DNA of 64,000 nt from an uncultured Clostridia bacterium. Its GTDB lineage: Bacteria; Bacillota; Clostridia; Christensenellales; Borkfalkiaceae. The notes beneath the pieces are model-generated. The model ran no database searches, was not told where the DNA came from, and saw only the letters and a list, made by a program, of their open reading frames with translations. The stretch spans positions 124,001 through 188,000 of the forward strand of contig CALVUR010000003.1 in assembly GCA_944363645.1 (NCBI GenBank). Direction: 5' to 3'. Positions 1 to 64,000 of the stretch are shown here, in pieces (position 1 is the stretch's first letter; each line of letters begins with the position of its first letter). The translations under genes were made by a program, and so were the position numbers.

Positions 1-481
1 CCATTGCACCGTTAAAGTGAACATATCTTCTGTGTAAAAGTGCGAGTAATTTGCCAGGGAAACTTTTTGGACAAACTGAATGGTCAGTGTCGGTTTCGTC
101 AAAAGCGATACCTGCTTCGGTGGTGTTAGAAATAATTACTTGTAAATCTTCGCTTTCACCGTATTTTAAAAACTCTTCATATTGGGTAAAAGGATTGATA
201 AAGTCGCCCAATACGTCGATTATCTGCCTTGTTTTAACTTTTTGACCATCGATAAGACCTTCTAAACAAACGGTGTATAAACCATCTTGTTTTCTCAATT
301 CATCTAATCTGCCAAAGGGCATTGGTTGAACAACAACTACGTTAGAATTTATTGCGCCCTTGTCGTTTAAGTCTTGTAAAATCCATTCAACGAAAGCCCT
401 TAAAAAGTTGCCTTCGCCAAATTGCATAATTTTGATTGGTCTTTTAACAGTTTTATAATTTTGTCCGTTAAGTTGTAACAT
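1..481 (-). CDS. uxaB: Tagaturonate reductase (altronate oxidoreductase), C-terminus cut off by window edge
   Basis: Reduces D-tagaturonate to D-altronate with NADH in the cytoplasmic galacturonate (Ashwell) pathway. I translated the reverse strand from the ATG at 479-481. The first 160 residues include KIMQFGEGNFLRAFVEW, the N-terminal dinucleotide-binding signature of UxaB-type mannitol dehydrogenase family enzymes, followed by VVVVQPMPFGRLDELRKQDG and an SNTTEAGIAFDETD segment typical of the family. The rest of the protein (about 480 residues in the family) lies outside the window. It sits 20 bp downstream of the ABC ATPase gene and is probably cotranscribed with it. UxaC and UxaA, the flanking pathway steps, are not seen here. 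The family assignment is from recognisable motifs and context, and I am fairly sure of it. Confidence 0.88.
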   Translation of the reverse strand, partial: MLQLNGQNYKTVKRPIKIMQFGEGNFLRAFVEWILQDLNDKGAINSNVVVVQPMPFGRLDELRKQDGLYTVCLEGLIDGQKVKTRQIIDVLGDFINPFTQYEEFLKYGESEDLQVIISNTTEAGIAFDETDTDHSVCPKSFPGKLLALLHRRYVHFNGAM

Positions 482-501
482 AATTACTCCCTTTCAAAAA
501 A

Positions 502-1602
502 TTATTTTTTTGTTTTTATAACTTCTTCGGTTTCCTTATCGAAAAGGTAAACACTTGAATAAGGAATAGCAAAAGTGAAATTTGTATCGATTTCTGGTGT
601 AAAGTGTGGGTCGATTTTTAAAATGGTCTTAATGCCGTCAATGTCGGCGTAAACGTTTGTGTTGTCGCCTAAAAGTTCGGTGAGTTCTACCATAGAATCG
701 ATAACGTAAGAATTTTCAACGTTGTCGATGTTAGGAAGTTTAATTGCTTCTGGTCTAAAACCAAATACGACTTCTTTGCCTTCGTATTTTTGAAGTTCTT
801 CATCGCCCAAAACGTGCGCAATATCAATTACTGTTTCGCCAAAGATAAATTTAGCATCTTGGATAACGCCAGAAATGAAGTTCATAGGTGGTTCACCGAT
901 AAATCCTGCAACGAACATATTTACAGGTTCAAAATAAAGTTCATATGGTGTACCAACTTGTTGAATGTAACCTTCTTTCATAACTACGATTCTGTCAGCC
1001 ATGGTCATGGCTTCTGTTTGGTCGTGTGTTACGTAGATGGTTGTTGCGCCCGTTTCACGGTGAATTTGTGTGATTTCAGAACGCATGGTAACACGTTGTT
1101 TTGCGTCGAGGTTTGATAATGGTTCGTCCATTAAGAAAACGCCTACTTTACGAATAATTGCACGACCAACCGCAACACGTTGACGTTGACCGCCAGAAAG
1201 TTGACGAGGTTTTCTGTCTAAATATTCGGTTAAACCCAAAATCTTTGCAGTTGCGTAAACCCTTTCTTCGATAACGTCTTCGTCAACACCTTGAAGTGTA
1301 AGACTGAATGCAAGATTTTCATAAACGGACATATGTGGATAAAGTGCATAACTTTGGAAAACCATTGCTATTTTTCTTTCTCTTGGGCCTTTATCGTTAC
1401 ATAATACGCCGTCAATATAGAATTCGCCCTTTGAAATATCTTCTAAACCGGCAATCATACGTAAAGTTGTTGACTTACCGCAACCAGAAGGGCCAACGAA
1501 AACAATAAACTCACCTTTTTCAATTTCAAGGTTAAAGTTATGTACGGCGTGGAAACCGTTTGGGTAGATTTTGTTGATGTCTTTCAAAACAAGGTATGAC
1601 AT
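502..1602 (-). CDS. Sugar ABC transporter ATP-binding protein, MsmX/UgpC type
   Basis: Energises carbohydrate ABC importers from the cytoplasmic face. The 366 residues show Walker A GPSGCGKST, signature LSGGQRQRVAVGRA, Walker B VFLMDEPLSNLDA, the switch histidine in IYVTHDQTEAM, and a C-terminal TOBE/OB region after about residue 240, as in the CUT1 family ATPases MsmX and UgpC. In Gram-positive bacteria one such ATPase often serves several sugar importers. No cognate permease or binding protein is in the window, so either it is a shared ATPase or the partners lie further downstream. Its place between uxaB and kduI suggests it powers uptake of pectin-derived oligouronides, but this is inference. 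The reading frame is complete, with ATG at 1602. Confidence 0.9.
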   Translation of the reverse strand: MSYLVLKDINKIYPNGFHAVHNFNLEIEKGEFIVFVGPSGCGKSTTLRMIAGLEDISKGEFYIDGVLCNDKGPRERKIAMVFQSYALYPHMSVYENLAFSLTLQGVDEDVIEERVYATAKILGLTEYLDRKPRQLSGGQRQRVAVGRAIIRKVGVFLMDEPLSNLDAKQRVTMRSEITQIHRETGATTIYVTHDQTEAMTMADRIVVMKEGYIQQVGTPYELYFEPVNMFVAGFIGEPPMNFISGVIQDAKFIFGETVIDIAHVLGDEELQKYEGKEVVFGFRPEAIKLPNIDNVENSYVIDSMVELTELLGDNTNVYADIDGIKTILKIDPHFTPEIDTNFTFAIPYSSVYLFDKETEEVIKTKK

Positions 1603-1734
1603 ATTTTCTCTCTCGCTATATTTTATTATATTGATTTAGTCTTTCGACTTTAAAAGTATTTGCCTAAGGCTTTTTAGGTTACCGCCCAAAAAAGGACAAT
1701 GACCAAATAAAATTAAATAAAACTTACTGAAAAA

Positions 1735-2571
1735 TTATTTGAGTTCGGAATTTTTAATACCGTCCATATCGGTAAATGTTTGGTTTTCACCGCACATACC
1801 CCAAATGAAGGTGTAGCCACGAGTACCAACACCGCTGTGGATGGACCAACTTGGTGAGATAACTGCTTGTTCGTTGTGCATAAAGATATGACGTGTTTCG
1901 TCCTTTGTGCCCATAAGGTGTACAACGAAGTCTTCTGGACCTAAGTTAAAGTAAAGGTAAACTTCCATACGTCTTTCATGTGTATGACATGGCATAGTGT
2001 TCCAAACGCTTGTTGGATCTAACTCTGTCATACCCATAACAAGTTGGCAAGATTTGCAAACAGCGGGGTGTACGTATTGGTTTATTACCCTTTTGTTTAC
2101 GTTTTCAGCCTCGCCACAAGCAACGTGGTTTGCCTTGTCTTTGGTTATGATAACTGTTTCGTAAGTTTTATGTGCCGGGGCTGAATTGATGTAAAATTTT
2201 GCTGGGTTGTTTTTGTCTAAAGAAGTAAATTCAACTTCTTTTGTACCCATACCAACATATAAGCCATCAGTTTTATCCAAGGTGTAAACTTTACCGTCAA
2301 GGATAACTTCGCCCTTGCCACCGATGTTGATAATACCCATTTCCCTTCTTTCAAGGAAGTAATCAGAACCTAATTCCTTCGTTGCTTCAAGCCCAATTTT
2401 TTTATCAACCGGCATTGCACCGCCGGCGATAATTCTGTCCTGATGGGAATAGGTCAATAAAATTTCGTCCTTTTCAAAAACCTTTTCAATAAGGTATTTT
2501 TGACGTAATTCCTCTGTTCCGTACTTTTTACTGTCGTCAGGATGGTTAGCGTACCTAATGTCTAATTTCAT
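1735..2571 (-). CDS. kduI: 5-keto-4-deoxyuronate isomerase
   Basis: Converts 5-keto-4-deoxyuronate, released from unsaturated galacturonides by pectate lyase action, into 2,5-diketo-3-deoxygluconate, the substrate of KduD. The protein (278 residues from ATG 2571) aligns by eye along its whole length with Escherichia coli KduI: SYFLERREMGIINIGG near the start, then NTMPCHTHERRMEVYLYF carrying the two His and the Glu that bind zinc, and MHNEQAVISPSWSIHSGVG with the third metal His. A GTG codon at 2586 in the same frame overlaps the stop of the upstream gene, but the ATG at 2571 has a GAGGT ribosome site nine bases before it and is preferred. Probably translationally coupled to the TIM-barrel gene upstream. 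Confidence 0.95.
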   Translation of the reverse strand: MKLDIRYANHPDDSKKYGTEELRQKYLIEKVFEKDEILLTYSHQDRIIAGGAMPVDKKIGLEATKELGSDYFLERREMGIINIGGKGEVILDGKVYTLDKTDGLYVGMGTKEVEFTSLDKNNPAKFYINSAPAHKTYETVIITKDKANHVACGEAENVNKRVINQYVHPAVCKSCQLVMGMTELDPTSVWNTMPCHTHERRMEVYLYFNLGPEDFVVHLMGTKDETRHIFMHNEQAVISPSWSIHSGVGTRGYTFIWGMCGENQTFTDMDGIKNSELK

Positions 2572-2582
2572 GTCAATTAACC

Positions 2583-3425
2583 TCACAAACTTTTAATTTT
2601 TTCAGTAAGATAATTTACGGCAAAGGGTATATCTTCACCGGTTGTGCCTTCTAACACAAGTTTTGCGTTTTTTGTGTGGCGTGCGATTTCTTGTAAAATT
2701 ATGTCATAGTCAAAAATCCCCTTACCAACACCACACTGGCAAAGTTTACCATCTTTTATAACGCAATCTTTGATGTGGAAAACACAAATTTGATTTGAAA
2801 ATGTTTTAAGACCATACTTTAAAATTTCGTAACGGTCGTCAACATTCGATATATCCAAATAATTATATAAATCGAAAATGATTTTGATATTGTCTGCACC
2901 GATTTTTTTAACGGCGTAATTTAATCTGTCAACGTCGTATAAAACGTGCCCAAAAGCACCTTCCATACCCACATATGCGCCGTAATTTTTGGCAGTTTTT
3001 GTAAGACCAGAAAAGACGTCGATAACCATGTCAACCGCCCTATCTGTGCGGTTTTCGGGATTATAGGTCCACTTATCGTCATTAAAACTACCTGATTCTG
3101 AGCCGACAATGTTACAGCCTAAAGCGTTTGAATACTTTAAATATTCTTCAAACACCTTAACACCATTTTCAACCTTTTGTTTGTTTGAATGAACGGGGTT
3201 AAAGTATGCGCCGATAAGCGCAACTTGTTTGTTCGCACTTTTAAATGCTTGAGAAAATTGAAGCGCCCTTTTTTCGGTCATTTGCCCCGGTTCGTATTTT
3301 ACATCTTCCAAGCACTTATATGCGACGAGTTGAACACCACTTAAACCGTAACTGTTTAAACTGTTTATAATGTTCTGCTCGCCAAAAACTTTTAAATCGT
3401 GCGCCCTTATAAATAATTCCATCAT
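2583..3425 (-). CDS. Sugar phosphate isomerase/epimerase-like TIM barrel protein
   Basis: A xylose-isomerase-like (AP endonuclease family 2) TIM barrel of about 280 residues. Segments ALGCNIVGSESGSF, YGAYVGMEGAFGHVL, NIKIIFDLYNYLD, CVFHIKDC and KLVLEGTTGED fit the metal-binding beta strands of this fold, with E, D, H and E ligands in order. Members epimerise or isomerise free sugars or keto acids; the exact substrate cannot be told from sequence. It lies between kdgK and kduI, overlapping or abutting both, so it probably handles a uronate or deoxyuronate intermediate. The start is uncertain: GTG at 3440 overlaps the kdgK stop, while the ATG pair at 3425 and 3422 is more conventional. No strong Shine-Dalgarno precedes either, which suggests translational coupling. 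Confidence 0.75.
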   Translation of the reverse strand: MMELFIRAHDLKVFGEQNIINSLNSYGLSGVQLVAYKCLEDVKYEPGQMTEKRALQFSQAFKSANKQVALIGAYFNPVHSNKQKVENGVKVFEEYLKYSNALGCNIVGSESGSFNDDKWTYNPENRTDRAVDMVIDVFSGLTKTAKNYGAYVGMEGAFGHVLYDVDRLNYAVKKIGADNIKIIFDLYNYLDISNVDDRYEILKYGLKTFSNQICVFHIKDCVIKDGKLCQCGVGKGIFDYDIILQEIARHTKNAKLVLEGTTGEDIPFAVNYLTEKIKSL

Positions 3426-3426
3426 T

Positions 3427-4449
3427 TTATCTTTGAACACGACCTGAAGCGTCGCCGTTCATAAGTGTTTCAACTTCGCTTTCGCTTACCAAGTTAAAGT
3501 CGCCTGGGATAGTGTGTTTTAAAGCACTTGCAGCAACTGCAAACTCTAAAGCCTTTTTAAAGTCGCCATACTTTAACATACCGTGGATAAAGCCACCAGA
3601 GAAACTGTCGCCACCACCAACACGGTCAACAATACGAACTTCGTACTTTTTTGAAGAATAAAATTCGCTGCCGTCGTATGCCAAAGCACTCCAACCATTG
3701 TCGCTTGCTGAATAAGATTCTCTTAAACTTGTTGCGATGTACTTAAAGCCAAATTTATCACGCATTTTTTGGAAGATATCTTTGTAGCCATCAAGTTTAA
3801 GGTCGCCACTTACAACGTCAGTCTTGCCGGGCTTAAAGCCTAAGCATTTTTCTGCGTCTTCTTCGTTGCCGATACATACGTCAACATATTGCATAAGGTT
3901 TGTCATGCAAGCCTTTGCTTCTTCAGGTGTCCACAATTTTTTGCGGTAGTTTAAGTCGCAAGAAACGGTTACGCCGTGCTTTTTAGCAGCGATTAAAGCA
4001 GCTTCTGTCAATTTTTGCGCTTCTTTGCCGAGTGCCGGTGTAATACCTGTAAAGTGGAACCAATCTGCGCCTTCGAAAATCTTATCAAAATCAAACTCTT
4101 CAGCTTTTGCTTCAGCGATTGAACTGTTTGCCCTGTCGTAAATAACCTTGGATGGACGCATTGATGCGCCTGTTTCCAAGAAGTAAATGCCAACCCTGTT
4201 ACCACCACGAACGACGTAGTCTGTATTAACGCCAAGTTGACGTAAACTGTTTACTGCACATTGACCTATTTCATGTGTTGGTAATTTTGTAACAAAATAC
4301 GCTTCTTCGCCATAGTTTGCAAGTGATACTGCAACGTTTGCTTCGCCACCGCCGTAAACTACGTCAAAATTGTCGCTTTGAACAAATCTTTTATAACCGT
4401 TTGTGGAAAGGCGTAACATGATTTCGCCCATTGTAACTACTTTTGCCAT
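3427..4449 (-). CDS. kdgK: 2-keto-3-deoxygluconate kinase
   Basis: A PfkB/ribokinase family sugar kinase of 340 residues, predicted to phosphorylate 2-keto-3-deoxygluconate to KDPG. It begins MAKVVTMGEIMLRLS and has the first PfkB signature region (VVYGGGEANVAVSLANYG) and the C-terminal anion hole and catalytic base in RVGGGDSFSGGFIHGML, where the Asp of GGGDSF is the base. Substrate choice is inferred from its place between kduI and kdgA; PfkB kinases as a class are hard to assign by motif alone. The ATG at 4449 follows a clear AAGGAG ribosome site. A 327-bp gap separates it from the KDPG aldolase gene upstream. Confidence 0.88.
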   Translation of the reverse strand: MAKVVTMGEIMLRLSTNGYKRFVQSDNFDVVYGGGEANVAVSLANYGEEAYFVTKLPTHEIGQCAVNSLRQLGVNTDYVVRGGNRVGIYFLETGASMRPSKVIYDRANSSIAEAKAEEFDFDKIFEGADWFHFTGITPALGKEAQKLTEAALIAAKKHGVTVSCDLNYRKKLWTPEEAKACMTNLMQYVDVCIGNEEDAEKCLGFKPGKTDVVSGDLKLDGYKDIFQKMRDKFGFKYIATSLRESYSASDNGWSALAYDGSEFYSSKKYEVRIVDRVGGGDSFSGGFIHGMLKYGDFKKALEFAVAASALKHTIPGDFNLVSESEVETLMNGDASGRVQR

Positions 4450-4776
4450 TTATATTTACTCCTTAAAAATTATTTTTTAGCGGTTTAGCAAGGTTGGCTT
4501 TACGGCTTAAAAAATTACCGACCTAAAATTTGGTGAGCCTAATTGCTAAATCAATGTGCGTTTACTTTAGATTACTTTCCCGAAAAAATTAGAAAGCGGT
4601 AAAGGTTTAGCGCACGGCTTAATATTCCTTCGCCCTTGGGCGTAAATTTTTGCTTTTGCAATCACACGTAACATTATTCTATTATGTGGGCTAATATGGT
4701 TATTGCCATACCCACCAAATTAGGTTGATATGGCTAAAAATTGCGAATTTATTTTGGTTACCAAACGCCTTAAAGA
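4450..4776. other. Non-coding gap between kdgA and kdgK
   Basis: This 327-bp stretch inside the otherwise compact uronate cluster has no reading frame I can support and no copy of the dispersed palindromic repeat. It contains the kdgK ribosome site at its left end. I did not find a clear -35/-10 pair or a convincing riboswitch fold, so whether kdgK starts its own transcript is unknown. Confidence 0.4.
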
Positions 4777-5748
4777 TTACTTGCTTTGTACAAGGTGAAC
4801 TGCAAAGCCACCAAATTCTTCTTTAAGGTAGATAACGGTAAGTTTGCCGTTTGCATCGTATTTTGCTGAAGATTGGTCAACTTCGATACCCTTTAAGCCG
4901 AGTTGGAAAACTGCACGGCCAACGTTTGGTGTGGATACTGCGATATGACCAAATGTGCCACGTCCGTTTTGTTTCATAACTTCAACAACTGTGCCTGCAA
5001 ACACACTGCTGTTACCTTCTTTAGTGGTAAAACCAAATGCGTTTTCAAATAAGTTTGCAATTTGTAAAGCCTTTTCTGCGTTTTCTGCATTGATGCCAAC
5101 GTGTGTAAGTTTGAAGTCGAGCATCTTTGTTACGGCTGATTTACAAAGTGCAGTGATTTCGTCCCATGCGCCTTGTTTTACAAGTTTGTCTGGAACGATC
5201 CAACTACCGCCACAGCAAACGATTTTTGGGTTTGCTAAATAACTGTTCAAATTGTTTTCGTTTACGCCACCTGTTGGCATAAATACCATTTGTGAATATG
5301 GTGCTGAAACTGCTTTAATATACGCTAAACCACCTGCTTGTTCTGCCGGGAAGAATTTAACGAAATTAAGACCTAATTCCATTGCTTGTTCGATTTGACT
5401 GCCGTTTGCAACGCCCGGTACAAAAGGAACACCTTTGTCTAAACAGTGTTTTACAACCTTTGGATTAAGACCGGGTGCAACGCAGAATTTTGCGCCAGCG
5501 TTTACAGCCTTATCTACTTGTTCACATGTCAAAACTGTGCCTGCGCCAACCAACATGTCTGGATATGCTTCAGTCATCGCTTTGATAACTTTGTCTGCGC
5601 CTTCTGCACGGAAGGTTACTTCTGCACAGTGAATACCGCCGTCATATAAAGCCTTTGCTAAATTTACAGCGTCATCTGTGTTTTCAAGTTTGATAACGGG
5701 AACTATGCCCGTTGCTTCGAACAATTTTACAACTTCTTTTTCAGTCAT
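4777..5748 (-). CDS. kdgA: KDPG/KHG aldolase fused to a C-terminal VOC (glyoxalase-like) domain
   Basis: Cleaves 2-keto-3-deoxy-6-phosphogluconate to pyruvate and glyceraldehyde-3-phosphate, the last step of the pathway encoded here. Residues 1-205 are a complete class I aldolase: VPVIKL at 17, the catalytic Glu in AEVTFR (E43), the phosphate-binding GAGTVL, the Schiff-base lysine in NFVKFFPAE (K131) and MPTGGV at 158. The family normally ends near 210 residues. Here the frame continues without a break into about 110 residues (212-323) starting DFKLTHVGINAENAEKALQ and ending EEFGGFAVHLVQ, which look like a vicinal-oxygen-chelate domain. The VOC half may bind a metal and a keto-acid ligand, but its role is unknown. 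The ATG at 5748 follows AGGTG. Confidence 0.9.
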   Translation of the reverse strand: MTEKEVVKLFEATGIVPVIKLENTDDAVNLAKALYDGGIHCAEVTFRAEGADKVIKAMTEAYPDMLVGAGTVLTCEQVDKAVNAGAKFCVAPGLNPKVVKHCLDKGVPFVPGVANGSQIEQAMELGLNFVKFFPAEQAGGLAYIKAVSAPYSQMVFMPTGGVNENNLNSYLANPKIVCCGGSWIVPDKLVKQGAWDEITALCKSAVTKMLDFKLTHVGINAENAEKALQIANLFENAFGFTTKEGNSSVFAGTVVEVMKQNGRGTFGHIAVSTPNVGRAVFQLGLKGIEVDQSSAKYDANGKLTVIYLKEEFGGFAVHLVQSK

Positions 5749-5828
5749 TTTTTCACCTATATATTATTTATATATTATAGTCTTGCACTGTGTATTAAGA
5801 TTATAGCACTTTATAAGGCTTTAAGTAC

Positions 5829-5893
5829 ATATCAAAAAGCGAAATAAATATGTACAAAAAGGATATTTATTTTTTGCAAATCGCCATTTTTCG
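5829..5893 (-). promoter_or_regulatory. Probable kdgA promoter with operator shared with kduD
   Basis: Reading the minus strand, TTGTAC (5852-5857) and TGATAT (5829-5834) are 17 bases apart. Directly upstream is a block (5849-5893) nearly the same as the block at 8729-8773 before kduD. It contains a loose inverted repeat, GCAAAAA and TTTTTGT, that overlaps the -35 box. The shared block at two uronate promoters suggests a common regulator binding site. The regulator itself is not in the window. Confidence 0.55.
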
Positions 5894-5993
5894 AACAATT
5901 TTTCACCTTTCTTTTTAAGACATTTTTTATTTTTTGTCTTGCATTTTTGACAAAGTCTTTGAAAAATTTTAAATTGTTTTTATCAAAAAATGT

Positions 5994-6022
5994 GCGTTTT
6001 CGGGCTTATAGCCCCACTTTTT
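5994..6022 (-). repeat. Dispersed palindromic element, copy 1
   Basis: A truncated copy: the CGGGCTTATAGCCCCACTTTTT half is intact, while the GATAACG half is replaced by GCGTTTT. It lies in the 440-bp spacer between kdgA and the frameshifted gene at 6189, where I see no other gene. Confidence 0.75.
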
Positions 6023-6188
6023 AGCAATTTTTTTGATTTTTAATGCTAATTTTTGCCAATGCAAAAATTAGCGGTTTTTTTTAAGGCAAATCACCGATTT
6101 TTAACCATAACATTTTGGCACAGCAAAAAATAGACGTTGTAAAAATTTTAAAATATTTTTTATTGAATTTGGTTACTTTTTTGTTTTA

Positions 6189-6724
6189 TCATTTTTTGCA
6201 AAACTTTTGTTTTAATTTATCCCAAAATTTAGGGGCATTGTTTGTAACTTCAACAGGGCTATCATCGGTAAAAATTAAGCATATTAAGTTGCCGTCTTTA
6301 ATTTGGCAGTAACCATTTTTGAAAAACTTATTAAGCGGTAAGTCTTTACTTAAATTGCCAACAATAAAGGCTTTATTTTGCCTATCGACCGTGCAATTAA
6401 CGGAAAAGTCAATGCGAACGCCTACCCCGCTTAAAAGGTTATCGCAATCGCCAACATATAAAACGCCTGTTTTTGCCCTGCTAAAATCTATTTGCTCTCC
6501 GTCGCAAATTTTTGCACTTTTAAAAATATCAATGTAACCGCCAAAACTACCACACGGCGACTTTCGACATCAACATCAATAGACAAAAAACTATCTTTTA
6601 AGTAAACGGAAAAATCACCACCGCCATTTTGTGCGTAGCAACCTTCTTTATCAAAGACCACCAAAATATCTTGGTAAACCTTTAAAATATTTTGTTCTTC
6701 GTTTTCATTAAAATAAAACTTCAT
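6189..6724 (-). pseudogene. Unknown protein gene broken by a single frameshift
   Basis: From ATG 6724 the frame reads MKFYFNENEEQNILKVYQ and so on for about 58 residues to VESRRV, then loses its protein-like character and stops at 6488. Moving back one base near 6553 restores a long frame, beginning GSFGGYIDIFKSAKICDGEQ and running about 120 more residues to a TGA at 6189-6191. The joined product would be about 178 residues, with no domain that I recognise. No slippery heptamer is visible at the break, so a lost G in the GTGG run, or a sequencing error, is more likely than programmed frameshifting. It stands alone between kdgA and the gene at 7036. Confidence 0.6.
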
Positions 6725-6772
6725 TTTTATTTTTACCGCCAAAAAAAGTTCATTTTGCCCTTTAAAAAAGGG

Positions 6773-6799
6773 AGATAACGGGCTTATAGGCTTACTTTT
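6773..6799 (-). repeat. Dispersed palindromic element, copy 2
   Basis: Shows GATAACGGGCTTATAGG followed by CTTACTTTTG, so the outer CCAC arm has drifted. It lies just upstream of the frameshifted gene that starts at 6724. Confidence 0.75.
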
Positions 6800-7035
6800 G
6801 CGTTTTTTCTTTTAAAACCGCCAAAAGTTAAAAGCAATTTTGAAAGAATGTTTTACCACCCCAAAAACCCTTTTAATTTTGGTTACAAAAAAATTGTTTT
6901 TTCTATATTTTGTCTATATAAAGACATCAAAAAATTAAGTAGCCTTACCAATTAAAGCGCATAGATTTTTTTAATATCATACTGCACATTTTATAGCAAG
7001 CAAATCAAGATTTGTCTTAAAAATTGGACATTAAA

Positions 7036-7473
7036 TTATATATCTTCTCGGCTTAAAGGCGATAAATCATCACAACCATAAAGTCTTTTGTATTGCTCAA
7101 TAAATACTTTACGATTTTGAATCAACCCATCAATAACATTATTTACTTCCATACGCTCACGGTCATCCGAAAAAGCAGTTCTGTAATCTATTAAAATATC
7201 TAAACATTTTTTAGGATAAATTGGGAAAAGATACCGTGCCGCCATAAATCTTATATGTGAATTTTCACCCTCTAACAACTTATAAAGTTCAGCAATACCC
7301 TCTTCCGTCTTTAACAGAATTTCCATATTCCTATCAAACCGTTTTCCGATTTTTTGAGATTCTTTTGGATCGTACGCATCACTTAAATAATTTTCCGTTT
7401 GACTAATCTCTCTCAAACGTTCGTTATCCTGAACAATTTGCTTGATTAAGTTGTTAGTATCCGCTTTTGTCAT
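7036..7473 (-). CDS. Hypothetical HEAT-repeat-like protein (145 aa)
   Basis: A soluble, helical, highly charged protein of 145 residues with no signal peptide or membrane segment. The stretch LEGENSHIRFMAARYLFPIYPKKCLDILIDY looks like one HEAT or armadillo helix pair, as seen in small DUF2019-like proteins, but I cannot assign it firmly. Base composition resembles its surroundings less than the uronate genes do. It is a single-gene unit with 290 bp and 381 bp of spacer on either side. Function unknown. Confidence 0.6.
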   Translation of the reverse strand: MTKADTNNLIKQIVQDNERLREISQTENYLSDAYDPKESQKIGKRFDRNMEILLKTEEGIAELYKLLEGENSHIRFMAARYLFPIYPKKCLDILIDYRTAFSDDRERMEVNNVIDGLIQNRKVFIEQYKRLYGCDDLSPLSREDI

Positions 7474-7572
7474 ATATAGACCTCTATTATTATTTTTGAC
7501 AATTAAACCTTATAGCCAAATAATTTCGCCTAACTTTTTAGCAAACGTTTTTAGTATTTTTAATCTCTCTTT

Positions 7573-7640
7573 ATACCGCTTTCAATAAGACAAGTATACC
7601 GCTTCCAATAAGATAAGTATACCGCTTTCAATAAGACAAC
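7573..7640. repeat. Three tandem 23-bp repeats
   Basis: The unit, starting ATACCGCTTTCAATAAGA, is repeated three times head to tail with two base changes in the middle copy. It lies in the 381-bp spacer between the 145-aa gene and kduD. I see no gene or clear promoter in it. Confidence 0.85.
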
Positions 7641-7854
7641 GAATTGATATATTCTCTTACTGTCATTCCGTAATTTTTATTATAACTTGAATAGTAACCG
7701 GAGATTTTCGTTTGTAAATTTTTTGATATGGCTACCCTATATTTTTAGTATTATAAACGCTAAAGATACTAAAAATTAAAAGATAAAAAAATGGGTTAGC
7801 ATATAAAACGCTAACCCAAAACAAATTACTGATTAATTTTGGCAATTAGGTAAA

Positions 7855-8610
7855 TTATCTACCCAACCAACCACCGTCAACAGCGATAGTAAAGCCGTTT
7901 ACGTAATCGCTTGCAGAAGATGCTAAAAATACTGCTGCGCCCATGATATCATCAGGTGTACCCCAACGACCGGCAGGGATCCTTTCTAAAATTGCTTCGC
8001 TTCTGTCTGCATCTTGACGAAGTGCTTTTGTGTTGTTGGTTGCCATGTAACCTGGTGCGATAGCGTTTACGTTGATACCGTATTTAGCCCATTCGTTTGC
8101 CATTGACATGGTAATACCTTTAACAGCTGATTTTGATGCTGTGTAACTTGGTACCCTTATACCACCTTGGTATGAAAGCATACTTGCAACGGAAATGATC
8201 TTACCGCCGGTACCTTGTTCGATAAAGCGTTTAGCAACTGCTTGAGAGAAGAAAAATACTGTTTTTGCGTTAACTGCCATAACGCTGTCCCAACTTGCTT
8301 CAGAAAAGTCAATGCAGTCTTCCCTTTTGATGATGCCGGCATTGTTTACCAAAATGTCAACACGGCCAAAGTCAGCGATTGTCTTTTCGATAATGCGTTC
8401 GATTGGTTCGTTTGTCATTAAGTTTTCTGTCATGAAGTGGAAGTTTTCTTCACCGAGCATTTCTTGTGTCGCTGTACTTGGTACAACTGATACGCCCATA
8501 ACCTTTGCGCCAGCTTCTACGAAAGCCTTTGAAAAGCCTTGACCTAAACCGGTGTCGCTACCGGTAACGATTGCAACTTTGCCTTTAAGACTGAATTTGT
8601 CTAAAATCAT
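7855..8610 (-). CDS. kduD: 2-dehydro-3-deoxy-D-gluconate 5-dehydrogenase (SDR family)
   Basis: Reduces 2,5-diketo-3-deoxygluconate, the KduI product, to 2-keto-3-deoxygluconate using NAD(P)H. The 251-residue classical short-chain dehydrogenase starts MILDKFSLKGKVAIVTG, with the cofactor motif TGSDTGLGQG, the NNAG motif in DILVNNAGIIKRED, the catalytic Ser in ISVASMLSYQGG and the YTASK catalytic pair in PSYTASKSAVKG. Length and the FSLKGKVAIVTG start fit KduD. SDR substrates are hard to predict, but the neighbouring kduI, kdgK and kdgA make this the expected missing step. ATG 8610 follows AGAAGGAG. It has its own promoter, which carries the same operator-like block as kdgA. Confidence 0.9.
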   Translation of the reverse strand: MILDKFSLKGKVAIVTGSDTGLGQGFSKAFVEAGAKVMGVSVVPSTATQEMLGEENFHFMTENLMTNEPIERIIEKTIADFGRVDILVNNAGIIKREDCIDFSEASWDSVMAVNAKTVFFFSQAVAKRFIEQGTGGKIISVASMLSYQGGIRVPSYTASKSAVKGITMSMANEWAKYGINVNAIAPGYMATNNTKALRQDADRSEAILERIPAGRWGTPDDIMGAAVFLASSASDYVNGFTIAVDGGWLGR

Positions 8611-8708
8611 TCTTTTTCTCCTTCTTATTTATATTCGAGTTTTTTTTACAATTTTATAAGCAAAACTTATGCTTACATTTATAATAACATTATTTAAACT
8701 AATAATCA

Positions 8709-8773
8709 ATATAAAAAATATTAAGAATTATGGACAAAACGGATATTTTACTTTTTGTAACTGTCATTTTTAG
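8709..8773 (-). promoter_or_regulatory. Probable kduD promoter with operator shared with kdgA
   Basis: On the minus strand TTGTCC (8732-8737) and TTATAT (8709-8714) have 17-base spacing. The upstream block 8729-8773 matches that at 5849-5893 in front of kdgA and includes ACAAAAA and TTTTGT as an inverted repeat over the -35 box. Confidence 0.55.
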
Positions 8774-9497
8774 ACATTATTTACACATTTTTTGCTACTT
8801 TTGAACATTTTTTGCTGTTTTGTCCGCCATTTAAAGCAATTTTAAAAGAATTTTGCCAAAATTTATGAAAAAATTCGTCCATTTTTTACATCGATTTTGT
8901 TACAATATATTCCTTTTTTGGACTTTTTGCCTTTTTTATTTACCGCAAACATTCATTTTACCGAAATTTTAAAAGTCAATTAAACACGCCTTTTTTATGG
9001 TTTTTTTAAATTTAAATTTAAGGGCTAAACGGTTTTTATTATTGGACGGTTAAAGGGCTTTTAAACAATTAAATCAAAGGGCTTTTTATGTTCCGTTTGA
9101 CGGCTTTAACTTGAGAAATTGCGCACGTTTTGGCATTTTTTAACAAAATCACATCCATATATGTATGCGGTTTTTTATTGTAAATAGTAGCAAAAACAGT
9201 GGCAAAAACCGATATCTTTATTAAAAAAAGTAGCGATAACGGGCTTATAGGCGGACTTTTTTGATTTTTAACCTAATTTGAGATAGTTATTTTAATAAGG
9301 TTTTTATCTAAAAACACACGAAAAACCGTGTACATACCCCAATTACGCCCCAAAATGTAGCCTAATTTTAGTTGATTTTGGCTTTTTATCGCCTTTTAAT
9401 TATCGTTTTAATTTTTTCATTTATAAACCGCAAAAAAAGCAAAATCACAAGTTATTTTGACATCAAATTTTTGCAAACTTTTGCCCATTTTACGGGT
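8774..9497. other. Long AT-rich spacer between kduD and the AEC carrier gene
   Basis: About 720 bp with no supportable gene. It holds one palindromic element (9231-9262) and a sequence near 9155 reading TATATGTATGCGGTTTTTT, which resembles one near 12190, so it may belong to another minor repeat family. Long T tracts occur on both strands, and I cannot single out a terminator for the carrier gene with confidence. Confidence 0.5.
9231..9262 (-). repeat. Dispersed palindromic element, copy 3
   Basis: Reads TAGCGATAACGGGCTTATAG then GCGGACTTTTTT: the core is intact and the variable arm is GTCCGCC. The tilS internal copy is closest to this variant. Confidence 0.9.
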
Positions 9498-10487
9498 TTA
9501 GAATATTCCGGCAAAACGAAAAATTGCGATTGTTAAAAATAGCGTTATTGATGAAAAAATTGTTGTCCACACGACAAGTTGACCAGCCAAATCGCCATCG
9601 CAGTCCATTTCACGTGCCATGATTGCGCTTGAAACGGCAACGGGTGTGCCGAAAAGTGCGATAAGTGAAGCGTAATATTGACCGCCAAAATTGCCGAAAA
9701 TTAAGTAAGCAACGCCAAGCCCCAACGCTGGCACAACCACCGTGCGCATTGCCGTGCCGAAAATAATGTGTTTTTTGAGTTTTGAGATTGCAGAAAATTC
9801 AAACTGACCGCCCAAAACAAGGAGTGCAAGTGGTGTTGCGGTTGAGCCGATATAGTTTAATGTGGTTTGTAAAAAACTTATTTGACTGAGCCTAAAAGTT
9901 ACGCCGGTTGCTTCAAAAATTGCCCTTATACCAAGCACAAGTAAACCTGCCGCAACGCCCAAAATAAGTGGGTTTTTTACAATGCCTAATAAAATTTTGC
10001 CAACGTTTATTTTACCTTTTTCGTTTTTGCCGTTAAAGATTGATAAAGTTATTACCGCCAAGGCGTTGTAAACAGGAATGGTAAACGCCGACAAAACGCT
10101 TGCCGCTGCTGCGCCCTCACTGCCGAAAAGTTGGGTTGCAAGCGGAATGCCTATGATTGCGTAGTTAGAGCGGAAAATCGCCTGAATAAGCACGCCACGT
10201 TGCCCATTTTCCTTTGTAAACCAAATACATATAGGGATGGACACAAGAAAAATGACAATTACGGCGATTATTGAGTAAAGCACAAACGCCCAATTTATTG
10301 AACTGAAACTGCCGATTGCGTACACATTATTAAACAAAAGTACGGGTAGCAAAACGTTGAATGTAAGTTTGTTGCCTACACGCAAAAATTCTGGGGTGAA
10401 AAGTTTTATTTTTTTCAGCGCCCAGCCGAGTAAAACAAGTAAAATAATTGGTAGTACAGCATTCGCAGAAAATATTAAATCATCCAT
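9498..10487 (-). CDS. AEC family (auxin efflux carrier-like) transporter
   Basis: An integral membrane protein of 329 residues with about ten predicted transmembrane helices. It has the AEC signs ILPIILLVLLGWALKK at the N-terminus, NKLTFNVLLPVLLFNNVY and a second-half repeat with LGGQFEFSAISK and GTPVAVSSAIMAREM. Members move small organic acids or similar anions; malonate, malate and lactate carriers are known. Its place directly downstream of the alpha-galacturonidase gene suggests a uronate or keto-deoxy-sugar acid as cargo, which is inference. A copy of the palindromic repeat fills the 69-bp gap to that gene. No canonical signal peptide is expected for this family. Confidence 0.82.
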   Translation of the reverse strand: MDDLIFSANAVLPIILLVLLGWALKKIKLFTPEFLRVGNKLTFNVLLPVLLFNNVYAIGSFSSINWAFVLYSIIAVIVIFLVSIPICIWFTKENGQRGVLIQAIFRSNYAIIGIPLATQLFGSEGAAAASVLSAFTIPVYNALAVITLSIFNGKNEKGKINVGKILLGIVKNPLILGVAAGLLVLGIRAIFEATGVTFRLSQISFLQTTLNYIGSTATPLALLVLGGQFEFSAISKLKKHIIFGTAMRTVVVPALGLGVAYLIFGNFGGQYYASLIALFGTPVAVSSAIMAREMDCDGDLAGQLVVWTTIFSSITLFLTIAIFRFAGIF

Positions 10488-10503
10488 AATGCACCTAAAA
10501 ATA

Positions 10504-10534
10504 TAGCGATAACGGGCTTATAGCCCCACTTTTT
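10504..10534 (-). repeat. Dispersed palindromic element, copy 4
   Basis: Reads AGCGATAACGGGCTTATAGC then CCCACTTTTT. It sits between two genes of the same direction, just before the AEC carrier start codon, so it would be carried in a joint transcript as a hairpin. Confidence 0.9.
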
Positions 10535-10556
10535 ACAAATTTTTATCTTTTTTTAA

Positions 10557-11942
10557 TTAACCAAAAAATTTATCTAAATCATAAAACGGCGCCAAATATT
10601 CTTTGGTGTTATAACACATTTCTTTAAACAAATTTTTACTTTCTTCTTGTGTTAAGGTGGAAAGTAGCGGTTGGTTTATAAACGCCAAAAAGATTTTATT
10701 TAAATCACGTTGTTTAATGCCTTCATAAGTTAAATCAATATTTGTAAGGTTTTGATAAACCAAATTTTTAACCGCCAGTGGAAGTGGCTTTGAATAAACG
10801 GGGCTTATGTGGTCGTTAGAAAAAACGCAGTTTGTTTCCACAATAGAGCCTTTTGGCATTTGGGACATTTGTCCGTGGTTTGGCATGTTGACATTAGTAA
10901 TAAGATCCCCCATGCCAAGCAAAGCCTTTATGATTAAAACGCCTTCTTCGCCCGAACTTTTAAGTTGGAACTTTTTCTCACCGCTGGCAAGTTTTTCACT
11001 TTCTTCAATCTGCTCTTTTTGCATTTTTTCACGAAGGTCAACGGTCGTTAAAAGATAGCACCAATCTTTTACCATTTGCGGATCTTTTAAATACCAACTG
11101 CTTGGCAAAAATTCCACCAAGTGCCTATCCCCAGCGGCAGCGAGTGCGCCGTACTTTTTAAATAAGTCCATTTTGACCTTGTTGCCGTAAGCAAAGGGAT
11201 CGGTTTTAAACTGGAAGCGTTCACCACGCTCAAAATACCCTTCTTCAAAAAACCTTTCCATGAAAGGCGGAATGAGTTTTAGTAAATCAATATCTTTATA
11301 TTTTGCGCTTGTTATCCACGTAAAGTGGTTTATGCCAGAAGCGTCGGTATAGATATCCTTTCTTGTTGCGGATATGCCTAACTGCTCCTTTAAAACAAGC
11401 GTTAAAAATTCTTGCGCATGAAAGACTTCATGACAGCACCCGAAAGCCTTGATGTTTGGAAAGACATCGTAAAGTGCTTTTGTGCAAATGCTCATGGGGT
11501 TGGTGTAATTTATTACCCACGCATCAGGGCAAATTTGACTTATCTTTTTTGCAAACTGCTCGTAAATAGGAACTGTGCGCATTGCACGAAGTACACCGCC
11601 CGGACCAACTGTATCACCAACGGCTTGATAAATGCCATACTTTTCCGGCGCATGCACATCGGAACGCATTTCTTTAAAAGTGCCGGGCAAAATGGATATA
11701 ATGACAAAGTTTGCACCCAAAAGTGCCATATCTAAATTGTCGTAAACTTTGTATGTAAAGTGTGAAATGGTGCGTTCATCTTTGTTTATAAACTCACCAA
11801 TTTTGGCGTTGCGGTTTGCGGCGTAAATATCAATATCGTATAAAGCGATTTCACCGCCCAAGCCTTTTTCTAACGCCAAGTCGCCCATGAAAACCCTTGC
11901 CCAGTTTTTTGAGCCACCACCAATATAACAAATTTTTATCAT
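10557..11942 (-). CDS. lplD: Alpha-galacturonidase, glycoside hydrolase family 4 (CHEV type)
   Basis: Releases galacturonic acid from alpha-linked galacturonides by the GH4 NAD- and metal-dependent redox-elimination mechanism. The 461 residues begin MIKICYIGGGSKNW, the Rossmann loop, and contain INYTNPMSICTKAL and GCCHEVFHAQEF, in which C170-H171-E172-V173 is the CHEV motif described for the alpha-galacturonidase branch; alpha-galactosidase or alpha-glucosidase relatives differ at these residues. HFTWI around residue 206 supplies another metal ligand. The fit between this motif and the surrounding uronate genes makes the assignment strong. No signal peptide is present, so it acts in the cytoplasm on imported oligosaccharides. 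Confidence 0.88.
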   Translation of the reverse strand: MIKICYIGGGSKNWARVFMGDLALEKGLGGEIALYDIDIYAANRNAKIGEFINKDERTISHFTYKVYDNLDMALLGANFVIISILPGTFKEMRSDVHAPEKYGIYQAVGDTVGPGGVLRAMRTVPIYEQFAKKISQICPDAWVINYTNPMSICTKALYDVFPNIKAFGCCHEVFHAQEFLTLVLKEQLGISATRKDIYTDASGINHFTWITSAKYKDIDLLKLIPPFMERFFEEGYFERGERFQFKTDPFAYGNKVKMDLFKKYGALAAAGDRHLVEFLPSSWYLKDPQMVKDWCYLLTTVDLREKMQKEQIEESEKLASGEKKFQLKSSGEEGVLIIKALLGMGDLITNVNMPNHGQMSQMPKGSIVETNCVFSNDHISPVYSKPLPLAVKNLVYQNLTNIDLTYEGIKQRDLNKIFLAFINQPLLSTLTQEESKNLFKEMCYNTKEYLAPFYDLDKFFG

Positions 11943-12308
11943 TTTAAACCCCCTTATAATTTTTGCTTTTATCTAACCGCAAAATTAAACTTTTTAGCAA
12001 ACTTTTAACGCCCTTTTTGTTTTTAGGGCGTTTTTTACCGTTTTTTTAGTATTTTTACACTTTTTAAGCGACCATGTGTGAGTTTTAGCCACTTTTTCAC
12101 ACTTTTTAATGGCTTTAAAACCGCTTTTTTGACCGCTTAAAACTATTTTTAAATTAGCCTTTTAAAACACATTATTTTTTGCCACTTACCCCCTATATGT
12201 GTGCGGTTTTTGGCGTTTAAGTGGCATAATGTGTTGAGTTTTTTAAGTTTTTTAAAGTTTATGTGCCTAAAATCTATTGTAAAATTTTAGCGTTTTTTAG
12301 GTGTGCCA
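11943..12308. other. Spacer between the GH4 and protease genes
   Basis: No gene seen. It contains a stem AACGCCCT/AGGGCGTT (about 12007-12032) followed by T residues on the plus strand, so it would act as a terminator only in the plus direction, although both flanking genes run minus. One copy of a 29-bp repeat lies at 12059-12087. Confidence 0.45.
12059..12087 (+). repeat. 29-bp repeat, copy A
   Basis: This 29-bp sequence, centred on AAGCGACCATGTGTGAGTTT, is identical to 17029-17057. Both copies are in spacers at gene ends. It is a second dispersed family, distinct from the CTATAAGCCCG element. Confidence 0.85.
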
Positions 12309-14642
12309 TCAATCGTTAATTTTGTCCGTAAAAGTTGTTTCAACTTCGCTTTCACTATCATTTTCAGTGCCGTTTTCAGCGTCATTTTGAGCGTCAATAT
12401 CGCTTTCTATATCGCCGTCAATATCGCTGACACTACTTTCTTCAGCATCGCCGTCAACCATCCAATAATTGTCGCCGTACTCTTTGATAAGTTGGTCTAA
12501 ATTATCTTCTTTTGGTTTGATTTTATGTTTTTCCTTTACGACAATAAAGGTAATTGCACCGCCAATAAGCAATGCGAAAATAACAATAATGACAATGATT
12601 GCGGTAAGCCAAGTGGTTGTACCGAAAAGGTATTCAATAAAAGTTGGTTGGCGTGAATTTAAAACGCCGGCAAATGCGATTTGACCGTTATATTCCACAA
12701 ACACGCCCACCATTTTATCAAAGGTTGGAAGTTGCGCCGTGGTGATTATGCCGGGGTGCACACTTTTATAAACCAAACTTTCACCAAACATATTGCCGTC
12801 CACCAAATTTTGGGCGGTAATTTTTTTGTTTAAAATGTATTCGCCATTTTTATATTTGGTAAAGTTTTCTGCCGTGTAAACATAAATTGTTGCGTTGCCG
12901 TTTCGTAACCCACCCGACCAATTTACGCAAAGATTGCCTTTAAAATCTTTTGTGATATCGGCAAAGGTAAGGGCGTTTTCTTGATCGTCAAAAGTAATCC
13001 GAAAAGTGAAACTACCGTCCGCATTTTTTGTTATGTTTGAAATTTTAATACCGCTGTTTGTGCCGTCTTGATAGTAAATTGAAGTGGTTAAAATGTTGGT
13101 ATTTTGGTCGATAATCGACTTATATGCCGACTTATCTAAATTACCGAGCGTGCGATTGTCAACACTTGCGTGGTTTACATAATCGTAAATTAAACCGCTT
13201 CCCGACAGTATCGCATACGACAAAGTATTTGATGTGTCGCAAAGTTTTTCGTTGCCCATACGGAAAACGTAAACTTCGTTTGCGCCGTACATATTGCCAA
13301 GATTGACACTTCCTATCTGCCCATCGCTACCGATATATCCGTTTTTCTCGTTTACACGATAACAAATGATGCCAGAATCTGTCAAAAAGCAGTCCGCCAA
13401 GTCGCCTTCGTTACTGCGTGCTTCAATCATGAAATATTCGCCACGCTCGTTATAATCGTTTAAAACGATTTTTATCGCCTTGTTTTGATTTTCAAAAATT
13501 GTGGGGAAAAGCGTATACGTACCCGACTTACTAACGGTTAAAATGTTTTCATCCCCCACCCAGCCAAGCCGATTTGCCGTGTACATAAGTGGCATTGACG
13601 GAAGGGTTGCAACACCGCCCATAATGTCAAGTTCGCCAACGGGCTCGTTTGAATAAATGTCCTCACCGCTTGTCATATATGGATAATAATCTGCAACGCC
13701 CAAATCGTGCATGAGTTCATGACAGATAAGCCCCGGCGAATAAATGGTGTTGCCTTCTAAATCGGTAACGAGCCATTTTTCCAACTGCACGGTGGGGAAA
13801 ATGGTATAATTATCAACGACCTTTTCGCCCAAATAGGTTGGCAAAAATTGAGATACGTCAAGACTTGTGCTATCAGGAATATAGTATTCATTTTTTAAGT
13901 TGTCAAAATCACGAATAAACAAATTGCTTCTGTGCGCCCACAAAATGTTATCCCAACTTAAATCTAAATCGGTTGTTGCAAATATAAAATTAAGCCCATC
14001 AATTACGCCGTTACTGTCAAAATCTACATCGATATTTTTTAAATTTTGAACGGCATTTAAAACGGCTTTTACAAGTTCCTGTTCACGCAAAAGTCTGTCT
14101 ATATGCCGTTTAGCGCCACTTTTTGACGACAAGCAAGGCTGTCCGTCTTGGTCAAAATAACGGTTGTCGTAACCATTAGAATTGATTTCAACATAACCAT
14201 TTATTAAATACAAATAGCGTGGCATAAAATAACTTTGTGGCTTGTCTAAACTTACCACAACATCGCTTAAAAAGTCAGCCGATATTTGATAATTATTGTA
14301 AGAGGCTTGCAAAAAATAATTTTTTACGCTTTGCGCAGAGTTTATATAAGTGTTTTTAAGGGTGGTAAATATATCTTCACTTTGATTGGTGTCTGAAAAC
14401 TTTACCACCAAAAGCCCATAGTTATTTTGCTTTGTAACTATGTCTGCCCTTTCACCACTTACTGCGCTTTGTGCACTTTCCGCGTAAGATTTTTGTGCCG
14501 TTTCAATTTTTTCGCCATAAGTAAGCCCAAAAGCCCCTTCGTTTTCACGCCCAAACGCCACAACATTTAAGCCGATTGGCGCAATAAAAATGACAAAAGC
14601 GAAAAGTATTGATATTAAAATTTTTAAAGTCCATTTTTTCAT
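12309..14642 (-). CDS. Membrane-anchored M6-like metalloprotease
   Basis: A secreted zinc protease tethered to the membrane. The N-terminus MKKWTLKILISILFAFVIFI is a signal/anchor helix. The metzincin-type site HELMHDLGVADYY (H314, E315, H318 counted from an upstream in-frame GTG) fits the M6 (immune inhibitor A-like) family pattern HExxHxxGxxD. A second transmembrane segment, TTWLTAIIVIIVIFALLIGG, lies about 105 residues from the end, followed by an acidic tail rich in Asp, Glu and Asn. I chose ATG 14642. A good -10 box ends six bases before it, which suggests a leaderless message. The substrate is unknown. It is divergent from spoIIE. Confidence 0.78.
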   Translation of the reverse strand: MKKWTLKILISILFAFVIFIAPIGLNVVAFGRENEGAFGLTYGEKIETAQKSYAESAQSAVSGERADIVTKQNNYGLLVVKFSDTNQSEDIFTTLKNTYINSAQSVKNYFLQASYNNYQISADFLSDVVVSLDKPQSYFMPRYLYLINGYVEINSNGYDNRYFDQDGQPCLSSKSGAKRHIDRLLREQELVKAVLNAVQNLKNIDVDFDSNGVIDGLNFIFATTDLDLSWDNILWAHRSNLFIRDFDNLKNEYYIPDSTSLDVSQFLPTYLGEKVVDNYTIFPTVQLEKWLVTDLEGNTIYSPGLICHELMHDLGVADYYPYMTSGEDIYSNEPVGELDIMGGVATLPSMPLMYTANRLGWVGDENILTVSKSGTYTLFPTIFENQNKAIKIVLNDYNERGEYFMIEARSNEGDLADCFLTDSGIICYRVNEKNGYIGSDGQIGSVNLGNMYGANEVYVFRMGNEKLCDTSNTLSYAILSGSGLIYDYVNHASVDNRTLGNLDKSAYKSIIDQNTNILTTSIYYQDGTNSGIKISNITKNADGSFTFRITFDDQENALTFADITKDFKGNLCVNWSGGLRNGNATIYVYTAENFTKYKNGEYILNKKITAQNLVDGNMFGESLVYKSVHPGIITTAQLPTFDKMVGVFVEYNGQIAFAGVLNSRQPTFIEYLFGTTTWLTAIIVIIVIFALLIGGAITFIVVKEKHKIKPKEDNLDQLIKEYGDNYWMVDGDAEESSVSDIDGDIESDIDAQNDAENGTENDSESEVETTFTDKIND

Positions 14643-14648
14643 AGTTAT

Positions 14649-14677
14649 ATTATACAACACTTACAAAATATAATCAA
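14649..14677 (-). promoter_or_regulatory. Promoter of the M6-like protease gene, almost touching its ATG
   Basis: On the minus strand TTGATT (14672-14677), 17 bases, then TATAAT (14649-14654), then six bases to ATG 14642. Transcription would start at or next to the A of the start codon, and no Shine-Dalgarno sequence is present. Confidence 0.6.
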
Positions 14678-14706
14678 TCTTTTTTCCTTTTTTAATTTTG
14701 CCCTTT

Positions 14707-14713
14707 ATCGACA
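14707..14713. promoter_or_regulatory. Possible Spo0A box upstream of spoIIE
   Basis: ATCGACA matches six of seven bases of the Spo0A box complement TTCGACA (TGTCGAA on the other strand), 55 bases before the spoIIE start. spoIIE of Bacillus subtilis is directly activated by Spo0A. A seven-base site in AT-rich DNA is weak evidence alone. Confidence 0.3.
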
Positions 14714-14767
14714 AGTTTAGCCTTAAAAATTTATTTTACGTGGTAATTTTGGTGGTAGTATAAAATT

Positions 14768-17023
14768 ATGAAAAACGACCTTGTTAAAAATATAATTTTA
14801 TACCCTTTATTGCTTTTAATTTTTTGCGCACTAAATTTTGCAATCAGCGACGCACCCCTTTCTTGTGGGGCGTTTGTTGCGCTACTTGTAATCGACCTAC
14901 CGATAATACCACTTTCCCTTATTTTTTGCCTTTCTTTTTGCGTATATAAAAGTTGGTTTTTTATGCTTTTTGGGGCGGTGTTTGCGGTAATTTTTGGGCT
15001 GATATTTTTGATTTACCGCAAAAAAAATAAAACGGTAGGCATTGAACTTACCGTTTACATAATTTTGGGTTTAGCCCTTTATGTTTTGAAAGATTTCCCC
15101 GATAGAATTGTTGAAAAGTTGGTCTATATGTCGATTATCGCCACTTTTACCATTGTTGCGCAAATTGGGTTTACAAACATTTTTTACAAAAAAATGAGTT
15201 TTAGCACCACCGAAAGTGAAGCCTTTATGGTGGCAACACTTTACATTTTGACTTCAATTGGGCTTATCAATTTGTTTGGGGTATTTTGTTATAAACCGCT
15301 TTCCGTTTTAATCTTTATTTTGCTATCACGCTACTATAAAAACAACCTTTCACTTTTGGTTGCGGTGGTGGTTGCAACGCCTTATGTAATAACCACACAA
15401 AATTACAAAATTTTCGCCGTTTACATTTTATTTTTCATGGTGTACAGCGTGTTTAAGTTTGCGCCGTCCATTGCAATCTCTGTCGGTATTTTACTTGCGG
15501 AACTTCTCTCTGGGATATTTTTTAAATTTTACGGAAGTTACGGCTATATGGAAAGTTTACCAACAATCATTGTAACCATAATAACTTCACTTATAAGCAC
15601 ACACAAAATGGACACCCTTAACAAAAAATATAACTTTGATGGGACAAGTACGCTGATAAGATCGGTGATAAACCGAACACGTCTTGGCACTTCGAAGCGA
15701 CTTTACGACATTTCTAACGTGTTTTACCAGATGGAAGACGCCTTTAAAAACCTTAAAAAGTGTGCGGTCAGCACGGACACTTTGGTGGAAAAGATGTGCG
15801 ATGAAGTGCTGTTTAACATGTGCGCAGAATGCACGCTTAAACCAAAATGCATAAATAAAAACACGCCGAAGCGTGATTTGATTGAAAAAATTATTAAAAT
15901 TGGCATTGCAAAAGGTCGTATTACCATAGTAGATTTACCCAAAGATTTTTTGGATGTTTGCGCATACCCAAACAGCGTAATTTTTGAAGTTAATCGGCTT
16001 ATAGGCGCATATTGTGAGTATATAAAGGGTGCTGAAAGCAATGATAAATCAAAGGAAATTTTAAGCCTTCAGTCGGCTGGTGTTGCAGGGCTACTAAAAA
16101 GTCTTGCCTTTTCCCTTTCAAAAATTAGCACGGAAAACAAGGACGAAGAACGCACAATAAAGCGTGTGCTTTCTAAAAACGGTGTAAAGTGCGACGGCGC
16201 CCTTTGTTTTGGCGAAGGCAGTCAAACGGAAATTGAACTTATTATGCCCACAAGATATTATAAAAAGTTTGACGTTGCAAAAATTTTATCCAACCACTTT
16301 AACACAAAATTTATAATTTGCAAGGCGGAAAGCGTTGCGAACAATGTGATAAATTTATCGCTTAAGTTTGCGCCAAAGTTTGATGCCGTATTCGGGGTGA
16401 GCAAAATCACAAAAACAAACTCCCCCGAATCCGGCGATTGCCATTCCCTAATCAAGGTGGACGAAGGTAATTTTTTGGTTGCACTCTCCGACGGAATGGG
16501 GAGTGGCAACCTTGCAAAAAAGACTTCGGAAACGGCTTTAAACTTAATTGAATCATTATATAAAGCAGGTCTTGACAGCGAATTTATTTTAACGCTTGTA
16601 AACAAACTTTTATCAATTTCAGTGGACGATAACTTTTCGGCAATAGATATCGCACTTGTAAACTTGCGTGAAGGCACGACCGCCTTTATAAAAATTGGCT
16701 CGCCTTACGGCTTTGTGGTTTCAGATAAAGGCATACGATTTATTGAAGGCTCTTCACTGCCACTTGGGATACTTGACGACCTTCACCCAACGGTTGCAAG
16801 CGCAACTTTAAGTAGTGGCGATGTCATAGTGATGATTTCTGACGGCGTGCAAGATGCGTTTACATCTTCTGGCGATTTGATAGACTTTTTAAAGTCCGCA
16901 CCCATACACAATCCGCAAGAACTTGCCGATGCCATAATTGCAAAAGCGTACGAACTTTCAAACGGCACACCATTAGATGATATGAGCGCAGTTTGCGTTA
17001 GACTTGTAGATAAACTCACTTAA
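14768..17023 (+). CDS. spoIIE: Stage II sporulation protein E (PP2C phosphatase)
   Basis: A membrane serine phosphatase that dephosphorylates SpoIIAA to release sigma-F in the forespore and interacts with the division machinery. Residues 1-290 hold about ten hydrophobic segments. A central region follows with Cys-rich CDEVLFNMCAECTLKPKC near 345, typical of SpoIIE. The C-terminal PP2C domain has FLVALSDGMGSG (metal Asp near 574) and VIVMISDGVQDAF (Asp near 692). Its 751 residues are somewhat shorter than the roughly 830 of B. subtilis. A GGTGGT ribosome site precedes ATG 14768. It is the clearest sign that the organism makes, or its ancestors made, endospores. Confidence 0.95.
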   Translation: MKNDLVKNIILYPLLLLIFCALNFAISDAPLSCGAFVALLVIDLPIIPLSLIFCLSFCVYKSWFFMLFGAVFAVIFGLIFLIYRKKNKTVGIELTVYIILGLALYVLKDFPDRIVEKLVYMSIIATFTIVAQIGFTNIFYKKMSFSTTESEAFMVATLYILTSIGLINLFGVFCYKPLSVLIFILLSRYYKNNLSLLVAVVVATPYVITTQNYKIFAVYILFFMVYSVFKFAPSIAISVGILLAELLSGIFFKFYGSYGYMESLPTIIVTIITSLISTHKMDTLNKKYNFDGTSTLIRSVINRTRLGTSKRLYDISNVFYQMEDAFKNLKKCAVSTDTLVEKMCDEVLFNMCAECTLKPKCINKNTPKRDLIEKIIKIGIAKGRITIVDLPKDFLDVCAYPNSVIFEVNRLIGAYCEYIKGAESNDKSKEILSLQSAGVAGLLKSLAFSLSKISTENKDEERTIKRVLSKNGVKCDGALCFGEGSQTEIELIMPTRYYKKFDVAKILSNHFNTKFIICKAESVANNVINLSLKFAPKFDAVFGVSKITKTNSPESGDCHSLIKVDEGNFLVALSDGMGSGNLAKKTSETALNLIESLYKAGLDSEFILTLVNKLLSISVDDNFSAIDIALVNLREGTTAFIKIGSPYGFVVSDKGIRFIEGSSLPLGILDDLHPTVASATLSSGDVIVMISDGVQDAFTSSGDLIDFLKSAPIHNPQELADAIIAKAYELSNGTPLDDMSAVCVRLVDKLT

Positions 17024-17028
17024 AAAAC

Positions 17029-17057
17029 CACTTTTTAAGCGACCATGTGTGAGTTTT
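17029..17057 (+). repeat. 29-bp repeat, copy B
   Basis: Identical to 12059-12087. It starts six bases after the spoIIE stop codon and is followed by TGGGCTTATAAAACG, which resembles part of the palindromic element core. Confidence 0.85.
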
Positions 17058-17061
17058 GGGC

Positions 17062-17241
17062 TTATAAAACGATTAAAAGCGCAACAAGCATTACCGCAAG
17101 TGGCGAGAAAATAAGCACACGTTTAAGTCTGCCGTCAATCACCTTTTTAGTGTCGCAGTTGATTTTTCTGTATGTCTTTAAACTGTTATAGTAACGTGTA
17201 TAATAAACTTCTTGTTCGTTAATTTGAGTGTTGTAATTCAT
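17062..17241 (-). CDS. Small membrane protein, unknown function (59 aa)
   Basis: Starts at ATG 17241 behind AGGGGC. The protein begins MNYNTQINEQEVYYTRYYN, has a basic middle and ends in one transmembrane helix, FSPLAVMLVALLIVL, at the extreme C-terminus: a tail-anchored topology with the Tyr-rich part in the cytoplasm. I do not recognise a family. It converges with spoIIE, only 38 bp from its stop. Confidence 0.5.
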   Translation of the reverse strand: MNYNTQINEQEVYYTRYYNSLKTYRKINCDTKKVIDGRLKRVLIFSPLAVMLVALLIVL

Positions 17242-17339
17242 TTTTTTTGCCCCTGAAAATTTATTGTACCCAAAGTATAACAGCAAATTTGAAAAAAATA
17301 AACAAAAAGGTGTGCAAATTTATGTACACCTTGAAAAAC

Positions 17340-17372
17340 CAAAAAAAGCCACCATTTTTGGTGGCTTTTTTA
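17340..17372 (-). terminator. Terminator after the SipW-type signal peptidase gene
   Basis: AAAAAAGCCACC and GGTGGCTTTTTT form a stem with a T run on either strand. It lies 43 bp after the stop of the signal peptidase gene and would also work in the plus direction. Confidence 0.75.
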
Positions 17373-17414
17373 TAGTTACTTATAAACAATTTAAGCAATT
17401 ACGTTATATAAAAA

Positions 17415-18026
17415 CTATTTAAATATTTTATTATTTTGTTTATATAAAGGGTTTAACTTTTCCTTTTCGATTTCCTTTAAGTATTTAGCGTAAAGCCAAA
17501 TAAAAATTACGATTAAAATTGCGATAATGCCGTAAGGGCTTTTTAAAAAGAGCATAAAACCGCCGATGTACGGAATTTTAAACAGGTAAATGCCTGTAAT
17601 ATTTTGACGGGTAATCATTGGATCGTCAGCGTTATTTGCATCGCCACGAGTGATATAATATGTAACGCCGTTTACCGTTAAAACCTCACGTACACGGTGG
17701 ATAATTGGCGTACCGTTTTGATCTAAAAAAGTAACGATATCGCCCACCTTTACCTGATAATTTTTTGGCAAGTTTTTTACAATAACCGCATCGTCAACGT
17801 TAATAAAGCCAGCATGAAAATCTTTTAAATAATCGTTTTCGCTGTTTACGCTTGCCATACTTTCGGTCATAACGCAATATATATTTATGCCTATAAAATT
17901 GTACTTGGGATTTTTTGTGATTGCGCCCATAAACGACGAAAGTCCAACAAGTAGAAAAATTATAGCAAAAGCCCACTCTATTATGGAAAGCGCAATTTTT
18001 AACCCCTTACAAATTTTTTCTTTCAT
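17415..18026 (-). CDS. sipW: Signal peptidase I, SipW/ER type
   Basis: Cleaves signal peptides of a special exported set. The 203-residue protein has an N-terminal membrane helix (IIEWAFAIIFLLVGLSSF), the catalytic Ser in YCVMTESM (S56), a His in PIIHRVREV (H110) replacing the Lys of ordinary bacterial SPases, the Asp-containing RGDANNADDP, and a C-terminal membrane helix. The Ser-His arrangement is that of the endosomal/archaeal type to which Bacillus SipW belongs. SipW processes TasA-like biofilm proteins in Bacillus. The pair at 56569 and 57362, with short N-terminal anchors and beta-rich outer domains, are candidate substrates, though they are not adjacent. Confidence 0.88.
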   Translation of the reverse strand: MKEKICKGLKIALSIIEWAFAIIFLLVGLSSFMGAITKNPKYNFIGINIYCVMTESMASVNSENDYLKDFHAGFINVDDAVIVKNLPKNYQVKVGDIVTFLDQNGTPIIHRVREVLTVNGVTYYITRGDANNADDPMITRQNITGIYLFKIPYIGGFMLFLKSPYGIIAILIVIFIWLYAKYLKEIEKEKLNPLYKQNNKIFK

Positions 18027-18105
18027 AATTTAATGCTACCACAAATTTTTGAAAAAATAAACTACTTTTTAAAAAATTTTTTGTTTTTTGCCCTAATTTT
18101 TATAT

Positions 18106-18142
18106 AAAAGTGGGGCTATAAGCCCGTTATCGCCACTTTTTT
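18106..18142 (+). repeat. Dispersed palindromic element, copy 5 (full consensus)
   Basis: A full-length copy: AAAAGTGGGGCTATAAGCCC then GTTATCGCCACTTTTTT. The outer arms AAAGTGG/CCACTTT and the inner GGGCT/AGCCC both pair. It lies upstream of the signal peptidase gene in a 317-bp spacer without other genes. Confidence 0.92.
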
Positions 18143-18267
18143 ATAATTTTTAAGCAGTTTAAATTTGTTAATTTTAAACTTGAAAAACTCAACACATACC
18201 CCCACTAAAGCGAAAAAGGCAAAAAATTTAAGCACAAAAATTTATGATAAAACTGCCTAAAAAAACA

Positions 18268-18300
18268 CAAAAAAAGTGAGTAAGTGTTGACTTACTCACC
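18268..18300 (-). terminator. Terminator of the ECF sigma/anti-sigma operon
   Basis: GTGAGTAAG and CTTACTCAC form a perfect nine-base stem with a six-base loop. On the minus strand it is followed by seven T residues, 44 bp after the anti-sigma stop codon. Confidence 0.85.
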
Positions 18301-18343
18301 TATAAAGAAGGAAAAAATGATATTCACTAACTTACAAAATATG

Positions 18344-19546
18344 TTAAATAGTTTGTGTTAAAGCACGGTCATCATCGTTGTCGTCGTTACCGTCATCGTC
18401 GTCATCGTCGTTGTCGTCAACGTCGTTGTCGTCATCGTCGTCGTCATCGTCGTCGCATTGGTTGCGGTCTAAGTCAACAGATGTGCCGTCATCAAAAACG
18501 TAGTGATATTTACCGTCTTGAACGTAAACGCTGAAAGCAACGTCTTGACCATTGATTTTGCCAGAGACTTTCATATACTTTTGTGCGCTGTCGTCGTCCG
18601 TTTGGAAAACCAAAGTTTCTTGGTCGCCGTTTGCTTCGATAGTGATAACTAAATCGAGTTCAGTGCCTTCTTGTTCGTACTTAACAAGTGTTCTTTCTTT
18701 AACATTGCCTTGAGAGTACAATGTGTAAATGTATTCGAGTTCGTTTTCAGTTTGACCACCTTCAACTTCGTTTTCAGCCTTTCTGGTAACTTCGATATAG
18801 TCTGTTTCGCTTAAGTATGCCCTAAAGTAAAGTTCTGTTTCCGTCTCGCCTTGTTCAGCGTCTTCGTTAAACCTACCTTGAACGGGATAATTTACGCCGT
18901 CAACAATCAAGATACCGTCGATAGAAAATTCTTGCTCGTCATCGCCAACCTTGTCGTAAGGCGTTTTGTTAATGTACATTTCGTAACTAACAACATTGCC
19001 AAGGAAGTCCTGATAACTAATTAACATGCCGTCTTCATAGCCTTCAATGGGCGTTAAATGTTCGTGATTTATATCGCCTTCGGCAAGCAAACTTTCGGCA
19101 AGCGACATGTATTTGTTGATTGACTGCATTTGCTCGTCAGTGGGGTGCGTTGCGTTTATGTTTTGAGTTTTCGCACTCACATTCGTTACGGGGGCAGGCG
19201 TGGTGGAAGAAGAAATTACCGTGCCGATTGAAGCAGCACCATAGCAATAAAAAGATTCGCTGTTGGTGATTTGGTTGAACTTGCCTAAGCCAAAGTCGTC
19301 AATACCGGCTGGTGATTTGCGTAGAAGCATCGTACCAACAAGCGCAAACGCCATAATAAGCACAACTGCGATAGCGACGAACATAAAACTAACCTTTTTA
19401 TTGGTTCTTTTAACCGCCATAGTGTGGCCACCAACATTTTGGTAATTTACACCAGCATTAAGATTATCTTTAATGTTTTGTTTTACTTTTTCATCGGGCA
19501 GTATACTTTTCCGCTCTTGGCGTAAAAGTTTTTTTACGTCTTTCAT
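18344..19546 (-). CDS. Membrane anti-sigma factor with large outer domain and Asp-rich tail
   Basis: Likely holds the ECF sigma factor encoded just upstream (four-base overlap, ATGA type) inactive at the membrane. Residues 1-50 are cytoplasmic and charged (MKDVKKLLRQERKSILPDEK), followed by one transmembrane helix, FMFVAIAVVLIMAFALVGTM. The rest is an outer domain of about 300 residues. It ends in a run of over 25 residues, almost all Asp with some Asn and Gly, then RALTQTI. No zinc-binding ZAS motif is visible. The outer domain is clearly related to the lipoprotein at 20514: compare GTVISS with GMIISA, GILIVDGVNYPVQG with GVLVIDGVDYAIRG, and SYEMYIN with SYEMHYV. The acidic tail may bind calcium or other cations. 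Confidence 0.75.
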   Translation of the reverse strand: MKDVKKLLRQERKSILPDEKVKQNIKDNLNAGVNYQNVGGHTMAVKRTNKKVSFMFVAIAVVLIMAFALVGTMLLRKSPAGIDDFGLGKFNQITNSESFYCYGAASIGTVISSSTTPAPVTNVSAKTQNINATHPTDEQMQSINKYMSLAESLLAEGDINHEHLTPIEGYEDGMLISYQDFLGNVVSYEMYINKTPYDKVGDDEQEFSIDGILIVDGVNYPVQGRFNEDAEQGETETELYFRAYLSETDYIEVTRKAENEVEGGQTENELEYIYTLYSQGNVKERTLVKYEQEGTELDLVITIEANGDQETLVFQTDDDSAQKYMKVSGKINGQDVAFSVYVQDGKYHYVFDDGTSVDLDRNQCDDDDDDDDDNDVDDNDDDDDDGNDDNDDDRALTQTI

Positions 19547-20070
19547 ACATTGCCCTCCTTTTCAAGATGTTTTTTAAGTTTTTTAAGGGCTTCGTTGTTT
19601 TTCCAGGTAACCGTACCGATTGGGATATTAAGCATATCAGCGACTTCCCTACGCTTGTAACCTGCAACGTGGCAGAGCATGATAATTTCATACTCTTCTT
19701 CATTTAAAATTTTTGACGCAACTTGAAAGATGAAAGGCATGTAAGTTTCGGTCGTGCCGTACTTATAACTGTCTTCGGCAAAATCGGTTAAAGTTTCACG
19801 ACTGATTTTTTTTACGTGATTGAGTGCCAAAGACCTGCCGATAGTGATCAGCCAGCCGATAAAGTTTGTGCCTAACTTGTACGAATCTAATGAATTTAAC
19901 GCACGAAGATAGGTGTCTTGAAGTAAGTCTTCCGCCTGAGCCTTTTGTTTTACGATGTACAAGATAGCAAAATAAACGCTTCTGTTTGTCTTGTCGTAAA
20001 CATAGTCAAATGCGGAATTGTCGCCTTTTATCAATCTTTCAACATAGTGGTCTAATTTGCGTGTGTTCAT
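19543..20070 (-). CDS. ECF RNA polymerase sigma factor
   Basis: A 175-residue extracytoplasmic-function sigma factor. Region 2 is seen in YDKTNRSVYFAILYIVKQ and AEDLLQDTYLRALNSLDSY, and region 4 in EYEIIMLCHVAGYKRREVAD and LNIPIGTVTWKNNEALKKLK, the helix-turn-helix that reads the -35 element. The gene overlaps the downstream anti-sigma gene by four bases. Its own promoter shares a two-part motif with the divergent lipoprotein gene, which points to autoregulation. The -10-like element ends about six bases before ATG 20070, so the message would have almost no leader. I see no better start inside the gene. Confidence 0.9.
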   Translation of the reverse strand: MNTRKLDHYVERLIKGDNSAFDYVYDKTNRSVYFAILYIVKQKAQAEDLLQDTYLRALNSLDSYKLGTNFIGWLITIGRSLALNHVKKISRETLTDFAEDSYKYGTTETYMPFIFQVASKILNEEEYEIIMLCHVAGYKRREVADMLNIPIGTVTWKNNEALKKLKKHLEKEGNV

Positions 20071-20076
20071 AAACCC

Positions 20077-20113
20077 TTCACTTATATAACAATCTAAAAG
20101 TAAAAATTGTTGG
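20077..20113 (-). promoter_or_regulatory. Predicted ECF-type promoter of the sigma operon
   Basis: On the minus strand CCAACAATTT (20104-20113), ten bases, then ATTGTTATATAAGTGAA (20077-20093). The same two blocks with the same ten-base spacing occur at 20423-20459 on the plus strand. The AAC in the first block is typical of ECF -35 elements. Confidence 0.7.
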
Positions 20114-20295
20114 TAATTTTATTTTTTTGTAAAAATTTTTTTCTTTTGTTTTTTTGATTTAAAGTAAGCCCTTTTGTTTACATAAAAAAGTTTACCAAAT
20201 CAATTTTGAATTCCTTTGCTATTATATAAGAATTCTTTTGTAAAATCAAAACGTTTTAAGGCGCAGGCTGGCTTTTTTAAACTCACAAAGGATTT

Positions 20296-20317
20296 TGCCC
20301 TAAATTTAGGGCGTTTT
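20296..20317 (+). terminator. Possible terminator upstream of the lipoprotein promoter
   Basis: GCCCTAAATTTAGGGC is a perfect palindrome followed by GTTTTTT on the plus strand. It would block read-through into the lipoprotein gene from the left. The rest of the 442-bp divergent spacer holds the two matched promoters and no gene. Confidence 0.5.
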
Positions 20318-20422
20318 TTAAAATTTTTTCAGCCAAATTTTGCCTTATACATATAATAATGATAGCAAAAAGGGGCGTTTTCGTCAAACAATATAAAATT
20401 GTAAAAAATTTTTTTAATTTTT

Positions 20423-20459
20423 CCAACAATTTGGCAAACTTAATTGTTATATAAGTGAA
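20423..20459 (+). promoter_or_regulatory. Predicted ECF-type promoter of the lipoprotein gene
   Basis: CCAACAATTT (20423-20432), ten bases, ATTGTTATATAAGTGAA (20443-20459): 27 of 27 motif bases are the same as in the sigma operon promoter, while the ten spacer bases differ. A normal 55-base leader with an AAGGAGAT ribosome site follows. Confidence 0.75.
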
Positions 20460-20513
20460 AGCTGAAAACAAAACGGCTTAACAAAATAAAAAACTTTCAA
20501 GGAGATATAAAAA

Positions 20514-21464
20514 ATGAAAAAAATTATTTTAGCATTAGTTATTGTAGCATCACTTATTGGCACTATCGTTTTAGCAAGTTGCCTTGGCAAAAACCAGGTA
20601 AACGCAAACAAGTTTGAAGATTTAAACCAAGTTAATTCAGTTTACGCATTCAGCGCTGCTTCTGCAGGCATGATCATCTCAGCCGAAGGTTTAGCACCCG
20701 GTGCTGTTTCAGTTGACGATACACAAACCCCACCAACCACACAACCAGAAGTTACTGAAGATTACAGCGAACTCGATGGTTACATGACATTAGTAGGCAG
20801 TTTATTAAGCGACGGTGCTTTTGAAATCACTGAAAGCGCGTCAGACAGAGAAGGTTATACACACAAAACAGTAGTTACTTTCACAAACATTGACGGTACT
20901 AAAGGTTCTTACGAAATGCACTACGTAACATTCGATCACGAAACAGAAACTGAAACTGACGATGACTTCGGCGCAAAGACAGTTGAAACTGAAGAAGAAT
21001 ATAAAATTAAAGGCGTTCTCGTAATCGACGGTGTTGACTACGCTATCCGTGGTGAAGCTGAAAACGAAACAGAAGGCACAGAAACAGAAAACGAAACAAA
21101 GTTCTTCGTAGAATTAAGCGAAGGCAGATACATGCTCGTTGAACGTTCATTCGAAAATGAAGATGGTGAAATTGAACAAGAATACAGATACTCAATCTTC
21201 AAAGATGGCAACCTTGTTGAAGAATGCGCTTTCGAATACGAAATTGAAAACGACGAAACAGAAGTTAAGATGACCACTTTAAAAGACGGTTCACGACAAG
21301 CGTTCTACTTCGAAAAAGAAGTTGAATATGGCAGAGACGTATTAAAGTTAAGAGTTGGCGCAACCGACGACGATGATGACAACGCTAAACTTTACATCGT
21401 AAAACCTGTTACCAACGAAGATGGCACAGTATCTTACGAATACAAACTCATTAAACGTGACTAA
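20514..21464 (+). CDS. Lipoprotein, paralogue of the anti-sigma outer domain
   Basis: A 316-residue exported lipoprotein. MKKIILALVIVASLIGTIVL is the signal sequence and LASC the lipobox, with the lipidated Cys at 23. The mature part is very acidic, with ETETETDDD and TEGTETENETK stretches and a DDDDD run near residue 288. It matches the outer domain of the anti-sigma factor at 18344 through most of its length, including the start VYAFSAASAGMIIS versus FYCYGAASIGTVIS. It is divergent from the sigma operon and has the same promoter motif, so it is probably part of the same regulon. It may compete for the signal or feed back on the anti-sigma factor. That role is inference. Confidence 0.8.
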   Translation: MKKIILALVIVASLIGTIVLASCLGKNQVNANKFEDLNQVNSVYAFSAASAGMIISAEGLAPGAVSVDDTQTPPTTQPEVTEDYSELDGYMTLVGSLLSDGAFEITESASDREGYTHKTVVTFTNIDGTKGSYEMHYVTFDHETETETDDDFGAKTVETEEEYKIKGVLVIDGVDYAIRGEAENETEGTETENETKFFVELSEGRYMLVERSFENEDGEIEQEYRYSIFKDGNLVEECAFEYEIENDETEVKMTTLKDGSRQAFYFEKEVEYGRDVLKLRVGATDDDDDNAKLYIVKPVTNEDGTVSYEYKLIKRD

Positions 21465-21546
21465 TACCCCCCTTGATTAAATAGACTCTTAAAAGCTAAC
21501 TTTCCAAAAAACTTTTACACAACAATATGGCGAAGGTTAACTTTAA

Positions 21547-21580
21547 AAAGGCTGGAAGAATCTTCCAGCCTTTCTTTTTT
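21547..21580 (+). terminator. Terminator of the lipoprotein gene
   Basis: AAAGGCTGGAAGA and TCTTCCAGCCTTT pair in a stem of about 13 bases followed by a T-rich run, 83 bp after the stop. The remaining 295 bp before the next gene hold nothing I can assign. Confidence 0.85.
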
Positions 21581-21874
21581 TCTGTCGCCTGCGTTTGTGC
21601 TGTTGGTTCTTATCCTTATTGCAAAAAATTGGCATCCCCTTTTTGCATTTTTGTTGGGTATGGGCAAATTAAGTTGCAAACATAAATCGTTGACAAAACG
21701 TGGTTATTATACTAAAATAAGTTAAGCGGTTGATTGCAAAATTTAAAAGAAATGGCATTTAATTTTATTTGATTTTGCAATCGATTACTAAAAAAAGGAC
21801 TAAATTAAATTTGAATATTAAAAAATCGCTTTTGTTAAGCGTATTTTTTAACGACTTATATTTTAAATTGTATT

Positions 21875-22657
21875 ATGAAAAATTTTAAGGATAAAATTGT
21901 AGTTATAACGGGCGCAACGTCAGGTATTGGCAAAGCGACCGGCGAAATGTTTAAAAATTTGGGCGCAACGGTTGTGTGTGTTGCTCGCAGAAAAAGCGAT
22001 ATTTTTGACAGCGTGCAAGCGGATATTACCGACAATACACAGGTGGATAACGCCGTTAATTACATAATCGGCAAATACGGCAAAGTTGATATTTTGATAA
22101 ACAACGCTGGCGGTGGAATTTCTGGCCCGATTGAAAACACCAATTTTGAAGATGCTAAAAATCTGTTTAATCTCAACTTTTTTGGTGGGCTTTATATTAC
22201 GCAAGCATTTTTACCACATCTAAGACAAGGCGGTAAAATTGTGTTTGTAAGTTCGGTTGCAGCGATATTCCCAATACCATTTCAAGCCTTTTATTCTGCC
22301 ACAAAATCAGCAGTATCGATGCTTGGCGGAGCGTTGCGAATGGAAACAAGACCGCTTGGTATAAGCGTTTCAACGGTTTTGCCGGGCGACGTAAAAACGG
22401 GCTTTACCGATGCACGCATTAAAACCGACGGCGAAGATATTTACGCAAAGCGTGCAAAAAAAGCCGTTTCTGCTATGGAACACGACGAGAAAAACGGCAT
22501 GAGTCCTGAAAAAGTTGCAAAAGCGATTGTCAATAATTGCAAGCGCAAAAACCCACCACCACAAAAAGTCGTTGGGCTTAAATATAAGTTTTTCGCCTTT
22601 TTATTTAGAGTCTTGCCTACCCGCACCGTGCAATTTATACTATCTAAAATGTATTGA
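21875..22657 (+). CDS. Short-chain dehydrogenase/reductase, unknown substrate
   Basis: A classical SDR of 260 residues: cofactor loop VVITGATSGIGKATG at the N-terminus, DILINNAGGG, the Ser in IVFVSSVAAIFP and the YSATK catalytic pair in FQAFYSATKSAVSML. The C-terminus (VVGLKYKFFAFLFRVLPTRT) is basic and hydrophobic and may touch the membrane. The substrate cannot be predicted, and there is no operon partner. It has no clear Shine-Dalgarno before ATG 21875. It is the last backbone gene before the defence island. Confidence 0.85.
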   Translation: MKNFKDKIVVITGATSGIGKATGEMFKNLGATVVCVARRKSDIFDSVQADITDNTQVDNAVNYIIGKYGKVDILINNAGGGISGPIENTNFEDAKNLFNLNFFGGLYITQAFLPHLRQGGKIVFVSSVAAIFPIPFQAFYSATKSAVSMLGGALRMETRPLGISVSTVLPGDVKTGFTDARIKTDGEDIYAKRAKKAVSAMEHDEKNGMSPEKVAKAIVNNCKRKNPPPQKVVGLKYKFFAFLFRVLPTRTVQFILSKMY

Positions 22658-22706
22658 TTTGCCTAACTTTTTACATGCTTCAAATTTTCCGCCATACCAT
22701 AACACA

Positions 22707-22735
22707 AAAAAAAGACCGGTTCCCCGGTCTTTTTC
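22707..22735 (+). terminator. Terminator of the SDR gene
   Basis: AAAAAGACCGG, TTCC and CCGGTCTTTTT form a stem-loop with a T run 50 bp after the SDR stop. The left 46-bp island repeat begins immediately afterwards. Confidence 0.85.
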
Positions 22736-22781
22736 TTTAATTTTTTCACCCCAAAAATCTCTGCCCAAATTCCGACATTTT
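22736..22781 (+). repeat. Left 46-bp direct repeat of the pPIWI-RE island
   Basis: Begins TTTAATTTTTTCACCCC and ends TTCCGACATTTT. It matches 29774-29819 in the same orientation at 45 of 46 positions. The two copies enclose exactly the four-gene system and its leader, as expected of an insertion scar or recombination sites. Confidence 0.85.
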
Positions 22782-22877
22782 TAACAATTAAAACAACTCT
22801 GTGGTGCGCATATTTTTGCGCACCACTTTTAAATTGTTTTTTAAGACTCCACTTTTATACCGTTACATGTTAATTTT

Positions 22878-25388
22878 TTAATCAAAATTAATATATTCTT
22901 CAAGAGCCTCAATGTTGTGCAACGGCAATGGATAATTTGTGCTGTCTGAATATTGAATAGAACCTTTTCTTAATTCATTTAGATAGTGGATCATAAGCAT
23001 TGGATTATCGTTTTCGCACATGTTTAGCGGAAAATACTCTAAAAGACGCTTTCCGTAATAATCTTTACAAGGGGCATCTTTACTAAATTTTTCATTTTGT
23101 TTACCGCTATATCTTTGTTCATATTTCCCCGCTGGAATACTGACATAATAAACACCCTCATGTTTGTAAATGCCCTTGCCCGGCTTAGTGGTTGTACCAT
23201 CATTAAGGAAATAATCGGGAACTTCGTCATTTGCACGAATTCTTACGATTCTTACTTTGCTTTTCTTGAAATCAAACATTACAGAAAGCCTAGCATTACC
23301 AATGTCGATTTTTTCAGCCCCATACTCATTAAAAGTATAACTTTCTATCCTTTTATTTGATATCCCCGGCCAAAGTTCGTTGCGAACAAAACCTTCCCCA
23401 GATACCAAAACAATTACATCTTTTTCACGATAATAATTTTCGATGCCCTTTAATTTCATCTCTGTGTAACGTCCCAATATTTTGTTGCTTTCCTTGTCAA
23501 TGTCCCTTGCCATAGAAAGTTTTACAAGTTCAAGACAAGCTTCGTAATATGAAATGGGCACACCTTGTTTGATAAGAGGACATTCTACCTTTATTGTTCT
23601 TCCTGTGATATCATATGTAAGAGAAATGGGCAATGCCTTCACTTTTTCACCCGATATAGTTGTAAAATGAGATAAGGCACCAATTGCAATAATAGGATAA
23701 GTGGGCAATTTTTTAAGACATTTTTTAAGCACACAACTATAGCCAAATTGACGCAACAAATCGTAGATAGTGTTGTTAATTTTATAGTCCAACCCTTGTG
23801 CGTTTGTTTCATCTTTTTTTGCAGTCTTTTCTTTCTTGTCCACATTAGGTGGAATGAAAAATTGTGTAACCTTTCCAGCAAGAGCAAACCCACACCTAAT
23901 CAAATCTTTTACATCACGCATATCTCTATTATTATCTTCGCATGGCAAAATAACGATACTCCCCGTCATGACGCCATTTTTTGCGGGCTCGATTGTTTCT
24001 GCAATCTGATTGATACGCTCTTTTCTTTTGTCAACCTTCATATAATCAGTTTTACACATGAGGTCAGCGTATTTACCAAGCGGAACACAGACTATTTCCG
24101 TTGAAAAGCCCTCTACTTTTTGATCTGCAGAAAGCATTTCACGTAATTTATTTCGAATTTCCTCTGCATAATTTTTATGTATATCATATGAACAAATTTC
24201 TATTTTAACGCCACGATAACCATTTGCAGCAATTACTTTACTAAAATCGACAAGTTCTTTGTTAAAATTAAGATTTTCATTTTTTTCTCCCTCTTTTTCA
24301 ATTGGGTCAATCTTATCGACGCAATCTTTTATCTGTTGATACACTTCATCGTAAAATAACTGCTTATCCTTATTAGATACGCCTTTTTTAACGCGACTTT
24401 CACTATTACCGCCATCAAAACTGTTCACTGTTGAGATTGTACATAAAATACGTGGTTCTGCATCTTCCTTGTTATATTTTTCAATTCCATTCATCAAAGT
24501 TTCTACATCGGGCAAATCCATTGGGTAATTATATTTATAAAGTCTTTGATCGGTTTCATTCCATTTTTTACCATTATCTGTGATATGTAAACAATAATAT
24601 TCCCTATCTATTTTGTGCTTTACATATACCGACATGTCATTTTTAAAATACTTTTTTGAACGTTTTGCATTATTTTTAAAAATTCTACGACTGCATTGCA
24701 ACAGTAGCATAGGCTTGCTTTTTGGTGGAACTGTTTGTAAACTTAATTGAAAAACATAAGCATAAAGGTCACCTTTTGGCTCGCTTAAAATCTGAGACAT
24801 TAATTCTCGCTGGCCAGAAGGATGCAGTTTTAAATGTAATCCGTCATAATTGATCTCATTTTCACATAATTTTTCCTTTATCTTTAAACAGAAACCATTA
24901 TATGCGTACGGACTTGTTATTTTACCATTCTCATTGATAATTTCTACTTCGTCACAACCGACATGTTTAAGAAGTTCTTTTTCGTTAATAACGGCAAAAA
25001 ATTCATCACGCGCCTCTTTTATTTGCTTGTTTTCATCGTCTTTTAATTGTTTTGAATAAAATGATAAGACCGCCGCCTTTAGGTTAACACAAATTTCACG
25101 GCATGTTTTTTCATCAATTTGGGGAAGGCAAGTTATCCATCTTGAATCATCACTTCCTTCTTTCATGCTTGTAATTTCAACGAGTCCATGTACCCAGTTT
25201 GTGCAAATTTTTCTAAGCGCTGAACACAGCGGTAAATTAATCTTTGCGTAATCATAGTTTGGTTTTGCTGTTTTAGCAAGTTTTGCCAATTTTTCTTTCC
25301 ACTCAGCAGGAAAACCAACATAGTATAGCTTAATCGTAGTAGTTTTCGGAATAAATGCCATAATCTGCAATTTTTTCTTCTGTCCCAT
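22878..25388 (-). CDS. pPIWI-RE family Argonaute-like protein
   Basis: Predicted nucleic-acid-guided effector of a pPIWI-RE system. The C-terminal third (from about residue 560) looks like an RNase H-fold PIWI domain, with ALPISLTYDITGRTIKVECP, DVIVLVSGEGFVRNELWPG and VRIVRIRANDEVPDYF. In the last, Arg 716 or 718 and Glu 722 fit the conserved R and E that name the family. The N-terminal 500 residues would hold the family's own X and linker/MID-like regions; I cannot draw exact borders. The usual PIWI catalytic DEDx tetrad is not evident, so it may be catalytically inactive. ATG 25388 is supported by AAGGAGGT five bases before it and overlaps the helicase gene by 59 bp. Confidence 0.82.
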   Translation of the reverse strand: MGQKKKLQIMAFIPKTTTIKLYYVGFPAEWKEKLAKLAKTAKPNYDYAKINLPLCSALRKICTNWVHGLVEITSMKEGSDDSRWITCLPQIDEKTCREICVNLKAAVLSFYSKQLKDDENKQIKEARDEFFAVINEKELLKHVGCDEVEIINENGKITSPYAYNGFCLKIKEKLCENEINYDGLHLKLHPSGQRELMSQILSEPKGDLYAYVFQLSLQTVPPKSKPMLLLQCSRRIFKNNAKRSKKYFKNDMSVYVKHKIDREYYCLHITDNGKKWNETDQRLYKYNYPMDLPDVETLMNGIEKYNKEDAEPRILCTISTVNSFDGGNSESRVKKGVSNKDKQLFYDEVYQQIKDCVDKIDPIEKEGEKNENLNFNKELVDFSKVIAANGYRGVKIEICSYDIHKNYAEEIRNKLREMLSADQKVEGFSTEIVCVPLGKYADLMCKTDYMKVDKRKERINQIAETIEPAKNGVMTGSIVILPCEDNNRDMRDVKDLIRCGFALAGKVTQFFIPPNVDKKEKTAKKDETNAQGLDYKINNTIYDLLRQFGYSCVLKKCLKKLPTYPIIAIGALSHFTTISGEKVKALPISLTYDITGRTIKVECPLIKQGVPISYYEACLELVKLSMARDIDKESNKILGRYTEMKLKGIENYYREKDVIVLVSGEGFVRNELWPGISNKRIESYTFNEYGAEKIDIGNARLSVMFDFKKSKVRIVRIRANDEVPDYFLNDGTTTKPGKGIYKHEGVYYVSIPAGKYEQRYSGKQNEKFSKDAPCKDYYGKRLLEYFPLNMCENDNPMLMIHYLNELRKGSIQYSDSTNYPLPLHNIEALEEYINFD

Positions 25389-27750
25389 TATCTACCTCCT
25401 TTAATGCTTGATAAAATGCATCATATAATGTTTTAGCAACAAGTTCATTTGATTTAAATAATTCTTCCAAATATTCTCTAATTGCGCCAAGAATATCAAA
25501 GGAAAATTCACTTACATTTTTATTGAACGCTCCGTCAGCAAAATAGATTCGTGGCGGGTCGCCAATCGTGTCAACATCTTTCACACGTGCAGTACGTCCA
25601 AAAATTTGAACTAATGTGATAAACACTGTTGCAATCACATCTCTTTTACTTTCTGGTGAAAGAAACTTTAAAGAACACTTACCACTGTCTTGTTCTAAAA
25701 CGCCCCAAAATTTTCCAGCTTCGTTTTTTAAATTATTAGCATAAATACCAATATTGTCTTTTGAAGCTTGTGAAAACTTTTCAGCAATATGCCCATTAAG
25801 TTTTGCAATTTTTAATGAAATATCATCGGGCACTGGCATTGGTCGAACAAGAAAAAATACACTACGTATAGCGGCGTTACCTCTTTTATCAACAATGTTG
25901 TATCCCCTATTGATGACGCTGGCTGGCGCAATTAAAATTTTATCGGAGTGATTTCCAAAATGCTCTATATCGTTTTTCTTGATGGTTAATTCTTTTTTTT
26001 GCTCTCCATCACGAATAAGCACGACACACCTTTCCTTCGCACCCCATTGTGTAAGTAATTCATTCATGCGATTCCATGCAATAGTTGCCTCATCATAGCT
26101 ATTAACAATGAATAAAATTTTCCCATCTCTATTGCATTCCGCCTCAATATGCATTTTTATTTCGGATAATAATTTGCACAAATTATTTTCACGCTCAGTT
26201 TTTTTCGAGCCAGACACCACTGTGGTTGCGCCGCAAGTCAAAAATTCTGATTTTTCAAGATATTTTCTCGTTTCCTCAGGAGATTTTAGTATATAATCAA
26301 CAGGAACATTTACATTATATTGTAAAGATCCGGGCGCATAACTTGAACCAGACATAAGAATGGTATGCGGTCCAATTGGCTCGCCTTGTTCGTCAACCAG
26401 TAACCATGGCAAAGATAACATCAACATTCTTCCGTATGCGTATTGACGATATACCTTAAGTTTTTGATCACTTTTTGAATACATCATACCGAACATGTTT
26501 CCTTTAGGCGCCGCAGGAAGATATTTCTGCTGAGTAATAAATCTTTTTTGTAAAAAGTTAGAAATATCATTGTTTTGCAAAATTCCCATATCTGCAAACT
26601 TAGCGGCATCGTCTATTTTGTGCATAAGACGATCGAACGATATGACTTTTAACAGCAATATAAGATGCCTCATCGTTATACCATCCGATTGTAATTGATT
26701 TTCTTTTAATAATCTTTCTAAATTTTCATACGGCTTATAAGACACGGAAAATATGTTATCAATAATTTCATTTAGCTTATCTTCAAATAAATCTTTTGAT
26801 GATTTGTAACTAAAATAATTAATACAATCTTTTAAACTCTTTACTAAATTCTCATCCAAACGATCTTTATTTAACTGTTCTAAAATAGTTAAAGATGAAA
26901 ATGTGGATTTTACAAGTTCTTTCCACCCTCCTTTTTCATTCTCTTCGATATCTTTTAAACTTTCCAAAATCCCTTCATAAGCATCGCTGGTAGCTCGTAC
27001 ATACTTAAAAAATTTTCTTTCGTTTTTATTAAGTTGTATATCATCAAAAGTCTTGCGCATATCTTTAGCGCAACCATCTGCTTGTGCATTGATAAAGTCG
27101 TTTAAAGGCATGTTGGGCGCAAAAAAATTATCCAATGTGCTTTGAACGCGATCACATTCATCAAAGATTGCAAGATCAAAATATGATAAAACTTCCTCAA
27201 GGAAAAGATGTCTTTCTTCACCAATATTAGAAGCGCTTAGTCCGGCAACCGTAGTAATTATAATTGAGGATGTTTCTGCTTGTCGCATCATTGCTGTGCC
27301 TTGGCATATCGAAAAAAGTGGACAACGATATCTCTCATTTTTAAGCGAATCATTGCATGAAATAAGATTATAACAAGGTCTTTCGCTGTATTCCCAAGAA
27401 TTTTCTTGATCAGAGGATGAAACAAGCCCATTTAACGCACATGGCGTATTAAGATAATATGAGGCGCCTTCGTCAATAAATAAATCACCTCGTTTTTTTA
27501 GTGCAATTGAGTAGTCTTCTTGTTTTGTTTTCCCGATAAGTGGTGAAACATCCAAGCCGTACTTTTTAAGTTCGCTCATCATTTTTATTACTTCATTTAC
27601 AGTATTTAAAACAATGGCAATGCGATACCCTTTTTTCGCCAAGCAAAATGACAAAACTTTCATAAGAGTACTCTTTCCCGAACCAACCATGCCAACTATG
27701 TTGGTAATATGATTGATTGTAAAATTTGTATTGTCTTTTATACCAAACAA
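25330..27750 (-). CDS. DinG/XPD-like helicase of the pPIWI-RE system
   Basis: A superfamily 2 helicase predicted to unwind the target for the pPIWI-RE protein. Walker A is GMVGSGKST (residues 20-28); a Cys cluster (C104, C126, C132, C143, C149) could hold an Fe-S centre as in DinG and XPD; Walker B is DECD (197-200); motif VI is QIFGRTARV near the C-terminus. The only start in frame is TTG 27750, with no ribosome site. Upstream of it the frame stays open and protein-like (VPNDYCYDVLIKNELFG) back to an A AAA AAG slippery site inside the preceding gene. I therefore think the real product is a frameshift fusion with that gene. Confidence 0.85.
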   Translation of the reverse strand: MFGIKDNTNFTINHITNIVGMVGSGKSTLMKVLSFCLAKKGYRIAIVLNTVNEVIKMMSELKKYGLDVSPLIGKTKQEDYSIALKKRGDLFIDEGASYYLNTPCALNGLVSSSDQENSWEYSERPCYNLISCNDSLKNERYRCPLFSICQGTAMMRQAETSSIIITTVAGLSASNIGEERHLFLEEVLSYFDLAIFDECDRVQSTLDNFFAPNMPLNDFINAQADGCAKDMRKTFDDIQLNKNERKFFKYVRATSDAYEGILESLKDIEENEKGGWKELVKSTFSSLTILEQLNKDRLDENLVKSLKDCINYFSYKSSKDLFEDKLNEIIDNIFSVSYKPYENLERLLKENQLQSDGITMRHLILLLKVISFDRLMHKIDDAAKFADMGILQNNDISNFLQKRFITQQKYLPAAPKGNMFGMMYSKSDQKLKVYRQYAYGRMLMLSLPWLLVDEQGEPIGPHTILMSGSSYAPGSLQYNVNVPVDYILKSPEETRKYLEKSEFLTCGATTVVSGSKKTERENNLCKLLSEIKMHIEAECNRDGKILFIVNSYDEATIAWNRMNELLTQWGAKERCVVLIRDGEQKKELTIKKNDIEHFGNHSDKILIAPASVINRGYNIVDKRGNAAIRSVFFLVRPMPVPDDISLKIAKLNGHIAEKFSQASKDNIGIYANNLKNEAGKFWGVLEQDSGKCSLKFLSPESKRDVIATVFITLVQIFGRTARVKDVDTIGDPPRIYFADGAFNKNVSEFSFDILGAIREYLEELFKSNELVAKTLYDAFYQALKEVDNGTEEKIADYGIYSENYYD

Positions 27751-27758
27751 TTCATTCT

Positions 27759-28418
27759 TTATAAGAACATCATAACAATAATCATTAGGAACTTTTTTTT
27801 CATTTCTTCAGCCGATTGCAAAAGTTCTTCATAAGATAATTGAATTATTTCTCTTTTTTGCTTTGGACTTCTTTTTAAACTATTATTTTGCTTCCCATAC
27901 TCTGCAATCCATTCTGGGATTTTTATCGTAATAAAACGCTTACCATCACAATTAACCTTATATGTACCCGCTTCAGCAACTTTCGTACTGTGTTTGGTTT
28001 GAATCTTTTCAAGAAGATATTCGCGATATATGTCTTCTCGGTCGGCTTGCGGGATGCTTCCTTCGTTTTTTATAACTTTATTGTCAACTATTTTGTATAA
28101 TCTAATTGACTCATAAGATTTTTCAGGTTCACAATACTTTATAAAGTCCTCTTCCCAATTCATTCTTGATGAATAACAAAATAATTTGTGCTTTGCTTGT
28201 TGCCACAAATAAAGATCTTCCCCTTTATATTCATGATTGATCAATTGGTATCCACGCAAAAGAACATAGGCGTTGAATGGATCAAGAGTCGGTGATATAC
28301 GGCGAACAATATATAAAACCATTTCAACATTAATAAATGAAGTTGCGTTGAAGTCGCTTTCTTTAAAATATTTCGTAAATTGATCTTGCAATATTTTTAA
28401 ACTTTTATTTATTTTCAC
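27759..28418 (-). CDS. Small pPIWI-RE system protein (probable domain Y), upstream half of a frameshift fusion
   Basis: A 219-residue, mostly helical protein with no enzyme motif that I recognise. By position it fits the Y domain of pPIWI-RE islands, which I recall as being joined to or next to the helicase. GTG 28418 follows GGAGGTG eight bases upstream and overlaps the REase gene by 14 bp. Near the end, codons AAA AAA AAG after ATG form the slippery heptamer A AAA AAG, and the 0 frame then closes after FLMIIVMMFL. A -1 shift instead enters the helicase frame. The zero-frame tail is unusually hydrophobic, as if not selected. Confidence 0.65.
   Translation of the reverse strand: MKINKSLKILQDQFTKYFKESDFNATSFINVEMVLYIVRRISPTLDPFNAYVLLRGYQLINHEYKGEDLYLWQQAKHKLFCYSSRMNWEEDFIKYCEPEKSYESIRLYKIVDNKVIKNEGSIPQADREDIYREYLLEKIQTKHSTKVAEAGTYKVNCDGKRFITIKIPEWIAEYGKQNNSLKRSPKQKREIIQLSYEELLQSAEEMKKKFLMIIVMMFL
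27792..27798 (-). promoter_or_regulatory. Candidate -1 ribosomal frameshift site, A AAA AAG
   Basis: Minus-strand codons ATG AAA AAA AAG TTC contain A AAA AAG in the frame required for tandem -1 slippage, as in E. coli dnaX. After slipping, the ribosome would read GTT CCT AAT GAT TAT and continue into the helicase. The zero-frame stop is 30 bases past the heptamer. I could not identify a definite stimulatory hairpin by eye. Confidence 0.6.
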
Positions 28419-29541
28419 GATTCTTCACCTCCTTACGCAACTCTTTTACAAATAATCTCATTGACAAGCATTTTTGTGATTTGTTTTTCAAAGCCTCTCC
28501 ACTTATCTTTAAATATTTTTCAGTCTTGTTGACGATAGCGTCTGGTATTACATAAAACCATTTATTGACATTCGCATTTAGAAAATCATCGTCTTTTTTT
28601 ATGGATTGATTGAGTAAGTATGGATTAGCATATGTCTTGGCATCAACACCCCAGCATGTTCCGTCTTGAAATATAATCTTTATATCATAACGATCATGCT
28701 CCGGCCAAAGTTCGTATTTTAAATGTAATTCTTCACACTTTTTTTTAATTTCAATTTCAGCTCGCCCTGGATAACTAATATATTTCATTACACCTTTTTT
28801 TAAACGATACTCATATTTTGAATCAACAGGTTCTAAGTTTTTGTTCGTAGAAAAATTAATATGTGTTAAGCAATCCCAGTGACAACAAATTGGTTGGTCG
28901 CCAATCATTGTAAAAGTCCAACCACAGTTTGGGCACTCGTAAGTGTTTTGCGGTGTGTCTTCATAAGCTGAATTGAGTATCTCTTCCAAGCAATCTATTT
29001 CAGGAGGCCCAACAATACATTCTCTTCTCTCTAGTCGCGTCATAAGCGGATGTTCAATTAAAAACAACCGTATGCGCACATAATCTTCTTGCGAAAGTTT
29101 TTTTAATTTTTCAAAGACAATATGCTCATCAACAGCATTAAGATCTTTCTCCAATGAATTAAGGTAGTCTTCACATTCATCGGTTAATTGGTATGTGTTG
29201 TTATCTTTTGAACAAAAAACAAGCGCATTCAATTTATAGAATGAGGTTTTTTCAAGTTCAGCTAAAACTTCTTCATTCCATCCAAGGAACCATTCTTTTA
29301 CTGGACGTGTACAATTTTCTTTAATCATCATGGTCTCGTTGATGCGATTTACATATTGCTTAAGTGAATCGCTGTCTCTCTTTTCGTAATAGCGAATTGC
29401 AAGCATCGTATATAGATTCATACCTTGTCTAAACAACAACCCCGCCTTTACAGATTCGTCATCACTTACTTTTAACTTACGACTTAACCCAACCGCAATA
29501 AACACAAACATATTTTCAAAGTCGCTAATTTGAATTTGCAT
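28405..29541 (-). CDS. pPIWI-RE-associated restriction endonuclease-fold protein
   Basis: First gene of the operon, 378 residues. The N-terminal 200 residues are helical (probable Z-type domain). A zinc ribbon follows, YECPNCGWTF with CCHWDC (C203, C206, C219 or C220, C224). The C-terminus has a PD-(D/E)xK nuclease core: a Glu-rich helix AEIEIKKKCEELHLKYELWP, then D286 in RYDIKIIF and D300-A-K302 in WGVDAKTYANP. All three core residues are present, so it should be an active nuclease. The ATG at 29541 follows CAAGGAG. In known pPIWI-RE modules such a REase is one of the three constant partners. Confidence 0.85.
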   Translation of the reverse strand: MQIQISDFENMFVFIAVGLSRKLKVSDDESVKAGLLFRQGMNLYTMLAIRYYEKRDSDSLKQYVNRINETMMIKENCTRPVKEWFLGWNEEVLAELEKTSFYKLNALVFCSKDNNTYQLTDECEDYLNSLEKDLNAVDEHIVFEKLKKLSQEDYVRIRLFLIEHPLMTRLERRECIVGPPEIDCLEEILNSAYEDTPQNTYECPNCGWTFTMIGDQPICCHWDCLTHINFSTNKNLEPVDSKYEYRLKKGVMKYISYPGRAEIEIKKKCEELHLKYELWPEHDRYDIKIIFQDGTCWGVDAKTYANPYLLNQSIKKDDDFLNANVNKWFYVIPDAIVNKTEKYLKISGEALKNKSQKCLSMRLFVKELRKEVKNRENK

Positions 29542-29557
29542 AATTTTCTCCTTGTAT

Positions 29558-29596
29558 AAAAAATATCCGTCCTTCGAAAAACACCGAAGGACGGAT
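29558..29596 (-). terminator. Terminator-like hairpin in the leader of the pPIWI-RE operon
   Basis: ATCCGTCCTTCG and CGAAGGACGGAT form a perfect 12-base stem with an eight-base loop. On the minus strand it is followed by ATATTTTTT and then the REase ribosome site. A terminator placed between promoter and first gene suggests attenuation or conditional expression. Confidence 0.7.
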
Positions 29597-29604
29597 TATT
29601 GTTC

Positions 29605-29621
29605 ACTTTGTCTCACAAAGT
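29605..29621. repeat. Second leader hairpin of the pPIWI-RE operon
   Basis: ACTTTGT, CTC, ACAAAGT: a perfect seven-base stem with a three-base loop directly upstream of the terminator-like hairpin. It has no T run of its own. Confidence 0.6.
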
Positions 29622-29692
29622 ATAAATCTGTCTTATTGTTTGGAATGTGTGTTCAATATACGCTGATACACGACATCCAACTTCAAAAATAT

Positions 29693-29744
29693 GGTGTTTT
29701 TTCTAGAACACCTTTATTGTAAGACATTTTTTTCGCTTTGTCAA
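29693..29744 (-). promoter_or_regulatory. Promoter of the pPIWI-RE operon with inverted repeat at the start site
   Basis: On the minus strand TTGACA (29739-29744), 17 bases, TACAAT (29716-29721). The expected start is near 29709. The inverted repeat GGTGTT...AACACC (29693-29712) covers it and could be an operator. The leader to the REase start is then about 168 bases. Confidence 0.7.
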
Positions 29745-29773
29745 TAGTTTTTTTTGTTTTTTATACATGTTTT

Positions 29774-29819
29774 TTTAATTTTTTCACCCCAAAAATATCT
29801 GCCCAAATTCCGACATTTT
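29774..29819 (+). repeat. Right 46-bp direct repeat of the pPIWI-RE island
   Basis: Matches 22736-22781 at 45 of 46 positions in the same orientation (one C/A difference). The following 470 bp up to tRNA-Arg hold no gene that I can support. Confidence 0.85.
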
Positions 29820-30264
29820 CCTTAATATTCTATAGTCCACATTGAAAATTATAACTTGACTCAAAGACTCTCACTTGTTCTTGTTATCTTTTTTTACAAA
29901 ATTAGGTGTAAAATAATCATCACGCCCAATACCGAATTTTCTTGCAAATAATCACAGTATTGTAAATAGTTTAGATCTTTCACCTTGCTATATTCTTACA
30001 TATTCATATTTTTTCTCTTTTGCTAAAAAATTTGCATAAATTTTAATATTTTTATTATATAATACTTTTATTAAAAATGCAATATGTATTTTAAAAATTT
30101 TAAATTTTTATTTTTGACGGGCTTTTTCTCTTCCTTTTCGAGATTTTTATAAGGTTAAACTGCTTAAAAGCCAATTATAAACACTTAAAATCGCAGTTTC
30201 AAGGCTTTTTGAACGCTTTAATACGAGCATGGGAAAGTTGTGGAAAGCTTTACGGAAAAAAACA

Positions 30265-30293
30265 AAAAGGAAGACAAAAATGTCTTCCTTTTT
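30265..30293 (-). terminator. Terminator of tRNA-Arg
   Basis: AAGGAAGACA and TGTCTTCCTT pair. Directly after the encoded CCA, the minus strand runs into this stem and then T residues. Confidence 0.75.
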
Positions 30294-30370
30294 TGGCGCG
30301 CCCTAAGGAGCTCGAATCCCTAACCTTTGGTTCCGTAGACCAACGCTCTATCCAATTGAGCTAAGGGCGC
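30294..30370 (-). tRNA. tRNA-Arg (ACG)
   Basis: The cloverleaf closes with acceptor arms GCGCCCT/AGGGCGC. The anticodon arm TTGGT-CTACGGA-ACCAA gives anticodon ACG, read as ICG after deamination. The TpsiC arm contains GATTCGAGC. The 3' GCCA is encoded, giving 77 nt with CCA. It is transcribed toward the defence island. Confidence 0.93.
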
Positions 30371-30398
30371 ATATCAAGTTTTCGCAATTTGCTATATG

Positions 30399-30427
30399 AT
30401 TATAAACTTTATATTTAAGTTTGTCAA
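30399..30427 (-). promoter_or_regulatory. Promoter of tRNA-Arg
   Basis: On the minus strand TTGACA (30422-30427), 17 bases, TATAAT (30399-30404): both boxes perfect consensus, 28 bp before the tRNA. Confidence 0.85.
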
Positions 30428-30486
30428 ATATTTTGGGAAAGATTACAAACAAAAAATAAAAAAATTGAGAAAACCTTTGATTTTTT

Positions 30487-30515
30487 TTGACAACTACCAT
30501 ATTTTATGCTATTAT
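30487..30515 (+). promoter_or_regulatory. Promoter of tRNA-Ser
   Basis: TTGACA (30487-30492), 17 bases, TATTAT (30510-30515), 36 bp before the tRNA and divergent from the tRNA-Arg promoter. Confidence 0.8.
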
Positions 30516-30551
30516 TTATGGGTATCTATAAAGAATGAACGTTTCAGCTAT

Positions 30552-30642
30552 GGAGAAGTACCCAAGTGGCTGAAGGGGCTCCCCTGCTAAGGGAGTAGTA
30601 CGGTTAAACGTAGCGCGGGTTCAAATCCCGCCTTCTCCGCCA
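30552..30642 (+). tRNA. tRNA-Ser (GCT)
   Basis: Acceptor arms GGAGAAG/CTTCTCC, discriminator G and an encoded CCA. The anticodon arm CTCCC-CTGCTAA-GGGAG gives GCT. A long variable arm (TAGTACGGTTAAACGTA) marks the type II tRNA. It is 91 nt long. Confidence 0.94.
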
Positions 30643-30645
30643 AAA

Positions 30646-30677
30646 AATACGAACTCAAATGAGTTCGTATTTTTTTG
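30646..30677 (+). terminator. Terminator of tRNA-Ser
   Basis: ATACGAACTC, AAAT, GAGTTCGTAT then TTTTTTG: a perfect ten-base stem with a T run directly after the tRNA. Confidence 0.9.
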
Positions 30678-30726
30678 TTGTTTTTGTTAAGTTGTAAGGT
30701 TTTTGGTTATTAAAAAGTGCAAAAAT

Positions 30727-30757
30727 GTGGTGATAACGGGCTTATAGGCCGACTTTT
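30727..30757 (-). repeat. Dispersed palindromic element, copy 6
   Basis: Reads GTGATAACGGGCTTATAGG then CCGACTTTTA; the variable arm is GTCGGCC. Its end coincides with the TAA stop of the cardiolipin synthase gene. Confidence 0.88.
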
Positions 30758-32462
30758 AGCAAAGTGGGGCGAAGATGCGCAATATGGCATCAACAAACCA
30801 CTTAAAAGCGCCCTGACCGATATCTGAAAGTTTTCTTTCACGACATTTTTCTTGTGTTTTTAAAAAGTCCGCTTTAAGTGAGTATAAAATTGGCGAATTG
30901 TAAAACAAACTGTTATTTTCAAAGTGCAAAAACAAACTGCGGTAATCTAAATTAACCGTGCCGATTGTACAAATTTTATCATCGATAATACACGCCTTAG
31001 CATGCACAAAGCCCGGCAAAAATTCGTAAATTTTAATGCCCGATTTAAGTAAAATTTGATAATAACTTCTTGACATGCGGTAAACAAGTTTTTTATCAGG
31101 TATGCCCGGCATGATAATACGCACATCTACGCCACGTTTTGCCGCATTTATAAAAGCGTTTAAAAGATTATCGCCAAGCATCAAGTAAGGCGTATAAAAG
31201 TAAGCATAATTTGTCGCCTGCGCCAAAAGATCAATATATAAATCGTTACTTACGTCGCTGTGATCGAGCGGAGAATCGTAATAACTCAATACATACCCGC
31301 CCCTTCCACAAGAAAATGCATCAATTTCATCAAGTACGGCATCGTTTATACCGAGATAATTATTGCCAAGCCCTTTATCATTTTCAGCCTTCAAAGAATC
31401 GTCAGCCTGCCCTTTTTTGGCATCAACGGACGTTTTTTGGACATCAATAGACGTTTTTTGAGCATCTAAATCTTTATCGTCAGTACAAACAGTTTCAGTC
31501 AAACTGTCGCTAAGATCTGGACATTCTTCAACCAAGCCCTTATCAATAGGAAGGGATGGAAAAGCATTCCAGAACTGCAAAAACATATAAACATAATTTT
31601 TAACGGGTTTGCCAACGAGCCTAAAACCGATATCCTTCCAATACCCGTATTTTTCAATTTTATTGATATACTCATCGGCAAGGTTTACGCCGCCGCTATA
31701 CACAATTTTGCCATCAATAACAAGCATTTTGCGGTGATCACGGTAGTTAAGCGTACCACGTATAAAGAACATAGGGTTAAACGGCATGCACAAAATGCCC
31801 TTTTTCTTAAGTGCGCGCACGTTAGTTTTGTCGTAAGTGGCGATGCTTCCAAGGTCGTCGTAAAGCATATACACCTTAACGCCCTGACTCGCCTTTTTAG
31901 CCAAAATATCCACCATGCTGTCCCACATAAAGCCGCGTTCCACGATAAAGTACTCAATAAAAATGTAACGTGAAGCACTTTCTAAATCGATAAGCATGGA
32001 CTCAAACATCTTTTCGCCTGACTCGTAAAATTTTGCGCCTTCTGAGTAACAAAGCGGAAAGCCCGTTGTATTTTGCAGATTTTTTATCGTTTGCGAAAAC
32101 CTTAAATTTTCGCCTTCTAAACTTTTAACGCTGTCATTAAATTGGAGCGATGGCGTAATTTGCCTTGCGTGCAAAAGGCGTTTATGAATGCCCCTACCGG
32201 TGCGTTTATTGCCGATTAAGACATACAAAACAGTGCCGGCAATAGGAAGCCCTAAAATGATGAGTAGCCACAGCGTTTTGTATGCGCCCTCGTCCCGACT
32301 TGTAACTATGTAAAGCACATAAATTACGGCAGCAAGTGTAATGATTCCGTTTAAAATAAATGAATAGGGAGTGAGCCACACGCCAAGAACTATTAGCCAC
32401 ACAAGCTGTAAAAGTATTGCCGGAATGCTGATTAAAATTCGTCTTAAAAGCTTTGTTTTCAT
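30756..32462 (-). CDS. cls: Cardiolipin synthase (two phospholipase D domains)
   Basis: Joins two phosphatidylglycerols into cardiolipin at the inner membrane. The 568 residues start with two transmembrane helices and the PLDc_N segment (LIILGLPIAGTVLYVLIG). The two HKD motifs are HRKMLVIDGKIVYSGG and VHAKACIIDDKICTIG. Between the two PLD domains there is an extra hydrophilic insert of about 60 residues with the near-repeat DAQKTSID, VQKTSVD, AKKGQ; Cls proteins usually have no such insert. A GGGGGT ribosome site precedes ATG 32462. Function by homology is firm; the insert is odd but leaves the frame intact. Confidence 0.92.
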   Translation of the reverse strand: MKTKLLRRILISIPAILLQLVWLIVLGVWLTPYSFILNGIITLAAVIYVLYIVTSRDEGAYKTLWLLIILGLPIAGTVLYVLIGNKRTGRGIHKRLLHARQITPSLQFNDSVKSLEGENLRFSQTIKNLQNTTGFPLCYSEGAKFYESGEKMFESMLIDLESASRYIFIEYFIVERGFMWDSMVDILAKKASQGVKVYMLYDDLGSIATYDKTNVRALKKKGILCMPFNPMFFIRGTLNYRDHRKMLVIDGKIVYSGGVNLADEYINKIEKYGYWKDIGFRLVGKPVKNYVYMFLQFWNAFPSLPIDKGLVEECPDLSDSLTETVCTDDKDLDAQKTSIDVQKTSVDAKKGQADDSLKAENDKGLGNNYLGINDAVLDEIDAFSCGRGGYVLSYYDSPLDHSDVSNDLYIDLLAQATNYAYFYTPYLMLGDNLLNAFINAAKRGVDVRIIMPGIPDKKLVYRMSRSYYQILLKSGIKIYEFLPGFVHAKACIIDDKICTIGTVNLDYRSLFLHFENNSLFYNSPILYSLKADFLKTQEKCRERKLSDIGQGAFKWFVDAILRIFAPLC

Positions 32463-32623
32463 TGCTACCCCCTTTTGTAATTTTGTTGCTTTAAAAAGTT
32501 TATAAGCGCAATTTTTACTTTTTTATGACAACCTTATTTTAATTATTTTAAATTTAAATCGTCAGTGTTTTTTTGTTGTTTTTGATATGATTTTTACCGC
32601 TTTTTGTCTTGAAAAAGTTGCAA

Positions 32624-32660
32624 AAAAGTGGCGATAACGGGCTTATAGCCTCACTTTTTT
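32624..32660 (-). repeat. Dispersed palindromic element, copy 7
   Basis: Reads AAAAAAGTGGCGATAACGGG then CTTATAGCCTCACTTTTTT, a near-complete copy with pairing outer arms, in the spacer between the MFS and cls genes. It could act as a terminator of the MFS gene. Confidence 0.9.
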
Positions 32661-32708
32661 ATTTTTATCTACTTTTTTTGGCGACAAGTTTAAAAACGGT
32701 TTTTTCTA

Positions 32709-33899
32709 TTATTCAGCCTTTTCGCTTACCGCAGTTTTGTCATTTTTCTTCTTTACGGAAATATTTAAAAATACGAACGCAAAAACGGCAATAGCGAAAA
32801 ATACGATCAAAAAGATTGGGTAAATATCAGTTGAAATCCAGCCTGCAACAAACCCGAAAAGTACAGGTGCAAGAACCATGCCGATGTTTGCGCAAGTCAT
32901 AACAACGCCCGTAACCGAACGAGAATATTCTACACCGAAAATGTGTGGAATAAGATAAATTACGTTGGGGAAAAGTGGCGCAACGCCAAAACCGACCATG
33001 AAAAGCGATATGTAAGAAAAGGCTGTGTTGTTTACAAATATCAATATTACGCCCGTAATAAGCACGGTAAGCCCCACTTTTAAAAGAGTCCAAGGTGTGG
33101 CAAATTTAGAGAACACGCCCGAACAAAATCTTCCGGCGGTAAGACCAAAATAGTAAATGGTTACTGTACCAGCGGCGATCTCTGGCAAAAAGCCTTTTGA
33201 CTCTACCAAAAACGAACTGTTCCAGTTAAGACAAAGCCCTTCGATGCCCGTTGACGCAAACAAAAGTAAGCATGCAAAAATTACGCCACGGATGGAGAAT
33301 GTCTTTAAAATTGGAAGGGCTTGTTGGCGTTCGTCCTCTTGCTGTTTGTCGTTGTTGACCTTGCCCCAAAGGGGTATTGACAAAATGGAAATGAGCGCAA
33401 GCGTGCCTTGAATGATTGCAACGATTAGATAGCCGAAACGCCAAGTCCTTAGTTCTAACGCAAAGCGCATAACAAATGGGCTTACCATAACGCCAATGCC
33501 GTAGCAACAGTGGAAAAAGTTCATGAATGTTGCTTTGTAATGAATTGACATGTAGTTGTTAAGCGCCGTGTCGATTGCGCCAGCGCCAAGCCCTAAAGGA
33601 ATTGCGAACAAACATATTAGCCAAAAGTTTGGCGAAAAACTGTAACCAAACAGCGCAACCGCTGTCATGGTTGTGCTTACCGCAGTAACCCATTTAGTGC
33701 CGAACTTGTTGATTACACGCGCGCTGAGCAAACTTGAAATGATTGTGCAACCAAAAACCGTCATTGTTGCAAAATTTTGCATTGAGATTTCGCAACCGAA
33801 TTCCACACGCATGGTGGGCCACGCCACGCCGAACGCAGAGTCCGGTACGCCAAGCCCTATTGCCATTAAGTAAATTACTGCAAGTAGTAATGTAGCCAT
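32709..33899 (-). CDS. MFS transporter
   Basis: A 396-residue major facilitator with about 12 transmembrane helices. The N-terminal helix reads LLLAVIYLMAIGLGVPDSAFG, and LLSARVINKFGTKWVTAVS corresponds to the loop 2-3 motif region. LGAGAIDTALNNYMSIHY and FFHCCYGIGVMVSPF resemble the fucose/sugar-porter-like FucP/YfmO groups of Clostridia, but the substrate cannot be named. The C-terminus is a short charged tail. AGGTGA lies just before ATG 33899. It is a single-gene unit. Confidence 0.85.
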   Translation of the reverse strand: MATLLLAVIYLMAIGLGVPDSAFGVAWPTMRVEFGCEISMQNFATMTVFGCTIISSLLSARVINKFGTKWVTAVSTTMTAVALFGYSFSPNFWLICLFAIPLGLGAGAIDTALNNYMSIHYKATFMNFFHCCYGIGVMVSPFVMRFALELRTWRFGYLIVAIIQGTLALISILSIPLWGKVNNDKQQEDERQQALPILKTFSIRGVIFACLLLFASTGIEGLCLNWNSSFLVESKGFLPEIAAGTVTIYYFGLTAGRFCSGVFSKFATPWTLLKVGLTVLITGVILIFVNNTAFSYISLFMVGFGVAPLFPNVIYLIPHIFGVEYSRSVTGVVMTCANIGMVLAPVLFGFVAGWISTDIYPIFLIVFFAIAVFAFVFLNISVKKKNDKTAVSEKAE

Positions 33900-34080
33900 A
33901 AATCACCTAAAAAATTTTTAATAAAGTTACTTGATTATTATAATCTAAATTACTTGAAAAATATAGTAAATGAACGCACTTTTTTAATTTTTCATTTTTT
34001 GCTAACACTTTACCACTCTTTTTATCAGCATAGAACCACCTTTTTTACAAATAAAAAGCCAGATGTTTTTTGTAAAAAAT

Positions 34081-34112
34081 GCCCAATAACCGACCTATAG
34101 CCCCACTTTTTG
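34081..34112 (-). repeat. Dispersed palindromic element, copy 8 (mirror variant)
   Basis: On the minus strand it reads AAAAAGTGGGGCTATAGG then TCGGTTATT. Compared with the consensus, the right arm AGCCCG is changed to GGTCGG while the left arm is intact. Copy 19 has the same variant. Confidence 0.8.
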
Positions 34113-34223
34113 TAAAATTAGACAACAAGCCATACGACAAACTATATAGAAAAGCAACCCACCCCAAAACAACATGCCAAACAACAACCAACACAACAAG
34201 CCACCAATAAAAACAAAAAAATA

Positions 34224-34257
34224 AAGCCGGGAAGGGATAAGACTTCTCGGCTTTAAA
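34224..34257 (-). terminator. Terminator of the TSUP gene
   Basis: AAAGCCGGGAAG and CTTCTCGGCTTT pair in a long stem, with T residues on the minus strand, 40 bp past the TSUP stop. Confidence 0.8.
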
Positions 34258-34297
34258 AGATAAATAGATAGTGAATAATATGGTAGGATGATTGAGA

Positions 34298-35071
34298 TTA
34301 TAAATAGTTAAAGACAATGATTGAAATGCCTAAAACGACAAGGACGATACCAAGCGCACGGTTTAAGGTTTTGTGGCTTACCTTGTTTGCGAACTTTGCC
34401 GCAAGGAGCGCCCACACCAAAGTAAACACAATGGACAAAACCAAAATAAGGACATCAGGCATACCACCGATAACAAAGTGAGAAACAGCACCAAGTAAAG
34501 CGGTAAATGTCATAATAAACACGCTTGTACCGACAGCGGTTTTTAATTCGTAACCTAAAACGCTGGTTAAAAGAATGAGCATCATAATGCCGCCCCCAGC
34601 ACCCACGAAACCGCAGATAAAACCAACCACCACGCCAGAAATTATTGAACGAATAACACGTTGTTTTTGAGATACTTGCAACATTTGTTCTTTTGTGGTA
34701 GTAATTGGTTTCACGATAAACTTAACACCCAAAAAGAGCGTTAAAAACATGGAAATGTTACCCATAAGCGTAGCGTTTAAATAACTTGCAGCGACGCTAC
34801 CGACGATGGTAAAGACAAGGATTGTAACCATTAAAACAATCCCGTTTTTTAAATCAATATTTTTATGTTTAGCATAGGTTACCGCAGAAATAGCACTTGC
34901 CAAAACGTCGGAAGCGAGCGCAATACCGACCGCCATGTATGGTTCTACATTTAAAAACACGATAAGCATTGGTGCGATGACGGCAGCGGCACTCATGCCG
35001 GCAAGCCCCGTACCAAGCCCAGCGCCCATACCAGCGAAAAAGGTAACCAGAATGGTAATAACAACCTGCAT
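34298..35071 (-). CDS. TauE/SafE (TSUP) family membrane transporter
   Basis: A 257-residue membrane protein with about eight helices. It has the TSUP N-terminal motif GAGLGTGLAGMSAAAVIAPM and the internal repeat copy GVVVGFICGFVGAGGGIMMLILLTS, both Gly-rich as in the family. Members export or import sulfite, sulfoacetate or related organosulfur anions; the substrate here is unknown. It starts at ATG 35071 and stands alone. Confidence 0.87.
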   Translation of the reverse strand: MQVVITILVTFFAGMGAGLGTGLAGMSAAAVIAPMLIVFLNVEPYMAVGIALASDVLASAISAVTYAKHKNIDLKNGIVLMVTILVFTIVGSVAASYLNATLMGNISMFLTLFLGVKFIVKPITTTKEQMLQVSQKQRVIRSIISGVVVGFICGFVGAGGGIMMLILLTSVLGYELKTAVGTSVFIMTFTALLGAVSHFVIGGMPDVLILVLSIVFTLVWALLAAKFANKVSHKTLNRALGIVLVVLGISIIVFNYL

Positions 35072-35315
35072 TTTTAATTTTAAATCCCCTACAAATTTAC
35101 AAAAAATATTATAGACTTTGTATGTGTTGAAAAAGTGTTGAATTGTTTATTTATCGTAAGAAAAATTTGTAAATTTGAGTTTTTTCATTTGTAAAATAAA
35201 ACCAGACAACAAATTTTAAAAAGCCATTATTAAATCGGTTATAAAACCGCACGCATTAGTTATAAAACCGTTTTTTTACCGCCCTAAAACCGCACGCACC
35301 AAAAACACGGTAATT

Positions 35316-36245
35316 TTAATCGTAACTAATGCTGTAAATACTTTTTAAACCCTTTTTATTTATCCGTTTACTATCGATCGATTCTGTAACAAAAACCTTT
35401 AAATTTTTGCCCTTGATTTTATCCTTTGCCCACAAGCAAAGTTCTTTAGAAGAATAGATGCAAAAGATACTGCTACCGCTACCGCTCATAGAGATTGCAT
35501 CGGGCGAAAGTTGGGCTATAAGCCCGTAAACGCCACTAATTTCTGGATTGACTTGACACCCAGGCTTATATAAAGCGTTGTAAAAATCTTCCCTTTTTAC
35601 CACACCATTTTTCAAATTTTCGATAAGTGTTTGGGAAGTTTTTTTGGGGTAACCATCGCCTGCGTTTTCAAAATTTTCGCCCTTTTGCAAACTGTCGTAA
35701 ACATCAAAACATTCTTTAGTGTTTACACCGCTATTTAAAGTAGCGATTAAAAAATACAATTTTTTATCTATATCAAGTTTTTCGACAACGTCGCCACGCC
35801 CGGAAAGTTTAGCGTAACCACCCGTCAAAAGATAACCAGCGTCGCTACCTAAACTATCAGCAATGGGCTTTAAATCTTCCTTTATATCAAAAAGTTTTGC
35901 CATAGCCTTTAGCGTTGCAACAATGTCCGCACTTGAACCGCCAAGCCCACTTGCGACAGGGATATTTTTTTTAACAGTAATATCCACCCCACAAGTAGAA
36001 TAAGTTTGCTGAAACTTTAAAGCAGCCTTATAAACATTATTATCTTTATCTTCGGTGGGCAAACTATAAATAGAGCCTGACGTTTTTAAAACGATTTTAT
36101 CATCTTTACGTTTAGTAACTGTTACCGTATCGAATAAATCGATGGTGGTAACGACGGTATCTAACATATGATAGCCATCACGTTTACCCGTAACGTTTAA
36201 AAATAAATTGACTTTTGCGTATCCTTTTTCTTTGCAAGTAAGCAT
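35316..36245 (-). CDS. ispE: 4-diphosphocytidyl-2-C-methyl-D-erythritol kinase
   Basis: GHMP kinase of the non-mevalonate isoprenoid pathway; phosphorylates CDP-methylerythritol. The 309-residue protein begins CKEKGYAKVNLFLNVTGKRDGYHML, with KVNLFL holding the conserved Lys and Asn, then the ATP loop PVASGLGGSSAD and the C-terminal SMSGSGSSIF. The DNA coding for SGVYGLIAQLS near the C-terminus (35507-35538) differs at only three of 31 positions from the dispersed intergenic repeat, so the repeat may have become part of the gene. ATG 36245. Only 39 bp, filled by another repeat copy, separate it from the DUF3794 gene upstream. Confidence 0.95.
   Translation of the reverse strand: MLTCKEKGYAKVNLFLNVTGKRDGYHMLDTVVTTIDLFDTVTVTKRKDDKIVLKTSGSIYSLPTEDKDNNVYKAALKFQQTYSTCGVDITVKKNIPVASGLGGSSADIVATLKAMAKLFDIKEDLKPIADSLGSDAGYLLTGGYAKLSGRGDVVEKLDIDKKLYFLIATLNSGVNTKECFDVYDSLQKGENFENAGDGYPKKTSQTLIENLKNGVVKREDFYNALYKPGCQVNPEISGVYGLIAQLSPDAISMSGSGSSIFCIYSSKELCLWAKDKIKGKNLKVFVTESIDSKRINKKGLKSIYSISYD
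35507..35538 (+). repeat. Copy of the palindromic element inside ispE
   Basis: AAAGTTGGGCTATAAGCCCG then TAAACGCCACTA, coding in frame on the minus strand for SGVYGLIAQL. Three mismatches from the consensus over 31 bases. Confidence 0.7.
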
Positions 36246-36253
36246 AAAAACCT

Positions 36254-36281
36254 TAATAACGGGCTTATAGCCCCACTTTTT
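36254..36281 (-). repeat. Dispersed palindromic element, copy 10
   Basis: AATAACGGGCTTATAGCCCC then ACTTTTTT. It fills nearly the whole 39-bp gap between the DUF3794 stop and the ispE start. Confidence 0.9.
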
Positions 36282-36284
36282 TAA

Positions 36285-37748
36285 TTATTTTTTTCTAAAC
36301 ACAAGAATTTTTTCGTCCTTTTTGAGCGGAAATTCTAAATCTTTATTATACTGTAAAATTGTCTGTGCGTCTTCGCCGACAAGTTTGGTTATAGCCCATT
36401 CATCATCGCCACACTTACCCATGTAAACGGAAATTGGCGCATGATTTTTTGGCTTTTCGTCGCCTTCTAAAATATCGGTAACCAAAAGAGAATTAGATGT
36501 TTCAAACTCACTAAAAGTAACGATTAAATTTGCATCTTGTTCTAACCGACCGCTTCTTAACTTGCCCTGAAGATTTTTAACCACAACGCTTATAAAGTTT
36601 ACCTTGCCTAAAACGTCGTAACTAAAACTAAAGGGCAGTTGGGCCCTTGTTGAAGTCAAACCATTGTCGTCATAAAAAATGCAATCGCTAAAAATAACGC
36701 CTTTTATAAAAAGTTCATTCTGCTCTGACCTAACTTCATCGATAACGGCGTATTCGCCTACGGCTTTTATAAAGCGAGAGTATTCTGGAATGGTAACCGC
36801 CGCCCTTCCTACAACCCTTTCTTGAAAACTTTTCTGTCCAAAAAAACCTTCAATCTCGATATTTTCACGGTTAAAATCAAGTTCGTAATCACGGCTTATT
36901 GCGTCCAAAACGCACACATGGTCTTGTAAACCGTAAACAAAACAAGATAAATCGATAGACAAAAGACTTTCGATAACGCTTTTATTTTCTTCTTCGCTTT
37001 CGTAAACTTTTACGGTCAAATTGTTTACGCAAGCCAAAGCGTTTGCCAAAAAGTTTTGGTCAGCACCTAAACATTCAAGTTCGTAACTAAAGGGCAAAAC
37101 CCTTACTTCTTTTACTATATCACTATTTTCCAAAAAAGGCAACAAAACAAAAGAAATTGTAGCCTCGCCACAAACAGTAACAACGTTTTCATCCACTTTT
37201 GTAGACAAAACACCAACGCTTGCGCTGTTTAAAAGCACTTTTTTGATTTTGGAAACTTGAAAATTATCATCTAAATCGAGCGTGCCAGATGTAAAAAGCA
37301 CCTTTGGGACTTTTATCGTCTGCTTTTTGGTTAAGCCGTCTAAACCATCCACCACGTCAACGGTATTTGCCGTAAACACAGTAAGTTTTTTAGTAAGTTC
37401 GCACCCGACAACCATTTGTCCGTTTTCTTCCCTAACCTTAAAATCGTCAAGGGAAAGTTGCAAAAACGCAACACAAACACCGTCAACCTGCTTTTTAAAA
37501 TTGAACTTTACGCCCGTTTCGATGCGCTCGACTTCTTCGCCCATAAAAAGCACATTAAAAATTGCGTTGCCAGAGTAATTGACAAAATTATCTTCACACG
37601 AAACTTGCTGATTGGTAACAAACCCACTTACCGACAAAATTTTGTCCTTTAAATCACTGCTGATGTTTAAACTTGCTTCTAAAAGGGATGTTTCGGTAAT
37701 GGTGGAAGGTTTTAAATTTTCCACACTGCCCTTTACCACATTTAACAT
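36285..37748 (-). CDS. DUF3794 (SPOCS) domain protein with degenerate C-terminal LysM-like end
   Basis: A spore-associated protein of 487 residues with no signal peptide. It is built of three beta-rich modules of the DUF3794 type, each with phrases such as LSVSGFVTNQQVSCEDN, KVLFTSGTLDLDDNFQVSK and IEGFFGQKSFQERVVGRAAV. The end, WAITKLVGEDAQTILQYNKD and KILVFRKK, resembles a LysM repeat, matching the common Clostridia architecture of these proteins. Members are linked to the spore envelope. It is directly upstream of ispE and may be cotranscribed with it. With spoIIE it supports an endospore former. Confidence 0.8.
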   Translation of the reverse strand: MLNVVKGSVENLKPSTITETSLLEASLNISSDLKDKILSVSGFVTNQQVSCEDNFVNYSGNAIFNVLFMGEEVERIETGVKFNFKKQVDGVCVAFLQLSLDDFKVREENGQMVVGCELTKKLTVFTANTVDVVDGLDGLTKKQTIKVPKVLFTSGTLDLDDNFQVSKIKKVLLNSASVGVLSTKVDENVVTVCGEATISFVLLPFLENSDIVKEVRVLPFSYELECLGADQNFLANALACVNNLTVKVYESEEENKSVIESLLSIDLSCFVYGLQDHVCVLDAISRDYELDFNRENIEIEGFFGQKSFQERVVGRAAVTIPEYSRFIKAVGEYAVIDEVRSEQNELFIKGVIFSDCIFYDDNGLTSTRAQLPFSFSYDVLGKVNFISVVVKNLQGKLRSGRLEQDANLIVTFSEFETSNSLLVTDILEGDEKPKNHAPISVYMGKCGDDEWAITKLVGEDAQTILQYNKDLEFPLKKDEKILVFRKK

Positions 37749-38063
37749 AAGAATACTCCTTTAAAAATTATTCCTGTCCTTAATTTATGATAAAGTGGGA
37801 AAAATAAGAACACCAAACCCTTAAAAGGCACCAAAAAGCCGACAAAAACACACACTTTTACTTGATTTTGTCATAATTTAACCTTAAACGGCAAATTTTG
37901 CCCCATTTTTAAAGTTTTACCCCCACTTTTTAGCCCTTTTGCCACCTTTTTTGCCACTTTTTGACCGCCAAAAAAAATTTACCGCCCCCTTAAAGGCTTA
38001 ATTTTGAGTTTTTTGGGGTATTATTTTTTTGTAAATGTCAATACTACAAGTAAGTCTTTTTTT

Positions 38064-38070
38064 AGGAGGT
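38064..38070 (+). promoter_or_regulatory. Ribosome site setting the start of the DUF1540 gene
   Basis: AGGAGGT six bases before ATG 38076 is a near-perfect Shine-Dalgarno. It shows that an in-frame ATG at 38004 is not the start. The 255 bp to the left hold no gene that I can support. Confidence 0.8.
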
Positions 38071-38075
38071 TTTTA

Positions 38076-38234
38076 ATGGACAATTTTAATCACGGCATCG
38101 TTTGCGATGTTAAAAAATGTAGACACAACTATAACGGCGTTCATTGCACGCTTGAACGGGTAAAGGTAACTTGCGACTGCGACGACTGTACACTTTGTGA
38201 TTCTTACGAAACAAACTTTGAACCACAAGGCTAA
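38076..38234 (+). CDS. DUF1540 domain-containing small Cys-rich protein (52 aa)
   Basis: The product starts MDNFNHGIVCDVKKCRHN and has Cys at C-x4-C, then C, then TCDCDDCTLCDSYETNF, the spacing of the DUF1540 family found in spore-forming Firmicutes. The cysteines probably bind a metal ion. Function is unknown; a sporulation link is often assumed. It is a single gene upstream of another Cys-containing protein gene. Confidence 0.8.
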   Translation: MDNFNHGIVCDVKKCRHNYNGVHCTLERVKVTCDCDDCTLCDSYETNFEPQG

Positions 38235-38459
38235 AAAAATAAATGTGTGGCGGAACTTTTGTTCCGTCATTTTTTTTGCTAACCTTTTAACCATTTTAAC
38301 CTTTTCACCGTCCGCAATTTAGAAAAGCCTTTTATGGTAAAAAACGCAACACAAACACCACCGAATAGTCCACTTTAATTCCGTCAAACAAGACTTACAA
38401 ATTACACGATTTATCGCACACAAATTACGGCAAACAATACGTATAAATTGAGCCAAGTC

Positions 38460-38536
38460 GTTTCATATAATATATATAATATAATATAATAAGTATAATA
38501 ATATTAAATATACTTTATAATAATATGTTATATTTA
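38460..38536. repeat. TA-rich low-complexity tract
   Basis: About 75 bp made almost only of A and T (TATATAATATAATATAATAA and similar), lying directly upstream of the promoter at 38537. Such a tract could act as an UP element or bend DNA. The 362-bp spacer has no gene. Confidence 0.7.
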
Positions 38537-38565
38537 TTGACAAGTGCGGCAAATTAGAGTATAAT
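38537..38565 (+). promoter_or_regulatory. Strong promoter of the 467-aa protein gene
   Basis: TTGACA (38537-38542), 17 bases, TATAAT (38560-38565): full consensus, 33 bp before ATG 38598. Confidence 0.85.
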
Positions 38566-38597
38566 ATCTATACTAAAAATTGTAGGGAGCGTTCCTT

Positions 38598-40001
38598 ATG
38601 AAATACGATGATTTAATTTTAGATTGTTCAGGCGATTGCAAAAACTGCGAAGTTACACTTGAATGTCAATACCAAACGGCAGTTGGCGCAGAAAAACAAA
38701 GACTTTTAGACGAACTTAATAAACGTGATAACAGCCTTGAACAAACAACCTGTAATGACACAACTTGCGAAGAAGTCCCCACCGAAGAAGTAAGTGGCGG
38801 AGAAGTACCCACCGAAGAAGTAAGTGGTGAAGAGGTTTTTGAGTTGGCAGAAACTTGCGAAGATTGTTGTGAATGTCAAGTTATAGTGCCGACCAAAGAA
38901 CAAGTTGATGGTGTATTTTGTGAAGTTTTCAATTTACCAACATGCACTGACGAATGCGAGGAGGCGCAAGTAACCACCCCAACGAGTGAACAGGTTGAAC
39001 AAGCATTTAACGAAGTATTTAATTTGCCCACCGCTTGCGAACAAGTTGAAAGCGAAGCTTTAGATGAGCAAGTTGTTGACGAATGCGAAATGGCGCAAGT
39101 AACCACCCCAACGAGTGAACAGGTTGAACAAGTATTTAACGAAGTATTTAATTTGCCCACCGCTTGCGAACAAGTTGAAAGCGAAGCTTTAGATGAGCAA
39201 GGTATCGACGAACCTGTCGAAGTAATAGAACAAGCAAGCGAAAGCCCAGCCGAACCTACTAATGAACCTGCTACTGAACAAGTTGCAGAACAAGTTGCTG
39301 AAACTGCTACTGAACCTACTACCGAACCCACTACTGAACAAGTTACTGAAACAGTAGAAGCACCAGCAAGTGAAGTTCAAAGTGAAACTCCAGCAGAAGT
39401 TGATAAAAAGGCTGAAAAGGAAACATTTAAACTTGTACCACCACCAAACAATCAAGAACTTATGGACAGCATGTGTGCAAAACGTGCGAGAAAGTTGCTT
39501 TATAGACCGGCAGAAACTTTGATATCTGCAACCTTTACAGTACTTGGTACTGACAAGAAAAACGAATTTGGTGAAAAGGTTAAAGACGTTATTGATGCTG
39601 AAATTAAGCAAGGTGTAAAAGTTGGTTATCTTGATAAGTTTGATGGTCTTACTTCAAGCGAAATCAAAGAAGAATACGAAGACGACATTTGTTATGAATA
39701 CGCCGATCAAGAATTTAAAAAGACGGGCGTAATTTATGACGGCAAGAAGATAAAAGTTTACATTTACGACTGGGACGGAAAGGCTTGCCACCACATTGGT
39801 TATATTGACACCGAACTTGCAAAAGACTTTATCCCCTACTTTGAAAATAAGGAAGAATATAGTTTTGACGTTTGCGGTATCATAACGGGCGGTAAGGGTA
39901 AGCGTGTTGTAAAAGTTGGCAACACCTTAAAGATTGTAAAAGAAAAAGGCGTACCCATTGGCGTTGATGTAGATATTGCAATAATTAAACGCAAAGACTA
40001 A
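38598..40001 (+). CDS. Cytoplasmic Cys/Glu-rich repeat protein of unknown function
   Basis: A 467-residue protein with three parts. First is a Cys-containing head (LDCSGDCKNCEVTLECQ) reminiscent of the DUF1540 neighbour. The middle is low-complexity, acidic and Thr/Glu/Pro-rich, with a 43-residue unit (TSEQVEQAFNEVFNLPTACE...) present twice almost identically plus a diverged third copy (TKEQVDGVFCEVFNLPTC). The tail of about 190 residues is folded (KLLYRPAETLISATFTVLG, KIKVYIYDWDGKACHHIGYI, YSFDVCGIITGGKGKRV) and faintly resembles a HIRAN-type domain. No signal peptide. A strong promoter suggests high expression. I do not recognise the family. Confidence 0.7.
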   Translation: MKYDDLILDCSGDCKNCEVTLECQYQTAVGAEKQRLLDELNKRDNSLEQTTCNDTTCEEVPTEEVSGGEVPTEEVSGEEVFELAETCEDCCECQVIVPTKEQVDGVFCEVFNLPTCTDECEEAQVTTPTSEQVEQAFNEVFNLPTACEQVESEALDEQVVDECEMAQVTTPTSEQVEQVFNEVFNLPTACEQVESEALDEQGIDEPVEVIEQASESPAEPTNEPATEQVAEQVAETATEPTTEPTTEQVTETVEAPASEVQSETPAEVDKKAEKETFKLVPPPNNQELMDSMCAKRARKLLYRPAETLISATFTVLGTDKKNEFGEKVKDVIDAEIKQGVKVGYLDKFDGLTSSEIKEEYEDDICYEYADQEFKKTGVIYDGKKIKVYIYDWDGKACHHIGYIDTELAKDFIPYFENKEEYSFDVCGIITGGKGKRVVKVGNTLKIVKEKGVPIGVDVDIAIIKRKD

Positions 40002-40024
40002 TTGCAAATTTTATAAAAAACTTG

Positions 40025-40052
40025 TAATAACGGGCTTATTGGCAGACTTTTT
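40025..40052 (-). repeat. Dispersed palindromic element, copy 11 (diverged)
   Basis: AATAACGGGCTTATTGGC then AGACTTTTTG. It is followed at once by GCTGATAAGCCCATAAAA, which can pair with it. It lies just past the stop of the 467-aa gene and may serve as its terminator. Confidence 0.75.
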
Positions 40053-40570
40053 GCTGATAAGCCCATAAAAAATAACAAAACAATTTGTGAAAAATAAAAT
40101 GGATTATACAAAATCACAAAAATAAACTATTGTTTTTCACATAACGGCATTGATTTTCACAAAATTTTGACAATACTGTGTTAAATTGATTTTAAGAAAG
40201 GTATATTTTAAAGTTGCGGACAATAAAAATGTTTGTTATTTTAAACTTTTTACCACAACTTACCCATTAAGTAAACAACCAAAATTTTGGCAAAAGTGGA
40301 CAAATAGCACCGTTATCGGCTGTTTTTTAAAATTTGCCAACAAAAATTTTTGCTTTTTACTAACAAAATATGGGAATTTGTGGATAGTCGCCAAAGCCTT
40401 TTTAAAAAGCGATTTTTGCGTTATAACTAACACATGCTTTAATAAAAAGGACTTTATTTTAAAAAATGCCTTTAATCGCCTTACCGCCGCCAAAAATTTT
40501 TATGGTGGCAAAGGCAAAAATCAAAAAAACATTTATCAACAAAAAAGGATTGTAATTTAGGGTAATTACT
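40053..40570. other. Spacer before the MacB-like transporter gene
   Basis: No supportable gene. A TTGACA at about 40168 precedes AT-rich sequence but I could not fix a -10 box. The open frame at 40186-40560 has a composition unlike a protein (see rejected items). Confidence 0.4.
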
Positions 40571-43231
40571 ATGCTGAAACTTAAAAATATTGTTAAGATT
40601 TATGGTGAGGGTGAAACCACTGTAAAGGCTTTAAAGGGCGTAAGTTTGAACTTTAGAAAGAGCGAATTTGTTGCCATTTTAGGTCCGTCTGGATGTGGTA
40701 AAACAACCATGTTAAACATTGTTGGTGGACTTGACCGTTACACAGAGGGCGACCTTATAATTAACGGCAAATCTACAAAAAACTTTACCGACAGTGATTG
40801 GGATACTTACCGCAACCACTCGGTTGGCTTTGTTTTCCAAAGTTATAACCTTATCCCCCACCAATCTGTAATTAAAAATGTAGAACTTGCGCTTACTTTA
40901 TCGGGCGTATCCCGAGAAGAGCGGTATGAGCGTGCGATTAAAGCCCTTGAAGAAGTGGGCTTAAAAGACCAAGCAAAAAAGATGCCAAACCAGTTATCTG
41001 GCGGACAAATGCAAAGGGTGGCCATTGCACGTGCAATCGTAAATAACCCAGATATCATTTTGGCTGACGAGCCGACTGGCGCACTTGATAGCGAAACGAG
41101 CGTTCAGGTCATGGAAATTTTGAAAGAACTTTCCAAAACACGCCTTATTGTAATGGTTACGCACAACGGCAAACTTGCCGATAAATACGCAACAAGGACA
41201 ATCAATTTGTTTGACGGGCTTGTGGTAAGCGACACCATGCCATGCACCGACGAAGAACTTGACGAGGCTGAAAAAAGAAGCGAGCCTGCGCCTGCAAAAT
41301 CTAACAAAAAGGCGTCTATGAGCCTGTTAACGGCATTTTCTTTAAGTTTGAACAACCTTTTTACCAAAAAAGGAAGGACCATTTTGACTTCACTTGCGGG
41401 CTCTGTCGGTATTATCGGTATCGCACTTATTTTGTCGCTATCGTCTGGCTTTAACGCCTATGTACAAAACATACAGCGTGATACTTTGGCAAACTACCCT
41501 GTAACCATCTCATCGGCAAGCATAAACACCGCCGGTGCCGCAGCCATAATGGGCGGATTTTTGAACACGGGCAACCGTGATATTGAGCAGTACCCTGACG
41601 ACGGAAAAGTTACTTCACAAAACGTAATTTCTGACATGGTTTTAAACTTTGCCGGCATGTACGAAAGTAACGACTTGACGGGCTTTGCAAATTACTTAAA
41701 AAATTACACTGCCGAAAACGATTGTAGCGATATAATTAGTGCAATCACCTACACTTACGACTACAACATAGAAATTTACAACAGCACAAGGCAAGCGGAC
41801 GGCACGCACAAGCGACTTTATCCCCTTACGCCGCCGCCTATGGAAGATGTTTTGAATTATGAACTCACGACCGAGCAAAAAAATCAGTTGCGTAGGTATT
41901 ACAACATGTTTGTAAGCATGTTGCAAAGTCAACCCACCTTTGCCGAGATGATTGATAACCAAAAACTTGTAACAGAGCAATACGACCTACTTGAAGGGCA
42001 TTTTGCCACAAAGCCAAACGAAGCAATTTTGGTCGTTGATAGTTATAACCAAGTAAGCGACTTAGCGCTTTACACAATGGCGCTTATGAACGATGACGAT
42101 ATACGCTGGATTTTCTATAAAATGATGCTTAAACTTTTCAATCAAGAAAAAACCGATGCGGAGATTGAACAGATTTTGGGCTGTAAGCGTAGCGATATTT
42201 ACTACAACGGTTTAGACATTAAAGATTTGATCGGGCTTAACTATAAAGTTTCGGTAACGCCAGACAAATTAAAACTATTAACGGACGAAAGCGGCAACCC
42301 TGTAACTTACACATCGACTTATGAAGAATACGCTGGTAAGACGGGCAACTTCTGGACGACAAAGACAAGCGAAGAATACGCTGACTTTTTAACTAACGAA
42401 GCGCAAGAGATAAAAATTGTTGGCGTTGTGCGCCTTAAAAAGGGCGTATCAGCCGGTTGTTTGACCGGGACGGTTTGTTATACCCCTGCCCTTACTTCGG
42501 TCGTTAAAGACAGAATTTTGACTTCAAGCGTCGTAAAAGATTACCTTAATGTAATCAAACTTGACGACACACAATACTTCAACGTTTTAGGTAACCTTGA
42601 TAACCCAGCATGTTCGGAACTTGAATATGCTTCACTCGGTAAAAAAGTTGGTTACTTTGACAGCAACAAACCACTTTCTATCCAAATTTATCCAACTTCA
42701 TTTGAAGCCAAAAACGACGTAATTAAAATTATCAACGATTATAATGCGCAGGCTGAAGAGAAAGACCGCATTAAATACACCGATTATATGGGACTTATGA
42801 TGGAATCAATTACCACCATCATTAACGCCGTAACATATGTACTTATTGCCTTTGTATCAATCTCACTACTTGTATCGTCGATCATGATAGGCATTATAAC
42901 CTATATTTCCGTTTTAGAGCGCACAAAAGAGATTGGTGTATTAAGATCTATCGGTGCATCAAAACGAGACGTTTCAAGGGTATTTAACGCCGAAACGTTT
43001 ATTATCGGTGCGGCAGCAGGGCTACTTGGTATTGTTATCACCTTGCTACTTAACATCCCGATAAACCTTATCATAAAATCATTATCAGGGCTTGCAAGCG
43101 TTGCGGTATTGCCACCGCTTGGCGCAGTCATCTTGATTTCGATAAGTATTTTACTCACCGTAATTTCTGGTCTTATCCCATCAAGATTTGCGGCAAAACG
43201 GGACCCTGTTGTGGCTTTAAGAAGCGAATAA
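40571..43231 (+). CDS. MacB-like ABC transporter, ATPase fused to FtsX-type permease
   Basis: One 886-residue polypeptide. Residues 1-220 are the ATPase (Walker [11 protein letters not shown]-loop [11 protein letters not shown], signature [14 protein letters not shown], Walker [12 protein letters not shown]). A linker follows, then a transmembrane helix ([20 protein letters not shown]), a large outer domain of about 400 residues, and three C-terminal helices, the first beginning [19 protein letters not shown], with [19 protein letters not shown], the FtsX/MacB signature. MacB-type machines do not move substrate through the membrane but transmit force to export or expel lipoproteins, peptides or drugs. 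The substrate is unknown. It is followed by a small gene and a repeat copy. Confidence 0.9.
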
Positions 43232-43311
43232 GGAAAATTTTTAGTTTTTCTTACCCGCTGACTAAACAATCATTTTACAACAACTTTTTAACAATAAATT
43301 ATAAAAAATAT

Positions 43312-43340
43312 GTCAATAACGGGCTTATAGCCCCACTTTT
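43312..43340 (-). repeat. Dispersed palindromic element, copy 12
   Basis: TCAATAACGGGCTTATAGCC then CCACTTTTA, between the transporter gene and the 86-aa gene, both reading plus. Confidence 0.88.
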
Positions 43341-43352
43341 AAGGATTTTAAC

Positions 43353-43613
43353 ATGATAAAACTTTGGGCAAAATTATATAAAGACCACAAAATTTTAAGA
43401 CATACAACCTTAAATATTTACGAAGAAAAGATGGATTATTCGTTATTTTTCGACTACGTATCCCACCTTTCCCACGAACTTGATGCGCCTACGCCACTTG
43501 TAATTAAGGATAGTATCTTTAATTTTGCGAAGTTTAACTATGTAAAGTTTGTGCCAAGTGATTATGTTGAAAAGATTGATTTTGACTATCTTATAATTGA
43601 ACTTGTAAAATGA
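43353..43613 (+). CDS. Small conserved-looking hypothetical protein (86 aa)
   Basis: A soluble acidic-basic mixed protein, MIKLWAKLYKDHKILRHTTL at the start and DYVEKIDFDYLIIELVK at the end, with good codon use and an AAGGA site before ATG 43353. No domain is known to me. It may be cotranscribed with the MacB-like transporter 121 bp upstream, with a palindromic element between them. Confidence 0.6.
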   Translation: MIKLWAKLYKDHKILRHTTLNIYEEKMDYSLFFDYVSHLSHELDAPTPLVIKDSIFNFAKFNYVKFVPSDYVEKIDFDYLIIELVK

Positions 43614-43651
43614 TTTAACCCTAAAATTAGGCTAAATCTAAATAATTTACC

Positions 43652-43688
43652 AACAAAAAAAGGACAGCAAATTTTGCCGTCCTTTTTA
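43652..43688 (+). terminator. Terminator of the 86-aa gene
   Basis: AAAAAGGACAG, CAAATTTTGC, and CGTCCTTTTT form a stem with a T run. It ends where the left 191-bp repeat of the second island begins. Confidence 0.75.
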
Positions 43689-43879
43689 TTTTTTCTCCTT
43701 CTGCTTTTCTCGGGCTTTGCACCGCCCTGCCCTTTTAAATCTGTTTTTGCTTTTCGAACGTGAATGTTCGTACACCCTTTTAAGATGTCTTTTGCATGTC
43801 AGTTCATTTACTAATTTTTCTTCCTGCATCCTAACATCAAAAAATATTCATTGGGCAAGTTATTTAGTGTATATTTCTA
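43689..43879 (-). repeat. Left 191-bp direct repeat of the second island
   Basis: Matches 50176-50366 in the same orientation with six differences. On the minus strand it contains an open frame of 47 codons (43686-43829), Lys/Arg-rich, starting MQEEKLVNELTCKRHLKRVY and ending in a TAA just past the repeat. Its outer end supplies the TAG stop codon of the ABC transporter gene at 43877. Confidence 0.9.
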
Positions 43880-46330
43880 ATTATTATTATTTCTTATTAG
43901 ACTTATTGCCTTCATTTTAGAAAGTTTAGATAAAACTATCAAAGACGCAAAAGACATTACACTAAATATAAAAGCTATGATTATTAAACTATACCACCAT
44001 TTATAATAAATAATTGTCAATCCGGCAAACGTTTCAGAAACAACAATATTATTTATTGAAAAAATTGCCAAATTAGATAAAGGTAAAATTAAAAGTAATA
44101 GTATTATAGTAATCGTACAAATCAATATATTAAAAATATTTACTATGTCTTTATTGCGCATACCAATTGCTTTTAAGATACCAAACTCTTTTGTTTTCTT
44201 TCTTATTAACCTATTTGAGAAACTATACATTATTAGAAAACTTATAGTTAATAACATTGCACTTAAAATTGAAAAAACTAATTTTAACGATTTTACATTT
44301 TCTTCAAATGCGTCGATTTTCTCTGAACACATGTAATTTGGTCTTACTGTAAATTTTGCACATTCTTTCACAAAAGAATTAATATCATTAATAGAACTTT
44401 TATTAATATAAATGTTTGGTTTAGAAATCAATTCGGAAATCTCATTAAACTTAGTATTCGAAATCAATATTGCTCCATCAACATTAGATCCATATTCGTC
44501 TAATATAACACCTTTTATTATTAATTCATCATAATTTAAACTATAATCGTTAAAATAATAATCAATAATGTCCAATGAAATCTTTTCGCCAATATGACTA
44601 GGTATATTTTTTATTTGATATTTTCTAAAGCCTGTTTTCTCTATATAATAATTAAAATCTGAATATTCATTAAAAATTAAATTATATAGGGATAATGAAA
44701 TATAAATTTCTTTTTCGTTATTAGTTTTAAATAGGTCCTCTTCTTTCTCTGCATTAAAATCAGTAATTAGTTGATTATCTGTAATAATTATGTCTCCACT
44801 TACAGATAGAAAAGTGCCATACATCACTTCACTAAGTGTAACATTAACATTTTCAAGTTCTTCATTATTGATTTTCATTTCAAAAGGACCATCAATAAAA
44901 CTAGAATAAAAATCCAAATACTCTGGGTTATAATATTTGTTAGCATAGATTCCTTCTTTTAAATAGAAAGTGCTAATTCTTTCTTGAAAACTATAGTAAT
45001 ATAAATGCATTGCTTCTGCTTCTTTACTTTCAAAAAGTGAATGTTTTTTAGGATCCACTAAGTTCTTAACTATTCCATCAATCTTGATAAATTCCTTTAT
45101 ACCATAATGGTCAACTAACAAGTATGTATTATTCAAATTGCTATATTGAAGCTCATTTTGATTTTCAACAATTTCTCTACCAGCATTATCATAATATAAT
45201 CTTCCATTTTGAACAGCTTCTTTTATTTTATATTCAAATATATATATTCCTTCATATGAGATTTCATTATAATTTGCATGTAGTTCTAATCCAAAATCTA
45301 ATAAATCTTGTGAACCAGTAATAATCCCATCTTGAATATACTTCATATTAGGATTATTATTTTTTATCTGTTCAACTTGTGCATATGATACATTTCTAGC
45401 TAAAGTATCGTTATAATTATATCTTTCAAGTGAAAAATTCTCTATCTCACTCATTTTTTGTAGATTTTTAATATCTGTATCAACTCTACTATAATCGACA
45501 ATAGAAAATGTAACAGCAATGCACATAAAAGATAAAAACAAAATTAATGAATTAAAAATGATATCAATTTTATTGCTTTTAAAATTTTTAAATGCCAATT
45601 TAAAAATATTTTTTTTGTTAGTCTTATTTTGTTTTTTTTCTTCAATTGTAAATATTTCGTGATTAAATGTCTTTTCAATATTTGAAATAACCGAACCATC
45701 TTTCAACTCAATAATTCGATCACCATATAGTTCAGCCATTTCTTTATTATGTGTAACAACAATTACAAGTTTTTCTTTAGAGATTAATTTTAATAAATCA
45801 AAAATCTCTTTACTCATTTCTTCATTTAAATTCCCTGTGGGTTCATCTGCTAATAAGATATCAGATTCTTTTAATAAAGCCCTTGCAATAGCTACTCTTT
45901 GAATTTGTCCTCCTGACAATTCATTAGGATAACGTGTTTCAAAATCATTTAAACCTACTTTTTCTAAATAATATGATATTTTTTGGTTTTTATTTAAATC
46001 ATCGAAGCATACTAACGATAGATTATCATATATAGTCATATTTTCTAACAAATTGAAATCTTGGAAAACAAAGCCAATATGGTTATTTCTGTAAATATCA
46101 AGTTTTTCTTCTGTTGTACCAATATCTCTGTTATTGATTTTAATATTTCCATCAGTTGGAACATCAATGCCTCCAATTAGATTTAACAAAGTGGTTTTTC
46201 CACAACCAGAAGGACCTAAAATAAAAACAAGTTCTTTATGGTCAAAATATAAGTTAACATCTTTTAACGCAGTTATTTCATTATTCTTTTTAGAGTTATA
46301 TTTTTTTGATACATTTTCAATCGTTAGCAT
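43877..46330 (-). CDS. ABC transporter, ATPase fused to FtsX-type permease, island gene
   Basis: A fused transporter of about 817 residues. The N-terminal ATPase has Walker [10 protein letters not shown], signature [14 protein letters not shown] and Walker B ILLADEPTGNLNE. It is followed by one membrane helix (IIFNSLILFLSFMCIAVTFS), a large Asn/Tyr-rich outer domain, and three C-terminal helices with RKKTKEFGILKAIGMRNKDI. The layout is as in the transporter at 40571, but the sequence is far more AT-rich (it ends in four AAT codons) and the two are not close. ATG 46330 follows GAGGTG. It is 38 bp downstream of the secreted protein gene, which it may export or act with. Its stop codon lies in the flanking repeat. 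Confidence 0.88.
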   Translation of the reverse strand: MLTIENVSKKYNSKKNNEITALKDVNLYFDHKELVFILGPSGCGKTTLLNLIGGIDVPTDGNIKINNRDIGTTEEKLDIYRNNHIGFVFQDFNLLENMTIYDNLSLVCFDDLNKNQKISYYLEKVGLNDFETRYPNELSGGQIQRVAIARALLKESDILLADEPTGNLNEEMSKEIFDLLKLISKEKLVIVVTHNKEMAELYGDRIIELKDGSVISNIEKTFNHEIFTIEEKKQNKTNKKNIFKLAFKNFKSNKIDIIFNSLILFLSFMCIAVTFSIVDYSRVDTDIKNLQKMSEIENFSLERYNYNDTLARNVSYAQVEQIKNNNPNMKYIQDGIITGSQDLLDFGLELHANYNEISYEGIYIFEYKIKEAVQNGRLYYDNAGREIVENQNELQYSNLNNTYLLVDHYGIKEFIKIDGIVKNLVDPKKHSLFESKEAEAMHLYYYSFQERISTFYLKEGIYANKYYNPEYLDFYSSFIDGPFEMKINNEELENVNVTLSEVMYGTFLSVSGDIIITDNQLITDFNAEKEEDLFKTNNEKEIYISLSLYNLIFNEYSDFNYYIEKTGFRKYQIKNIPSHIGEKISLDIIDYYFNDYSLNYDELIIKGVILDEYGSNVDGAILISNTKFNEISELISKPNIYINKSSINDINSFVKECAKFTVRPNYMCSEKIDAFEENVKSLKLVFSILSAMLLTISFLIMYSFSNRLIRKKTKEFGILKAIGMRNKDIVNIFNILICTITIILLLLILPLSNLAIFSINNIVVSETFAGLTIIYYKWWYSLIIIAFIFSVMSFASLIVLSKLSKMKAISLIRNNNN

Positions 46331-46368
46331 AAACTTCACCTCATTTGATTATATCATATTTTTATATT

Positions 46369-49300
46369 TTATTCCACTATTCCATATTCGTGACCTGCAT
46401 ATTTCTTTTGATCATATTTACCAATTCCTAAGAAACCATTTTTTGTTTGTAGGTTACCAGTTTGTACATTACTAGAACTACTTCCAACGCTAGTAATATC
46501 TACCCCATTTAGTGTTGAATTTAAAACATCTCCAGCAATATTTCCCATTCTAGGTGCTAATTCTTTATCCGTACATTTTTCTTTACTAACATAGTTTATT
46601 GAACCAGTATTTGATACACTAACAAAATCAACACCATATGCAACACCCAAGATACCACCAATTGCTTTATTCTCATCGTCATTTGATAGATCAACATTAT
46701 TATGTAATAATTCTATTTTACCTGAATTAGTACAATTTGATATTATACCTGCTAAAACATAACCTGCAATTCCTCCAACATCACCATATGATGAAACTGA
46801 AGCTGCATTTGTGCATGAATATATAGTATTTCCTAGACCACAAATACCACCAGTAAATGTATATTTAGCTCCTTTTTTATCAGTACTATCATTAATATTT
46901 CCAACTTTTACTGAACTATCTGATTCTATTGAACAGTTTCTAATACTTCCTCCAGAGGCTGTTCCTGCAATAATACCAATAGAAACAATTTCATTGTCAG
47001 TACTATTGCTTACATTTACTTTAGCATTTTTAAAATTCAAATATTCTATTGATCCTCCATATAAACATCTTACGAAACCAATATCTAATTTAGCCTTAGA
47101 TTCACTTATTTCTAAATTGTAAATTGTTTTTTTATTGTTTTCATAGCCATAAATCTTTCCGCTTCTAATAGGAGTATCTATTGGTCTCCATTCTTCTGTT
47201 AAGGTAATATCGTTTACTATTGCAAAATAACTTTGAATATATTTGTAACTTTCTGCACCTTCTCTATATTCAGAATCACATAATCTAATATTATTTAATT
47301 GCCATTCGTTAACTATTAAATAAGGATTATAAGATGTTCCGTTTCCTCCATTAAACATCATATTAACAGTAATAGGTTCTAGATAGAATTCTTTTTCTTC
47401 TAAATTTGGTTCATTAGGATAACTATTTGTAAAAGTATGATGGTAATCATCTCCATCATCGCCTTCCACTCCCCAATCATGATGAAATACAACTTGAATA
47501 ATTTTAGCTTCAGCAATAGCTTTTTGTTTTCCATAAGTCGTAATGATTTCATCTAACGCTGGTAAGCTCGCAAACCCTTCGGAACTATCTACTGAGAAAT
47601 TTATTATTTTTGTCGAGTTATCTAAAAATTTAAGTTGTACTTTAACATCAGCAGTATTTCTTTCATTAGAAGAAGTAAAATACCATTTTAATTGATTTGG
47701 TGTATTAGTATTAACTTCAGAATAATTTTCAATTTCAATTGTAAATTTAGGTAAATAAATTAATGAAATATATTCAATTTGTGCATTTTCTGTTGATACC
47801 ACTGCAAGCACATCACAATACGCATTAGAAGTTGGTGCATCGTTCGATACAACATAAGTTATTCCATCAGAAGTTCCGCTAGAACGACTGTTTTTTACAC
47901 TGACATAAGAATCTTCCCTTCCAGAAAAAGAATAAATTTGTATATTTTGAACTACTAAATCATTCATTTTTACTACTAGAGTGAACTCTTGCCCTTGTTC
48001 CAAATATACAGGACCATTTACTTCTTCTTCATCTACATAGAATGTGAATACATTATTTTTTGTCTTAATGGAAATATCTAATTTTCCTTGAGAAATAGTA
48101 CAATTTTCATAACCAATATAATAAGAGCCACCCGCACTCATATGGCATTCATAAATAGTATATCCATTACAAAAAATAGATGTAACTATTGGTTCACCAT
48201 ATTCTGAATATATTTCAAAATTATATGTGCTTGTATTTTGTTCAAATACAACCACCGAATATGTTCCACTTGTTGATGGTGTAAATTTATAAAAGTTTTC
48301 TCCTTTATTTAAAGCAACTTCTTTTGATGAATCAAGATATATGTTTTCAAAACTATAAGTCACTAATACATTATTTGTAACTGAGCTGGAACTGTCGTTT
48401 TTTATTAACATATAGTTTGCGTCATTATCAAAATAATAACTTAAACTATTACTTTCACTATTTTTAATTAAAACAAAATCATCCGATAATAAACTTAATT
48501 TACAATTTAAATTATTAAACGACATTTTATTAAATCCATCCAAAGTATCTAACTTAACTATAAAACTATCGTTTTTATTGACTGTTATATTATTTAAATT
48601 ATTTGATATATCTAATTCAAATTCTAAGCACAATCTATCATTATCTATATTTTCAATTTTTAAATAATATTGTCTACCTTTTATTAAATTTCTTTCTATG
48701 CTTAATGTGTTTCCTTGTTGTGTCATACTATCAAAATCAACTTTTAATCCATTAGGGCTGTCAATGTTAATCACATATTTACCAGAATAATTTGGTGAAA
48801 ATGAAAAATAATTAGTTCCTTTGTCCAATAAAAACATTTTGTTATTTTGCCCTAGGGTTAATTCTTCATACACAGGTTCTCTTAAAGAAAAATTGTTAAC
48901 ACTTGTAGCACATGCAATCATATTACAATCACGATCAACAATTTTTAATGCTATTTCACTAGTCATTCTAGTTAAATCTGCTTCTTCTCCTAATGCACTA
49001 TGACCAATAGTATATTCTATTTTTGCATAATCATTTTCCTCATATAATATAGATAAATCTGAATCAGTATTTAAAGCAAAATATGCACATTTTGTTAAAT
49101 ATCCGTAGTGATAAATTTGATCATCTCTATTGACATAATAAGCTTGTGTTACATATGAATCATTAGAAATATCGTATTCTTTATCACTTAATCCTTCGTC
49201 AAGTATTTGTAATATTTCTATTCCATCTGTAGTAGCTCCATAAATGGTTGATAACGCATCGCCAACATAAGGTATATATGATAATGCAGTATCAATCAAA

Positions 49301-50175
49301 TTATCAGCAATTATACCTGCAATTGCCCCATAATCTACATCCGCCCAACTACCATCAACTATGTATTTACCGTCATAAATGTAATCAAGTCTAGTAAAAT
49401 ATGATCCTGTATCTTGGTTAGCTACATATCCATAATCATTTGAATTATATGCTTGTTCATTTTGTAATTGTCCCGCAAAACTAATGTCGTTTAAATAATA
49501 TCTATTAGTTTTAGCATTATCATTTAAATCATACAATGGAACAACACAATATTCATCTGAAGATTCATAATATACATCGTTCGCCAAAGAATAGTCTAAA
49601 TAATCATTTAAATACTCTGTGGCCATAGCATCTTCTTTTCTCCAACAATATAATTCATCTTGATTAATTGTTATAAACTCTAAACAAAAAAGATTTGTAA
49701 CTTTAAATATTGCTCTATCAACATTACTTTCTAAATCAGTGTCATTATTAATGTCAAATACGATTACATATGATCTATAGTTTTCAGAATTATCCGAATA
49801 GTAACCATCGTAATATGTTTCACTCACTGTTTCAATGAAAAAACCATACTCTTTACCAATATATGTCTCAACACCTACATTGTAAAAATATTCTTTTGGT
49901 ATGATTTTAACAATTGGATCATCTGAATATACAGTATAGTATGTAGTACCGAAATCCATAGTGCTACCGAACAACGAATCGTTATTTATAGAGTTTTTAT
50001 AATCTTGTATAGTGTATGTTGTATTGTTGAAAACAAATTCGTCACTATCAGTATAACTAATCAATTGGTTTTCCAACGTAGTACCTGTTGATGCAAATAC
50101 ATTTGTAGGATTAAATAGTAACAATGATACGCAAAACAATAGACTAAAAACCATTAAATGTAAAACTTTTTTCAT
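46369..50175 (-). CDS. Large secreted protein with C-terminal GLUG-like repeats
   Basis: A 1268-residue exported protein. MKKVLHLMVFSLLFCVSLLLF is a signal peptide ending near NVFAST. No membrane anchor or sorting motif is visible. Much of the length is beta-rich and full of Asn, Ser and Tyr, with repeated phrases such as KGENFYKFTPSTSGTYSVVV that suggest carbohydrate- or surface-binding modules. From about residue 1010 there is YNPYLIVNEWQLNNIRLCDS followed by GLUG-like units (GGICGLGNTIYSCTNAASVS, GGIAGYVLAGIISNCTNSGK). The start was chosen at ATG 50175 because AAGGAG lies just before it. The frame stays open upstream through the whole 191-bp repeat. Function unknown. Confidence 0.8.
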   Translation of the reverse strand: MKKVLHLMVFSLLFCVSLLLFNPTNVFASTGTTLENQLISYTDSDEFVFNNTTYTIQDYKNSINNDSLFGSTMDFGTTYYTVYSDDPIVKIIPKEYFYNVGVETYIGKEYGFFIETVSETYYDGYYSDNSENYRSYVIVFDINNDTDLESNVDRAIFKVTNLFCLEFITINQDELYCWRKEDAMATEYLNDYLDYSLANDVYYESSDEYCVVPLYDLNDNAKTNRYYLNDISFAGQLQNEQAYNSNDYGYVANQDTGSYFTRLDYIYDGKYIVDGSWADVDYGAIAGIIADNLIDTALSYIPYVGDALSTIYGATTDGIEILQILDEGLSDKEYDISNDSYVTQAYYVNRDDQIYHYGYLTKCAYFALNTDSDLSILYEENDYAKIEYTIGHSALGEEADLTRMTSEIALKIVDRDCNMIACATSVNNFSLREPVYEELTLGQNNKMFLLDKGTNYFSFSPNYSGKYVINIDSPNGLKVDFDSMTQQGNTLSIERNLIKGRQYYLKIENIDNDRLCLEFELDISNNLNNITVNKNDSFIVKLDTLDGFNKMSFNNLNCKLSLLSDDFVLIKNSESNSLSYYFDNDANYMLIKNDSSSSVTNNVLVTYSFENIYLDSSKEVALNKGENFYKFTPSTSGTYSVVVFEQNTSTYNFEIYSEYGEPIVTSIFCNGYTIYECHMSAGGSYYIGYENCTISQGKLDISIKTKNNVFTFYVDEEEVNGPVYLEQGQEFTLVVKMNDLVVQNIQIYSFSGREDSYVSVKNSRSSGTSDGITYVVSNDAPTSNAYCDVLAVVSTENAQIEYISLIYLPKFTIEIENYSEVNTNTPNQLKWYFTSSNERNTADVKVQLKFLDNSTKIINFSVDSSEGFASLPALDEIITTYGKQKAIAEAKIIQVVFHHDWGVEGDDGDDYHHTFTNSYPNEPNLEEKEFYLEPITVNMMFNGGNGTSYNPYLIVNEWQLNNIRLCDSEYREGAESYKYIQSYFAIVNDITLTEEWRPIDTPIRSGKIYGYENNKKTIYNLEISESKAKLDIGFVRCLYGGSIEYLNFKNAKVNVSNSTDNEIVSIGIIAGTASGGSIRNCSIESDSSVKVGNINDSTDKKGAKYTFTGGICGLGNTIYSCTNAASVSSYGDVGGIAGYVLAGIISNCTNSGKIELLHNNVDLSNDDENKAIGGILGVAYGVDFVSVSNTGSINYVSKEKCTDKELAPRMGNIAGDVLNSTLNGVDITSVGSSSSNVQTGNLQTKNGFLGIGKYDQKKYAGHEYGIVE

Positions 50176-50366
50176 TTTTTTCTCCTTCTGCTTTTCTCGG
50201 GCTTTGCGCCGCCCTGCCCTTTTAAATCTGTTTTTGCTTTTCGAACGTGAACGTTCGTACACCCTTTTAAGATGTCTTTTGCATGTCATTGCATTTACTA
50301 TTTTTTCTTCATGCATCCTAACATCAAAAAATATTCATTGGGCAAGTTATTTAGTGTATATTTCTA
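50176..50366 (-). repeat. Right 191-bp direct repeat, acting as leader of the secreted protein gene
   Basis: About 97 percent identical to 43689-43879. It spans almost exactly from the predicted transcription start to the ribosome site of the secreted protein gene. It carries the inverted repeat CGAACGT/ACGTTCG, which is perfect here but has a mismatch in the left copy. Confidence 0.9.
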
Positions 50367-50369
50367 TAT

Positions 50370-50398
50370 ATTATATCATATCGTGTAAATAATATCAA
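50370..50398 (-). promoter_or_regulatory. Promoter of the second island
   Basis: On the minus strand TTGATA (50393-50398), 17 bases, TATAAT (50370-50375). The start would fall near 50363, the outer edge of the repeat. The next 390 bp rightward, to the DUF378 gene, contain no gene that I can support. Confidence 0.65.
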
Positions 50399-50787
50399 TA
50401 TAATTGATCATTTTCCAAGCAAGTTTATTACGACAAAATTTATGTTTGACTTACCTTATTGCAATACGAACTATATATTCGTTTGTGCTTGTAAGCCGTC
50501 CAACGTTGACACTTTAGATGCGGTCGCATTATATTAAAAAACTACTGCTACAAACATTTCTTATGGGATATCTACGAGTTACATAAAGCCGTAGCCTATA
50601 AGGTTTACTAAAAAATTTAAAATAGGCGGTTAATTACTTTACAATAACCGGCTTTTGTGGTATTACCTTATGGTAAAGTTTTTTGCGGTGAATTTTACTA
50701 ATAAAAATTTATGGGAACCTTTAACCGCAAAAACGGGTATAATTTTTGCTAAATTACTCAACTTAACTTTTAAGGGGGTGATTTTTA

Positions 50788-51000
50788 GTGAAAGTTACGA
50801 CTATTATTGCATTTATTCTTGTAATTGTGGGCGCAATAAACTGGTTTTTAGTTGGTGCGTTCGCCTTTGACCTTGTTGCCATGATTTTTGGCAGTATGTC
50901 AATCGTTTCAAGGATAATTTACGCCCTTGTTGGCGTTGCAAGTTTGTGGATTATTTACTACATGATAGCCTATAATCCGTTTAAAAAGGTTGCTAATTAA
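50788..51000 (+). CDS. DUF378 family small membrane protein (70 aa)
   Basis: Two transmembrane helices: TTIIAFILVIVGAINWFLVG and IIYALVGVASLWIIYYMIAY. The INWFLVGAFAFDLVA motif is the hallmark of DUF378 proteins (YuzA-like) of Firmicutes. It starts with GTG at 50788 behind AAGGGGGTGA. Function unknown. It is 57 bp upstream of queT and may share its message. Confidence 0.88.
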   Translation: MKVTTIIAFILVIVGAINWFLVGAFAFDLVAMIFGSMSIVSRIIYALVGVASLWIIYYMIAYNPFKKVAN

Positions 51001-51057
51001 TTTAATAAACCATTTAAACTTTTGCAAAATTTTGTTAAATGGTAAACGGAGGTTGTT

Positions 51058-51579
51058 TTGAAAAAAACTGCTAAAATTATTGCAAGGGCTGGTATCGTTG
51101 GCGCACTTTACGTAGTCCTTACACTTGCTGTAGCGCCAATAGCTTTTTCGGCTTTTCAGTTTAGAATTTCTGAAGCCTTAACCATTTTACCACTACTTTT
51201 CCCTGAAACCGTAATCGGTTTAACCATTGGTTGCTTGATTGCAAACATCTTTGGTAACGGCGTTTTAGACCTTGTACTTGGTCCTACTGCCACTTTGCTT
51301 GCCGGGCTTTTGACAGCGTTTATCGGCAAACATATACATAATGTGCCGTTAAAACTTACACTCGGTGCGCTTCCGCCAATCTTGTTTAACGCAATTATCG
51401 TACCATTCACTTTTATGTCAATGACAGAAGGCTTTACTGTTTACCTTGTTAATATGGCTTCGGTTGGCTTTGGTCAACTTGTTGTAATTGCCGTACTTGG
51501 TCCACTTGTTTACTTTGCAAGCGAAAAAATCGCACAAAGACTTGATGGTGGGTTTAGTAAAAAAGTAAAAAAATACTGA
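51058..51579 (+). CDS. queT: Queuosine precursor transporter QueT, apparently shortened
   Basis: Small integral membrane substrate-binding (S) component of an ECF-type importer for a queuosine precursor. The 173 residues show ARAGIVGALYVVLTLAVAPI, FQFRISEALTILPLLFPET and GNGVLDLVLGPTATLLAGLL, characteristic of QueT. It starts with TTG at 51058 behind GGAGG. The stop after SKKVKKY follows an A7 run. One base further on, the next frame continues for 35 codons as a coherent acidic tail (NTDLNIEVSSEQNLDNDLDN...) ending at 51679. The gene may be truncated by an added A, or the longer form may arise by slippage. No preQ1 riboswitch was recognised upstream. Confidence 0.88.
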   Translation: MKKTAKIIARAGIVGALYVVLTLAVAPIAFSAFQFRISEALTILPLLFPETVIGLTIGCLIANIFGNGVLDLVLGPTATLLAGLLTAFIGKHIHNVPLKLTLGALPPILFNAIIVPFTFMSMTEGFTVYLVNMASVGFGQLVVIAVLGPLVYFASEKIAQRLDGGFSKKVKKY

Positions 51580-51713
51580 CTTAAACATAGAAGTCAGTAG
51601 CGAACAAAATTTAGATAACGATTTAGATAATAATTTAGATAGTGATTTAAATGGTCAAATCGACCAAAAAAATGACTAATTTACAATAGATTTTCTAATA
51701 AATTATGCAAAGA

Positions 51714-51760
51714 AAAGTGCCAAAAGTGGGGCTATAAGCCCGTTTTTGGCACTTTTTTTG
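51714..51760 (+). repeat. Dispersed palindromic element, copy 13, built into a terminator
   Basis: AAAAGTGCCAAAAGTGGGGC, TATAAGCCCG, then TTTTTGGCACTTTTTTT. The element core is the loop of a longer stem AAAAGTGCCAAAA/TTTTTGGCACTTTT with a T run, between queT and the convergent lipoprotein gene. Confidence 0.9.
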
Positions 51761-51787
51761 TTTTCGTGTTGTTGTTTTTATTCCCTT

Positions 51788-52192
51788 TTATTGTCTAACA
51801 TAATTAAAGACAAATTCGCCGTTTCTTGACAAGTCGTTTGACGTAATCAAAATTGTAAAATTGCCTTCTTTAACGGTTATTATGTTTGATACAACGCCCT
51901 TTGACGGGGTGACGTCATCGATTTTCACCCTTGAGCCGTCTTGAATTACGTAAATGTTTACACTGCCAGATTCAACTTTTGCCCTATATTCAATTTGACC
52001 TGTTTCGGCGGTGCAAACCAAATTAAATTCTTCTTCGCCCCTAAAGCCTTTATATTTTAATGTGCATGAATCTGACGCTTGACTTTTATATAGTCCAACT
52101 GCCACTTGTGTCGACACGTTGCAACCATAAAGCGAAAATGCCATAACTGACAGCATTAAAATTACTGCCAAAATAGACGTTGCTTTTTTCAT
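51788..52192 (-). CDS. Small lipoprotein, unknown function
   Basis: A 134-residue protein with signal sequence MKKATSILAVILMLSVMAFS and lipobox LYGC (Cys 24). The mature part is a short beta-rich domain, GFRGEEEFNLVCTAETGQIE and NIITVKEGNFTILITSNDLS, which may be a small immunoglobulin-like sandwich. No family is recognised. It is a single gene converging with queT. Confidence 0.65.
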   Translation of the reverse strand: MKKATSILAVILMLSVMAFSLYGCNVSTQVAVGLYKSQASDSCTLKYKGFRGEEEFNLVCTAETGQIEYRAKVESGSVNIYVIQDGSRVKIDDVTPSKGVVSNIITVKEGNFTILITSNDLSRNGEFVFNYVRQ

Positions 52193-52357
52193 TTTCTATC
52201 CTCTTAAAAATAAATTTTATCTTTACAAATAGTTTAGCAAAATTATTGTATATGGTCAACTATACTTAAAAAATTTTGTAATTGCCTTTCAGCTTTTTTA
52301 CAATAAAAAGCAATCTTTTTTGTGCCATTTTTTTGATAAATAAAATTAAAACCTAAC

Positions 52358-52396
52358 AAAAAGTGGGGCTATAAGCCCGTTATCGCCACTTTTTAT
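52358..52396 (+). repeat. Dispersed palindromic element, copy 14 (full consensus)
   Basis: AAAAAGTGGGGCTATAAGCC then CGTTATCGCCACTTTTT, identical in its core to copies 5 and 18, between hpt and the lipoprotein gene. Confidence 0.92.
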
Positions 52397-52428
52397 CAAA
52401 AAAAGACGGACAAATTATCCGCCTTAAA
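52397..52428 (-). terminator. Terminator of the hpt gene
   Basis: GGCGGATAATTTGTCCGTC on the minus strand gives a short stem followed by TTTTTTT, directly after the hpt stop. The palindromic element follows, making a double structure. Confidence 0.65.
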
Positions 52429-52435
52429 ATTCTTA

Positions 52436-52984
52436 CTATTTAGAATAAACTTCCTTTTTTAATACGCCAATTAAAGGAAGGTTTCTGTAAAGTTGGGCAT
52501 AGTCTAAGCCGTAACCTACAACGAATTCATCGCCCACGTTAAAACAGCAATAATCAGGCTCTATATCCACGATACGGCGTGCTGGCTTATTTAAAAGTGT
52601 GCATACCTTGATTGAAGCAGGGTTTCTTGTTTTTAAGGTGGACTTTAAATATTTTAAGGTGTAACCTGTATCCACGATGTCTTCAACTATAATGATATCA
52701 CGGCCTTCGATTGAGCGGTCTAAATCTTTAACCATCTTTACTTCGCCCGAAGATTTTGTTGAGTTGCCGTAACTTGATATTGCCATAAAGTCCATTTCGG
52801 CATGAATTTGCATTTCACGTAATAAGTCAGCATAAAACATTACGCTACCTTTTAAAATGGCAACCATAATGGGGCGTTTATCTTGGTAATCGTTATCGAT
52901 TGTCTTTGCGATTTCTTTAATGCGTTCTGCAATCTGTTCTTTTGAAAAAAGCACTTTTTCGAGATCTTGATACATTGAATTCAT
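52436..52984 (-). CDS. hpt: Hypoxanthine phosphoribosyltransferase
   Basis: Salvages hypoxanthine and guanine to IMP and GMP with PRPP in the cytoplasm. 182 residues with the PRPP loop DIIIVEDIVDTGYTL, the purine-binding tail CCFNVGDEFVVGYGLDYAQLYRNLP, and FMAISSYGNSTKSSG as the flexible loop. The tilS-hpt order, with a 15-bp gap, is the usual one in Firmicutes, where ftsH often follows; ftsH is not here. Confidence 0.95.
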   Translation of the reverse strand: MNSMYQDLEKVLFSKEQIAERIKEIAKTIDNDYQDKRPIMVAILKGSVMFYADLLREMQIHAEMDFMAISSYGNSTKSSGEVKMVKDLDRSIEGRDIIIVEDIVDTGYTLKYLKSTLKTRNPASIKVCTLLNKPARRIVDIEPDYCCFNVGDEFVVGYGLDYAQLYRNLPLIGVLKKEVYSK

Positions 52985-52999
52985 TTTTCTACCTCTTAA

Positions 53000-54352
53000 C
53001 TATAGCGTATTTATAGATATTTTTGCGATGTTTTTTGTTTGGCTGTCGATTTTAACGAGCGAGGAAATTTCCACACCCACGATGACTAAAACGGTGCTGT
53101 CATGACAAATTAAATAGGTCGCATCCTTTTTATCTTTGGGTATTTTTTTGTCGGTAAGGTATTTTTTAAGGCTTACGGTTGTGCCGTCAAACTTGGTAAA
53201 TTTGTCGCCCACCATACGCTTTCTTATAACCGCCCCAGAGGGAATCTTATCTAAATCGATATATTTTGTAACTTCGCCTATGGGCTTATTAATTTGCAAA
53301 TCTTTATTTAAAATGTAGTCGCTTTTATTTACACGCTCAATTTTTATTTGCGTGCTGTTATCTAAAAAAGTGTTCTCACTAAAGGGCGCAAAGAATTGAC
53401 TTTTTAAGCCGTCTTGAATTTTACCATTTTTTATGGCAATTTTGTCGTGTTCTTTTATGCCGTAAAGCCCACAAAGAAGGTCGACTTTTTTGCCAGAAAT
53501 ATTGTCTTTTAAATCAAAAAGTGCGCCTATATGCCCGTTATCGAAGTCTTTTTCTACCCCAAGCCCTTTTATAGCAAGTATTACTGCCCGTGAAAAAATG
53601 GGGTAATCTAAATTGCACGGAATATAAAATATACCACCTTTAAATTCTAAATTTTGTTTGGCAATGGCGTACAAAAACTCATCATCCTGTCTTGCCTGTG
53701 CGGATAATCTTGTGATAGCGTCTTCTGCGCCGTTAAATTTGGAATTTATACTTTCTAAAAGGTCGTGTCTTATAAAATTACGGGTATATTTTGTGTCGTT
53801 ATTGGTTTCGTCATTGACAAATTTTAAGCCGTTTTCAACCACGTATTGGGATATATCTTGTTTTTTAACATTTAAAAGCGGTCTTATAATAACGCCATCA
53901 CGGCTTACGCTGTCCATCCCCTTAAGCCCGGAAATGGTCGTGCCACGAAAGATATTAAAAAGCACCGTTTCAACGTTGTCTTTTTGGTGGTGAGCAACGG
54001 CAATTTGGTCGCAAAAGCCTTCCTTTACCGCATCATAAAAACACTTGTAACGAAGTTTTCTTGCACCTTCTTCAAGCGTTAAGCCGTTTTCTTTGCTGTA
54101 ACTTACCGCATCGACTTTGTAACGTTTAAGCAAGATATTTAAACTTTGGCATAGGCTTACGCAAAAGTCGGTGTCCCGTGCGGAACTTTCACCACGAATA
54201 CCGTGCTCAACGTTGATTGCAACAACATTTATGCTAAGTCGGTCCTTTATTGAGTTTAATAAATGAAGAAGGCAGACCGAATCTTCGCCGCCCGATAACG
54301 CAACGCCGATGGTCTTGCCTTGATTTAGTAATTTTTCATTAAACCCTTTCAT
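53000..54352 (-). CDS. tilS: tRNA(Ile)-lysidine synthetase
   Basis: Makes lysidine at position 34 of the tRNA-Ile that carries CAU, changing its identity. 450 residues: N-terminal PP-loop GVALSGGEDSVCLLHLL, DQIAVAHHQKDNVETVLFNI, a middle helical domain, and a C-terminal domain with VIRKRMVGDKFTKFDGTTVSLKKYLTDKKIPKD, all typical. The DNA coding for DFDNGHIGALF (53516-53545) matches the dispersed palindromic repeat with about two mismatches in 25 bases. A promoter (TTGCGT, 17 bases, TAAAAT) ends six bases before ATG 54352, without a Shine-Dalgarno, so the message may be leaderless. Confidence 0.94.
   Translation of the reverse strand: MKGFNEKLLNQGKTIGVALSGGEDSVCLLHLLNSIKDRLSINVVAINVEHGIRGESSARDTDFCVSLCQSLNILLKRYKVDAVSYSKENGLTLEEGARKLRYKCFYDAVKEGFCDQIAVAHHQKDNVETVLFNIFRGTTISGLKGMDSVSRDGVIIRPLLNVKKQDISQYVVENGLKFVNDETNNDTKYTRNFIRHDLLESINSKFNGAEDAITRLSAQARQDDEFLYAIAKQNLEFKGGIFYIPCNLDYPIFSRAVILAIKGLGVEKDFDNGHIGALFDLKDNISGKKVDLLCGLYGIKEHDKIAIKNGKIQDGLKSQFFAPFSENTFLDNSTQIKIERVNKSDYILNKDLQINKPIGEVTKYIDLDKIPSGAVIRKRMVGDKFTKFDGTTVSLKKYLTDKKIPKDKKDATYLICHDSTVLVIVGVEISSLVKIDSQTKNIAKISINTL
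53516..53545 (+). repeat. Copy of the palindromic element inside tilS
   Basis: AAAAAGTGCGCCTATATG then CCCGTTATCGAA. It is closest to the copy-3 variant and codes in frame on the minus strand for DNGHIGALF. Confidence 0.65.
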
Positions 54353-54358
54353 AGTGGT

Positions 54359-54387
54359 ATTTTATCACATCTACTTAACTTACGCAA
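54359..54387 (-). promoter_or_regulatory. Promoter of tilS-hpt, six bases from the start codon
   Basis: On the minus strand TTGCGT (54382-54387), 17 bases, TAAAAT (54359-54364), six bases, ATG 54352. The geometry is the same as at the M6-like protease gene. Confidence 0.5.
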
Positions 54388-54647
54388 CATTTTATTATCG
54401 CTATTTTTTGCATTTTTTTGTTTTTTGACTAACTTTTGTAATTTTTACGCCTAAAAAACTTTTTTTGCATAAAATCGAAAATTTACAAGGAAACGGGCGT
54501 TTTCTTTGCCTAAATTTAAAATAAAGGTTGTGGGCTTAAAGTTTTGATTGTAAAGGTAAAATTAAGGGCGAATTATCCAACAATTTATAAAGAGTTTTAA
54601 AGTTTTTTAAAAAAATTAAAAATTATTGTAAAAACCTTGTAAAATAG

Positions 54648-54676
54648 TTGACAAATTTTTAAATATCATTTAAAAT
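54648..54676 (+). promoter_or_regulatory. Promoter of the tRNA cluster
   Basis: TTGACA (54648-54653), 17 bases, TAAAAT (54671-54676), 17 bp before the first tRNA. The 260 bp to its left hold no gene. Confidence 0.8.
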
Positions 54677-54693
54677 AACATAGCATTTGACGT

Positions 54694-54771
54694 CGCGGAG
54701 TAGAGCAGTCTGGCAGCTCGTCGGGCTCATAACCCGGAGGTCGTGTGGTTCGAATCCCACCTCCGCAACCA
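54694..54771 (+). tRNA. Initiator tRNA-fMet (CAT)
   Basis: Acceptor CGCGGAG/CTCCGCA leaves the C1-A72 mismatch of bacterial initiators. The anticodon stem carries GGG/CCC pairs around CTCATAA. CCA is encoded. Confidence 0.93.
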
Positions 54772-54786
54772 TTTTTTATATCGTAT

Positions 54787-54863
54787 GGCGGCGTAGCTTA
54801 GTTGGTTATAGCGGCCGGTTCATACCCGGCAGGTCGTTGGTTCGAATCCGACCGCCGCTACCA
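54787..54863 (+). tRNA. Elongator tRNA-Met (CAT)
   Basis: Acceptor GGCGGCG/CGCCGCT, anticodon loop TTCATAC, TpsiC loop GGTTCGAATCC and encoded CCA. It could in principle be the lysidine-modified tRNA-Ile, but the GGCGGCGTAGCT start is that of elongator Met in Firmicutes. Confidence 0.85.
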
Positions 54864-54876
54864 CATCTTAATATAT

Positions 54877-54951
54877 GGCTCCTTGGTCAAGCGGTTAAGA
54901 CATCGCCCTTTCACGGCGGTAACACGAGTTCGAGTCTCGTAGGAGTCACCA
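54877..54951 (+). tRNA. tRNA-Glu (TTC)
   Basis: GGCTCCTTGGTCAAGCGGTT is the typical Glu D-arm. Anticodon loop CTTTCAC gives TTC. CCA is encoded. Confidence 0.93.
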
Positions 54952-54955
54952 ATCA

Positions 54956-54984
54956 AAAAGGCGAACTTTTTGTTCGCCTTTTTT
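54956..54984 (+). terminator. Terminator of the tRNA cluster
   Basis: AAAAAGGCGAAC, TTTTT, GTTCGCCTTTTTT: a strong stem with a T run. A second stem, ACCACTCG/CGGGTGGTTTT, follows at about 55007-55032. Confidence 0.9.
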
Positions 54985-55161
54985 GTTTATTTTGCAATGT
55001 AAAAAAACCACTCGTTTTGCGGGTGGTTTTATTTTAACTTTACTGCATTTGGTGCAGTGTTGAACAAGCAAAGAATTTTTTTGATGCGATTATCATGCTT
55101 TATCACTGTTTTCATAAGCCGTATTGTGCGACGTTGGTAAAACTTGTAAGTTTTTGTCGTT

Positions 55162-55245
55162 TTATCCAAATGACCGTTTTGCCGTTTCGGCGAAGTTATG
55201 ATTGTGCATGACCATGACGATGGTAAAGCCGTTTTTGGCGTGCAA
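55162..55245 (-). pseudogene. Remnant of an ABC transporter ATPase C-terminal end
   Basis: The minus strand reads LHAKNGFTIVMVMHNHNFAE followed by TAKRSFG and a stop. This resembles the switch region of an ABC ATPase (G-TIVMVTHN--A--AKR) with the Thr before His lost. The frame is closed a few codons upstream. After the stop the same frame stays open for another 20 codons. It is probably a decayed gene end, the only coding trace in this 520-bp spacer. Confidence 0.4.
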
Positions 55246-55354
55246 TTTTTAATGCTTTATTGTGTTTATAGACAGTCATTATCACGACCAATAAAAATTA
55301 AATTCCTTTTTTCAGCAAGGCTTTTTAAAAATTTATCAAATTAAGCATTTATTT

Positions 55355-55394
55355 TTGTATAAAAAGAACGAGAGATTCCGTTTGAAATCTCTCG
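55355..55394 (-). terminator. Terminator of the NUDIX gene
   Basis: CGAGAGATTTC and GGAATCTCTCG on the minus strand form a stem followed by TTCTTTTTATA, about 80 bp after the stop. Confidence 0.75.
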
Positions 55395-55437
55395 CCCTAT
55401 TAACTACCATAACCCCATGAAAAATCATTCTTTTAAT

Positions 55438-55475
55438 GAAAAAAGTCAGCCCATAAGCCCGCTAACTATACTTTT
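55438..55475 (+). repeat. Dispersed palindromic element, copy 15 (decayed)
   Basis: GAAAAAAGTCAGCCCATAAG then CCCGCTAACTATACTTTTC. Recognisable, with several changes, just past the NUDIX stop. Confidence 0.6.
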
Positions 55476-55873
55476 CAAAATTCCTTCGTAGATAAAATGT
55501 CGATAATTTTGGTGTCGGCGGGTGCCCATGAAAGTGATTTTAAATCTTTAGGCAAAAGCCACTTATACCCCTTATGGACGTTGAGCGTGAAAGATGATAA
55601 ATCGCCCGAGCAGTAATAAAAATGAAGGGTGATTGTAAAATCTGGATATGTATGATTGATTGAACAAATTAAATCGTTTACAGTAACATTAATGTTTAAC
55701 TCTTCTTTAAGTTCACGCTTAAGTGCCGTTTGGTGAGATTCGCCTTGCTCTATCTTACCGCCTGGGAATTCCCATTTTTGGGAAACATAACTATACTTAC
55801 TCTCTTCACGCTGAGTGCATAAAATTTTACCGTCCTTGACGATTGCGCCGGCAACTACTTCTAAATGCTTCAT
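55475..55873 (-). CDS. NUDIX hydrolase, MutT/8-oxo-dGTPase-like
   Basis: A 132-residue NUDIX protein from ATG 55873. The box is complete: GGKIEQGESHQTALKRELKEEL matches GX5EX7REUXEEXGU with L in place of the usual final aliphatic-Gly context. The start MKHLEVVAGAIVKDGKILC and the CTQREESKYSYVSQKWEFPGG lead-in are typical of MutT proteins that remove oxidised nucleotides. Substrate by motif only. An in-frame ATG at 55915 adds 14 residues unlike the family and was not chosen. Confidence 0.85.
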   Translation of the reverse strand: MKHLEVVAGAIVKDGKILCTQREESKYSYVSQKWEFPGGKIEQGESHQTALKRELKEELNINVTVNDLICSINHTYPDFTITLHFYYCSGDLSSFTLNVHKGYKWLLPKDLKSLSWAPADTKIIDILSTKEF

Positions 55874-55994
55874 GATTTGTCCCAAAAAACTTATTTGTTT
55901 TATTATACCACACACCTTTGATTTTGCATAGTCATTTATTGAATTTAGTTTGTAAAATTGCCAAAAGCCCCACTAAATAACCATTAAATATACA

Positions 55995-56033
55995 TAAAAA
56001 GTCGACCTATAAGCCCGTTATCGCCACTTTTTT
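55995..56033 (+). repeat. Dispersed palindromic element, copy 16
   Basis: TAAAAAGTCGACCTATAAG then CCCGTTATCGCCACTTTTTT. The left arm is the GTCGACC variant and the right arm is consensus. Confidence 0.9.
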
Positions 56034-56079
56034 AATTTTTTAAGCCAAAAAGAAAAATATCAGAATTGCTAATATAAAC

Positions 56080-56115
56080 CAAAAAAGCCAGCCCAAATTT
56101 TGGACTGGTTTTTAT
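56080..56115 (-). terminator. Downstream terminator of the secreted-protein pair
   Basis: AAACCAGTCC, AAAATTT, GGGCTGGCTTTTTT on the minus strand. It backs up the stronger terminator at 56379. The 695-bp spacer has no gene. Confidence 0.65.
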
Positions 56116-56378
56116 CTTTTTTAAAAATTTTTATTGTAAATTTTAAATAATTTTACCCATTTAAGCCTTAAATTTTGCCAAAATTTAGCAAAACAACCGA
56201 CAATTATAATCTTTTACGCTTTTTACTCTTTTTGGTTTTTAAGCCGTATTTATGCCCTTAAAATCTTATTAAAACGCACACACGCTTTGCTAAAACGGCA
56301 AAAAAATGCCCAAAACCTTTTAAAAAGTGCACTATTATTTATTTAATGACAAGCCGTCTTTAAAGGCTTCGCCCACCA

Positions 56379-56414
56379 CGCATAAAAAAAGTGGCACTTT
56401 ATTTGTGCCACTTC
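56379..56414 (-). terminator. Terminator of the secreted-protein pair
   Basis: AAGTGGCAC, AAATAAA, GTGCCACTT, then TTTTTTA on the minus strand: a perfect nine-base stem about 155 bp after the stop. Confidence 0.8.
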
Positions 56415-56568
56415 CGTTTAATCGCTAAATTAAACTTAATCTTAGCTATTGATTTTAATAATTTAAATAATAATTTTTAAGGCTTTTTTTGCTGAAAGTT
56501 TCCCAAAAATTTTACCCAAAATTTTGCCGAAAAATTTTACCAAAATCTTAGCGGAAAAAATCAAAGAA

Positions 56569-57369
56569 TTATTCTGGCGGGACAGTTGAAAAACTTTCGT
56601 CATTGAGGCTTACCCAAATTTGATTAGCCGTGTTGTCGGTCAAAATAATTGTAACCGGGTTAGAAAATTTTTCATCAGCGGCGAACTGAATTTGTGTAAC
56701 GTTTGTGGGAACGGTTAAAGTTGCCCAATATTGGCCAGCTTCAAACCTTAAACTGCCAGACACGGGTGTATCGGTAGCGTATTGATAGTAATAAACGTCC
56801 GTTTCCCATTGTTTAGAGACATTGATAACAAGGCCTGGTGCTTCGCAAAATTCCCAATAAAGCATCAAAGAAACTTCTTGTTCGGCATAATCGATAAAGT
56901 TTTGTTTAGCCACATCTGAAAGGGAATATGTCAAGGTCAAACTGATCTCGCCACCCGATAAACTTGCAACATACCCCTGTGGCTTTACATCATTTGCCAT
57001 AACAAGGTCGCTGTGGTTAAGCGTTTTGTCGCCAACCGTTGCGGTAAATTCAAGTTGATTTGCAAGCGGATTTTCCGTTTGAGTTTTTTGAATTACAGCG
57101 ACATAAAATCTGCCGTAACTATATAAATCTGTCGCAGTGTCGCCATTAACTTTATTGCTTGACAACAAAACTGTAACCGTTTGAGTGCTGTTGTCTGGGC
57201 TGATGGGCGCAGTTTCGGCGGAATTGCTGATAGAAAGTTCTACAATTTCGCCAAAGCCGATAGTGATTTTACGGTCAGTGGCATCTCTGCGGTAAAGCGC
57301 AAACGCAGTGCCTAAAACAACCACCGTTAAAACGATTGCCAAAATATTGATTAAGTGAACCTTACGCAT
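56569..57369 (-). CDS. Exported beta-rich protein, possible SipW substrate
   Basis: 266 residues. MRKVHLINILAIVLTVVVLG, then TAFALYRRDATDRKITIGFG, has the look of a SipW-dependent signal: a hydrophobic stretch, an A-L-Y or A-Y-F type boundary and a beta strand directly after. The outer part is beta-rich (TQTVTVLLSSNKVNG, GYVASLSGGEISLTLTYSLS, LRFEAGQYWATLTVPTNVTQ) without Cys clusters. It overlaps the stop of the upstream gene by eight bases and is probably translationally coupled to it. No named family. TasA/camelysin-like proteins are the nearest idea, from architecture only. Confidence 0.6.
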   Translation of the reverse strand: MRKVHLINILAIVLTVVVLGTAFALYRRDATDRKITIGFGEIVELSISNSAETAPISPDNSTQTVTVLLSSNKVNGDTATDLYSYGRFYVAVIQKTQTENPLANQLEFTATVGDKTLNHSDLVMANDVKPQGYVASLSGGEISLTLTYSLSDVAKQNFIDYAEQEVSLMLYWEFCEAPGLVINVSKQWETDVYYYQYATDTPVSGSLRFEAGQYWATLTVPTNVTQIQFAADEKFSNPVTIILTDNTANQIWVSLNDESFSTVPPE

Positions 57370-57889
57370 TTACCCCACCCCCTGCTGTTGATGTAAAGGA
57401 AATTGTAAGTTTGCCAGCGATGTTGGCAAGTTCATCTGCGGTGTATCTTGCGCCGTTTGGCTTTTCGGTAAGCTCAATCAAAATGTAATAATCACCCGTT
57501 TGATTGATGTCGGTAACGGTCAACTCACCTTCGCCTTGACGGCTACTTAAAAGGGTGTCGCCATCGTCTGCGTATACGGAAAATGTCAAACTTGCAAGCG
57601 TTTTATCAACACTTAAATCGGTAAAATTAAATGTCAATGTAGCGTTTACGTTGGAAACACCAGCAGATTTTTGTACGGTAGCCGTAACGTTGTAACGAGT
57701 AAGCGCATCTTCGCTTAAAATAATTTGTTCTACCGAAGTAGATTCCCCTAATGATAAAATTACCGCTTGATCCGCAGTAATAATTTGGTTACCGGAACTA
57801 TTAAAATACGATGTGGCAAGCACGCCAAAAATGCCCAAAATGCACAACACCATGCCGGTAATTAGCAAGGTCTTTTTAATATCGACCAC
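57362..57889 (-). CDS. Exported beta-rich protein, partner of the downstream gene
   Basis: 175 residues with an N-terminal membrane/signal helix, KKTLLITGMVLCILGIFGVL, then ATSYFNSSG and a beta-rich domain (LTFNFTDLSVDKTLASLTFS, YYILIELTEKPNGARYTADE). Like its neighbour it could be a SipW-type export substrate or a small pilin-like subunit. The start is unsure: GTG 57889 lies only two bases after AGGAGGAG, while the ATT at the fourth codon (giving a start KKTLL) has the better spacing; ATT starts are rare. The 340 bp upstream have two palindromic elements and no gene. Confidence 0.6.
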   Translation of the reverse strand: MVDIKKTLLITGMVLCILGIFGVLATSYFNSSGNQIITADQAVILSLGESTSVEQIILSEDALTRYNVTATVQKSAGVSNVNATLTFNFTDLSVDKTLASLTFSVYADDGDTLLSSRQGEGELTVTDINQTGDYYILIELTEKPNGARYTADELANIAGKLTISFTSTAGGGVNA

Positions 57890-58020
57890 CTCCTCCTATA
57901 CAATTTTTCGCAAATTTTGTCGAATTTTTATGGTTGTATATTAGCACAAATTCGTATAAATTGCAATATATTTTTTTAAAAAATATTCGTATTTTTAACT
58001 GTTCTTTGGTAAAGTTATTT

Positions 58021-58058
58021 AAAAAATCGACCTATAAGCCCGTTTTTCACCATTTTTT
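58021..58058 (+). repeat. Dispersed palindromic element, copy 17
   Basis: AAAAAATCGACCTATAAG then CCCGTTTTTCACCATTTTTT. The GTTATCG part has drifted to GTTTTTC. It is 85 bp from copy 18 in the same orientation. Confidence 0.8.
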
Positions 58059-58142
58059 ATTGTAATTTTTGAATATTTATCTACCATTTTATGCACGAAA
58101 AAAACAAATTAAAAAACACACTAAAATTACATTAAAATTATT

Positions 58143-58182
58143 TAAAAAGTGGGGCTATAAGCCCGTTATCGCCACTTTTTTA
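58143..58182 (+). repeat. Dispersed palindromic element, copy 18 (full consensus)
   Basis: TAAAAAGTGGGGCTATAAGC then CCGTTATCGCCACTTTTTT, identical in its core to copies 5 and 14. Confidence 0.92.
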
Positions 58183-58198
58183 AAATTTACAAAATAAA

Positions 58199-58222
58199 AA
58201 AAGACCTTGTTTTAAAGGTCCT
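58199..58222 (-). terminator. Terminator of the two-component operon
   Basis: GACCTT, TAAAAC, AAGGTC then TTTTTTT on the minus strand, right after the response regulator stop. Confidence 0.75.
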
Positions 58223-58230
58223 TTATTTAG

Positions 58231-58911
58231 TTATAATCTGTTCATTCGATACCCAACACCGACTTCGGTGCGGATAAGTTCTTGCTCGTAAAGATTTTTT
58301 TCAACTTTACGGCGTAAGTTTGCCATGAACACACGTAAGCCGTTTGAATCGTTACCGCCAACGCCCCACACCTTTGAGATAATGTAGTTGTGGGTAAGGG
58401 TTTTTCCAACGTTGTTTGCAAGCACCGATAAAAGTTTGTATTCAAAGTTTGTAAGGTGGACTTCTTCGCCCGACACAAAGACGCTGTGAGCGGTAAAGTC
58501 AATTTTTAGATAACCATTTTCAAATACGTTTTGCTCTAAATTGGTTACGGTGCTGTATCTTAACTGAGCACGTACCCTTGCCATTAGTTCTGCAGACGAG
58601 AAAGGTTTTTGCACATAATCGTTTACGCCACGATCTAAACAACGAATTTTTTCGGCTTCGTCATCACGTGCGCTTACCACGATAATGGGCGTTTTTTCGT
58701 TGAACTTGCGAACGGAATCAATGACGTTTGAGCCGTCCATATCGGGAAGCCCAAGATCCAAAATGATTAAATCAACGATATTTTTGATGGCGTAATTTAT
58801 GCCTTCCATCGCACTTTTTACGGCGACGGGGTTATGACCTTCTTGCTTTAGGGCGATTTTTAAAAGGTTTTGTATGGCACGGTCATCTTCGATTATTAAA
58901 ATTTCAGCCAT
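58231..58911 (-). CDS. OmpR/KdpE-type response regulator
   Basis: 226 residues from ATG 58911. The receiver domain starts MAEILIIEDDRAIQNLLKIA, the phospho-acceptor is D52 in DLIILDLGLPDMDG, with the conserved Lys in DYVQKPFSSAEL. The C-terminal winged helix has LTNFEYKLLSVLANNVGKTL and VFMANLRRKVEKNLYEQELI, closing with RTEVGVGYRM. By sequence it groups with KdpE. It overlaps the kinase gene by eight bases. Targets are unknown; no kdpFABC lies in the window. Confidence 0.93.
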   Translation of the reverse strand: MAEILIIEDDRAIQNLLKIALKQEGHNPVAVKSAMEGINYAIKNIVDLIILDLGLPDMDGSNVIDSVRKFNEKTPIIVVSARDDEAEKIRCLDRGVNDYVQKPFSSAELMARVRAQLRYSTVTNLEQNVFENGYLKIDFTAHSVFVSGEEVHLTNFEYKLLSVLANNVGKTLTHNYIISKVWGVGGNDSNGLRVFMANLRRKVEKNLYEQELIRTEVGVGYRMNRL

Positions 58912-59995
58912 TATTATCCTCCATCGGTAAAGTAAATTCAAAGACCACAATCCCGGTATCTGCGTTGCGCGCGCTGATTTGTCCGCCGTGCGCACTCATG
59001 ATAAGTTTGCATATGGATAGCCCAAGCCCCACGCCACGGTCGCTTCTGTCGCCGGAAGTGTAATACATTTCAAAGATGTGCGGAAGGTCTTCTTCACGAA
59101 TTTTTTCGCCGTCGTTTGAAATTCTAAAAACGGCATTCTTGCCAGAATTAAAAACCTTGATCCAGATATTGCCGTCGCTTTTGGTGTGGCGGACAGCGTT
59201 TGATAAAATGTTGCCTATCGCCTGAATTATAAGTGTTGCGTCCATGGGGACAAGCAGTAAATCAAGGGGCATGTCGTAATGAATTTTTCTGTTTTCTAAA
59301 ACGCCAGCCAAATTTCTTACCGCTTGCGGAACGACTTCTTCAACGGCTTCGGGCATTTTGTGAACGGTCAAATTTTCGTTATCGATCCTTGTAAGCGACA
59401 AAAGATTTTCAACAAGGCGCACCGTCCAGTTTGCCTTTTGAGCAATGTCGTTTAAAATTTCAGTGCGGTCTTCGCTGTTTAGGTTGGGGTTGTCCACCAA
59501 AATTTCCGCACCATTTTTCATGGTGGTAAGTGGCGTGCGCAAGTCGTGCGAGATGCTTCTTAAAAGGGTCGCTTTAAGTTGCTCTTTTTCCGCATCGCTT
59601 TTAAGATTCGCCTTTTCAAGATTGAGTTTATTTATCTGCATCATCTTGCGCTTTAATTGGTAAGTTATTGCGCTTGCGACAATGCCGACGGCGAACATTA
59701 AAATAAAAGTTACCAGATATTTTTGATCGGTAAAGTGAAGGGTGTAGCGTGGCACGGTAAAGCAAAAGTTGTAACCAAAAACGCTTACGACAGATAAAAT
59801 TACCGAGTACACATACCCCTTTGTGAATACCGCCGTCAGCAAGATACCTAAAATGTAAATAATGATGAAGTTTAGATTGTCCACATTGAAATATTCCAAA
59901 AGATAGCCAAGCGCAGTGCAAAGTGCAAACGCCAACACCGCAATTAGAATATCTAAAAAGACAATTTTGTGTTTTTTAATAAATTGTTTGAACAT
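58904..59995 (-). CDS. Sensor histidine kinase, short KdpD-like form
   Basis: 363 residues from ATG 59995 (ribosome site AAAGGTGG). Four transmembrane helices of the DUF4118 type (IVFLDILIAVLAFALCTALG and following) lead into HisKA with LLRSISHDLRTPLTTMKNGA (His 150) and an HATPase domain with AIGNILSNAVRHTKSDGNIW, FRISNDGEKIREEDLPHIFE and RGVGLGLSICKLIMSAHGGQ. It lacks the large N-terminal KdpD and USP domains of full-length KdpD, so its signal may differ from turgor or potassium. It forms an operon with the response regulator. Confidence 0.92.
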   Translation of the reverse strand: MFKQFIKKHKIVFLDILIAVLAFALCTALGYLLEYFNVDNLNFIIIYILGILLTAVFTKGYVYSVILSVVSVFGYNFCFTVPRYTLHFTDQKYLVTFILMFAVGIVASAITYQLKRKMMQINKLNLEKANLKSDAEKEQLKATLLRSISHDLRTPLTTMKNGAEILVDNPNLNSEDRTEILNDIAQKANWTVRLVENLLSLTRIDNENLTVHKMPEAVEEVVPQAVRNLAGVLENRKIHYDMPLDLLLVPMDATLIIQAIGNILSNAVRHTKSDGNIWIKVFNSGKNAVFRISNDGEKIREEDLPHIFEMYYTSGDRSDRGVGLGLSICKLIMSAHGGQISARNADTGIVVFEFTLPMEDNNG

Positions 59996-60119
59996 TTTAC
60001 CACCTTTGATTATTTTAATAGTAAAATGAATTTTAAAAAATGTCAATAATCTTTTTACTTTTTTACCCCGTTTTGCTAATTTTTAATACAAAATTAATAC
60101 CAAATTTTTTAAAAAAATA

Positions 60120-60151
60120 TGCCGATAACCGACCTATAGCCCCACTTTTTG
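60120..60151 (-). repeat. Dispersed palindromic element, copy 19 (mirror variant)
   Basis: On the minus strand AAAAAGTGGGGCTATAGG then TCGGTTATCGGC, the same changed right arm as copy 8. It lies upstream of the kinase gene. Confidence 0.8.
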
Positions 60152-60373
60152 CGTTTTTCGCTTTTTTTGATTTCTTTAATTTAACTTTGCAACTTAACAC
60201 GAGAAAAAACTAAAATAAACAAATAAAACGGTGGCTTTTGGGGCGACCGTTTTTAAAAATTTTTGTTGAATTTTAATATATAAGTTGTTTAGTTAAATGC
60301 AAATTTTAGATAATGCAAGGCGGTTTTTGCCACGAAAATTGCACAAACTTCCACTTTTAAAAAGTTGTTTTTC

Positions 60374-60461
60374 GCCTTGTTATAACCTTGTTATTGCCTT
60401 ATTTTTACCTTATTATTGTCTTGTTATAACCTTGTTATTGCCTTGCTATCGCCTTATAATT
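60374..60461. repeat. Four tandem 22-bp repeats
   Basis: The unit begins GCCTTGTTATAACC and is repeated four times with drift, most in the second and last copies. It sits just downstream of the lipoprotein gene at 60497. Each unit is itself two near-copies of CTTGTTAT. Confidence 0.8.
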
Positions 60462-60496
60462 TGACGTTTTAGCCTTTAAATTTAAGCGACATAAAA

Positions 60497-61168
60497 TTAC
60501 ATTGTAACTGTAATAGGAAGCATTAGTGTGCCTTTTGCGGCGTGGTTATTACCGCTTTCAAATGAGAGCATAAGCCAAGCCTTGCCCGCTTTTAATTTAG
60601 TAGTGTCGATAACCACGGTACAGCCGATAATTTCGTTAGACGTATCCTTTGTTATTTCGTAAATGGTGATTGCGTCTTTTGGAAGAACAGGGCCGTCGCT
60701 TGTGCTAACTTCGGTCAAAAGTTTTGTCATGTAAGTCGAATCTAAATCGACTTTAAGTTCCCACCGACCGATAACGCTTTCCGAGACCACAATGTTTAGC
60801 GCACTTTCGCTTGAAGCAAGCGTTGCAATGCCGTCAGCGGTGGTCAAAGTGTATTTGCCGACTTCTGCAGAAACGTTTACGTTGACATCGAGCATTGTAA
60901 ACTTCCAACCGCCATCAACCTTTTTGCAAGGTTGACCGTTGTATAAAACGTTCAAAACGTAATATTCGGGATCAATTTGGGCGGTAACAAGCACTTCTTC
61001 GCCCACTTCAGCAGATTGCGGAAGGATAAGTTTTACGCCTTCTTGGGGCTGGGAAAAGCTTAATTCAGGCTTTGTTTCGTCGATTGTCGGTGTTTTATTA
61101 TCGCAACCGACAAATGCGAATGTGCAAAAAAGCACCAAAGTAATACCTAAAAGTAGCCATTTTTTCAT
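60497..61168 (-). CDS. Lipoprotein of unknown function (223 aa)
   Basis: Signal MKKWLLLGITLVLFCTFAFV and lipobox FVGC (Cys 22). The outer part has two beta-rich domains: SAEVGEEVLVTAQIDPEYYV, in the style of bacterial Ig-like or MG2 modules, then ALNIVVSESVIGRWELKVDL and a C-terminal ITVTM strand. Conserved-looking Trp and Tyr residues suggest binding. No family recognised. A single gene between the two-component operon and the XRE regulator. Confidence 0.65.
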   Translation of the reverse strand: MKKWLLLGITLVLFCTFAFVGCDNKTPTIDETKPELSFSQPQEGVKLILPQSAEVGEEVLVTAQIDPEYYVLNVLYNGQPCKKVDGGWKFTMLDVNVNVSAEVGKYTLTTADGIATLASSESALNIVVSESVIGRWELKVDLDSTYMTKLLTEVSTSDGPVLPKDAITIYEITKDTSNEIIGCTVVIDTTKLKAGKAWLMLSFESGNNHAAKGTLMLPITVTM

Positions 61169-61385
61169 AATTTTTCCTCCTAACTACTTCTATTGTGTTG
61201 TGGAATTTGCTCATTGTCAATTAAATTTTTAAAAACCGCCTAAATTTGTTGTAATTTTAACTCTTTACACCAAAAAAACCGCACAAAACTGCCTTAAAAT
61301 CACACAAAAGCCGACTGAAAACCGCACAAAAGCCAACCAAAAAGACCTAAAAACAAGCAAAAATCCTTTAAAATATAAGGCTATT

Positions 61386-62348
61386 TTATCTTATTTGATC
61401 AGTAATAAACGTACGCACTATAGCAAATAAAACACCTGCTATTGGCCAAATTATCCATGTAATTTCCCAGTCGTTGCTTAAAAAACTCCAGCACAAGTAA
61501 ATTGCCACAAAACTTAACCAATAAATTACACTAATTTTACTGTTTATGCTTTCTTTTTTGCTTTTATCATGCGAATACTCGCCTTCTTTGAGTAATTTTT
61601 GTAAACTTGCCCAGCGCACACCGGTAAAAGTAAACAAAAATACCGCAATAGCGACCAAGAATATTGTAATGCATAAAGAAGATATGATCAAAAAAGCATT
61701 TTCTTCTATTGAGCAAGCAATAAAAATTGATACCGGCGAAAGGATGCACGTGCAAATTGCAATAATATTGCACACAAAATAACATCTGTTGAAAGCATTG
61801 CGCCTGTTTTTTATCTCTTCTTTGGCGGACTTATCCACTTCAAACGCTTGTTTTTCGATATATTCAAAAGGTGCGTTTTGACTACCGCTAAAAACAAATA
61901 AACCTACGGCAATCGCCACCATAACTAAAAGTGCAGGAAGCCCAGCCGACAAAAGCAATGTATCTTTTATGGCAAATGTTTCGATTGCGCCACAAATCAT
62001 AAGTAATGGAATTACGGAAAATATGCATAACATAGTGCCAATAGCGATCAATGTTGATGCCTTTTTTCTGCTTTCTAAATAATCGTTTGCTTGCGACAAT
62101 GATACATGCTTAACGGGGGCGGGCGCATCTTCTTTTTGGTAAATATCATCAAAACTATCTTTAATAAGATAATCAATACTAACACCAAATAACTGACTTA
62201 AAGCGACAATTTTGTCAAGTTCAGGAAGGCTTTGCTCGCTTTCCCACTTGGAAACAGACTGCCTTGACACACCTAATTGGTTTGCCAATTCTTCTTGCGA
62301 CCAACCTTTCTTTTTGCGTAAATCTATGATTTTGTTCGCTAAATTCAT
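61386..62348 (-). CDS. XRE-family regulator with membrane domain
   Basis: 320 residues. The N-terminal helix-turn-helix ([40 protein letters not shown]) is followed by a linker, a pair of membrane helices around residues 100-150, and a second group of four helices in the C-terminal half. DNA-binding proteins of this build are common in Clostridia and are thought to sense membrane or envelope stress. Clear ribosome site AGGAGG before ATG 62348. No obvious target gene is adjacent. Confidence 0.85.
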
Positions 62349-62754
62349 AAAAACCTCCTAACCGACGATCAAAATTCATGGCTTAATGATACCACTTTTT
62401 TACCAACTTATCCACCATTTTTACTTTGAAATTTGTCAACTGACGGTTGCATTTTTGTCTTTTTTAACGTTTTTGCCACAAATTTACCGCTTTTATTGCC
62501 ATTTTAATAAAATTACGTTGAAGTAAAAATGTTTTTACACAAAATTTGAATTGACAAAAAATTGTTATCGTCTTTTTTATAATGTTGGTAAGATGCTTAT
62601 TATACTGTTAGTAACATGCTTATACGTATATGGTTTTTCGGTTATGTAAATGAAAAGCCCTGACTTTCGTCAGTGCCGTTCATGCCTTTTTTACTGTGTA
62701 AATGTTACGCCCGTTACAACCTGAAAACAACCACAAAACCGCGTTTTTGCGAAA
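62349..62754. other. Spacer upstream of the XRE gene
   Basis: About 400 bp without a supportable gene. It includes two near-repeats of ATGCTTAT at about 62592 and 62618, in a stretch with TGTTAGTAAC that could be an operator, and a short stem CTGACTTTCGTCAG near 62660. Confidence 0.4.
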
Positions 62755-62785
62755 GAAAAAGAGATCCCGCAAGGAGATCCCCTTT
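62755..62785 (-). terminator. Terminator of the leucine-rich-repeat gene
   Basis: GATCTC, CTTGC, GGGATC with one G-T pair, then TCTTTTTCTTT on the minus strand, 25 bp after the stop. Confidence 0.55.
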
Positions 62786-62808
62786 TTTATTTTGTTTATG
62801 CCGTGGTA

Positions 62809-63213
62809 TTACCACTTGGTCGGCACACCGTCTACGTAGTGCCAATATTTCCCGCTCGTCGTAGGTTGCGTTTCGGAATAGTAATACCGCGTTGCGTTTG
62901 TGAGATAACTATTTGATAAATCGATCGAAATCGCATTCCACTCTGCCGCCGTGCCACCATAGTAGACCGTCGTAAGCGAGTCGCAACCCCAGAACGCCCA
63001 GTCTCCGATACTCGTCACGCCGTTTCCAATTGTCACGCTCGTTAGCGAGTCGCAACCCAAGAACGCACTCTCTCCGATGCTCTTCACGCTGTCGGGGATG
63101 ACGATGCTCGTAAGCGAGCTGCACCAAGCGAACGCAGAACTTCCGATGCTTGTCACGCTATCGGGAATATTTATGCTCGTAAGCGAGCTGCAATAATAGA
63201 ACGCACCTTTGTT
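62809..63213 (-). pseudogene. BspA-like leucine-rich-repeat protein, 5' end missing
   Basis: The minus strand codes for BspA/TpLRR repeats: AFYYCSSLTSINIPDSVTSI, GSSAFAWCSSLTSIVIPDSV, GESAFLGCDSLTSVTIGNGV and WAFWGCDSLTTVYYGGTAAE, then a Tyr/Trp-rich tail ending GKYWHYVDGVPTKW. These are surface-exposed proteins that bind host or other bacterial surfaces. Upstream of the first full repeat the frame changes character within a codon or two of 63207, with no start codon or signal peptide, and the frame closes at about 63277. The gene appears cut there by inserted DNA. An internal GTG at 63156 could give only a fragment. GC content is higher than the backbone. Confidence 0.75.
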
Positions 63214-63566
63214 TAACCCTGTTAGAACACCATATAAGATATCCGCCTGATGGAATAAGGCAAAATTCGTATCTTATTTTTTAATGCCTTTCGTGGTGTC
63301 GTTGTACCACAGAATTAAGCGGCAAGTCAACGGAAAAAATTATCGCTTAAAACATATAAAGAAAGAACAGTCATGCTCTACCAAGAGTGTGGCTGTTCTT
63401 TTATTTTTACATGATTTCTAAGCGACAGGATAATCAAATGCAATAATTTTTTCTAATCGTTGACTTCCGAGAGGCTGCACTGAAAGGCTGACAGATTCGT
63501 GCTTTCTTCAGTGGTACTTAGCCCCTGCCGAAAGGCAAATATAAAAAAATAAGGAGTTAGAAGCAA
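63207..63566. other. Probable left end of an integrative element
   Basis: About 360 bp with composition unlike the backbone and no gene seen. The LRR gene is broken at its left edge. A long stem AAAGAACAG/CTGTTCTTT with an inner CATGCTCT/AGAGTGTG helix (63360-63404) precedes T residues and would terminate in the plus direction. The TAAGGAG ribosome site of the next gene is at 63550. Confidence 0.5.
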
Positions 63567-63836
63567 ATGAAAAAAGTTATTTACTCAATTACCAAGTTGG
63601 GAAAGGTTGAGAACACCAAAGTAACCGGTGTTGGATACATCACCGATGAGGACCTCATCACAGCAAATATCGGCAAGACGGGCAAAGCATACATCAGAAT
63701 ATACTCGTGTATAAAGAACTGCCACCAAGTAACCAACACCACAGACGAATTCAAAGGTTCCTACTATGAAATCGTCGAATACAACGGACGCGATATAGAA
63801 ATCAACTACTATATCTGGTTCAAACTCGCAAAATAA
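63567..63836 (+). CDS. Small hypothetical protein, probable mobile-element gene (89 aa)
   Basis: Starts at ATG 63567 behind AAGGAG. MKKVIYSITKLGKVENTKVT then GVGYITDEDLITANIGKTGK: a small beta-rich soluble protein. Codon use favours C in third positions (ATC, AAC, GAC) unlike the backbone, which suggests transfer. Proteins of this kind are found near the ends of Clostridia integrative conjugative elements, but I cannot name a family with confidence. It is 16 bp upstream of a similar small gene. Confidence 0.6.
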   Translation: MKKVIYSITKLGKVENTKVTGVGYITDEDLITANIGKTGKAYIRIYSCIKNCHQVTNTTDEFKGSYYEIVEYNGRDIEINYYIWFKLAK

Positions 63837-63852
63837 CAGGAGGTATAAACCT

Positions 63853-64000
63853 ATGAAAAAACAGTATCAATTAAGCGAATTTCAGTTCTATGACGGTGAA
63901 GTGTTCATTACTTTCAACCTCATAGACATCGACACGGAAAAGAAAGTAATCACGGTTGCCGTGACGGACAGAGGCAAAATCAGCGTGCATACGTTCGCCC
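63853..64000 (+). CDS. Small hypothetical protein, cut by window edge
   Basis: Starts at ATG 63853 behind AGGAGGT. The visible 49 residues read MKKQYQLSEFQFYDGEVFIT then FNLIDIDTEKKVITVAVTDR and so on to the window edge. Soluble, beta-rich, same composition as the gene before it. The two probably form an operon of the incoming element. Confidence 0.6.
   Translation, partial: MKKQYQLSEFQFYDGEVFITFNLIDIDTEKKVITVAVTDRGKISVHTFA

Follow-up and report, generated by a model that had tools for sequence, protein, structure and literature searches.

An ECF sigma factor module whose anti-sigma sensor may be a copy of the neighbouring lipoprotein

Why should the membrane sensor of a sigma factor carry the same outer domain as a lipoprotein encoded next to it? 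The question is raised by a locus in a stretch of 64,000 nucleotides from an uncultured Clostridia bacterium (the window, by which we mean the whole stretch that was analysed). Here the genes for an ECF sigma factor, a membrane anti-sigma factor and a lipoprotein lie together, at the positions that a preliminary description had correctly assigned to them (Table 1).

Table 1. Features of the trio locus, with positions counted from the first nucleotide of the window
Feature	Position	Strand	Basis or remark
Membrane anti-sigma factor, 400 aa	18344..19546	-	Position, hydrophobicity, AlphaFold2 model
Anti-sigma poly-Asp/Asn tail, residues 362-400	18344..18463	-	Lipoprotein lacks such a tail
Anti-sigma ectodomain, residues 76-361	18464..19321	-	Homologue of the lipoprotein; predicted pair of helices with a meander of 14-15 strands
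ECF sigma factor, 175 aa	19543..20070	-	Pfam Sigma70_r2/r4, NCBIfam sigma70-ECF
Sigma/anti-sigma operon promoter	20077..20113	-	Identical 27 bases; start codon 12 nt beyond the end of the -10
Lipoprotein promoter	20423..20459	+	CCAACAATTT-N10-ATTGTTATATAAGTGAA; start codon about 60 nt downstream of the -10
Lipoprotein, 316 aa	20514..21464	+	Signal peptide, lipobox LASC (Cys23), ectodomain as in the anti-sigma factor

The sigma factor consists of the sigma2 and sigma4 regions only (Sigma70_r2 with E 3.7e-12 and r4 with E 1.2e-6 within its 175 residues), and its orthologues in the other trios compared are 32-69% identical to it. Its stop codon overlaps the start codon of the 400-residue membrane protein, which indicates an operon, and from this gene context we infer that the membrane protein is the anti-sigma factor. 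The predicted layout of the latter begins as is usual for an anti-sigma factor co-encoded with an ECF sigma factor, with a cytoplasmic N-terminal part (residues 1-53, with helices at 2-29) and one transmembrane segment (54-75), after which come the ectodomain and the acidic tail. Runs of at least five aspartates occur in 35 of 61 anti-sigma factors against none of 57 lipoproteins. All of these 57 lipoprotein homologues have a lipobox, with Cys23 invariant throughout. The median net charge is -47 for the anti-sigma factors and -44 for the lipoproteins.

The collinear phrases that had been noticed between the lipoprotein and the outer half of the anti-sigma factor are real: the two proteins are 30% identical over 282 residues (BLASTP with composition adjustment, E 4e-31), and a profile-profile comparison over 316 columns, built from 57 and 59 homologues, gives a probability of 100% with E 3.2e-77. 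The composition-adjusted search and the profile comparison together rule out a chance likeness of two acidic proteins. In the AlphaFold2 models (mean pLDDT 78.6 for the lipoprotein and 79.3 for the anti-sigma factor, higher inside the domain) both proteins are predicted to consist of a pair of helices and then a β-meander of 14-15 long strands. The predictions agree in the order of secondary-structure elements, as do the aligned sequences. By these comparisons the anti-sigma ectodomain and the lipoprotein are homologous over the full length of the domain. The family itself has no consistent match in Pfam (searched with the 57 and 59 homologues), NCBIfam or the PDB, and Foldseek found no match to the ectodomain models in the PDB at E 1e-3. 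The best VIA scores (Z 8.8-9.0) were to β proteins unrelated to one another; porins, ORP domains and OspA were not accepted as kin, the fold-search matches being middling as well as mutually unrelated. A phage origin was likewise set aside, there being no phage match.

Read directly at both sites, the promoters of the two transcription units have in common the 27 bases of CCAACAATTT-N10-ATTGTTATATAAGTGAA that had been reported with their ten-base spacer. The window contains exactly two copies of the core pattern, as against none in 100 shuffles. The ten-base spacer is incidental: the conserved form, kept ahead of both genes in the relatives, is CCAACAA-N16/17-GTTATATA. Of 59 homologous loci, 54 have it at the lipoprotein with no more than one mismatch, and an extra GTG, which lies outside the searched pattern, follows the -10 in 93-100%. 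At the sigma gene of the relatives the -35 is as at the lipoprotein and the -10 is looser. The latter ends a median of 12 nt before the start codon, a distance at which the sigma/anti-sigma transcript would be almost leaderless. None of 320 regions upstream of other genes in these loci comes within two mismatches of the motif.

The two promoters also appear to change together. One motif is found at the sigma and lipoprotein genes and co-varies between clades, being of the type TTGGYAAAA-N-GTTATATA in G154, G343, G152 and G135 and GAGAATT-N-CGTATATA in G022 and G228. In six loci (G062, G022, G154, G228, G152 and G135) the pairing did better than all shuffles; in the others this test gave a weaker result or no clear one. 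The sigma genes of G056 and G050 are preceded by a sigma-A-like promoter, and there the motif is kept at the lipoprotein alone, which would make the lipoprotein the constant target. These observations support control of the lipoprotein gene by the sigma factor, which may also regulate its own operon.

How much else the sigma factor controls was addressed by searching 14 genomes with a strict pattern and 13 with a profile built from 72 promoters. The profile search scored the 150 best candidates of each genome, and degenerate or weaker targets could escape it. Within this scope both scans recovered the trio sites and hardly any others. All 23 trio sites in the 13 genomes score at least 17.7 bits, and among the 150 best candidates of each genome the sites outside the trio stay at or below 15.5 bits in all but one of the 13. 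Since the motif marks only the trio cluster in these 12 genomes, the lipoprotein looks like the one conserved output of the sigma factor. The AT-rich genome of the window itself has two further motif-like sites, with 21.5 and 19.4 bits, one of which points at no gene while the other precedes a transglutaminase-like lipoprotein. A wide regulon was not found, the extra sites of the window genome being intragenic or gene-less except for that at the transglutaminase-like lipoprotein. This last site is intergenic (L200:2649-2682, at C5:37149 of the genome), lies about 180 nt upstream of the predicted gene, and was not observed in relatives.

A protein search of the named genomes found sigma factor, anti-sigma factor and lipoprotein complete in 60 of 64 loci, 40 of them divergent and 20 tandem; two of the four remaining loci stop at a contig end. 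The search used the closer set of anti-sigma factors, an alignment of 21 mixed ectodomains being too diverse for a contig scan, and the 64 loci are therefore biased toward anti-sigma factors of the window type. Within the order, 84 of 396 genomes have the lipoprotein domain itself; in the rest of the class it is almost absent. For one of eight lone lipoproteins (G268) a sigma factor encoded in trans was located, adjoining an RsgI-like anti-sigma factor. Three loci (L235, L236 and L237, in G135, G240 and G375) have two ectodomain matches beside one sigma factor and one RsgI-like anti-sigma factor, and may represent either duplicated targets or a mixed architecture.

In many genomes of the order the trio is present with an anti-sigma ectodomain that does not match the lipoprotein. 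In all ten such proteins tested, the equivalent slot of the operon is filled by an RsgI_M ectodomain (PF23750, E 1e-9 to 1e-25), which we take to be the SEAL domain; the window anti-sigma factor has no PF23750 match at E up to 1. The N-terminal part is common to both types: nine RsgI_M anti-sigma factors match the window-family profile from position 1-3, eight of them as far as 73-84. Hence, it appears that one and the same anti-sigma factor has exchanged its outer domain. The lipoprotein is probably the constant element across the order, with an anti-sigma factor that swaps RsgI_M/SEAL for the lipoprotein domain. The preliminary description had taken the lipoprotein for a copy of the anti-sigma outer domain, and this direction is probably to be reversed. 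Of the self-controlled circuit that it proposed, we retain the closed loop, in which the sigma factor would direct synthesis of a lipid-anchored sensor paralogue, and not the lipoprotein as the derived form. The loop is supported by a motif pair that is present in about 60 loci, co-varies and is almost confined to the trio; envelope stress as the signal, and a decoy or co-sensor role of the lipoprotein, are putative.

The anti-sigma copies occupy several positions in a tree of 110 ectodomains, adjoining the lipoproteins of their own clades, and the supported branches force at least eight changes. A single origin of the anti-sigma ectodomain is rejected by the AU test (p 1.4e-13), although gene conversion would look alike. 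The two ectodomains of G050 (L045:4863-7894) agree at every one of 291 residues and differ at four of 876 nt, as a result of either recent gene conversion or an assembly artefact. Repeated capture of the target domain by the sensor, or else repeated gene conversion, the two not being separable everywhere, would explain why the anti-sigma ectodomains do not form one clade and why the G050 copies are identical. For the group of G233, G271, G056 and G050, the neighbouring lipoprotein lineages (G223 and G255) are paired with RsgI_M anti-sigma factors, which favours a gain of the domain by the anti-sigma factor; this grading of the direction applies to that group and not to the deepest split.

What would such a module do? 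We consider it an even bet that the neighbouring lipoprotein is the only conserved output of this ECF module, that the sensor is its copy, and that homeostasis arises through competition of sensor and product. The anti-sigma factor would keep the sigma factor at the membrane until an extracellular ligand, possibly cationic, acts on its ectodomain; cleavage of the anti-sigma factor would then free the sigma factor, and more sigma factor, anti-sigma factor and lipoprotein would be made. The lipoprotein would bind the ligand, or a site in common with the sensor, drawing the ligand off the sensor and bringing the circuit back to rest. That the ligand is cationic is a first guess and no more, made because both ectodomains are strongly acidic. 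Just short of an even chance, and hence tentative, is the wider proposal that the anti-sigma factor repeatedly takes its sensor domain from the single protein under control, with competition for one ligand setting the amount of that protein at the surface. We prefer competition on the grounds that no output other than the lipoprotein is conserved and that the captured domain derives from this same protein; its capture from the cognate target in particular points to a ligand or partner in common. Sensing of a shared ligand would not be essential to the module, since the sensor of the RsgI_M lineages is a different domain.

A different and rather unlikely possibility is that the lipoprotein is a direct feedback partner, which binds the anti-sigma ectodomain through the common fold, shields it from the first protease and so switches the sigma factor off. 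The contact would be homotypic, perhaps by way of the small-residue helix YxFSAASAG that is kept in both proteins, in the manner of RseB acting on RseA. Paralogous domains often pair, and the lipoprotein and the anti-sigma ectodomain both sit on the outer side of the membrane. The co-divergence of sigma factor and lipoprotein (Mantel r 0.88) points the same way, but is expected from common species history alone. The lipoprotein family also accompanies unrelated RsgI_M ectodomains, which argues against binding of the anti-sigma factor as its general role. A pure feedback role is also made less likely by the lack of any conserved output besides the lipoprotein: a lipoprotein that served as regulator alone would leave the circuit with no other conserved target.

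The shared domain would equally permit the lipoprotein to capture a surface signal and hand it to the anti-sigma factor as a co-sensor, and an autoregulated operon with an induced lipoprotein would then yield a switch that amplifies the response. The sequence gives no preference for activation over inhibition, however, and two positive loops without a further output are hard to justify, so that we regard this as highly improbable. Scarcely more probable is that the lipoprotein is an ordinary envelope effector, with the captured domain serving as a mechanical or proteolytic module in place of SEAL and with neither common ligand nor competition. The module does work elsewhere with RsgI_M sensors. 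Within a genome the two domains diverge to about 33% identity. In most genomes the ectodomains of anti-sigma factor and lipoprotein are 25-50% identical, divergence enough to leave room for different ligands, which also counts against the competition model. Against the effector reading, repeated capture from the cognate target is unlikely if any fold sufficed, and the competition of sensor and product remains our preferred reading.

The competition model and its rivals have partial counterparts among known systems. In the RpoE-RseA-RseB system of Escherichia coli a separate envelope protein modulates the anti-sigma factor from outside, as the lipoprotein of the window could do; RseB and the RseA sensor, however, are not paralogues, whereas here the accessory protein is both sensor paralogue and main output. 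With canonical ECF systems (PMC8103513) the module shares the two-gene operon, putative autoregulation, an AAC-bearing -35 (CCAACAA) and a single-TM anti-sigma factor. It differs from them in having GTTATATA rather than a CGT box as its -10, a sensor homologous to the target and a nearly single-target regulon. There is also a likeness in design to SigI-RsgI of Clostridium thermocellum (PMC4711584, PMC12203970), where a carbohydrate-sensing membrane anti-sigma factor has an outer domain resembling domains of the regulated products (CBM, GH10, PA14); the RsgI periplasmic domain is described as autocleaving (PMC12203970, with reference to Brogan et al. 2023 on SEAL domains). Both systems have a membrane anti-sigma factor with a product-like outer domain and an operon that is autoregulated, putatively so in the window, and sister lineages of the window module carry the RsgI_M/SEAL ectodomain itself. 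The partner in the window is, however, of the ECF type and not of the SigI family, its anti-sigma factor lacks RsgI_M, and the module has no second conserved target. The window sensor is a whole-length paralogue of one lipoprotein, whereas RsgI has a binding module in common with many enzymes.

ECF systems, and RsgI sensors whose binding modules are common to the regulated enzymes, are thus already known. What appears new is the whole-length match of an anti-sigma sensor to a single conserved target, with recurrent exchange; the open-access literature searched contained no account of such a trio. The locus points to the copying of the controlled protein as one route by which a membrane sensor may arise. 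The exchange of a SEAL sensor for one derived from the target, in modules that keep their sigma factor, promoter pair and lipoprotein, offers a natural experiment on how an anti-sigma factor changes its signal, and the near-private promoter with one conserved output makes the circuit small enough for complete testing. It also gives a first handle on an uncharacterised family of acidic lipoproteins that is widespread in Christensenellales-like gut bacteria.

Two further genes of the window may be recorded. The gene at 12309-14660 on the minus strand encodes a large secreted protein that weakly matches M6-type peptidases and has a C-terminal TM segment. At 14768-17023 on the plus strand there is a SpoIIE-like protein (PF07228, E 1.4e-27; SpoIIE_N, 6.9e-14), which suggests a capacity for sporulation.
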